In this document: piece after piece, positions 1-32,628 of the stretch | Layout: each line of letters opens with the position of its first letter | Position numbering within the stretch: the first letter of the stretch is position 1 | Assembly: GCA_017542465.1 (NCBI GenBank) | Contig: JAFXXB010000031.1 | Location: forward strand, 1 to 32,628 | Reading direction: 5' to 3' | Length of the DNA: 32,628 bases | DNA from: Bacilli bacterium | GTDB taxonomy: Bacteria > Bacillota_I > Bacilli_A > RF39 > UBA660 | Notes under the pieces: generated by a model | What the model was told of the DNA's origin: nothing | The model's database searches: none | What the model saw: the letters and a program-made list of their open reading frames with translations, nothing else | Made by a program: the position numbers and the translations under genes

Positions 1-27
1 TAAAAGAAGATAGATATAAATCTATCT
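1..27 (-). terminator. Intrinsic terminator of the InlB-repeat gene
   Basis: An 8-bp stem (AGATAGAT at 8-15 against ATCTATCT at 20-27, loop 16-19) is followed on the minus strand by a T-rich tract at 1-7. The TAG stop of the gene at 22-24 lies inside the 5' arm. The hairpin is all A-T/G-C in a weak context, so termination strength is uncertain. Confidence 0.55.
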
Positions 28-837
28 CCATTTAGCTATTAATACTATATTACGATTAGTTTTAATACTCTTACCATATACATTACCACTTGAGTCTTCC
101 CATCTGTAGAATGTATAACTAGCTCTTGTAGGTATAGGAAGATCAACTGATACTCCTTTATCTACTATAACTGAACTTATTGGATTACCACCATTTGTAT
201 TAAAGCTTATCTTAGCTTTATCACTTGGTATAGTAGTTGTTGTTCTAACATTTTGAGTTGTTGTAGTTCTTCTTGTTGTTGTAACTTTCTTTGTTGTCTT
301 TCTTGTAGTTGCTTGTGTTGTAGGTTGAATTGTTGTAGTAGTTACTTCAGTAGTTGTAGTTGGTTCAACTGTTGTTGTAGTTTCAGTAGTCTTATCATCT
401 TGATTAGTTATTTCTTCCTTAGTATTAACATCTAAGTAAGTATATTTATCTTTCTTAAGATTATCACAAGATAAATAAGATTTAACTCTATATTCAGTTT
501 CAGTCTTAGTAATTTCAACATAAGATTCTTCATTTGAACATGCTTTATCATTTTCATCTTTAATTTCTTCAGCTTGTTTATTATCTATTAACTCTTGTAA
601 TTTATAAGTCTTACTTTCACCAACATTTAAATTAAAGTTATCATCCTTAACTACTTTAACACCTGCATCTTTTAATACTGTTAAATTAGAATTCATTACA
701 TCTTCAGCAGTATTCTTCTTTCCTTTATTGAATAAGAATGTTATTAATTTTATAGCTAATATAAATATAAGTACAAATAATAATATTCTTAATAATACTC
801 TTACAAAACTAACCTTATTTCTTTCTTCATTATACAT
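22..837 (-). CDS. Membrane-anchored surface protein with Thr-rich linker and InlB B-repeat
   Basis: 271 aa. The start is the ATG at 835-837, seven bases after GGAGG; the longer frame upstream has no ribosome site. One membrane segment (about residues 12-36) follows a short basic N-terminus. Then come a soluble stretch with two Cys (100, 124), a Thr-rich low-complexity linker (about 150-203), and a C-terminal domain (about 209-271) with the FNTNGG ... F.RW ... AKW pattern of InlB B-repeat/Listeria-Bacteroides repeats. I infer an extracytoplasmic protein whose Thr linker spans the envelope and exposes the repeat. It lacks LPXTG, so anchoring is by the N-terminal helix. It is adjacent to other membrane and surface genes, including a SipW-like peptidase. 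Specific role unknown. Confidence 0.8.
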   Translation of the reverse strand: MYNEERNKVSFVRVLLRILLFVLIFILAIKLITFLFNKGKKNTAEDVMNSNLTVLKDAGVKVVKDDNFNLNVGESKTYKLQELIDNKQAEEIKDENDKACSNEESYVEITKTETEYRVKSYLSCDNLKKDKYTYLDVNTKEEITNQDDKTTETTTTVEPTTTTEVTTTTIQPTTQATTRKTTKKVTTTRRTTTTQNVRTTTTIPSDKAKISFNTNGGNPISSVIVDKGVSVDLPIPTRASYTFYRWEDSSGNVYGKSIKTNRNIVLIAKWR

Positions 838-896
838 ACCAAATCCTCCATTTTTTATTAAGTATATATTATAAACTCTATTAGAGATTATTTCAA

Positions 897-921
897 TAAA
901 AAACACCTAAAAAGGTGTTTT
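897..921 (-). terminator. Intrinsic terminator spanning the end of the zinc-ribbon gene
   Basis: An 8-bp stem AAAACACC (900-907) pairs with GGTGTTTT (914-921), with a T tract on the minus strand below 900. The coding end K-T-P-F-stop lies in it: the TAG stop (907-909) is at the loop/stem edge. Confidence 0.75.
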
Positions 922-1143
922 AATAATCTTATCAGTCACTGCAGGTCCTTGATCAACAGGATTCAAAGCAAAATAAATACCAAATCCTATTATAGTTAAA
1001 ATGCTTAGTACCACTACTAGAAATATAATAGTAGCTATAAAATTACCTCTTTTTATTATTGTTTCATTTGTTCCACATTCAGGGCAATGAATTAATTCAC
1101 TTGAATATTCATGTCCACAGTTAGAGCATATTATATTCTTCAT
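907..1143 (-). CDS. Small zinc-ribbon membrane protein
   Basis: 78 aa. The N-terminal zinc ribbon has two CxxC pairs (Cys6/Cys9 and Cys20/Cys23), followed by one membrane helix (about 33-60) and a short tail. The start ATG overlaps the stop of the upstream gene by one base (TAATG), so the two are translationally coupled. The architecture (cytoplasmic zinc ribbon plus single transmembrane helix) is common in small Firmicute proteins of unknown role. The last codons form the 5' arm of the terminator hairpin. Confidence 0.75.
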   Translation of the reverse strand: MKNIICSNCGHEYSSELIHCPECGTNETIIKRGNFIATIIFLVVVLSILTIIGFGIYFALNPVDQGPAVTDKIIKTPF

Positions 1144-1400
1144 TACATGTTAGATACTATTGCAGCTAATCCACCAAATATTGCAAGTATAACAAATAAT
1201 ATTATCATTAGGATAACAGCAAATAATATACTTACAAAATATGATCTAGCATAGTTTCTTCTATTTATATTATCATTTGATAATGCAAATACAATTAATA
1301 ATATAAATCCAACAAGAGGTATACTAAATAATAAACTATAACCAAAGTATGACCATGGGCTCAAAGGTTTATATTGAGCTGGTAAATTTCTTTCATCCAT
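1143..1400 (-). CDS. Small two- to three-helix membrane protein
   Basis: 85 aa from the ATG at 1398-1400, preceded by AAGGAG at eight-base spacing; a GTG three codons earlier is too close to that site. The N-terminal segment PAQYKPLSPWSYFGY leads into two or three hydrophobic helices separated by the polar motif NINRRNYARSYF. This pattern recurs in short Firmicute membrane proteins that are sometimes named transporter permeases, but no transport domain is visible. It is coupled to the zinc-ribbon gene by a one-base stop/start overlap. Function unknown. Confidence 0.7.
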   Translation of the reverse strand: MDERNLPAQYKPLSPWSYFGYSLLFSIPLVGFILLIVFALSNDNINRRNYARSYFVSILFAVILMIILFVILAIFGGLAAIVSNM

Positions 1401-1431
1401 TATAATCACTCCTTATATTTATTATACAATT

Positions 1432-1458
1432 AAAAAAGTGATATTAAAATCACTTTTT
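1432..1458 (-). terminator. Intrinsic terminator with embedded TGA stop
   Basis: A 10-bp stem AAAAAGTGAT (1433-1442) pairs with ATCACTTTTT (1449-1458). The TGA stop of the peptidase gene (1450-1452) lies in the 5' arm of the minus-strand hairpin, which directly supports TGA being read as a stop here. Confidence 0.8.
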
Positions 1459-2133
1459 ATTTATTTTATCTGATTTTTCAATAAGAGCTCTTACCTCTTT
1501 ATCTCTTTCTTGTTCTTCATATTTAACAACATTAGGATCATCTTCAATTTGATTTAATTCATTCTTTATACCATATGCTTTTCTTAGTTTAAATACATCT
1601 AATCCTATTATAAGAATAGCAGGAATTATAACTACAAGTATCCAACCTATCTTAGATGTTACAAAGAATTGTATTCTTCCTAATTGAGGTATTTTAAATA
1701 AATATCTACCTACAACATTCTTTAATGTTATTCTTCCTGAATCAGGATTCTTATTATTATCACCTTTAGTTTCATAATAAGCTATACCATTATATAAGTA
1801 CTTCTTATATACTCTATGAGTTACAGTATATCCACCTGTATCTAAAACATCAGAATAGAATGTTATAATTGTTCCTTTAGGATTATCCACCAATTCATCA
1901 TCTGATTTAACATTTACATTAACTATAACATCATACACCATAATGGTTGGTTCCATTGATGGTGATGCTATTGTATATAAACTTATAGGTGGTTTCTTAT
2001 TTTGTGCTTTAGCTATAGCAGATGAAGCAATATAGAAGACTAAAAAACCTGCTATTAAAAATAATAACAATAAGAATATATATGAAATAATATGAATTGT
2101 CTTAATAAATATGTTAGTCTTTTTATTCTCCAT
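1450..2133 (-). CDS. sipW-like: SipW-type (ER-type) signal peptidase I
   Basis: 227 aa. The second ATG (2131-2133) is chosen because GGAG is only three bases from the first. The protein has an N-terminal membrane helix (about 15-37), then the catalytic Ser motif SPSMEPT (Ser59), a THRV motif with His106, the GDNNKNPDS box, a second helix (about 161-181) and a charged cytoplasmic tail. His rather than Lys as the general base marks the ER/SipW class of signal peptidases, which in Bacillus process the biofilm proteins TasA and TapA. The gene immediately upstream encodes a TasA-like protein with the matching signal peptide type, so the pair probably works together. It has its own promoter (2154-2182). 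Confidence 0.88.
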   Translation of the reverse strand: MENKKTNIFIKTIHIISYIFLLLLFLIAGFLVFYIASSAIAKAQNKKPPISLYTIASPSMEPTIMVYDVIVNVNVKSDDELVDNPKGTIITFYSDVLDTGGYTVTHRVYKKYLYNGIAYYETKGDNNKNPDSGRITLKNVVGRYLFKIPQLGRIQFFVTSKIGWILVVIIPAILIIGLDVFKLRKAYGIKNELNQIEDDPNVVKYEEQERDKEVRALIEKSDKINKK

Positions 2134-2153
2134 ATGCATATACTCCTATAATA

Positions 2154-2182
2154 ATTATATATATGATATATCATTTATTCAA
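2154..2182 (-). promoter_or_regulatory. Promoter of the SipW-like gene
   Basis: On the minus strand TTGAAT (2177-2182), 17 bases and TATAAT (2154-2159) lie between the terminator of the TasA-like gene and the SipW-like start. Confidence 0.6.
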
Positions 2183-2185
2183 TAA

Positions 2186-2209
2186 ATAAAAAAGACCTTT
2201 ACAGGTCTT
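2186..2209 (-). terminator. Intrinsic terminator of the TasA-like gene
   Basis: AAGACCT (2192-2198) pairs with AGGTCTT (2203-2209), loop of four, with an A-rich run on the plus strand giving the minus-strand T tract. It starts two bases after the TAA stop. Confidence 0.8.
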
Positions 2210-2210
2210 A

Positions 2211-2777
2211 TTACTTACTTGCTTGAGCTATTGTTATCTTTCCTTCAAATAATGCTGTATCAACAGGATTAGCTTCATCAGCTACATATATATTTAATAT
2301 ATATTTATGAACAGCACCATTTGTAATTGGTCCAGCAAATATACCTTTACCAAGAATAATTGTATTACTTCCTGATGGTATAGTTACTTTCTCATTTGTT
2401 GCTGGAATGATAGTTCCATTGTTGGAATCATTAGTAGATATTAATTCATATACTAATTGATTATTCTCGAATGAATTACCATTTACTTTTAAATCTACTT
2501 CATAATTTAAGTTAGATGATCCAGTTATATTACCTGTAATAGTAAATTCCTTACTAGCTACAAGAGTACCAGCTGGTTGCTTAGTAAAACTGATATTAGC
2601 ATTCTCTTGATGTTCAATGGAAATAGATCCATTTGTAACTTCAATAGTAGTTTCATTATCTCTTGTACTCATAGAAATATTAAAGTAAGCAAAAGTAGAA
2701 CCTATTACAGCTACTAGTAATGTTGCTATAGATAATATTGTTAATAATATCATATTTCCTTTGTTGTTATTTCCCAT
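2211..2777 (-). CDS. TasA/camelysin-like secreted protein with SipW-type signal peptide
   Basis: 188 aa. The N-terminus is a basic stretch, a hydrophobic helix (about 9-27) and the segment VIGSTFAYFN. This is the hallmark of SipW-dependent signal peptides, which are cleaved near the A-Y. The rest is a Thr/Asn/Ser-rich, beta-rich domain of TasA/camelysin size. AGGAAG lies seven bases before the ATG, and a promoter is visible at 2806-2835. Family knowledge: such proteins form extracellular fibres or act as surface proteases (camelysin). I see no metal-binding HExxH, so a structural fibre or surface role is more likely. Exact role not shown. Confidence 0.75.
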   Translation of the reverse strand: MGNNNKGNMILLTILSIATLLVAVIGSTFAYFNISMSTRDNETTIEVTNGSISIEHQENANISFTKQPAGTLVASKEFTITGNITGSSNLNYEVDLKVNGNSFENNQLVYELISTNDSNNGTIIPATNEKVTIPSGSNTIILGKGIFAGPITNGAVHKYILNIYVADEANPVDTALFEGKITIAQASK

Positions 2778-2805
2778 TTAACATCTTCCTTTATCATCTA
2801 TATCA

Positions 2806-2835
2806 ATAATACCACAAATGATAATTCAGATGCAA
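2806..2835 (-). promoter_or_regulatory. Promoter of the TasA-like gene
   Basis: Minus-strand TTGCAT (2830-2835), 18-base spacer, TATTAT (2806-2811), about 30 bases before the start codon. The -35 lies close to the terminator of the upstream gene. Confidence 0.55.
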
Positions 2836-2836
2836 T

Positions 2837-2859
2837 AAAAAACCACGTTTATCGTGGTT
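2837..2859 (-). terminator. Intrinsic terminator of the polytopic zinc-ribbon gene
   Basis: AACCACG (2841-2847) pairs with CGTGGTT (2853-2859), loop of five, with T6 on the minus strand. The TAA stop (2858-2860) overlaps the first stem bases. Confidence 0.85.
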
Positions 2860-4873
2860 ATTTTATCTTATGTCCGCATTCAGAACAGAAGGCACTATCA
2901 GGTATTAATTTAGTTCCACACATAGGACAGAAATTATTAGCTACAGCTTTCTTTCTTCCTCTTGTTTTTACCACTTGTTGTACCTCTTCAGTTTGTGGTT
3001 GAACTTCTTCCTTCACTTCTTCTTTTGGATGTAATAATGCTTCTTGTTTTTGTTTCTTAATATATCTATGAATTAAGATTGGTGTAATTATAATGATAGC
3101 CATTGCAACTATTATTAAATATAATGATTTAGGTAAACTTTCAAATGTACCTAATATGAATAATAATGATGCAACTACTCCTACCATACCAACATCAAAT
3201 AATCCTTTATGTTCATCATTCTTAATTGAGAATAATAATAAGAATATAGCTTCAACTAAAGCAAATACTTTTAATAATACATTTCCAGGATATAGAAGTA
3301 AGAATCCTATATGTATTCCAACAGTTACTCCTAAGAATACTGCTCTTCCTTTTTCAGTTTCAATACATATAAATTGATATAGTATTAATGCTATAAATGT
3401 TAATGTATGTGTAACTAATCCTAAATATAAACTATCTAATCCAATATAACTTAAATAACTAGATACACTTACAACAAATCCAAATAAACTAGCTGCAAAT
3501 AACACTTTATTCTTAATAGTTATACAAATAAATATACCATACATTAAAGCTACAGCTATTAATGACTCTGGACACATAGACTCTCTTAATGCAATTGATG
3601 TTATACCTTGTAGTATAAATGCAATTGTTAATGGAATCTTACCATTAGGTTCTTTAACATATACTATATAGAAGTCTAATGCAAACATTAAAGTAAATAT
3701 AATAGAACTAATTAATTCAGAACCAGATAATCCACATATATTTATTAATACTAGTATTACAATACTAGGTATCTTATATAATTTCTTACTAGTTATGAAA
3801 TATGTTAATAATATAGCCATATTAGTTATAAACAATGCCATATAATCTTTCATAAATTCAAATTGTAAATTATAACAAATAGCAAATACAAAATAGAATA
3901 CCTTGAAAGGTAATATATATCTTTCAGCTTCATCCTTAAGTAATAACGATTGTAATAATGAAGGTATAAATACTACTGTTGGAACAATAAATAAGAATGG
4001 TCCTTCAATCTTAGAGAATATTATTATAGATATATATGATAATATCATAGCTAATTTATATACTATATAATTAGCGTTTGTATTACTGTCTTTATTAAAT
4101 GCTTTAGTAGCAATCAATATTATCTCTAATCCTAATGCAATTAATAAACCAATGAATGAATTTATACATGAATGAGACATCAAAGGTAACACTAATGCAT
4201 ATAATAATATGAATGGTATTATTACCTTCTTAGTCTTATAGAATATAGCTATCATGTTAGCTAACATTGTTAATCCAACAATCATAGCAAATAATTCATT
4301 ACCATGATATAAATAGAATATTCCAAATATTAGAATAGCAAATGTTGCCCACTTACCGTATGATGTTAATCTAATAATATTATTAATTAATGTTATTACG
4401 ATAATACCTAAATAAATATATAAGTCATCTACTTCAAAGAATTTTAAAATAAATGCTATAGATATAATCATTAACCACACACTTAATTCTATTAATTTAT
4501 ATACCTTATATTTAACTGATGCTATTAATACTAGTAAAGCAACTAGTAAAAAGAATCCTGCAATATATATTGTTGATCCATCACCAGATAATGAGAACCA
4601 ATTACCAAATAATTCATATGCAGCTATACATAAATATGTAATAGTTATACTTACATTTGAAAAAATATAAGATACAATTGAATCTCCTTTAAACTTCATT
4701 AAATATTCTTCATATACTGATAAGAATAGTAATACTGCTGCAATAAGTCCCATTGTTAAAGTTCTTATCCATGGTTCAACTGAACTAACAAATAGGAATG
4801 ATATACCAGCAATAAGTAATACTATAGTACCAATCATAAGAATAACTCTTAATGTCTTAATCTTCTTTTCCAT
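2858..4873 (-). CDS. Large polytopic membrane protein with C-terminal zinc ribbon
   Basis: 671 aa from the ATG at 4871-4873, with AGGTGAGG directly before it. Almost the whole protein (about residues 10-600) is a run of hydrophobic helices, perhaps 18-20, in the style of DUF2339/DUF2157-like polytopic proteins. A charged linker rich in K, E and Q follows, then a zinc ribbon with the pattern FCPMCG ... FCSECG in the last 25 residues. No transporter or enzyme motif was recognised. It is one of three genes in the window that join a zinc ribbon to membrane helices. Function unknown; cytoplasmic placement of the ribbon is an inference. Confidence 0.7.
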   Translation of the reverse strand: MEKKIKTLRVILMIGTIVLLIAGISFLFVSSVEPWIRTLTMGLIAAVLLFLSVYEEYLMKFKGDSIVSYIFSNVSITITYLCIAAYELFGNWFSLSGDGSTIYIAGFFLLVALLVLIASVKYKVYKLIELSVWLMIISIAFILKFFEVDDLYIYLGIIVITLINNIIRLTSYGKWATFAILIFGIFYLYHGNELFAMIVGLTMLANMIAIFYKTKKVIIPFILLYALVLPLMSHSCINSFIGLLIALGLEIILIATKAFNKDSNTNANYIVYKLAMILSYISIIIFSKIEGPFLFIVPTVVFIPSLLQSLLLKDEAERYILPFKVFYFVFAICYNLQFEFMKDYMALFITNMAILLTYFITSKKLYKIPSIVILVLINICGLSGSELISSIIFTLMFALDFYIVYVKEPNGKIPLTIAFILQGITSIALRESMCPESLIAVALMYGIFICITIKNKVLFAASLFGFVVSVSSYLSYIGLDSLYLGLVTHTLTFIALILYQFICIETEKGRAVFLGVTVGIHIGFLLLYPGNVLLKVFALVEAIFLLLFSIKNDEHKGLFDVGMVGVVASLLFILGTFESLPKSLYLIIVAMAIIIITPILIHRYIKKQKQEALLHPKEEVKEEVQPQTEEVQQVVKTRGRKKAVANNFCPMCGTKLIPDSAFCSECGHKIK

Positions 4874-4908
4874 ATTCCTCACCTATTTTAAGTATAGAAT
4901 AAAAGACA

Positions 4909-4937
4909 AAAAAAAGAAATGTATTTATACACTTCTT
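4909..4937 (-). terminator. Terminator of the rplU-prp-rpmA operon
   Basis: AAGAAATGTAT (4914-4924) pairs with ATACACTTCTT (4927-4937), with one G-U, followed on the minus strand by T8. It begins two bases after the rpmA stop. Confidence 0.8.
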
Positions 4938-4939
4938 TA

Positions 4940-5227
4940 TTAAGCTTCGTAAACTGAAACTTTCTTTTTATTTTTACCAGATCTTTCATACTTAACTACA
5001 CCAGTAATAAGTGCAAATAATGTATGATCTCTTCCTATACCAACATTTTTACCTGGGTAAATTTTAGTTCCTCTTTGTCTATATATAATTGAACCAGCAT
5101 TGATCTTTTGACCATCTGCAGCTTTAGCACCTAATCTACGTCCAGCTGAATCTCTACCATTTTGTGTAGAACCTTGAGCCTTAACGTGAGCAAAACGTTG
5201 GATATTTAATGATATAAATAATTTCAT
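4940..5227 (-). CDS. rpmA: Large ribosomal subunit protein bL27 with cleavable N-terminal extension
   Basis: 95 aa, standard length for bL27, which sits at the peptidyl-transferase centre of the 50S subunit. The core ([15 protein letters not shown] ... GAKAADGQ ... IIYRQRGTK ... GRDHTLFAL) is unmistakable. Residues 1-12 ([12 protein letters not shown]) form the Firmicute-type propeptide that the protease Prp removes just before the Ala that becomes the mature N-terminus. The usual site ends in FF; here it ends in RF. Prp is encoded directly upstream. AAGGAGG precedes the ATG. Last gene of the rplU-prp-rpmA operon. Confidence 0.98.
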
Positions 5228-5238
5228 ATTAATCCTCC

Positions 5239-5523
5239 TTATTTTATTTCTATATTGGATGGATATTTATCTTTTAATTCAGTTAATAATAACATCATAT
5301 TATCTATTAACTTATCAGTTATATCATCATGACTCTTAATAGTTATTGTACATTTATTATTATCATCTTCAAAAGTAATTGCTTCTTCATTAATATTAAG
5401 AATAGCATTTACTGTTGTATACATAATAGATGATACAGATGCACATACTATATCATTTGAGTCAGCATAGTTTGCATGACCACTGATTATAATTTTATCC
5501 ATCTCTTTTAATACTTTAATCAT
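5239..5523 (-). CDS. prp: Ribosomal-processing cysteine protease Prp (YsxB family)
   Basis: 94 aa. Prp removes the N-terminal extension of bL27 so that it can function in the ribosome. The catalytic pair is visible as GHANYA (His16) and DIVCASVS (Cys27), with the usual short spacing, followed by the conserved alpha/beta core ending in L..L. The length is typical (about 95-110). It lies between rplU and rpmA as in most Firmicutes. The start ATG is one base past the rplU stop, so translation is probably coupled. This gene and the extended bL27 next to it form a consistent enzyme-substrate pair. Confidence 0.95.
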
Positions 5524-5524
5524 A

Positions 5525-5827
5525 TTAACCTACTATCTTAGTTACTTTTAATTTAGTATATGGTTGTCTATGTCCCATATGAGTTTTATTACGGTTGTTC
5601 TTTTGAACTCTCTTTAAGATGTTAATTTTCTTATTCTTACCATGTTTTAAAACTTCACATGTAACTTTAGCACCCTTAACATATGGAGTACCAGTCTTAT
5701 CTCCAACGCATAATACTGTATCGAAATCAACAGTCTTTGAAGGTTCTACTTCTAACTTTTCAACAAAGATTTCATCACCTTCAGCAACATAATATTGTTT
5801 TCCACCAGTTTCGAATATTGCTTTCAT
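5525..5827 (-). CDS. rplU: Large ribosomal subunit protein bL21
   Basis: 100 aa. Diagnostic sequence: [10 protein letters not shown] near the N-terminus and the C-terminal [13 protein letters not shown]. The length is normal for bL21, which binds 23S rRNA in the 50S subunit. AAAGGAGG lies before the ATG. It is the first gene of the operon with prp and rpmA, and is preceded by a structured 5' leader of about 100 nt and a clear promoter. This fits autoregulation by free L21, which is proposed for this leader family. Confidence 0.98.
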
Positions 5828-5925
5828 ACATTAACCTCCTTTAATATTTTTTGAAGACTCGCCTTTAAGGTGGGATAAACCACTTACTACCTTTTTAGTG
5901 CGGTTCGTAAGAAAGACTTACAAAC
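5828..5925 (-). ncRNA. L21 leader RNA (5' UTR of rplU)
   Basis: The minus-strand leader contains a GTAAG/CTTAC hairpin (5907-5911 with 5917-5921). It is followed by the compact run CGAACCGC, GGTAGTAAGTGG, TTTATCCCACC and GGCGAGTC, in the order expected for the Firmicute ribosomal protein L21 leader, in which AACC/GGTT and GGTGG/CCACC segments can pair. Its position directly before rplU agrees. The match is from memory of the motif, not a covariance-model hit. The start is set about seven bases after the -10 box. Confidence 0.75.
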
Positions 5926-5931
5926 ACGAAA

Positions 5932-5961
5932 ATAATACCACAAAAACGTGTGTTTTGTCAA
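5932..5961 (-). promoter_or_regulatory. Promoter of the rplU operon
   Basis: Minus strand: consensus TTGACA (5956-5961), 18-base spacer, TATTAT (5932-5937). The spacer holds a small inverted repeat around ACACACGT. The resulting 5' UTR is about 100 nt and matches the L21 leader. Confidence 0.85.
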
Positions 5962-6027
5962 TTAATTTCAAGTCATATATAGTTTACCATAATATTTATT
6001 AAAATCAAGTTTTATGAGACTTTTTTC

Positions 6028-6056
6028 TTGATTTATACACATTAGATTTATATAAT
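6028..6056 (+). promoter_or_regulatory. Promoter of a small plus-strand RNA
   Basis: TTGATT (6028-6033), a 17-base spacer and a perfect TATAAT (6051-6056). No reading frame follows; a strong terminator lies about 60-80 bases downstream. Confidence 0.75.
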
Positions 6057-6062
6057 GAGTTT

Positions 6063-6138
6063 AGAGGAAGCATATCACTAATATGCTGTCTCGATTATTT
6101 CTTGATAGCACCTAGTATTACTAGATGCTTTTTTTGTT
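6063..6138 (+). ncRNA. Candidate small RNA, possible antitoxin of a type I system
   Basis: About 75 nt, bounded by the promoter at 6028-6056 and an intrinsic terminator. It folds as hairpin AGCATAT/ATATGCT (about 6069-6087), a single-stranded stretch, then a terminator hairpin with AGCA..CTAGT pairing to ACTAG..TGCT followed by T7 (about 6107-6135). No start codon with a ribosome site is present. It is transcribed toward the small hydrophobic peptide gene on the other strand (6167-6238), the arrangement seen in convergent type I toxin-antitoxin loci such as par/Fst. Size and position suggest an antitoxin, but complementarity to the toxin 5' region is only short (TCTCGA), so the role is inferred. 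Confidence 0.5.
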
Positions 6139-6166
6139 TATAAATATACTAGTGGTAGAAAGTGGC

Positions 6167-6238
6167 TAGTTATAAAGTATAATCAAAATAATAATTATAA
6201 TTAATGCAATGATTAATAAATCATATTTCTTAATCATA
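6167..6238 (-). CDS. 23-aa hydrophobic peptide, type I toxin-like
   Basis: A short frame reading M-I-K-K-Y-D, then a run of Leu/Ile/Ala (one helix of about 15 residues), then L-Y-N and a TAG stop. AGAGGAG lies five bases before the ATG. The ribosome site can pair with CCTC just upstream (CCTC-GTA-GAGAGG), which would restrain translation. This set of traits (tiny, single hydrophobic helix, sequestered ribosome site, convergent small RNA) is that of membrane-acting type I toxins. A copy of the 50-bp element also found before the BRO-like gene lies 40-95 bases upstream. It has no recognised family, so a chance frame remains possible. Confidence 0.5.
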
Positions 6239-6278
6239 AATATCTCCTCTCTACGAGGCAAACATCTAGGATATACTA

Positions 6279-6331
6279 CCCTCTACTATTCTTATTAACG
6301 ATAAACTCTCAAATCTCGAATAAAAAAAGAA
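6279..6331 (-). repeat. Copy 1 of a ~50-bp duplicated upstream element
   Basis: The run from CCCTCTACTATT through CTTATTAACG (6279-6300) is identical to the copy at 23070-23091. It continues with near-identity (...CAAATCTCGA.. AAAAAAAGAA) to 6331. It lies upstream of the hydrophobic peptide gene on the minus strand. On that strand it reads TCGAGATTTGAGAG, then GTTAATAAGAATAG, then TAGAGGG. A weak promoter (TTGAGA with an AT-rich -10 near AATAGT) may lie inside. Confidence 0.75.
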
Positions 6332-6350
6332 ACTTTTTCAAGTTTCTTTT
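6322..6350 (-). terminator. Intrinsic terminator of parC
   Basis: A 10-bp stem AAAGAAACTT (6326-6335) pairs with AAGTTTCTTT (6340-6349), loop of four, T7 on the minus strand. The T tract merges with the edge of the duplicated element. Confidence 0.9.
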
Positions 6351-6355
6351 ATTTA

Positions 6356-8890
6356 TTATATTTTAAATTCATCTATAAACTCTAATTCTTGTTGTTGTAA
6401 TTCCTTTTTAGTTGGTTTAACTTCTTTAGTTTTAGCCTTCTCTTCTTTAGGTACTTCATCAACTTTCTTTAGAGTTGCAACTATAAATGCTTTAGTATAT
6501 CTACTCTTAGTTATATTAGATCCAGTAGAAGCTAAATCCATGATAGAAATATCAGTATTCTTTATTTCTTCTGTATCTTCTAGTTTTTCTAGTCCAATAA
6601 CATCTTTAGTTTCAGTTATTAAAGCAGATATTATTTCATAGTTTGTAGATTTAACAGGTTTAATAACCATAGATCCACGTTTAGCTCTAGATGATTCAGT
6701 TAAATCACTTAACTTAATTCTCTTACCAGTCTTTTGATTAGTGAAGATATTTAAATATTCATCATCTTTATTATAAGTTAATCCAGATACTACTTCGTCA
6801 TCTTTTAAGTTAATACCCTTAACACCTGCAGACTTACCTGATGATACATTAGGTATTTCAGCAGTCTTATAAGATATATAATATCCTGACTTAGATACTA
6901 TCATAGTATTCTCTTTAGCTCTTTGAACATCTACAACTACATCATCATCTTTAAGCTTAATGTATGTATATAACTTATTATACTTAGATACAGTTAAGTC
7001 ATTTAAGTTAATCTTCTTAACCATACCATCTTTAGTAAATATTACTACTTCCATATCATGAGATATATCATCTACTACATACGCTTTAACTACCTCATCA
7101 TTAGGATCAATAGCAACAAAGTTAGATATATGTTTACCTAAATCTTTCCACTTAAATGTAGGAATATCATTAATAGGTAAATAAATATAATTACCCTTCT
7201 TTGTTAATACCATTAGTTTATTAAGTGTTGTTGTCTCATATAAGTTTATAAGATAATCTCCTTCTTTAACACCTGCTGCATCAGCTGTGTTATAAGATTT
7301 AGAAGATACCTTCTTAATATATCCATCTTTAGATAATGAAACAATAACATTTTCTTTCATGATTAAATCTTCAGCATTATAAGAGATTTCTTTAACTTCA
7401 TCAGATATTTCAGTCTTTCTTGGAGTTGCATATTCTTTCTTAATTGCTTTTAACTCACTCTTAAGAACTTGATTTAATTTGTTTTCATCATTTAAGATTT
7501 CTTTTAACATAGCAATAATCTTCATTGCATTGTCATATTTTTCTTGTTCTTCTTGTACTTCAGTATTTGCAAGTCTATATAATTGTAATGTAACAATATA
7601 TTCTGCTTGTGCTTCATTAAAGCCATATTCTTTCATGATGTTTTGTTTTGCATCAGCTTTACCTTTAGATGCTCTGATTGTTTTAATTACTTTATCAAGA
7701 ATGTCTATAGCTTTAAGCATACCTAAAGCTAAGTTTGCAGCTTCCTCAGCTTTCTTTAAATCAAACTCACTTCTTTTTCTTACTACTTCTTTATCAAATG
7801 CAATGTATGCATCTAATATTCCTAAGATACCTAATTGTCTAGGTCTTCTATTAACTATAGTTACCATGTTATATGAACAATTTACTTTAAGATCTGTATT
7901 CTTTAATAAATAGTTCATAACTAATTCTTTATTAGCTCCAGGTTTAAACTCAATAACAATTCTACAGAATGCATCCTTATCAGATTCATCTCTTACTTCA
8001 GCTATACCTGAAACATTATTATTAATTCTTATATCATCAATCTTTTTAACTAATTGTTGTTTAATAACATCATAAGGTATTTCAGTGATAACACATGACT
8101 CTTTACCTTTTTCTTTAACAAATTCATATTTAGCTCTAACAGATACTTTACCTTTACCAGTTTCTAATGCTTGTCTAATATCTTCTTTACCTTCAACTAT
8201 ACCACCAGTAGGAAAATCAGGTCCTTTAACAATATCAAGTATAGAATCAAGATGACAATTAGGAGAATCAATTCTTTTAATTGTTGCATCTATTATTTCA
8301 CCTAAGTTATGTGTAGGTATATTTGTTGCATATCCTGCAGAAATACCCATTGTTCCATTTACTAAAATAATTGGGAACTTAGCAGGAAGTACAGTTGGTT
8401 CCATTAAAGTATCTGAATAGTTTGGAGCCCATACTACTGTATCTTTAGGTAAATCTTTTAAAGTTTCTTCAGCAATCTTTGATAATCTTGTTTCAGTGTA
8501 ACGCATTGCTGCAGGTGGATCTCCATCTATTGATCCATTGTTACCATCTACTTCAACTAAAGGATTATTATTCTTCCATTCTTGTGATAAATGTATTAAT
8601 GCATCATATACAGAAGTATCACCATGTGGATGGAATTTACCTAATACATTACCGACTGCATTCGCACACTTCTTAAATGGTTTATCGTGTGTGTTTCTAT
8701 CTAAATGCATAGCATATATTATTCTTCTTTGTACTGGCTTTAATCCATCTCTTACATCTGGAATAGCTCTATCTTGAATTATATATTTAGAATATCTACC
8801 AAATCTTTCACCCATGATATCTTCAAGAGTATAATCATGAATTCTAGATTGCATATCTATAACTTCTTCTTCGCTCTTTTTCTTTGCCAT
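6356..8890 (-). CDS. parC: DNA topoisomerase IV subunit A
   Basis: 844 aa. ParC is the DNA-cleaving subunit of topoisomerase IV, which decatenates daughter chromosomes. The breakage-rejoining domain (about 20-480) shows RAIPDVRDGLKPVQRR, KFHPHGDTSVYDA, NGSIDGDPPAAMRYTE with catalytic Tyr131, and GISAGYATNIP. A beta-pinwheel follows (about 500-800), then a Lys/Glu-rich tail. GNNGSIDGDPP and the KPVQRR context favour ParC over GyrA. In the quinolone-determining stretch the usual Ser-Ser-V-Y-Glu is Thr-Ser-V-Y-Asp. parE is not adjacent, which is unusual; parC stands alone between terminators. AGGTGAT precedes the ATG, and a TATAAT (8910-8915) sits just upstream. Confidence 0.95.
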   Translation of the reverse strand: MAKKKSEEEVIDMQSRIHDYTLEDIMGERFGRYSKYIIQDRAIPDVRDGLKPVQRRIIYAMHLDRNTHDKPFKKCANAVGNVLGKFHPHGDTSVYDALIHLSQEWKNNNPLVEVDGNNGSIDGDPPAAMRYTETRLSKIAEETLKDLPKDTVVWAPNYSDTLMEPTVLPAKFPIILVNGTMGISAGYATNIPTHNLGEIIDATIKRIDSPNCHLDSILDIVKGPDFPTGGIVEGKEDIRQALETGKGKVSVRAKYEFVKEKGKESCVITEIPYDVIKQQLVKKIDDIRINNNVSGIAEVRDESDKDAFCRIVIEFKPGANKELVMNYLLKNTDLKVNCSYNMVTIVNRRPRQLGILGILDAYIAFDKEVVRKRSEFDLKKAEEAANLALGMLKAIDILDKVIKTIRASKGKADAKQNIMKEYGFNEAQAEYIVTLQLYRLANTEVQEEQEKYDNAMKIIAMLKEILNDENKLNQVLKSELKAIKKEYATPRKTEISDEVKEISYNAEDLIMKENVIVSLSKDGYIKKVSSKSYNTADAAGVKEGDYLINLYETTTLNKLMVLTKKGNYIYLPINDIPTFKWKDLGKHISNFVAIDPNDEVVKAYVVDDISHDMEVVIFTKDGMVKKINLNDLTVSKYNKLYTYIKLKDDDVVVDVQRAKENTMIVSKSGYYISYKTAEIPNVSSGKSAGVKGINLKDDEVVSGLTYNKDDEYLNIFTNQKTGKRIKLSDLTESSRAKRGSMVIKPVKSTNYEIISALITETKDVIGLEKLEDTEEIKNTDISIMDLASTGSNITKSRYTKAFIVATLKKVDEVPKEEKAKTKEVKPTKKELQQQELEFIDEFKI

Positions 8891-8956
8891 CGAGTATCAC
8901 CTAACTTTGATTATAACATAATAACGTTATTTTTGTACTTAATTATTGTAAACATA

Positions 8957-8985
8957 AGTAAAAATCCACCTATGATGATGGATTT
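8957..8985 (-). terminator. Intrinsic terminator of the 9-12 kb operon
   Basis: AAATCCA (8962-8968) pairs with TGGATTT (8979-8985), with an A-rich plus strand before it. The TAA stop (8984-8986) overlaps the first stem bases. Confidence 0.6.
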
Positions 8986-9742
8986 AAATTAATCTGATTT
9001 CGTTATTTTCTTTTAGTCTTTTTTCATATTCTATAAAACCAGTTAATAGATCTGTTTTAATAGTTCTATTTTCCCAAGCTTCAGTATCAAGATAATTACT
9101 ATCTGGATATTTAGTTTTATATAAATCAAACATTCTTATTAAAATATCTATAGCACTACCTTCTATTTTTCTTATCTTAGTTGGTTCAATTCTTTTTCCA
9201 ACTAATGTGTGCATATTTCTAGGTGTTTGTCTTACACCAGTAGCATTATCTATATCATCAATTATATAATCAATATTTGAATTATCATCCATTGATTCAT
9301 ATTCTTCTTTAGTAACACCATTTAATGATAAAACTATATATGATAATCGTTCTAAGTATTTATTAGCAATTATATATACCCAATTAGGATCATTTTTTAT
9401 TTCTTTATATAATTCTAATTCTTCCTTAAAAAATTTATTAACATAACTAGGATTATTATCAATCAATTCTTGGAATCTACTTATTCTAATTAATAACCTA
9501 TTCATATATCCTAAAGTTCCTTTAAAACCTAAACTAAAGAATACAGCAGGTTGTTCAGTAGATGATGCTGATGATAAAGCACCTGTATTAGATGGTATTA
9601 ATCCTTCAACTACTATTCCTCTACTATTTTGATTAGGATCTAATTTACTAGGTTTATCATTTGGATATAAATCTACGGTATTACAAAAATGAAATCCTAA
9701 ATTTGATTCATCATTCAATAAACTATCTAATTCTATTTCCAT
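8984..9742 (-). CDS. Soluble protein of unknown function, possible ADP-ribosyltransferase-like fold
   Basis: 252 aa from the ATG at 9740-9742, preceded by GAAAGG; a TTG four codons earlier lacks a ribosome site. No signal peptide or membrane segment. The N-terminal third reads GFHFCNTVDLYP ... SRGIVVEGLIPSNTG ... EQPAVFFSLGFKG. This order (His-containing strand, G-x-x-P-S element, then an FFS strand) recalls ADP-ribosyltransferase and RNA phosphotransferase-like folds, but it is only a shape resemblance. The rest is helical and charged. It is the last gene of an operon that begins at 12323. Function unknown. Confidence 0.7.
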   Translation of the reverse strand: MEIELDSLLNDESNLGFHFCNTVDLYPNDKPSKLDPNQNSRGIVVEGLIPSNTGALSSASSTEQPAVFFSLGFKGTLGYMNRLLIRISRFQELIDNNPSYVNKFFKEELELYKEIKNDPNWVYIIANKYLERLSYIVLSLNGVTKEEYESMDDNSNIDYIIDDIDNATGVRQTPRNMHTLVGKRIEPTKIRKIEGSAIDILIRMFDLYKTKYPDSNYLDTEAWENRTIKTDLLTGFIEYEKRLKENNEIRLI

Positions 9743-9754
9743 ATAACCTTTCAA

Positions 9755-10276
9755 TTATACACAGAATTCACTTAACTTTTTATAGATATTATTCTTATCT
9801 ATAGTAATTATATAATCACATCCACCAGAAGCTTTACCTCTTGTAGAATATTCTACTATTTTCTTAATGTCTTTATAATCATTTAGTTTAGTTGCTTCTA
9901 AAGATGATTCTTTAGATATACCTCCAAAGTATTTATAAATACTACCATCTTTAGTTAATATATATAAGTTTTCTTCAGTATCATAAGCTATATCTATAGC
10001 ATTATTGATATTAGTTAATTCTCTATCTACATCAAACATTACTTTACCATTAGATAATAAATTAACTACAAAATATTTAGTTCTAGCACTTTTAATAATA
10101 TTAAAATCACCTTTACCTATTTCTTCTAATTTGCTTACATCAATTGTATCTTCATTTGTTGTAGAACAATTACATTTATTAAAACTAATCTTACCTGTTC
10201 CAATTAACACAACAAATACAACTAAACTAATAATCACTAAAGATAAAACAATTATTATAATATTTTCCTTCTTCAT
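9755..10276 (-). CDS. Membrane-anchored extracytoplasmic protein, unknown
   Basis: 173 aa. After KKEN comes a hydrophobic helix (about 5-27), then a Cys pair (NKCNCS), then a soluble domain with short beta-type repeats (for example YDTEENLYILTKDGSIYKYF), suggesting a small beta-propeller-like or sensor domain facing outward. Two more Cys near the C-terminus (SGGCDY and EFCV) may form a disulfide. It does not have a classical lipobox. AGGAGG precedes the ATG. It lies 13 bases after the polytopic gene and 12 bases before the next start, clearly in one operon. Role unknown. Confidence 0.7.
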   Translation of the reverse strand: MKKENIIIIVLSLVIISLVVFVVLIGTGKISFNKCNCSTTNEDTIDVSKLEEIGKGDFNIIKSARTKYFVVNLLSNGKVMFDVDRELTNINNAIDIAYDTEENLYILTKDGSIYKYFGGISKESSLEATKLNDYKDIKKIVEYSTRGKASGGCDYIITIDKNNIYKKLSEFCV

Positions 10277-10289
10277 AATTAACCTCCTA

Positions 10290-11165
10290 TTACAATTCTT
10301 TATCTATACATTCTATTAATTTTTTATCATAACTAGTTCTTTGAATAGTTAAATCATAAATACACTTTTTAACATCATCTTCAACAATTAGTTTTGTTTC
10401 TCCTGCTTTAGTGAAGTTAGCTTCTATTGCATATTCTCCTAAACCATCTTCATATTTTATATTAACAGTACCATACTTACTATCTTCTAATCTTACTTTA
10501 GTTGTTTCTGTTAATTTCACTTCATCTGCAAACATTGTAGTATGGTATGTAGTCTTTGGAGTTGCAAATACCATGACTGTTAATACTATTATTAAAATTG
10601 ATGATATAACTGTTTCAATTATCTTTAATACTTTATTATCAAATATAAATAATGAATATAAAATCATTGTTGATGCACAGAATATAGCACTTAATAAATG
10701 ATTAGGAAAGAATGAGTAAGCTTCACTTAAGAACCCATAATATAGAATACCAAGTAATAATAACATAGGAGTTAACATAATTAATCCATACCATTTATTA
10801 TCTTTCATATGATATCCTAAATAACCCATAGGTAAACATAAAACAGTTATAACAAACCAAAATCTATAATAACTAAATAAGTTCCATCCTTGCCAACTAA
10901 ATGGTACTTGGAATAAATATATTAATGGTTGGCTTATAAGAAAGAATACAAAGCACTTTAATGCAGATTCTTTTGCACTTTTAGAATTCATTATTATTAA
11001 GATACCAAAGAATATCCATACTTCAAGAGTAGCATTTATATCTCTAAAAGATGTATCTTTAGTAATTGGTATTACAGCCATTGTAGCTGTATATACAGCA
11101 ATTAATACTGCCATAATTATTATTGTAGGCCATGATAATTTTAATCCACCAAATATCTTTTTCAT
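10290..11165 (-). CDS. Polytopic membrane protein with C-terminal extracytoplasmic domain
   Basis: 291 aa. About seven hydrophobic helices fill residues 12-205, including WIFFGILIIMNSKSAKESALKCF and the SYYRFWFVITVLCLPMGYLGYH stretch. A C-terminal domain of about 85 residues follows, rich in K, E and T, with a Cys pair (KKCIYD ... IECID), probably outside the membrane. No known transporter signature. AGGAGG before ATG. It lies 21 bases from the zinc-ribbon gene upstream and 13 from the anchored gene downstream. The arrangement suggests an envelope complex built by this operon, but no function can be assigned. Confidence 0.7.
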   Translation of the reverse strand: MKKIFGGLKLSWPTIIIMAVLIAVYTATMAVIPITKDTSFRDINATLEVWIFFGILIIMNSKSAKESALKCFVFFLISQPLIYLFQVPFSWQGWNLFSYYRFWFVITVLCLPMGYLGYHMKDNKWYGLIMLTPMLLLLGILYYGFLSEAYSFFPNHLLSAIFCASTMILYSLFIFDNKVLKIIETVISSILIIVLTVMVFATPKTTYHTTMFADEVKLTETTKVRLEDSKYGTVNIKYEDGLGEYAIEANFTKAGETKLIVEDDVKKCIYDLTIQRTSYDKKLIECIDKEL

Positions 11166-11186
11166 ATAACCTCCTAATTAAATGGA

Positions 11187-12323
11187 TTATTCAAAATCCT
11201 TTTTTGTCTTTATTCCATTTATAATCCATTTTCTAGATACGCCAATATTAAATGGTATTAATGCCACATCAAATAACATCATGCCTATAACTATATAAGC
11301 CCATACTTCAGGCCAATCAGGATCTGTTGCAAATACATAAACAATAAATCCTGTAATAGCTACACATAGAATTACAAGTGCTATACCTATCCACATTAAT
11401 AGTTTCTTTTTAGTATAGTATTTCTTAGATTCTTTTTTATCTTTATCTATAGCAGCATTAAGTATTTCATCTGCTTTTGCTCTATATTCATTATATCTAT
11501 TATCTATATCACCAATATTAGCTATTTCCTTTAAATCTAATGTAGCAGTTTCATGTTCAGATTTATCATAGTCAGTTATTCCTAGATAATATGATCCAAC
11601 TAGATAACCATCAGTTGTTAAATCTACTAGTTCTCCTAAATATATAACTTTTCCATCTTCAGGTCTTTTTAATATATCTAATAAACCATCTACCTTAAAT
11701 GCATCAGATAAAATCTTAAAGTACTTTTCATCTAATTCATAATAATAAGCTAATGCTAAATCATCATTTAATGCATCTAAGTATTGTTTATTCTTTTCTT
11801 TTTGTTTAGATACTTCTATATCTTCTTCTTTTAATTTATCAAGAATTGGTAGATAATCTACTAATTCTTTTTCATATGATTTTTCTTGATCAACTTTTTC
11901 TAATCTATTAACTAGTTCTAATGTATCACGGAAGCATTCCTCATCACCATCAACATAATTGGGATTATATCCAGACATATTAGGTGAATAATTATGTTCT
12001 TTTAATAAAGTTAAATTACATTTAATAAATAATATTAATGCTTCAATATCAAATTTATCATCAGTAAGAATTGATACTAAGAAACTAATAGCATCATAGT
12101 ATTCTCCTACATCAAAATGCTTTTGTGCTTGTTCAAATTGATATTCTCTACCATGTAATCCATCTATTCTTATCTTATGTTCTATTTCAATCTTATACTT
12201 TTGAACTGCTTCATCAATCATGATTGTTGTTCCACAGAATTCACAATCCATTTGTTTATCTCCAGGATTAACATTTAATTGTGCTCCACATTGTGGACAT
12301 ATTGCTGGAACCAGTTTTACCAT
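11187..12323 (-). CDS. Zinc-ribbon, helical-repeat, two-helix membrane protein
   Basis: 378 aa. The N-terminal zinc ribbon is ICPQCG ... CEFCG (Cys9, 12, 27, 30). A helical region with TPR-like features follows (for example FEQAQKHFDVGEYYDAISFLVSI, about 63-110), then an alpha-rich, acidic middle. Two membrane helices lie near the C-terminus (about 308-331 and 341-360). GGAGTG precedes the ATG. First gene of a four-gene operon (12323 down to 8984). I infer a cytoplasmic domain tethered at its C-terminus. The N-terminal ribbon with TxMID resembles the TFIIB-like ribbons of Firmicute membrane proteins. Function unknown. Confidence 0.75.
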   Translation of the reverse strand: MVKLVPAICPQCGAQLNVNPGDKQMDCEFCGTTIMIDEAVQKYKIEIEHKIRIDGLHGREYQFEQAQKHFDVGEYYDAISFLVSILTDDKFDIEALILFIKCNLTLLKEHNYSPNMSGYNPNYVDGDEECFRDTLELVNRLEKVDQEKSYEKELVDYLPILDKLKEEDIEVSKQKEKNKQYLDALNDDLALAYYYELDEKYFKILSDAFKVDGLLDILKRPEDGKVIYLGELVDLTTDGYLVGSYYLGITDYDKSEHETATLDLKEIANIGDIDNRYNEYRAKADEILNAAIDKDKKESKKYYTKKKLLMWIGIALVILCVAITGFIVYVFATDPDWPEVWAYIVIGMMLFDVALIPFNIGVSRKWIINGIKTKKDFE

Positions 12324-12371
12324 ATTATCACTCCTATTATCTTTACTATATTATATGATATATTTTGATAT

Positions 12372-12401
12372 AAAAAAAGTATAAGATTACATCTTACACT
12401 T
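12372..12401 (-). terminator. Intrinsic terminator with stop codon in the loop
   Basis: AAGTATAAGAT (12377-12387) pairs with ATCTTACACTT (12391-12401), one mismatch, with T7 on the minus strand. The coding end K-C-K-M-stop lies in the 5' arm and loop. Confidence 0.8.
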
Positions 12402-13328
12402 ACTATTAATTTCATTTAAATGATGTCTTATTCCCATGATACCTTGTCTATAATGAATTTTTTCATCTATTACTTTTTTAGCAAATATATTTAAAGGATA
12501 TTTATCATATTTATATTCATCATTATTATAGTAATAAACAAATACTCCATCTTTAGTATTTATAAAGAAACCATTATTATATATTATTTCACCATCTATA
12601 TCTTGATAGAATTCAACTGTATTAAGTTTATTCTTTAATTCATCACCAAATAATTCTAATAACATTTTTTCATGTTTCCATCTTCTCTCCCAATAATTAA
12701 TATTAGGATAAGGATATGGTTCTATATTATCTAATACTAAATCTAACTTATCAATTAAAGTCATAGAATCATCTAAATATAATTTAAATAGATTTATATA
12801 GTCATCTGTATATGGATGTTGATCATCTATATATCCTATTTTTTTATGTATTCTTTTTTGTTCTTCTCTACTTATTATATATAATTTATCATCAACAAAG
12901 CTAACACCAAATGATTTAGTTAAACCATGAAAATGAATATTAGATATATCTTCTTGTAAGTCTACTACATAACTTTCACTTTTATCTTCAGGAATAATAA
13001 TATTATATACATGTTTAAATGTTCTATAATCAGTTGGATCATCTACAGTTATTATTTTTACACCAAGGTTAGTTAATACATATTCAAGTATTTTAGCAGC
13101 TGATCTACATATAATAGTATTAGATTCCATACAATCATTTAATACCTCATGATTAAATGAATTATTATATATACTCTTTCTTGTTTTCATATTAGCAAAA
13201 AAGAAATCAGGATTAAATTTAAATCTTTTTGCTAAATCTATATAAACATACATAACTAATTCAGTTTCAGTTAAATTCATATCTTTTATTTTTTCTTTGA
13301 TGTCATTTATATAATTACCCAAATACAT
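12387..13328 (-). CDS. Transglutaminase-like (papain-fold) protein
   Basis: 313 aa, no signal peptide or membrane helix. A Cys-His-Asp triad in transglutaminase-like spacing is visible: IICRSAAKI (Cys74 at a helix start), FKHVYNII (His106) and SYVVDLQ (Asp123). The C-terminal half is Tyr/Asp-rich and not recognised (for example DGVFVYYYNNDEYKYDKYP). Members of the superfamily include proteases and amide-bond-modifying enzymes; related domains of this size occur as secreted effectors and as cytoplasmic proteins. It lacks export signals here, so it is probably cytoplasmic. It has its own promoter (13359-13387) and a strong GGGGGG ribosome site. Identification rests on the triad and is moderate. 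Confidence 0.6.
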   Translation of the reverse strand: MYLGNYINDIKEKIKDMNLTETELVMYVYIDLAKRFKFNPDFFFANMKTRKSIYNNSFNHEVLNDCMESNTIICRSAAKILEYVLTNLGVKIITVDDPTDYRTFKHVYNIIIPEDKSESYVVDLQEDISNIHFHGLTKSFGVSFVDDKLYIISREEQKRIHKKIGYIDDQHPYTDDYINLFKLYLDDSMTLIDKLDLVLDNIEPYPYPNINYWERRWKHEKMLLELFGDELKNKLNTVEFYQDIDGEIIYNNGFFINTKDGVFVYYYNNDEYKYDKYPLNIFAKKVIDEKIHYRQGIMGIRHHLNEINSKCKM

Positions 13329-13358
13329 ATTAACACCCCCCTTTTTTTAACTATATGT

Positions 13359-13387
13359 ATTTTATAATTATAGATATATAAAGTCAA
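13359..13387 (-). promoter_or_regulatory. Promoter of the transglutaminase-like gene
   Basis: Minus strand TTGACT (13382-13387), 17-base spacer, TAAAAT (13359-13364). The -35 directly follows the T tract of the SDR terminator. Confidence 0.7.
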
Positions 13388-13412
13388 ATAAAAAAGAGGA
13401 TTAATCCTCTTT
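13388..13412 (-). terminator. Terminator forming the end of the SDR gene
   Basis: A perfect 18-base palindrome (AAGAGGATT then AATCCTCTT, 13394-13411) is followed by a T-rich minus strand. The codons K-E-D-stop make up the 5' arm; TAA sits at the centre. Confidence 0.8.
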
Positions 13413-14204
13413 AAAATAATCATTCTTATTAAATGGTGCTGTTAAGAATCTAAAGAATGCTTTAGTATTAGTTAACCAATTAAACTTAACATTATTCTTT
13501 GTATTATTAACCATCTTATCAACTAAGAATTTTGATACTGTTTCAGGAGTATCACCTAATATGTTATATACTTTTTTAGTTTTATCACTTAATTCTATTT
13601 TATTATTACCCATGGAATTAGTTGTGAATTTAGTTATCATAATACCAGGACTTAACTTACCTACAATTACACCTGTATTTTTTTCATCAGCTTCTTGAGC
13701 TAAGCTTTCAGTAAAATATGTAACTGCTCTTTTACTTGTACCATATAGATTTAAACCTAACATATGAGCATCATTACTACCATATCCTTCAATATTATAT
13801 ATTGCACCTTTATGTTGTTTAATCATTTGTTCCATGGCTACTTTAGATCCATATATAGTTCCTTTTAAATCTACATCTATCAAAGTATTAATATCTTTTT
13901 CATTTAAATCCCAGATAGCCTCTTGAGGTTGATTAACACCTGCATTGTTAAGCCATATATCTACTATTTTATATTCTTTAATAGCAAATTCCATTAAAGA
14001 TTGAAGATCATCATATTTAGATACATCACATGTTTTATAAGATATACTTCCTTTTGAATTAATAGACTCTAATTCTTTCTTAGCATTAATTAAATTATCT
14101 TCATTTAAATCAGATATAACTACATTATAATCATATGTAAGAAAGATCTTAGCCATGTTAAAACCTAACCCTCTTGCACTACCAGTTATTACTACAGTCT
14201 TCAT
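13401..14204 (-). CDS. Short-chain dehydrogenase/reductase
   Basis: 267 aa, normal length for a classical SDR. The NAD(P)-binding motif TGSARGLGFNMA is at the N-terminus, ISDLNED contains the cofactor-discriminating Asp, NNAG is at the expected place, and the catalytic YGTSK contains Tyr and Lys four apart. The tail TKAFFRFLTAPFNKNDYF suggests a hydrophobic or membrane-proximal substrate. AGGTGATAAT precedes the ATG. It lies eight bases downstream of the HAD gene, so the two are co-transcribed. Substrate cannot be predicted. A second, unrelated SDR is at 23149-23901. Confidence 0.9.
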   Translation of the reverse strand: MKTVVITGSARGLGFNMAKIFLTYDYNVVISDLNEDNLINAKKELESINSKGSISYKTCDVSKYDDLQSLMEFAIKEYKIVDIWLNNAGVNQPQEAIWDLNEKDINTLIDVDLKGTIYGSKVAMEQMIKQHKGAIYNIEGYGSNDAHMLGLNLYGTSKRAVTYFTESLAQEADEKNTGVIVGKLSPGIMITKFTTNSMGNNKIELSDKTKKVYNILGDTPETVSKFLVDKMVNNTKNNVKFNWLTNTKAFFRFLTAPFNKNDYFKED

Positions 14205-14212
14205 ATTATCAC

Positions 14213-14776
14213 CTACTTGTTTAATTTTAAATATTTGTATATTTCTCCCCAGTTGTTAACATTTATTACTTTATCTTTATCTAATTTATTAGATGCATTA
14301 TTTTTAAAGTATAATGCTGTAATACCTTGATTAGATGCATTAGAACATATAATGTCATCATCATCAATTATATAATCAACATGTTCATTTATAAGTCTAT
14401 CTATCTTATGATGTTCATTACTAAATATTTGAATATCTGGTAATCCCATTTCAACAAATTTATCTTTAGCTATTCTTGCTTCATCATCATTTCTAGATGT
14501 TACAACAATAAATTTATATTCATCTTTTAATTTCTTAATAACTATATCTGCACCAGTCATGACATTTGCATCATTTAATACAGTTGGTGCTATTTCATTA
14601 TAGACTTTACTGCACTCTTCACTTGTCCAATTATATCTATCTTGAAATAATCTTTTAGTATTATCTTTTAGATTATCTTTATTAAAAACATCCACATCAT
14701 ATATTTCAGTATAAACTCTATATAAGTTTTCTGTGTCAAATACAACTCCATCTAAATCTAATGCTATCTTTTTCAT
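14213..14776 (-). CDS. HAD-superfamily phosphatase, NT5C/5'-nucleotidase-like
   Basis: 187 aa. All HAD motifs are visible: DLDGVVFDT at the N-terminus (nucleophile Asp and acid Asp), VTSRNDDE as motif II (Thr/Ser), a Lys in the K..D stretch, and DYIIDDDD as motif IV. The small cap region and overall size match 5'(3')-nucleotidases and related nucleotide phosphatases (NT5C-like). First gene of a two-gene unit with the SDR. GGTGATGAT precedes the ATG, and a TATAAT (14793-14798) is just upstream, partly in the terminator region of the previous gene. Substrate inferred only at family level. Confidence 0.8.
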   Translation of the reverse strand: MKKIALDLDGVVFDTENLYRVYTEIYDVDVFNKDNLKDNTKRLFQDRYNWTSEECSKVYNEIAPTVLNDANVMTGADIVIKKLKDEYKFIVVTSRNDDEARIAKDKFVEMGLPDIQIFSNEHHKIDRLINEHVDYIIDDDDIICSNASNQGITALYFKNNASNKLDKDKVINVNNWGEIYKYLKLNK

Positions 14777-14802
14777 ATCATCACCTATTTAAATTATATC
14801 AT

Positions 14803-14829
14803 AAAAAAAGAAGAGTTTAACCTCTTCTT
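14803..14829 (-). terminator. Intrinsic terminator spanning a stop codon
   Basis: AAGAAGAG (14808-14815) pairs with CTCTTCTT (14822-14829), loop of six, T7 on the minus strand. The coding end R-R-G-stop forms the 5' arm and loop. Confidence 0.85.
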
Positions 14830-15482
14830 ATTTCATCTACTTTCTCAAGTATTCTTACATTACCTTGAATTAGATATTCATTAGATGTAGGATCTAAATC
14901 TTTAGATTTAGGATTGAAATATTTATAAGAACTAATTATTTTATTTGAATAATCTAATCCTTCATCAGGTAATAACTTTTCATTAGATACAAATGGGTTA
15001 TCTTCTACTTCAATTCTAAGTACATCAGTTACACCATCATATATTCTCTTAGACCAATAAGATAATCCTTCTTCTGAACATGCATATAATGAATGTAATC
15101 TAGATGGTTTATCTGGACAATTATCTCGTCTATATTCTTCCATAGCCATCTCTCTTAAATTTGTACCCATAGGTAAGATTATATCTCTTGCATCAGTTAA
15201 TAGTTTATATAATTCTTCAGGAGATACTTGTCTTCTTAATGCATAATCAAATAATTCACCAATATTCATTCTTCCATCAAAATAACCTAAACCAGCTGCA
15301 ATAGCATATCTATTTATAACATCTACAATTGCTCGATAATCATTACAAGGAACAGTTACATTAGATGTATAAATTCTTGTATATAATCTATTATTAAATT
15401 TATTTGGATTAATATCTAATATAGAACCTTCCTTATATTTATTATCATTCATGCCTTTTAAATGAAGATGAAATAATTCCAT
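14817..15482 (-). CDS. DUF2441-like protein, possible ADP-ribosyltransferase fold
   Basis: 221 aa from the ATG at 15480-15482, with GGGGG six bases before; the longer frame upstream has no ribosome site. The N-terminus is FHLHLKGMNDNKYKEGS. The C-terminal third has PSRLHSLYACSEEGLSYWSK, then VLRIEVE and a short strand-rich tail. The [PS]-S-R..S-L-Y...S.E....W box plus following strands is the hallmark I associate with DUF2441, which has an ADP-ribosyltransferase-like fold. No export signal. Monocistronic, with its own terminator. Activity and target unknown; the fold assignment is an inference. Confidence 0.6.
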   Translation of the reverse strand: MELFHLHLKGMNDNKYKEGSILDINPNKFNNRLYTRIYTSNVTVPCNDYRAIVDVINRYAIAAGLGYFDGRMNIGELFDYALRRQVSPEELYKLLTDARDIILPMGTNLREMAMEEYRRDNCPDKPSRLHSLYACSEEGLSYWSKRIYDGVTDVLRIEVEDNPFVSNEKLLPDEGLDYSNKIISSYKYFNPKSKDLDPTSNEYLIQGNVRILEKVDEIRRG

Positions 15483-15533
15483 ATAAATCCCCCTTAACTG
15501 ATTGTATATTATAACATCAAAAGGAATATTAAG

Positions 15534-15560
15534 CAAAAAAAGAAAAGGAGATTACTCTCC
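15534..15560 (-). terminator. Intrinsic terminator with stop codon in the loop
   Basis: GGAGA (15547-15551) pairs with TCTCC (15556-15560), loop of four, with a T-rich minus strand. The codons G-E form the 5' arm and the TAA stop is in the loop. Confidence 0.7.
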
Positions 15561-16274
15561 CATATCTACATTTGTATAAATAGCTGTAACATCATCTATT
15601 TTATCTAATAAATCATATATGATGTTGAATGTTTCTAAATCTTCACCTTCAAGCGTGATCATTTCTTTTGCATACCAACCTGATTCATCTACATCATAAT
15701 CAATCCCTGGTATTAATTTTTCTAATGCTTCTTTAGTTTTATATGTATCTTGATATTTAACAGATAACTCTATAGTACCATCATGTGATTCTAATTCAAA
15801 TGGTTCAATACCTTCATCTAGTAATGCCATAAGAACTGAATCTTCATCATCATACTTAAATGCTAATACTGTTAAATTATCATAGTTATATGAAACTGAA
15901 TTTGTTACACCTAAAGATTTATTCTTTTTATTAAATGCTGCTCTTACTTCACCAACAGTTCTATTAACATTGTCAGTTAAAGTCTTAATCATGAATGTTG
16001 ATGCACCAGGACCAAATCCTTCATACATTATTTCTTCATATTCATCTTTACCAGCACCTTTAGCTTTATCAATAGCTCTCTTAATAACATCTTGAGGTAC
16101 TTGATCTTTCTTAGCTTTTTCAATTAAATGTTTTAATGATAAATTAGATTCTGGTTCTGTTCCTCCTCTTTTTGCAACAAGATATATTTCTTTTGCATAA
16201 GTAGTATATAACTTACCCTTTGCAGCTCCAGTTTCTTTTATCTTTTTCTCTCTTACAGCATATGCTCTTCCCAT
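15552..16274 (-). CDS. yebC: YebC/PmpR-family protein
   Basis: 240 aa, standard length for this family. The N-terminal MGRAYAVREKK..., the DQVPQDVIKRAIDKAKG box and GFGPGAS are diagnostic. Family knowledge: YebC proteins were named as DNA-binding transcriptional regulators, and recent work shows that members help ribosomes pass proline-rich stretches. GGTGAT precedes the ATG. It lies 29 bases downstream of the CYTH gene with no terminator between, so the two are probably co-transcribed. Its last two codons and stop form part of the terminator hairpin. Confidence 0.93.
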   Translation of the reverse strand: MGRAYAVREKKIKETGAAKGKLYTTYAKEIYLVAKRGGTEPESNLSLKHLIEKAKKDQVPQDVIKRAIDKAKGAGKDEYEEIMYEGFGPGASTFMIKTLTDNVNRTVGEVRAAFNKKNKSLGVTNSVSYNYDNLTVLAFKYDDEDSVLMALLDEGIEPFELESHDGTIELSVKYQDTYKTKEALEKLIPGIDYDVDESGWYAKEMITLEGEDLETFNIIYDLLDKIDDVTAIYTNVDMGE

Positions 16275-16303
16275 TTAAATCACCTATTCAATTATATTAT
16301 ATA

Positions 16304-16858
16304 TTATTTATTATTATCAACATCAAATGTTAGATTAGATATCTTCATTATATCTATATTATAAATATCTTTATAAATACCTGTTACATCTAATGATGTA
16401 GCTTTAGTTCTATCAATACCAAGTAACTCTAAAGTCTTATATACTTCTTCTTCACTTGATCCTTCGATCTCTAAATATGTAGGTATCATAGGCCATGAGT
16501 CTATATCAACTTCTACACCATTTAAATCATATTTAATTCTTTTATTCTCTTGGGCATTTCTTGCCTTATAACCTAATTCATTTAATATTTCATTTGTAGT
16601 ATCAAAGTCATCTACAACTATTTCCATTTCTTTAGTTCCATCTATATTAGATGATTCTATTTGTTTAATAGTTAAAGTAGTTTTAGTCCCATTAGTTCTT
16701 AATCTAATCCATTTATTTGGATCAACTGGATTAAAATCATACACATATCTTTTTTGAGTTACATCTTCTTGTAATGTTGCTCCTAATGATTCTAATTTAC
16801 TTTTTATTTCATCTACATTTATTTCAAGCACTCTTACTTCATATTCTATATGACTCAT
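16304..16858 (-). CDS. CYTH-domain protein (class IV adenylate cyclase/thiamine-triphosphatase-like)
   Basis: 184 aa from the ATG at 16856-16858, with GGGGG nine bases before; the first in-frame TTG has no ribosome site. The CYTH signature is clear. EYEVRV at the N-terminus gives the E-x-E core with Arg in place of Lys. WIRLRTNG, TLTIKQ, KEMEIVV, ENKRIKYDL and YLEIEG supply the charged residues that line the beta tunnel and bind triphosphate and metals. Members include CyaB adenylate cyclases, thiamine triphosphatases and tripolyphosphatases; substrate cannot be told from the sequence. Upstream partner of yebC. Confidence 0.85.
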   Translation of the reverse strand: MSHIEYEVRVLEINVDEIKSKLESLGATLQEDVTQKRYVYDFNPVDPNKWIRLRTNGTKTTLTIKQIESSNIDGTKEMEIVVDDFDTTNEILNELGYKARNAQENKRIKYDLNGVEVDIDSWPMIPTYLEIEGSSEEEVYKTLELLGIDRTKATSLDVTGIYKDIYNIDIMKISNLTFDVDNNK

Positions 16859-16895
16859 ATATATGCCCCCTTTCAAACAACTATATAATAATATA

Positions 16896-16923
16896 AATAA
16901 AAGAGAATATCAAATATTCTCTT
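16896..16923 (-). terminator. Intrinsic terminator of the GGDEF gene
   Basis: A 10-bp stem AAGAGAATAT (16901-16910) pairs with ATATTCTCTT (16914-16923), loop of three. It shares one base with the TAA stop. Confidence 0.8.
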
Positions 16924-18002
16924 TAACTTATAACTTGATTTCTTCCAGTTTCTTTAGCTTCATATAACTTATCATCAGCATATGATATTGCTTCATCTAA
17001 TGCTAATTTATAATCAGTTACTTTATATGCTCCAATTGAAATAGTAATTTTTATCTTTTTACCACTTGAAACACTTATCTTAGTTTTAGCAACTTTTTCT
17101 CTTAATTTCTCTAAGATGATAATAAACTCATCATAGTAAATTGTTGATGGACAAATTAATACAAACTCTTCTCCACCCCATCTACCAGATATAATACCCT
17201 TTATAGTTTCTGATCTTATAATACTTGCAAGTTCTTTTAATACTTCATCACCTATAGCATGCCCATAGGTATCATTTACCTTCTTAAAATAATCAATATC
17301 AATGATTGCAACAGAATATGCTTTGTTGGTATTAGATGCATTAGCAATAATAGATGTACTTATCTCATTTAATGCATGTCTATTATATATAGATGTTAAT
17401 TCATCATAGTTAGCTATCTTAATTAATTCATCATATTTTTTATTACTTGTAGATGTATATAAAGTAGTAAATGCTATTATAGCAATAAATGAAATAGTAC
17501 TATTAATTATTAATAATTGATTAGTTATACTTTCTCTAACTGGTTCATGTAATCTAATATTATATACTTGTACCATGAAAGATAATAAGAAATATAAAAT
17601 AACAAATGTTACAGCACATATACTAGATAAAGTTACTCTTTTCTTATTTTTACCTGAATATGTAGGTAAGAAGAAACAACAAACAAGACCAAACGCCCAG
17701 ATTTGAAAACCTGATTCAATACCAAATGTTAAAGTAGCTAAGATCATATGAACTACTATTTCAATAAATACAGATAAAGAAAACATACTCACTTTATTCT
17801 TTTTAATAAATATTAAAACTATATAGAAAATAATAGATATAGTATTAACAATCATCATATATTTAATATCTAAATATACATAATAAAACATTAAAATAAC
17901 ATGTACAAGCAATAGAAATAATCCTGATGATTGCATGATTAATTCAAGTAAATGTTGAAAAGAATATTTATTTGCTTTTAATTCATTCTTAATATCTTTC
18001 AT
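16923..18002 (-). CDS. Membrane-bound diguanylate cyclase (GGDEF)
   Basis: 359 aa. Six hydrophobic helices (about 18-45, 48-66, 72-92, 98-115, 126-146, 160-183) form an N-terminal membrane sensor. The GGDEF domain follows (about 195-355), with YDELTSIYNRHAL, DIDYFKKVND..GH..GD, the active-site GRWGGEEF (276-280) and the C-terminal YADDKLYEAKETGRNQV. The GGEEF motif and upstream Asp are intact, so it should make cyclic di-GMP from GTP. The RxxD inhibitory site expected just before GGEEF is absent (KGIIS), so product inhibition may be missing. It is transcribed divergently from the coiled-coil gene at 18118. Confidence 0.92.
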   Translation of the reverse strand: MKDIKNELKANKYSFQHLLELIMQSSGLFLLLVHVILMFYYVYLDIKYMMIVNTISIIFYIVLIFIKKNKVSMFSLSVFIEIVVHMILATLTFGIESGFQIWAFGLVCCFFLPTYSGKNKKRVTLSSICAVTFVILYFLLSFMVQVYNIRLHEPVRESITNQLLIINSTISFIAIIAFTTLYTSTSNKKYDELIKIANYDELTSIYNRHALNEISTSIIANASNTNKAYSVAIIDIDYFKKVNDTYGHAIGDEVLKELASIIRSETIKGIISGRWGGEEFVLICPSTIYYDEFIIILEKLREKVAKTKISVSSGKKIKITISIGAYKVTDYKLALDEAISYADDKLYEAKETGRNQVIS

Positions 18003-18062
18003 AGATTACTCCTTACATATATATATTATATAATATTTATTTTAGATAACACAATGAAATCA

Positions 18063-18091
18063 TTTACAAAATAAATATATATTGCTATAAT
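18063..18091 (+). promoter_or_regulatory. Promoter of the coiled-coil/acidic gene
   Basis: TTTACA (18063-18068), 17-base spacer, TATAAT (18086-18091), about 26 bases before the ATG with AAGAAGG between. Confidence 0.75.
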
Positions 18092-18117
18092 TTTAGATAG
18101 AATAAGAAGGTGTTTAT

Positions 18118-19029
18118 ATGAACAATACATTAATTAATGATACAAACTCTAAACTTAATGAAATAATCGAAGATATAAGATATAAAAAAGAAGATTATGA
18201 TAATAAGTTATTAGATAATCAAAAAAGCATTGATGACGAATTAGCTAAAGTAAATGGATATAAAGAAGAATTTAATGAAGCTAAAAAGAAAATTCAAAAG
18301 ATGACTGATGATATCAATGGATTTGAAACTGATTATAATAATCTTGTTGAAAAGTTTAAAGATGATGATTTAGCTAATATCTTAAGTGGTGTATCTAAAG
18401 AAATAGACGCTAAGATTAAAGAAAAGAAAAGAAACATCCAAAGAGATCAAGACGAAATGAATCAACTTGTTGATAAAGCTAAAGAAGCTAAGAATAAATT
18501 AATTCAATTAATAAATGAAAAGAAAGCTTTAGAACAAGTATTAAAACAAATCAATGATGTTTATAAATATTATGATGAAGAGTTTGAACGTATTGCTACA
18601 TATACTCAAGAGAATTCAAATAACTTACATCCTAATGATGTAACTGAAGAAGAAACTCAAGAAGAAGAAATCAATCTTGATGAATTAGATATTAATGAAG
18701 ATCAAGAAGTAGATATAAATGTTGATGTTGAAGAAACTCCAGTAGAAGAAACTACTGAGGAAGTTGATGAAACTGAAGAATCTAAAGAAGATTCAGAGGA
18801 AATCGAAGAAGAAGAAAATGAAGAGGAAGAAGAACCTGAGGAAAGTGATAATGCTGAAGAAGTAGATGAAGCATTAGAAGAAACTACTGAAGAAGAAATT
18901 AGTGAAGAAGATAAGACTAAAGAAATCGATTTCAATATCAATAAAATAATAGCTAATGATGATTTAGAAGATGATGATGAAACATCTATTAAGAATTTCT
19001 TAAATAAAGATGAAAATAATTTATTTTAA
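18118..19029 (+). CDS. Coiled-coil protein with long acidic tail, unknown
   Basis: 303 aa. Residues about 5-165 are predicted coiled coil with heptad-like spacing (for example YKEEFNEAKKKIQKMTDD and AKEAKNKLIQLINEKKALEQ). Residues about 178-270 are almost only Glu, Asp, Thr and Ser. A short tail ends in IKNFLNKDENNLF. No signal peptide, no membrane segment and no known domain. Shape resembles chromosome-, cytoskeleton- or septum-associated scaffolds, with the acidic part possibly binding a basic partner, but that is speculation. It has a clear promoter and shares a bidirectional terminator with the convergent LOG-like gene. Confidence 0.75.
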   Translation: MNNTLINDTNSKLNEIIEDIRYKKEDYDNKLLDNQKSIDDELAKVNGYKEEFNEAKKKIQKMTDDINGFETDYNNLVEKFKDDDLANILSGVSKEIDAKIKEKKRNIQRDQDEMNQLVDKAKEAKNKLIQLINEKKALEQVLKQINDVYKYYDEEFERIATYTQENSNNLHPNDVTEEETQEEEINLDELDINEDQEVDINVDVEETPVEETTEEVDETEESKEDSEEIEEEENEEEEEPEESDNAEEVDEALEETTEEEISEEDKTKEIDFNINKIIANDDLEDDDETSIKNFLNKDENNLF

Positions 19030-19035
19030 TTAATA

Positions 19036-19067
19036 ATAAAACTCTAGTTAATACTAGAGTTTTTTAT
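19036..19067. terminator. Bidirectional terminator between convergent genes
   Basis: A 10-bp stem AAAACTCTAG (19038-19047) pairs with CTAGAGTTTT (19054-19063), with T runs on both strands. The minus-strand gene ends K-K-L-TAG inside the stem. Confidence 0.88.
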
Positions 19068-19611
19068 TATCATTCTTTTTAATATCATCAACAATACTTT
19101 TAAATTCTTCAAATGAATTAGCTATTTTGAAATATTCAAATATTGATTCACTGTTGAATTTCTTTGATATTAAATCATTAATAACAGCTATAGTTGAATC
19201 AAACAAATGAGATTCATTATAAAGTATCAATGGTGTATCAACATCGTTACTTCTAACCTCTTCCAAATAAGTAAAGAACTCAGATACAGATCCAGTACCA
19301 CCAGCTAATACCAATAACATATCTGCATCCTTAACAAAGTTATCTTTTAATTCAATAGTTGTATCATATATTGTATGTTGTGCATTAGGTAATTCATCTA
19401 TTTCATCAGCATACTTTCTAGTAGTATATCCATAAATATTTCTATTATATTTATTAAACACATTATAACAAATCCCCATAATACCATGAGAACCAGAACC
19501 CCAGTTTAAATCCCATCCAGTACTAGCTAAGTATTCACATACTCTTTCAGCTTCATCCTTATATATTTGATCTATTTCATCTCTTGATGATGAACTAATT
19601 GTTACTCTCAT
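19054..19611 (-). CDS. LOG-family protein (nucleotide phosphoribohydrolase-like)
   Basis: 185 aa. The Rossmann-type LOG/lysine-decarboxylase-like fold is shown by GSGSHGIMG (38-46) and by LAGGTGSVSEFF (102-113), a variant of PGGxGTxxE with Gly-Gly-Thr-Gly and Glu111 retained. Family members hydrolyse nucleoside monophosphates (for example cytokinin riboside phosphates) to base and ribose phosphate. The Pro of PGG is Ala here. AGGAGG precedes the ATG. It follows nadK by nine bases, so the operon is methyltransferase, NAD kinase, LOG-like. The actual substrate is not predictable. Confidence 0.75.
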   Translation of the reverse strand: MRVTISSSSRDEIDQIYKDEAERVCEYLASTGWDLNWGSGSHGIMGICYNVFNKYNRNIYGYTTRKYADEIDELPNAQHTIYDTTIELKDNFVKDADMLLVLAGGTGSVSEFFTYLEEVRSNDVDTPLILYNESHLFDSTIAVINDLISKKFNSESIFEYFKIANSFEEFKSIVDDIKKNDNKKL

Positions 19612-19620
19612 AAAATCCTC

Positions 19621-20415
19621 CTATTTATATATTTTATTATTTAAATTAATTATATTATTATAATCAACATCTTTAATTACTTCTAAATAATTATCACATG
19701 TTATTTCAACACTTATTAAATCTTTAATAGGTATTGGTTTTCCATCAACTATGACTGATATTGAGTTTTCTTTATTTATAGGTTTAATAATAATTTTATT
19801 CTTATCACTTGTTATAAAAGGTGATGCTATATTCTTATTAATAGCAGAATTAATTGGTGCTAAAGGAACAATTTGTAATGCTCCCAAATTATTATCAATT
19901 ATACCTCCACCCACACTCATAGAATGAGCTGTACTACCTATAGGTGTAGATACAAGAACTCCATCACCTGCTAGTTTATATAACATCTTATTATTAATGA
20001 ATGTAGTTAAATATAATGTAGTTAATAAAGTATTTCTTAATATTACTTCATTAATAGCATTATAAGTAGTTCCATCATACTCATCATTTGAGTTAATTTT
20101 AATGTTTAAAAATTTATATTTTTCAACAATAAAATTATTTGTATTTAAATCTTTAATAAATGAATTAATCTCATCTGCATCAACTGTTGTATTAAATCCT
20201 AAGTTACCTGTATTTATTGATGCATACTTTTTATTTGTATTAAAATTACATGCATGTAACATTGATATAAACTTACCATCTCCACCAACAGAGATTGCAA
20301 GATCATAGTCATCTTTATTATCTAAAGTATAACCATTTGAAACCAACTTTTCTTCAAGTTCATTTCTTACACTTTCAGATACTTCATTTTCTTTAGTGAA
20401 TAATCTAATCTTCAT
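19621..20415 (-). CDS. nadK: NAD kinase
   Basis: 264 aa, normal length. NAD kinase phosphorylates NAD to NADP. The GGDG motif (44-47, ISVGGDGKF), GNLGF, the NE pair (INEVILRN) and the glycine-rich GSTAHSMSVGGG are all present. The start is the ATG at 20413-20415, with GGGAG about ten bases before; it overlaps the end of the upstream methyltransferase gene by 11 bases in another frame, so translation is probably coupled. Likely essential. Middle gene of a three-gene operon. Confidence 0.95.
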   Translation of the reverse strand: MKIRLFTKENEVSESVRNELEEKLVSNGYTLDNKDDYDLAISVGGDGKFISMLHACNFNTNKKYASINTGNLGFNTTVDADEINSFIKDLNTNNFIVEKYKFLNIKINSNDEYDGTTYNAINEVILRNTLLTTLYLTTFINNKMLYKLAGDGVLVSTPIGSTAHSMSVGGGIIDNNLGALQIVPLAPINSAINKNIASPFITSDKNKIIIKPINKENSISVIVDGKPIPIKDLISVEITCDNYLEVIKDVDYNNIINLNNKIYK

Positions 20416-21283
20416 ACTTTTCACTCTCCCATCTTGCAAATATACCACATGGTAAAACTATATCTTTATCTTTAACAGGTAATCCTATTTCATCAGTAAC
20501 TATATTACCTTTATATTTTTTATCTACTGTTAATTTTAAAATGTTTGCTAATACTGTTTGAGATAAACCTGTAGTATATGAATTTATTAAGAACATAATT
20601 GGTTTATCAGAAAGTATTTGAGTACACTTTTTAACTAAATCATATAGGTCTGTTTCAATATTCCATACTTCTTTATTAGAGCCTCTTCCAAATGAAGGTG
20701 GATCCATAATAATAATATCGTATTTATTTCCTCTTCTTATTTCTCTTTCAACAAACTTAACTACATCATCTACAAGGAAATGACATTCTTCATTTTCAAG
20801 GTTTGATGATCTTACATTTTCTTTAGCCCAATCAACCATACCTCTTGATGAATCAACATGAGTAACTATAGCATGTTCAGCTAAAGCTGCAATAGATGCA
20901 CCACCTGTATAAGCAAATAGATTTAGTACTTTTACTTTTCTATTAGCTTTTTTTATTTTATCTCTTATTATATTCCAGTTATAAGCTTGTTCAGGAAATA
21001 AACCAGTATGCTTAAATCCCATTAATTTAAGATTGAAAGTTAAATCTTTATAATGTATTTCCCAAGAGTCTTTCATATATTTACTATTTATACTCCAAGC
21101 TCCTCCACCTTTATTACTTCTAGTGTAATAAGCATCACACTTCCATTCCTTATCAGTTAATTGTTCATTCCAAATAACTTCTGGATCTGGTCTTACAAGA
21201 GTTACATTATTCCACGATTCATACTTTTTACCATCACATAAATCGATTAATTTGTATTCGTCAAAATCACTTACAACTTTCAT
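20405..21283 (-). CDS. Class I SAM-dependent rRNA-type methyltransferase
   Basis: 292 aa from the ATG at 21281-21283; a GTG three codons earlier is also possible. Motif I LNLFAYTGGAS (120-130) binds S-adenosylmethionine, VDSSRGMVDWAKEN is the acidic loop, and DPPSFGRG (194-201) is the catalytic motif of the RlmI/RlmK-like N/C methyltransferases. The N-terminal part (GGGAWSINSKYMK..WEIHY..LTFNLKLMGFKHTGLFPEQ) is the usual RNA-contacting beta region of the short YxxG-type rRNA methyltransferases. Target base not assignable. First gene of the nadK operon. Confidence 0.85.
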   Translation of the reverse strand: MKVVSDFDEYKLIDLCDGKKYESWNNVTLVRPDPEVIWNEQLTDKEWKCDAYYTRSNKGGGAWSINSKYMKDSWEIHYKDLTFNLKLMGFKHTGLFPEQAYNWNIIRDKIKKANRKVKVLNLFAYTGGASIAALAEHAIVTHVDSSRGMVDWAKENVRSSNLENEECHFLVDDVVKFVEREIRRGNKYDIIIMDPPSFGRGSNKEVWNIETDLYDLVKKCTQILSDKPIMFLINSYTTGLSQTVLANILKLTVDKKYKGNIVTDEIGLPVKDKDIVLPCGIFARWESEKYED

Positions 21284-21368
21284 CTCAATCACCTACCTAA
21301 ATTATATCAAAAACAGATGTTATTTTATACATTTAATAGTATAATATTTTTAAGAAAGGAAGTATTTT

Positions 21369-22193
21369 ATGGAAGAATTAGTTGGAGCTTTAGTTGGAAC
21401 TATAATTGTTAGTATTATGCCAATATTATTATTTTTATTTATCTTAATACTATCATCAATTAAACAAGTAAATGAATATGAAAGAGGAGTATTATTTCAA
21501 TTAGGTAAATTTAAAAAGATGTTAAATCCTGGTTGGAATATTGTATTACCTATATTTCAATCATTCCAAAAAGTTGATATAAGAACTAAAGCAGTTGATG
21601 TACCTGAACAAGATGCAATCACTAAAGATAATGTATCAATTAGAATTAATGCAGTTATCTACTATAAAGTATTTGATGCATCTAAAGCTTTAATAGCTGT
21701 TCAAAATTATCAATATGCTGTTGGTCAATTAGCTCAAACAACAATGCGTAATGCTGTTGGTGCTATATCACTTGATGAATTATTATCTGAAAGAGATAAA
21801 ATATCTACTGAAATTTGTAAGATAATTGATGAAGCAACTGACCCATGGGGAATTAAAGTTGAAAATGTAGAATTAAAAGATATTAAGTTACCAGAAGAAA
21901 TGCAAAGAGTTATTGCTAAAGTTGCTGAAGCTGAAAGAGAAAAAATGGCAGTTATCACTAAATCTAAAGGTGAAGTTGAATCTGCTGAAAACTTAGCTAA
22001 AGCTGCTGAAACAATGGCATCTACTCCTGGTGCATTACATCTAAGAACATTAGCAACATTAAATGATTTATCATCAGATCAATCTAATACAATTATATTT
22101 GCTATTCCAATTGAAGTATTAAATGCATTTGGACAAGGAAATATGCAAAATGTTGCAAAACAAGTTACAAAGTTAACTAAAAAAGATGAGTAA
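21369..22193 (+). CDS. SPFH/Band 7 protein, slipin/stomatin-like
   Basis: 274 aa. An N-terminal membrane helix (about 8-32) is followed by the SPFH domain. Visible signatures are NEYERGVLFQLGKF, LNPGWNIVLPIFQSFQKVDIRTKAVDVPEQDAITKDNV and SLDELLSERDKI. The C-terminal region is EKVAEAEREKMAV-like coiled coil with EAEREK and a short oligomerisation tail. Family role: stomatin-like proteins organise membrane microdomains and often pair with NfeD proteins; no nfeD is adjacent. AAAGGAAG precedes the ATG. The last codons K-K-D-E-stop form one half of the shared palindromic terminator. Confidence 0.92.
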   Translation: MEELVGALVGTIIVSIMPILLFLFILILSSIKQVNEYERGVLFQLGKFKKMLNPGWNIVLPIFQSFQKVDIRTKAVDVPEQDAITKDNVSIRINAVIYYKVFDASKALIAVQNYQYAVGQLAQTTMRNAVGAISLDELLSERDKISTEICKIIDEATDPWGIKVENVELKDIKLPEEMQRVIAKVAEAEREKMAVITKSKGEVESAENLAKAAETMASTPGALHLRTLATLNDLSSDQSNTIIFAIPIEVLNAFGQGNMQNVAKQVTKLTKKDE

Positions 22194-22206
22194 TTACTCA
22201 TCTTTT
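22181..22206. terminator. Perfect palindromic bidirectional terminator joining two stop codons
   Basis: AAAAGATGAGTAA (22181-22193) and its exact reverse complement TTACTCATCTTTT (22194-22206) meet with no spacer. The left half encodes K-D-E-stop of the SPFH gene and the right half, on the other strand, encodes K-D-E-stop of the BRO-like gene. T tracts follow on both strands. Confidence 0.9.
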
Positions 22207-23039
22207 ATTTTGTCTAAATATTTATAATCTAATGAATTATTATTTGATATTGCTGATTTATTTATTTCTCTTTCATATGACTTTCTTGCGTCTTGAGCTA
22301 CTCTTCCTCCTCGTCTAGCAACACTCATATTTTCATCTAATCCATTAGGATGTTCTTCCTTAGCTATATCTAAAGCTGCTTCTTCACCTAAATCAGCAAG
22401 TATAGATTCTATTCTAGTCATATTATCCCTTAACGACTCTTTTCTTAGACCCTTGTATTCTTTATATTCTTTAGCTGTCATGCCCGACCATTCTTTATAT
22501 ATTTCATTTGTAAGCATAGCATATTCTATATTACTATTTATACCACCTTCTTTCCAAATATCAGTTAATTCTTTTCTATCTTGTATTCCTTGAATTCTTT
22601 TAGATATCCACTTCTCATCATATCCTTTAGTTCTATAGATATCTATTGCCCTTTGAACAGCAATAGATGGATTAAATGTTTCATCAATTCTTTCACTTCC
22701 TAATTTTGCTAACCATTGTTTAATAGGTTCAGCATTTTTACTAGGAATAGATTCAATTAATCTAAACATTCCTTCAATATCAACTACATCTGTTAGACGA
22801 TACTTCCCATCTTGTGATTTAAGTTTCAAAGCGTTACAATTTGTAACGGTTTCATTTCCCTCGTTTTTAAGCCTCTTTTTTAATACTCTCCAGTATGTCT
22901 GAGGATTAGTGCTTTCACTTAAAACACCTACAACATCAACTACGCTTATGTAGTATTTCTCTGAATCTTTATCCCATACAGTTCTGATAGACTCATTGTT
23001 AAAAAGTTTGTTAATCAAATACATTTTTTCATTATTCAT
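22194..23039 (-). CDS. BRO-N/DinD-like protein (antirepressor-like)
   Basis: 281 aa. Residues about 8-105 match the BRO-N/antirepressor domain: TVWDKDSEKYYISVVDVVGVL, then a stretch with TYWRVLKKRLKNEG, and FRLIESIPSKNAEPIKQWLA. The C-terminal half is helical with SARRGG-type patterns and KSYEREINKSAIS, as in DinD (DNA-damage-inducible protein D) and phage antirepressors. BRO proteins are DNA-binding and are common in phages; DinD-type versions also sit in chromosomes, in E. coli under SOS control. No other phage gene is adjacent. Its upstream element matches that of the hydrophobic peptide gene at 6167-6238. Codon use resembles its neighbours. Confidence 0.75.
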   Translation of the reverse strand: MNNEKMYLINKLFNNESIRTVWDKDSEKYYISVVDVVGVLSESTNPQTYWRVLKKRLKNEGNETVTNCNALKLKSQDGKYRLTDVVDIEGMFRLIESIPSKNAEPIKQWLAKLGSERIDETFNPSIAVQRAIDIYRTKGYDEKWISKRIQGIQDRKELTDIWKEGGINSNIEYAMLTNEIYKEWSGMTAKEYKEYKGLRKESLRDNMTRIESILADLGEEAALDIAKEEHPNGLDENMSVARRGGRVAQDARKSYEREINKSAISNNNSLDYKYLDKIKDE

Positions 23040-23069
23040 TTTATCTTCCTTCTTTCTATCTTGATTACT

Positions 23070-23120
23070 CCCTCTACTATTCTTATTAACGAAAACTTTT
23101 CAAATCTCGACAAAAAAAGA
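23070..23120 (-). repeat. Copy 2 of the ~50-bp duplicated upstream element
   Basis: Starts CCCTCTACTATT and is identical to copy 1 through TTATTAACG. It then diverges slightly (GAAAACTTTTCAAATCTCGA against GATAAACTCTCAAATCTCGA, one-base indel) and ends in an A run plus GAA. It lies 30-80 bases upstream of the BRO-like ATG on the minus strand, the same position as copy 1 relative to the peptide gene. It may carry a promoter (TTGAAA with AATAGT, 16-base spacer) or an operator. Confidence 0.75.
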
Positions 23121-23129
23121 AGAATAAAA

Positions 23130-23163
23130 TAAAAAAATGAGCATTTTTTTATTTACTCATCTT
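23130..23163 (-). terminator. Probable terminator of the SDR/CorB-like operon
   Basis: AAAATGAG (23134-23141) pairs with CTCATCTT (23156-23163), one G-U, 14-base loop, T7 on the minus strand. The codons K-M-S of the SDR end and its TAA lie in the arm and loop. Confidence 0.5.
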
Positions 23164-23901
23164 TTTACTTTGATAATTATATATATATTTTAACAAAAAT
23201 TTACGAGGTGCTATTCTTGAGAAAAATACTCCTAGTTTCATAATAAATGTTGGAACTATAATCATCTTTCCTTTAAACATGCCCTTAACAGCTTCTTTAG
23301 CTACAGTAGTTGCATCTACACCTTTAGTTGCAAATGTTCCACCTGCTACTTTATTAAAGTTTGTTTCAACAGGTCCAGGACATAAAGAAGAAATATGAAC
23401 ATTAGATTTCATTTCTTTTAATTCTTGATAAATAGCTTCATCTAATCTACATACATAATTTTTTGTTGCATAATAAGTTGATAAGTTAGGACCAGCTAAG
23501 AATCCAGCAGACGATGCAACATTTAATATGTATCCTTTATCTTTCTTAATAAAATCTTTTAGATATAATTTAGTTAATATATGTACTGCTTTAATATTAA
23601 CATCTATCATATTTAATTCTTTATCTAAATCAGTTTCATTAAATAATCCAAATAAACCAAAGCCTGCATTGTTAACTAAGATATCTATATCTTTATTATC
23701 ATTATATAACTTCTCTAAACTCTTAATATCTGATACATCACATACATAATAATCTACATTAACACTCTTAATATCTTCACTTATTTCTTTTAATTTTTTT
23801 TCATCTCTTGCAACTAGTACAAGATCTATTCCTTTATTTGCAAGTTCTTTAGCTATAGCTAATCCTATGCCTGAAGAACCACCTGTTATTAATGCTTTCA
23901 T
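23149..23901 (-). CDS. Short-chain dehydrogenase/reductase (DltE-type)
   Basis: 250 aa. TGGSSGIGLAIA at the N-terminus binds NAD(P), NNAGFGLFG is present, the catalytic motif is YYATKNYV with Tyr and Lys, and the Ser before it lies in NVASSAG. The C-terminal part (about 200-250) is hydrophobic and basic (MKLGVFFSRIAPRKFLLKYIYNYQSKK), so it may lie against the membrane. It matches the uncharacterised DltE-like SDR subgroup. The ATG overlaps the previous gene's stop by four bases (ATGA). Substrate unknown. Confidence 0.88.
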   Translation of the reverse strand: MKALITGGSSGIGLAIAKELANKGIDLVLVARDEKKLKEISEDIKSVNVDYYVCDVSDIKSLEKLYNDNKDIDILVNNAGFGLFGLFNETDLDKELNMIDVNIKAVHILTKLYLKDFIKKDKGYILNVASSAGFLAGPNLSTYYATKNYVCRLDEAIYQELKEMKSNVHISSLCPGPVETNFNKVAGGTFATKGVDATTVAKEAVKGMFKGKMIIVPTFIMKLGVFFSRIAPRKFLLKYIYNYQSKKMSK

Positions 23902-24434
23902 TTATTACCTCCAAATATAGATAATACTTTACTTACTACAAGTATTATATTATCTGCATTTTTAATTGCTACAAGTTTAAATATAGCTTTACCACCCACA
24001 GTAAATGATGATATTAAAGCTGCAAGTACAACACTTATAACTGAATTAGGCCATCCAGTTACTTGATATATATTAATAGTTAATATAGCACCTATAGAAC
24101 CAGATATAATACCACATACATCTCCAACTATATCATTACATATTGATGATATTTGATTAGAGTTCTTAATCATATATATACCTTGTTTAGCTCCTTTAAT
24201 TTTTTTACTACTTAAAGCATGAAATGTTGATTCTTTTCCACTTATAGCAGCAGTACCAATTAAATCAAATATAATACCAATTGATATTACTAAGAATAAA
24301 ACTATAGATAATATTATTATTGATAATAACCCTGTATTAAATTGTACTGATATAACATTTGATATAGTACTAAATATAATTGATAGAATAAATGTTAATA
24401 TAAATACGATAAATATCCATCTTCCTGCTTTCAT
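23898..24434 (-). CDS. Small integral membrane protein, CorB-like by pattern
   Basis: 178 aa. Four hydrophobic segments (about 5-27, 35-62, 105-125, 128-150) surround a polar central stretch: FDLIGTAAISGKESTFHALSSKKIKGAKQGIY, then KNSNQISSICNDIVGDVCGI. I associate this central pattern with a Firmicute family labelled Mg2+/Co2+ transporter CorB-like without experimental support; no CBS domain is present. GGTGATAAT precedes the ATG. Coupled to the SDR downstream by a four-base overlap. Transport role uncertain. Confidence 0.6.
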   Translation of the reverse strand: MKAGRWIFIVFILTFILSIIFSTISNVISVQFNTGLLSIIILSIVLFLVISIGIIFDLIGTAAISGKESTFHALSSKKIKGAKQGIYMIKNSNQISSICNDIVGDVCGIISGSIGAILTINIYQVTGWPNSVISVVLAALISSFTVGGKAIFKLVAIKNADNIILVVSKVLSIFGGNK

Positions 24435-24478
24435 ATTATCACCTTATATAAATTATAACATATATTATTTTATGGCAT

Positions 24479-24512
24479 AAAAAAACTTTATCGCTCTTTT
24501 CCCCGATAAAGT
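24479..24512 (-). terminator. Strong intrinsic terminator of the candidate RNA gene
   Basis: A 9-bp stem ACTTTATCG (24485-24493) pairs with CGATAAAGT (24504-24512), with T7 on the minus strand (24479-24485). Confidence 0.88.
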
Positions 24513-24982
24513 GTTTTTCTATGTATGGTATATCATAAATCAATTTTACGGCTTAGGTCGAGATGTGTTTCACTCCATCTCACTTAAGATTACTCTTAAG
24601 CACTTTCGTATTATGAGATAGAACTAGAATAATCTAGTTTCTCGATTGCCACTTAGTCCGCACCTTAATACTTATGACATATACACGCTAGAGGTTTTCC
24701 CTAACAATAGTGACTATCCTTATATGCTTTTGCATCCATTATTTCATCTTACGAATCCCAAATGAACACTCACATCATGTATGTTATTATATTATTTCTA
24801 ATGTGACGGGGTTAAAGGAGTTTCTGTTCAGTTACATGCCATTGTAATTATCCTAAAACCTTAAATCATTTAATCACCCAGCCCTGGCAGACCAAGCAAA
24901 TAAATGAAGTGTCATATCTACAATTAGTGGATTTTTAGCCCCACCTTCAAATAGTATAATGACTAGCATAATGCACCACACA
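24479..24982 (-). ncRNA. Candidate large structured non-coding RNA (~500 nt)
   Basis: The stretch has no credible coding frame but has its own promoter (24988-25016) and terminator. Local hairpins on the minus strand include: GTGG/CCAC (24927-24944); AACTAG/CTAGTT (24622-24639) extended by GAGA/TCTC; the perfect 7-bp CTTAAGA/TCTTAAG with 4-base loop (24583-24600); GAGATG/CATCTC (24560-24581); ATGC/GCAT with 4-base loop (24724-24735); and TCACAT/ATGTGA (24770-24806). A long-range pairing GGGG..TAAA (24934-24942) with TTTA..CCCC (24808-24816) is possible. I found no tmRNA, RNase P, SRP or 6S signature, and no T-box or riboswitch core. Its size is like the large ornate RNAs of Firmicutes (OLE, ROOL, GOLLD), but I cannot match any of them. 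Confidence 0.65.
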
Positions 24983-24987
24983 AGATA

Positions 24988-25016
24988 ATTATATCAAAAA
25001 AAGTGATTTTTTGCAA
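24988..25016 (-). promoter_or_regulatory. Promoter of the candidate RNA gene
   Basis: Minus strand TTGCAA (25011-25016), exact 17-base spacer, perfect TATAAT (24988-24993). The -35 and spacer lie inside the terminator hairpin of the upstream pyrophosphatase gene. Confidence 0.85.
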
Positions 25017-25023
25017 ATCACTT
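24996..25023 (-). terminator. Intrinsic terminator of the pyrophosphatase gene
   Basis: A 9-bp stem AAGTGATTT (25001-25009) pairs with AAATCACTT (25015-25023), T7 on the minus strand. It overlaps the promoter of the downstream RNA gene. Confidence 0.85.
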
Positions 25024-25032
25024 TCATAGTTT

Positions 25033-26652
25033 TTAGTTACCTAAAACATCCATAATAATAGGTATTATTTGTTGTTTTCTAGATACAATATTTTCTAATT
25101 TATAGCCTTGTTCTAATTCATCTATACCATAAGCTATTTCAAGTATATTTTTAGAATTATCTGAATATATTATATATGATGTATTAGATATAAAATCAGT
25201 TACATATAATGCACATACATCATATCCATGTCTTTTAGATTCTTGATTAAGTTCATCTACTAGATCTTTAATAATAGGTTTATATATCTTAAAGTCTGTA
25301 GTAAAAACTTGAGATACACTAAACTTATGATCACCTATAGAATATTCTTTATTATCTTTAAATATAATATCTTCAGGTTTTAATCCTTTAATAGATACAC
25401 CTGATTCTAATAACTCTAATCCATATGTTTTATAATCAACACCAGCTATACGAGATAATATCTCAACTACCTTCTTATCTTCATCTGTTGTTGTTGGACT
25501 ACTAAATCCTAAGGTATCAGATAAAATACCTGATAACATAATACCTGCTATATCTTTAGGTATTGTTATATTATTCTCTTTATACATATGATAGATAATA
25601 GTATTAGTTGCTCCAACAGTCATGGTTCTAATACTTATAGGTTTAGATGTAACTATATCACCTAAGTTATGATGATCCACTATTTCAAGTATCTCAGCTT
25701 CATTTAAACCATCTACAGCTTGACTCACTTGATTATGATCAACTAGTATTACTTTCTTTCTATTAACCTTCTTAATATCCATTGTTCTTAACATACCTAA
25801 ACAAACATCTTCATTATTAATAATTGGATAGTTAGTATGTTTTAACTTACTTATTTTATCTTCGACATCAGTTATATAATCATTATTATTAAATGTTATA
25901 CATGTCTCAGGTCTTTGAATAGACTTGATTGGATTACATAAGCATAAAACACGTGCAACTTTAAATGATGATTTAGATGATGTAATAACATTAACTTTCT
26001 TCTCTTTAGCTTTACTTAATTGTTCATCACTTAATTCTACATTGTTAACAAGTATTATTAATTTAACACCTTGTTTAATTGCATGTTCTATTACTTGTTT
26101 TCTATTACCTACTATAACTATTGAATTATTATCAAGATTCATATCCTTAATTAATGTAGCATCATCAAATGTTGATACACATGTTGTACCACATATATTA
26201 TCATCAACCTTATAATACTTTTTAGCAGCAAGTACTTCTACTAGATTCTTAAAAGATGTATCTAGTGTTAATGAATTATTATTTATCATATCAGATGCTA
26301 TCTCTTTTAAAGATACATATCCTTTAAACTTTTTATCTTTATCAACTAAAGGAATACCTGTTATACCATTTTCATGCATAAAGTTAAATGCATCAATGAT
26401 AGGAGCATCCTCACTTATTATAAAATCTTTATTATAATTAATATCTTTTACTTGTAATTTAACATCATTTAGATAAAGAGGTACTTTTATTTTAAACTTA
26501 TTTAAAGCATATAATGTTTCAGCATTAACATTACCTAATACTCTAGGTTCTGCATTTATGCCTAACTTATATTTAAGATAAGATAAACTAATACTACTTG
26601 TTACTGTATCTGTATCAGGGTTCTTATGTCCAACAACATATATCTTATCCAT
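25033..26652 (-). CDS. Manganese-dependent inorganic pyrophosphatase with CBS and DRTGG domains
   Basis: 539 aa. DHH-family motifs: VGHKNPDTDT (His9, Asp13, Asp15) at the N-terminus, VDHNQ and VDHHN (326-328) in the middle, then the C-terminal DHHA2 domain with SRKQQ. Inserted between the metal motifs are a CBS repeat (about 70-125), a DRTGG-type region (about 155-240) and a second CBS (about 245-298). This is the layout of the nucleotide-regulated CBS-pyrophosphatases of Clostridia and relatives, where AMP/ADP inhibit and diadenosine polyphosphates activate. It hydrolyses pyrophosphate to phosphate. GAAAGGAGG precedes the ATG. It lies 35 bases after the membrane gene upstream. Confidence 0.94.
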   Translation of the reverse strand: MDKIYVVGHKNPDTDTVTSSISLSYLKYKLGINAEPRVLGNVNAETLYALNKFKIKVPLYLNDVKLQVKDINYNKDFIISEDAPIIDAFNFMHENGITGIPLVDKDKKFKGYVSLKEIASDMINNNSLTLDTSFKNLVEVLAAKKYYKVDDNICGTTCVSTFDDATLIKDMNLDNNSIVIVGNRKQVIEHAIKQGVKLIILVNNVELSDEQLSKAKEKKVNVITSSKSSFKVARVLCLCNPIKSIQRPETCITFNNNDYITDVEDKISKLKHTNYPIINNEDVCLGMLRTMDIKKVNRKKVILVDHNQVSQAVDGLNEAEILEIVDHHNLGDIVTSKPISIRTMTVGATNTIIYHMYKENNITIPKDIAGIMLSGILSDTLGFSSPTTTDEDKKVVEILSRIAGVDYKTYGLELLESGVSIKGLKPEDIIFKDNKEYSIGDHKFSVSQVFTTDFKIYKPIIKDLVDELNQESKRHGYDVCALYVTDFISNTSYIIYSDNSKNILEIAYGIDELEQGYKLENIVSRKQQIIPIIMDVLGN

Positions 26653-26674
26653 ATAAATACCTCCTTTCTATTCA

Positions 26675-26703
26675 AATAATAAGAAACTACTTTTTAGTAG
26701 TTT
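26675..26703 (-). terminator. Weak terminator or attenuator before the pyrophosphatase gene
   Basis: AAACTACT (26684-26691) pairs with AGTAGTTT (26696-26703), loop of four. The codons K-T-T-K-K-TAG of the upstream gene form the whole hairpin. The following T tract is interrupted, so some read-through into the pyrophosphatase gene is likely. Confidence 0.55.
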
Positions 26704-27448
26704 TCTTAACTGTTTTCTTAGTTGTAGTTTTCTTCTTTGTTTCTTTTTTAACTTTCTTTTCTTCTTGTTCTTTTACTATTGATTTTAACTTTTTAAGTTC
26801 AGCATCTCTCTTAATTGATTGAATCTTTAATTCATCTATATCAGCTTTATAGTTATTTAAATCTTTATCATATTTATTTAATTCTCTTTCAACATCTATA
26901 CCACGATTAAGTATAATTCTTAAAATAAACAATGACATAAAGATAATAATGCATCCATATCCAACATTAACATAATCATTAATATCAATCTTAAATGATA
27001 GATTCATAAGTAATACAATTATAGGAGTAGTAAATGTTGCTAGGAATGATACACCCATCATTTCATCTACTATTCTATTAGATTTCTTAGTAAATAAATC
27101 ACCTAAAGTAATACTCTTATATAATACTATTCCTCGATCAGCTAGTATGAATAACATTAATCTTGTTAAACTCTTAGCTATTCCATATCCTATTAAAGTA
27201 ACAATTAGATTACCCATTCCATGAGTCATCATTATTTCATTTACTTGTTCACTAGAAACATTAATAAATAATCCAGCCATTACATCTAATAATTCTCTTG
27301 GAACATTAACACCATATATAATTGCAAATACTATTAATGATAAAGTAAAACCTATACTTATAACCATCAATAATAGAATTAGCCATTTTAATATATTCAA
27401 TAAAACATTACCAAATAAATATGCATTTTTAATATCTTTGTCGTTCAC
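26687..27448 (-). CDS. Four-helix membrane protein with coiled coil and Lys/Thr tail
   Basis: 253 aa, GTG start (27446-27448) after AGGGTG at seven-base spacing. Four hydrophobic segments (about 15-45, 78-105, 130-152, 160-180) include a GYGIAKSLTRLMLF stretch. Then comes a coiled coil (about 185-230) and a tail of only Lys and Thr (KKTTTKKTVKKTTKK). The basic tail could contact nucleic acid or acidic lipids on the cytoplasmic side. No recognised family. It is co-oriented with, and 34 bases upstream of, the pyrophosphatase gene, and divergent from the wall hydrolase gene. Confidence 0.7.
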   Translation of the reverse strand: MNDKDIKNAYLFGNVLLNILKWLILLLMVISIGFTLSLIVFAIIYGVNVPRELLDVMAGLFINVSSEQVNEIMMTHGMGNLIVTLIGYGIAKSLTRLMLFILADRGIVLYKSITLGDLFTKKSNRIVDEMMGVSFLATFTTPIIVLLMNLSFKIDINDYVNVGYGCIIIFMSLFILRIILNRGIDVERELNKYDKDLNNYKADIDELKIQSIKRDAELKKLKSIVKEQEEKKVKKETKKKTTTKKTVKKTTKK

Positions 27449-27552
27449 ATCAGCACACCCTATTCTATATATAATAATAACATATATAAGTATTATTTAA
27501 AACCCTTTATAAATTATTAAAATAATAATATAATTATAATAGGTGAAAGAGT

Positions 27553-28929
27553 ATGGGAAGAAGAAGGAAACTAAAATTAAAGAAAACCGTTAAACTATTC
27601 TTTTTCTTATTTATCGTATTCTGTGTATTATCTTTAGCAGTATACATGAGTATTAAATCAAAAGTAATTACTGCATTGATATATGAAGATAGTATTAAGA
27701 TAGCTATAGATAAAGTAATGGATGAAAACAATCTTCATACAGTCACTGTTACATATGAAGATGATGATACAGTTAAATGCTCTATAGATGATAAGGAATA
27801 TATAGATATACAAGATTGTACTTTTAAATTAGCTGAAGGTACACATAAGATATATATTAAAAATAATGCAATAAAAGGATCAAAAGAATTTGAAGTAAAA
27901 AATGAAGTAATTGGTACATTCTCATCTCCACTTGATAATGTAGAAGCTTATTATTTAGCTCTAGGCGGAAACAAAAAAATAGAATTCACTTTTGATTATC
28001 CAGATAACTTTGATAAAACAGTAAATTATAAAGTAGATGATGAATCAATCATATCTTTAAATGGAAATACTATGAAAGGTCTTAAGGTAGGAGAAACAAA
28101 TATAACAGCTACATTAAGAGATGGTAATAGTAAAACATATAAAGTAATAGTTACTGATCTTATACAACCTGCTACATACAATAATAATAAACCATATTTA
28201 CCTTGTGGAGTTTATACAGAAGAACAAGCGCATACTCTTGATAAAATATTAGAGTCACGTGTTAAAGAAGCTGGTGAAGGAACTCGTGGTGGAACAATAG
28301 CTGCTGCTAGATTCTTAACATTAGAATTTAAATATATGATTAGATATTTTAATGAAAATGGTAGATTAGTAACTCATAATAGAAGACCTTATGTTGATGC
28401 AGAAGGAAGATATTATCATAAAGGATTATATCTATCCAAAGATAAGTTTAATGATTTATATAAGAAATCTAATGGACAACCTGCAACTAAACAAGGACCT
28501 GCAATATGGGGATGTAACTTATATGATGAATTTATAAGCAGACAAAATCAAAATGGATTAACATGTTCTGGATTTGTATCATGGGCAATGTATAATGGTG
28601 GTTTTGATGTAGGTGATGTTGGATCTGGTGAACACTCAGACCTTGATGGTGAAATGTCTGACCTAGGTCCATGGCATAACTTAACTACATCATATATGAA
28701 AGGTAACACTTATAAAGTAGGAGACTTTATAGGAAGAGATGGACATGCCGCACTTATAATAGGTATTGATGAAAAGAATATATATACAGCTGAATCATTA
28801 CCTCCTAAATTAATGGCTTATACATATGAAAGATATAATGGAATAGTTAATGATCCTAACCTTACATATGTAATTGAAATGGATGATATCTATCCTAATG
28901 GTCAAGGATGGTATACTGAAATGTGGTAA
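27553..28929 (+). CDS. Membrane-anchored NlpC/P60-like cysteine peptidase (cell-wall hydrolase)
   Basis: 458 aa. A basic N-terminus and one membrane helix (about 15-35) lead to an extracellular region with Ig-like (BIG2-type) beta strands (about 125-195; DDESIISLNGNTMKGLKVGETNITATL is typical). The C-terminal catalytic domain (about 320-430) contains LTCSGFVSWAM (Cys338) and GRDGHAALIIGID (His398), the Cys-His arrangement of NlpC/P60/CHAP-type peptidases. Expected to cut peptidoglycan peptides. AGGTGAAAG precedes the ATG. It shares a bidirectional terminator with the next gene. A growth or division wall hydrolase is a reasonable inference. Confidence 0.85.
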   Translation: MGRRRKLKLKKTVKLFFFLFIVFCVLSLAVYMSIKSKVITALIYEDSIKIAIDKVMDENNLHTVTVTYEDDDTVKCSIDDKEYIDIQDCTFKLAEGTHKIYIKNNAIKGSKEFEVKNEVIGTFSSPLDNVEAYYLALGGNKKIEFTFDYPDNFDKTVNYKVDDESIISLNGNTMKGLKVGETNITATLRDGNSKTYKVIVTDLIQPATYNNNKPYLPCGVYTEEQAHTLDKILESRVKEAGEGTRGGTIAAARFLTLEFKYMIRYFNENGRLVTHNRRPYVDAEGRYYHKGLYLSKDKFNDLYKKSNGQPATKQGPAIWGCNLYDEFISRQNQNGLTCSGFVSWAMYNGGFDVGDVGSGEHSDLDGEMSDLGPWHNLTTSYMKGNTYKVGDFIGRDGHAALIIGIDEKNIYTAESLPPKLMAYTYERYNGIVNDPNLTYVIEMDDIYPNGQGWYTEMW

Positions 28930-28930
28930 T

Positions 28931-28963
28931 AAAAAAATACTTCTATTTAGAAGTATTTTTATT
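28931..28963. terminator. Bidirectional terminator
   Basis: AAATACTTCT (28935-28944) pairs with AGAAGTATTT (28949-28958), loop of four, A/T runs on both sides. It directly follows both convergent stop codons. Confidence 0.88.
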
Positions 28964-29525
28964 TTGCTTTTAATTTATTAATTATTTTATCTTTATCTTG
29001 AATAAACTCTGCTACTTTACCTTTCTTAAATACTATTAAAGTATTTGTAGTAAATGTTACATCTGATGCTTTACTAGGTTTAGTATTGGCAGTTCCTTTT
29101 TTATTATAATAATTTTTATTTTGTGCATTAGCTAAATCTAATGTATATAGTTTAATCTTATCATTTGAATATGATCTAGATACACTATAAATGTATGAAC
29201 CATCAACTTCATCATTTGAATCATATGCTAATACATAATATGTATCTTTAGATATATTAAACATAGTATCTACAGTAACCTTAGTTGAATCGTAAATTGG
29301 TTCAGTTGTAACTGCAGTAGTTGTTGTTTTTTCATTCATATCTTTTGTAACATATTTACCATTTACAAAATATAATAATACAAATAAACCAATTACTACT
29401 ATTAGTATAACTATAAATGAAATAATCTTAACTGTATCTTCATTTATAGATTTATTCTTTTTTAATTCTTCAGTATAAAACTTAATTGGTTCATTTTCAT
29501 TTGTTGTCTTGTTATTCTTCTTCAT
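28959..29525 (-). CDS. Membrane-anchored extracytoplasmic protein, unknown
   Basis: 188 aa from the ATG at 29523-29525 (AGGTGATTAAA before it). A charged cytoplasmic head (about 1-32) leads to one helix (about 33-55), then a short Thr linker (EKTTTTAVTTEP) and a soluble domain with SDNDEVDGSYIYSV-like strands. The plan (helix, Thr linker, outer domain) is like that of the protein at 22-837. The C-terminal KAK-stop abuts the terminator. It lies 30 bases downstream of the small coiled-coil gene. Function unknown. Confidence 0.7.
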   Translation of the reverse strand: MKKNNKTTNENEPIKFYTEELKKNKSINEDTVKIISFIVILIVVIGLFVLLYFVNGKYVTKDMNEKTTTTAVTTEPIYDSTKVTVDTMFNISKDTYYVLAYDSNDEVDGSYIYSVSRSYSNDKIKLYTLDLANAQNKNYYNKKGTANTKPSKASDVTFTTNTLIVFKKGKVAEFIQDKDKIINKLKAK

Positions 29526-29555
29526 TTTAATCACCTATTACATTATACCATATAT

Positions 29556-29741
29556 TTAAGCTGTTACTTCACTTTTGTCATCTTTAGATGTTAATTCCTT
29601 ATTATCTTCTTCCATGATAATAAGTTTCTTTTCCATCTCTTGAATAGCTTCTTCGTTCCTTTTTATTTCTTCGTGTAATAATTCGTTGCGAGTTTCAAAC
29701 GCTGTTATTAACGAGCTAATGCTCTTAATGTCTTTCTCCAT
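29556..29741 (-). CDS. Small coiled-coil protein
   Basis: 61 aa. Nearly the whole sequence (about 5-50) is amphipathic helix (FETRNELLHEEIKRNEEAI then EMEKKLIIMEED), ending in a charged tail. AAGAGGTG precedes the ATG. No domain recognised. Local base use is a little richer in G and C than its neighbours (GTTGCG, ACGAGC), but the frame is well placed between two anchored-protein genes and probably forms an operon with the gene at 28959. Likely real; function unknown. Confidence 0.65.
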   Translation of the reverse strand: MEKDIKSISSLITAFETRNELLHEEIKRNEEAIQEMEKKLIIMEEDNKELTSKDDKSEVTA

Positions 29742-29813
29742 AACTACACCTCTTACAAGTTTTATATTATAAATAATCCTCCATAGAATATCAATAAGAA
29801 ATTATATTATTTA

Positions 29814-29842
29814 ATAAAAAAAGAATTAATTTCTTAATTCTT
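29814..29842 (-). terminator. Intrinsic terminator spanning a stop codon
   Basis: AAGAATTAA (29821-29829) pairs with TTAATTCTT (29834-29842), four-base loop, T7 on the minus strand. The codons K-N-stop of the gene above form the 5' arm. Confidence 0.75.
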
Positions 29843-30472
29843 CTCTACTACATATAGTTTGTTATCTACCTTAATAATATTTAAAGTAGCTTCTGTATCA
29901 TATCCTAAATCTTTTTCATAATCCCATTTAAGAACTATCTTATATCCATCATATGTTTTATCTTCAGATGTTATCTTATATTTTTCTTCTTTAGTAGATA
30001 CAACCTTAATAGATTTTACTTTAGGTAATTGTTGTTTTCTATTACCTTTTGAATTATCTTCTAGATATTTATATAATGTATCTTCAACATTAACTTTATA
30101 GTTTTCTAGGATAGGAGGATATACAACTTCAGATCCACCTACATCAAATTTATTTAACTTTGTACTCAATGTATATAAATCTATTATAAATAACTTAGAT
30201 ATAGATTCAGCATATTCTTTATAATTAATTCTATCAGATAATAAATTCTTCTTTAATACTTCATATTCTTCTTTATATAAAGATGAATCCATATCAGATA
30301 AAGTTATACCATATTCATCTATACTATTTAATATCTTAACTTCTTTAGTTGGTTCTTCTTTAGGTTTATTCTTATTAATATATATAATACCTATAACACC
30401 AGCTACAGCAAGTACAGCTATAATAATACCTATAAATAATCCTATTTTATTTCCTTTTGTATTCTTACTCAT
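29834..30472 (-). CDS. Membrane-anchored extracytoplasmic protein, unknown
   Basis: 212 aa. A short basic head and one helix (about 9-33) are followed by NKPKEEPTKE and a soluble domain rich in Lys, Tyr, Asp and Glu. The C-terminal part has a beta-strand pattern (YKIVLKWDYEKDLGYDTEATLNIIKVDNKLYVVEKN), like small NTF2-type or LysM-less extracellular modules in Firmicutes. No lipobox, no known motif. GAGGGTG precedes the ATG. Own terminator. Function unknown. Confidence 0.7.
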   Translation of the reverse strand: MSKNTKGNKIGLFIGIIIAVLAVAGVIGIIYINKNKPKEEPTKEVKILNSIDEYGITLSDMDSSLYKEEYEVLKKNLLSDRINYKEYAESISKLFIIDLYTLSTKLNKFDVGGSEVVYPPILENYKVNVEDTLYKYLEDNSKGNRKQQLPKVKSIKVVSTKEEKYKITSEDKTYDGYKIVLKWDYEKDLGYDTEATLNIIKVDNKLYVVEKN

Positions 30473-30528
30473 ATTAACACCCTCTTATAAATTATATAAC
30501 ATATAAACAATTATTTCTATTATTTTAC

Positions 30529-30557
30529 TTGATTATATTAAATTAATTTGATATATT
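30529..30557 (+). promoter_or_regulatory. Promoter of tRNA-Gly
   Basis: TTGATT (30529-30534), 17-base spacer, TATATT (30552-30557), 19 bases before the tRNA. Confidence 0.7.
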
Positions 30558-30576
30558 ATTAATGCATTCCAGTAAT

Positions 30577-30650
30577 GCAGGTGTGGTTCAACGGTAGAAT
30601 GCGACCTTGCCAAGGTTGAGACGTGGGTCCGACTCCCATCACTTGCTCCA
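30577..30650 (+). tRNA. tRNA-Gly (GCC)
   Basis: 74 nt including an encoded CCA. The acceptor stem GCAGGTG pairs with CACTTGC (one G-U); D loop GGTTCAACGGTAGA; anticodon loop CTTGCCAA with anticodon GCC; T arm GTGGGTCCGACTCCCAT in the normal position; discriminator T. It is a single tRNA gene followed at 30690 by a terminator. A serine recombinase lies about 600 bases downstream. Confidence 0.97.
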
Positions 30651-30689
30651 TTTGTAAAAATCGTCGGAACAACCGATGTTGAGATAAAG

Positions 30690-30717
30690 CTTAATTCGAG
30701 AGAATTAAGTTTTTTTG
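30690..30717 (+). terminator. Terminator after tRNA-Gly
   Basis: Perfect 8-bp stem CTTAATTC (30690-30697) with GAATTAAG (30702-30709), GAGA loop and T8 tract. Just before it, a second small hairpin is possible (CGTCGG/CCGATG). Confidence 0.9.
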
Positions 30718-30740
30718 TGTTTAAGAAAGGTTGTGATGAT

Positions 30741-31022
30741 ATGTTAAATATTATTAAAGAAAAACTTGATTTAAGCCCTGATTTAAAGAAAAAGATTAAT
30801 TGGGCTAAGAATTATACTTCTACTCCTATAAAGCTAGAGAAAGGTCATTTAATTAGATTAGAGCCTAGTAATCTTGCTTATGTAGATCCACACAAAGTAA
30901 TAATCAATAATTATACATTCTTGTTCTTCAATGGTGTTAATACTTTCTATGTTAATAATCTAAATGATAAACACAACTTATCTGAACTAGAAAAATACTT
31001 TAAACTAGCTAAATGCTCTTAA
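30741..31022 (+). CDS. Small unknown protein between tRNA-Gly and the recombinase
   Basis: 93 aa from the ATG at 30741, with AGAAAGG twelve bases before. The first half is Lys/Leu-rich (LSPDLKKKINWAKNY); the second has beta-like stretches (HKVIINNYTFLFFNGVNTFYVNNL) and ends in LAKCS. No membrane helix, no known domain. It lies just after the tRNA-Gly terminator and just before the recombinase transcription unit, so it may belong to the integrated element or to the host flank. Function unknown. Confidence 0.6.
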   Translation: MLNIIKEKLDLSPDLKKKINWAKNYTSTPIKLEKGHLIRLEPSNLAYVDPHKVIINNYTFLFFNGVNTFYVNNLNDKHNLSELEKYFKLAKCS

Positions 31023-31043
31023 TACTATTCCCTCAATAAGGAA

Positions 31044-31071
31044 TTGACAATTTCTTAAAAAGTGATATTAT
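31044..31071 (+). promoter_or_regulatory. Promoter of the recombinase leader
   Basis: Consensus TTGACA (31044-31049), 16-base spacer, TATTAT (31066-31071). Transcription would begin about seven bases further, close to an ATG at 31081. Confidence 0.75.
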
Positions 31072-31115
31072 AAATAACCAATGAAAGAGGTAACTCTAGA
31101 AATGGAGGTACATCT

Positions 31116-32628
<1,513 letters not shown>

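Follow-up and report, generated by a model that had tools for sequence, protein, structure and literature searches.

Our analysis identifies the intergenic stretch at 24479-25016 of the window, by which we mean the whole 32,628-nucleotide stretch of DNA that was analysed, as almost certainly the ole gene, encoding OLE RNA in a shortened, RF39-type form; both the family and the variant are already known. OLE ('ornate, large, extremophilic') is a large RNA of bacteria whose function is uncertain. The finding is genuine, though an ordinary one, in that the RNA family, the variant and the kind of host have all been described, and with it one candidate for a new RNA class is struck off the list.

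Identity of the RNA and its shortened form

When the entire window was scanned with cmscan against Rfam, OLE RNA (RF01071) was placed at 24509-24995 on the minus strand with a score of 201.6 bits (E = 1.9e-55, gathering score 50), and the match spans the full model, positions 1-616 of 616. The same scan gave no second Rfam family at this stretch, GOLLD and ROOL included. The initial annotation had found no match to a known RNA, and its case for novelty gives way to this ordinary Rfam match. Among the three RNAs that it named as similar in size, OLE, ROOL and GOLLD, the first is the RNA itself, and the window RNA matches neither of the other two. All of these are large, ornate bacterial RNAs; GOLLD and ROOL form multimeric nanocages, and ROOL is tied to phages and prophages (PMC12286853).

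The canonical OLE boxes are present in the window RNA (GUGGUGCA, CUAGUCA, GGGCUAAAAAUCC, CAAUGGCAU, CGGACUAAGUGGNAAUC and CUCGACCUAAGCCG). A length of 487 nt, compared with roughly 600 nt in the full-length form, and the loss of several consensus stems could be taken as signs of a large structured RNA that belongs to a new class and has no relation to OLE, but a match along the full model at four times the gathering score, the canonical boxes, the adjoining OapA gene and the fact that sister genera within the family have full-length OLE leave that reading with practically no probability, and we consider it ruled out by the Rfam match. Full-length members of the family score 330-435 bits, and the window OLE falls well short of this because it has lost entire stems. 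Model positions 198-241 correspond to only 12 nt in the window and positions 242-277 to 14 nt, and the 46 positions that form the apical P9 stem with its GGCC kissing loop are reduced to 2 nt. Named from their order, the stems lost before P9 are most likely P7 and P8, and by its position the kissing stem is most likely P9.3. What the RNA retains are the conserved boxes of its 5' part, stems P4 to P6, a P9 of reduced length and the long-range 3' domain. Full-length relatives from the same family have all of the stems; L002, for example, which scores 434.8 bits, has both of those lost before P9 in the window.

Two OLE variants have been described by Fernando and Breaker (2024; PMC11332333): variant 1, of the TANB77 clade, in which P7, P8 and P9 are shorter, and variant 2, of the RF39 clade, from which P7 and P8 are entirely missing. 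The hosts of these variants are gut bacteria that have not been cultured; their genomes are reduced and for the most part lack OapB and OapC (PMC11332333). Judged by its sequence, the window OLE is best fitted by variant 2, with which it has in common the absence of P7 and P8, a host among reduced-genome, uncultured gut Bacilli, and OapB and OapC that are absent or not found. We see no clear difference between the two; a shortened P9, which in the window takes the form of the P9.3 loss, is given in the text of PMC11332333 only for variant 1. With the full-length OLE of Halalkalibacterium halodurans and C. acetobutylicum the window RNA shares the 5' boxes, the P4-P6 architecture, the base of P9 and the long-range 3' domain, together with an OapA gene downstream and the lack of MpfA, whereas it measures about 490 nt rather than about 600 nt, is devoid of P7, P8 and the P9.3 kissing-loop stem, and departs in its 3' stem from the UUUAAAGGGAAACC sequence that is otherwise conserved there.

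Transcription signals and layout of the locus

No ORF of at least 60 aa lies between 24435 and 25032, which rejects a coding gene at 24479-25016 and agrees with the initial annotation in its description of a roughly 500-nt minus-strand non-coding stretch between a pyrophosphatase and a CorB-like gene. The upstream neighbour (25033-26652, minus strand) encodes a CBS/DRTGG-DHH-DHHA2 manganese-dependent inorganic pyrophosphatase, and downstream lies oapA (23898-24434, minus strand), encoding a 178-aa membrane protein. The GC content of the OLE stretch, reported earlier as raised, is 34%, whereas the window as a whole has 26% and each flanking gene 25%.

The proposed minus-strand promoter, TTGCAA-17-TATAAT, was located at 25016-24988, with its -35 hexamer TTGCAA at 25016-25011, a 17-nt spacer and TATAAT at 24993-24988; it also carries a TG extension, which makes the extended -10 element TGATATAAT (24996-24988, minus strand). 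Promoters of this kind are about as frequent in the window as chance would have it in AT-rich DNA (13 found, 16.6 expected by shuffling), but an extended -10 element (TGnTATAAT or close) occupies the matching position upstream of the RNA in all 18 compared sequences, and chance does not account for this fixed position in relatives. The interval first proposed for the gene, 24479-25016, coincides with the OLE gene, with the reservation that 25016-24996 is common to the terminator of the pyrophosphatase gene, a terminator-like hairpin at 24999-25025 on the minus strand (-10.6 kcal/mol, z = -5.0). The OLE -35 hexamer sits inside this hairpin (24988-25025, minus strand, for promoter and hairpin together), and a similar sequence is seen in G005 and G010.

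At the other end, the strong terminator that had been noted is a hairpin followed by a T-run at 24512-24479 (-11.5 kcal/mol, z = -4.5), with a 9-bp stem, a loop containing GGGGAAAA and a U7 tail, which a simple scanner overlooked. This terminator is conserved within the genus, and its loop has GGGG in most members. The ole gene would have a sigma-A-type extended -10 promoter of its own, from which transcription yields an OLE RNA of about 500 nt, predicted to run from about 24981 to 24479 on the minus strand and to end at its own intrinsic terminator, with oapA next downstream on the same strand. The position of oapA directly downstream on this strand would also suit a cis-acting, untranslated, riboswitch-like leader of oapA rather than a free RNA, but the terminator closes the RNA before oapA, and other genes stand between OLE and oapA in two members of the genus that keep both, namely a 2359-aa ORF in G006 (L133) and ORFs of 575 aa and 546 aa in G010 (L134). 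Because of these intervening genes, and because OLE has a promoter and terminator of its own, the window OLE is most likely to function as a free RNA, and we regard the leader alternative as very unlikely.

Two further features of the window were observed. A ribosomal protein L21 leader (RF00559, 40.6 bits) lies at 5845-5916 on the minus strand, with a minus-strand ORF, presumably rplU, directly downstream at 5525-5827. A 281-aa ORF at 22194-23039 (minus strand) contains a BRO-N domain (Pfam PF02498), a domain typical of the antirepressors of phages and mobile elements.

Structural conservation and distribution among relatives

The initial annotation proposed a structured RNA, and this is borne out by folding and by comparison. 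The fold of the 506-nt OLE transcript beats 100 of 100 shuffles (z = -4.7). When the Rfam OLE structure was projected onto the window sequence, 98 of the 104 projected pairs were canonical. Across 18 aligned sequences of the short form, 90.3% of helix cells were paired, compared with 37-44% when the partners were slid by 1 to 3 columns. Changes on both sides occur at 71 of the 104 pairs, and none of 500 shuffles matches any of the observed pairing values; the sequences are mutually related, such that the shuffle control overstates their independence, which the slide control does not. Many OLE positions are invariant across the 18 sequences. The pattern of substitution indicates that the OLE structure is under selection in the genus and its relatives. 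A long-range GGGG/CCCC pairing that had also been suggested was not upheld, as relatives show free variation at the CCCC, and a local OLE stem explains its presence.

Because its structure is under selection, the window OLE is not taken to be a pseudogene. Decay following genome reduction would be in keeping with a small genome, a shortened RNA, the lack of OapC and the lack of OapB at its usual locus, but compensatory changes keep the helices across the genus and relatives, many positions do not vary, the promoter and terminator are conserved, and oapA is intact in every genome of the genus (11 of 11). We consider a decayed OLE most improbable and, on the covariation and the conserved control signals, ruled out.

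Within the genus, 10 of 11 genomes contain OLE. The search of 98 relatives in all gave 40 with OLE, every one of them inside the family, and none of 14 control genomes has it; a further 18 OapA loci that were scanned all had an OLE of 464-504 nt. G004 was rejected as a case of oapA without OLE, since its oapA contig stops about 0.7 kb upstream, and assembly loss is the probable explanation. The nearest named relatives of the window genome are 'Bacilli bacterium' and Bacillales MAGs, which places the host in Bacillota. Candidatus Coprovivens excrementavium has the same shortened form of OLE, located before its OapA gene, and this organism has been placed in the order RF39 (PMC8035907), to which the window genome probably belongs as well.

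A second OLE-like copy was observed at a contig end in genome G035 (L040:1446-1914, plus strand), which carries a full-length OLE as well. This copy is without the 5' conserved boxes (GUGGUGCA...CUAGUCA); it may be a pseudogene, or contamination introduced by binning.

OapA, other partners and a possible minimal particle

Identification of the downstream CorB-like gene as that of OapA, the obligate membrane partner of OLE, is based on CNNM homology, a DxxxD motif and the predicted fold. The product of oapA gives a weak CNNM match (E = 1e-4, under the curated cut-off), and its AlphaFold model (pLDDT 83.7) has as its best PDB match the archaeal CNNM protein MtCorB (E = 0.007, probability 1.00), a predicted fold of the CNNM/CorB-like kind. 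A weak CNNM match and an MtCorB-like model have also been published for OapA, the latter for the H. halodurans protein. The DxxxD motif, which is DIVGD at residues 101-105 and is found in relatives too, distinguishes OapA from CNNM proteins (PMC11332333).

Absences in the window genome, a 1.09-Mb MAG, are soft because it is 87% complete; those of OapC and MpfA are made firmer by a survey of 58 genomes of the family. The OapC family (PF01248) was found in 0 of the 58, with 7 of 14 controls positive, and CorC_HlyC (PF03471), the MpfA domain, likewise in 0 of the 58, with 11 of 14 controls positive. Two of the genomes, G025 and G055, have strong CNNM domains, though no CorC_HlyC was found in either. 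An anticorrelation of OLE and MpfA has been published, and the count of 0 of 58 for CorC_HlyC fits it. In B. subtilis, the gene for OapB (YbzG) lies between map and infA; here the map-infA interval is empty of genes. Most genomes of the family give just two KOW matches, whose sizes are those of L24 and NusG. OapB would appear to be completely absent, although a divergent OapB may be encoded elsewhere in the genome. Missing OapB and OapC agree with the published pattern for the clade, and neither protein is obligatory, OapB occurring in about 60% and OapC in about 45% of OLE hosts (PMC11332333).

As a family, OLE is characterised by a membrane-bound ribonucleoprotein, by OapA binding in a 1:2 arrangement and by an RNA dimer. 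The membrane-bound OLE-OapA ribonucleoprotein of H. halodurans is concerned with the handling of Mg2+, energy and stress (PMC12265935; PMC11332333). By analogy with that organism, the most likely picture is that an OapA dimer would bind the window OLE and tether it to the membrane, and that the resulting ribonucleoprotein would serve the homeostasis of Mg2+ and energy and the response to stress, perhaps in place of the Mg2+ exporter MpfA. The window OLE itself is predicted to be expressed.

We tentatively suggest, as a proposal that is rather less likely than likely to be correct, that the OLE particle of RF39 bacteria is a minimal one, consisting of nothing but the RNA core and OapA and lacking OapB and OapC as well as P7, P8 and the dimer-kissing stem P9.3. 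The functional heart of OLE would then lie in its 5' boxes and its 3' domain and not in the P4-P9.3 dimer body. The naturally shortened OLE of reduced-genome gut Bacilli marks those parts of the RNA that evolution treats as dispensable. To our knowledge, the 3' domain is not resolved in current cryo-EM structures, and short OLE RNAs may suit structural work on it.

A still shorter OLE of 381 nt (134 bits) was observed once, in the relative G045 (L041:1501-1881, plus strand). It is without nearly all of model positions 74-277, the part from the first hairpin to P9 that covers P4 to P8 and with them P4a, the stem proposed to bind OapA, and retains the 5' boxes, the 3' domain and a promoter-like sequence; an intact oapA follows 4 nt downstream, and the contig stretch contains no Ns. 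Read in terms of a minimal particle, this RNA would take the shortening further.
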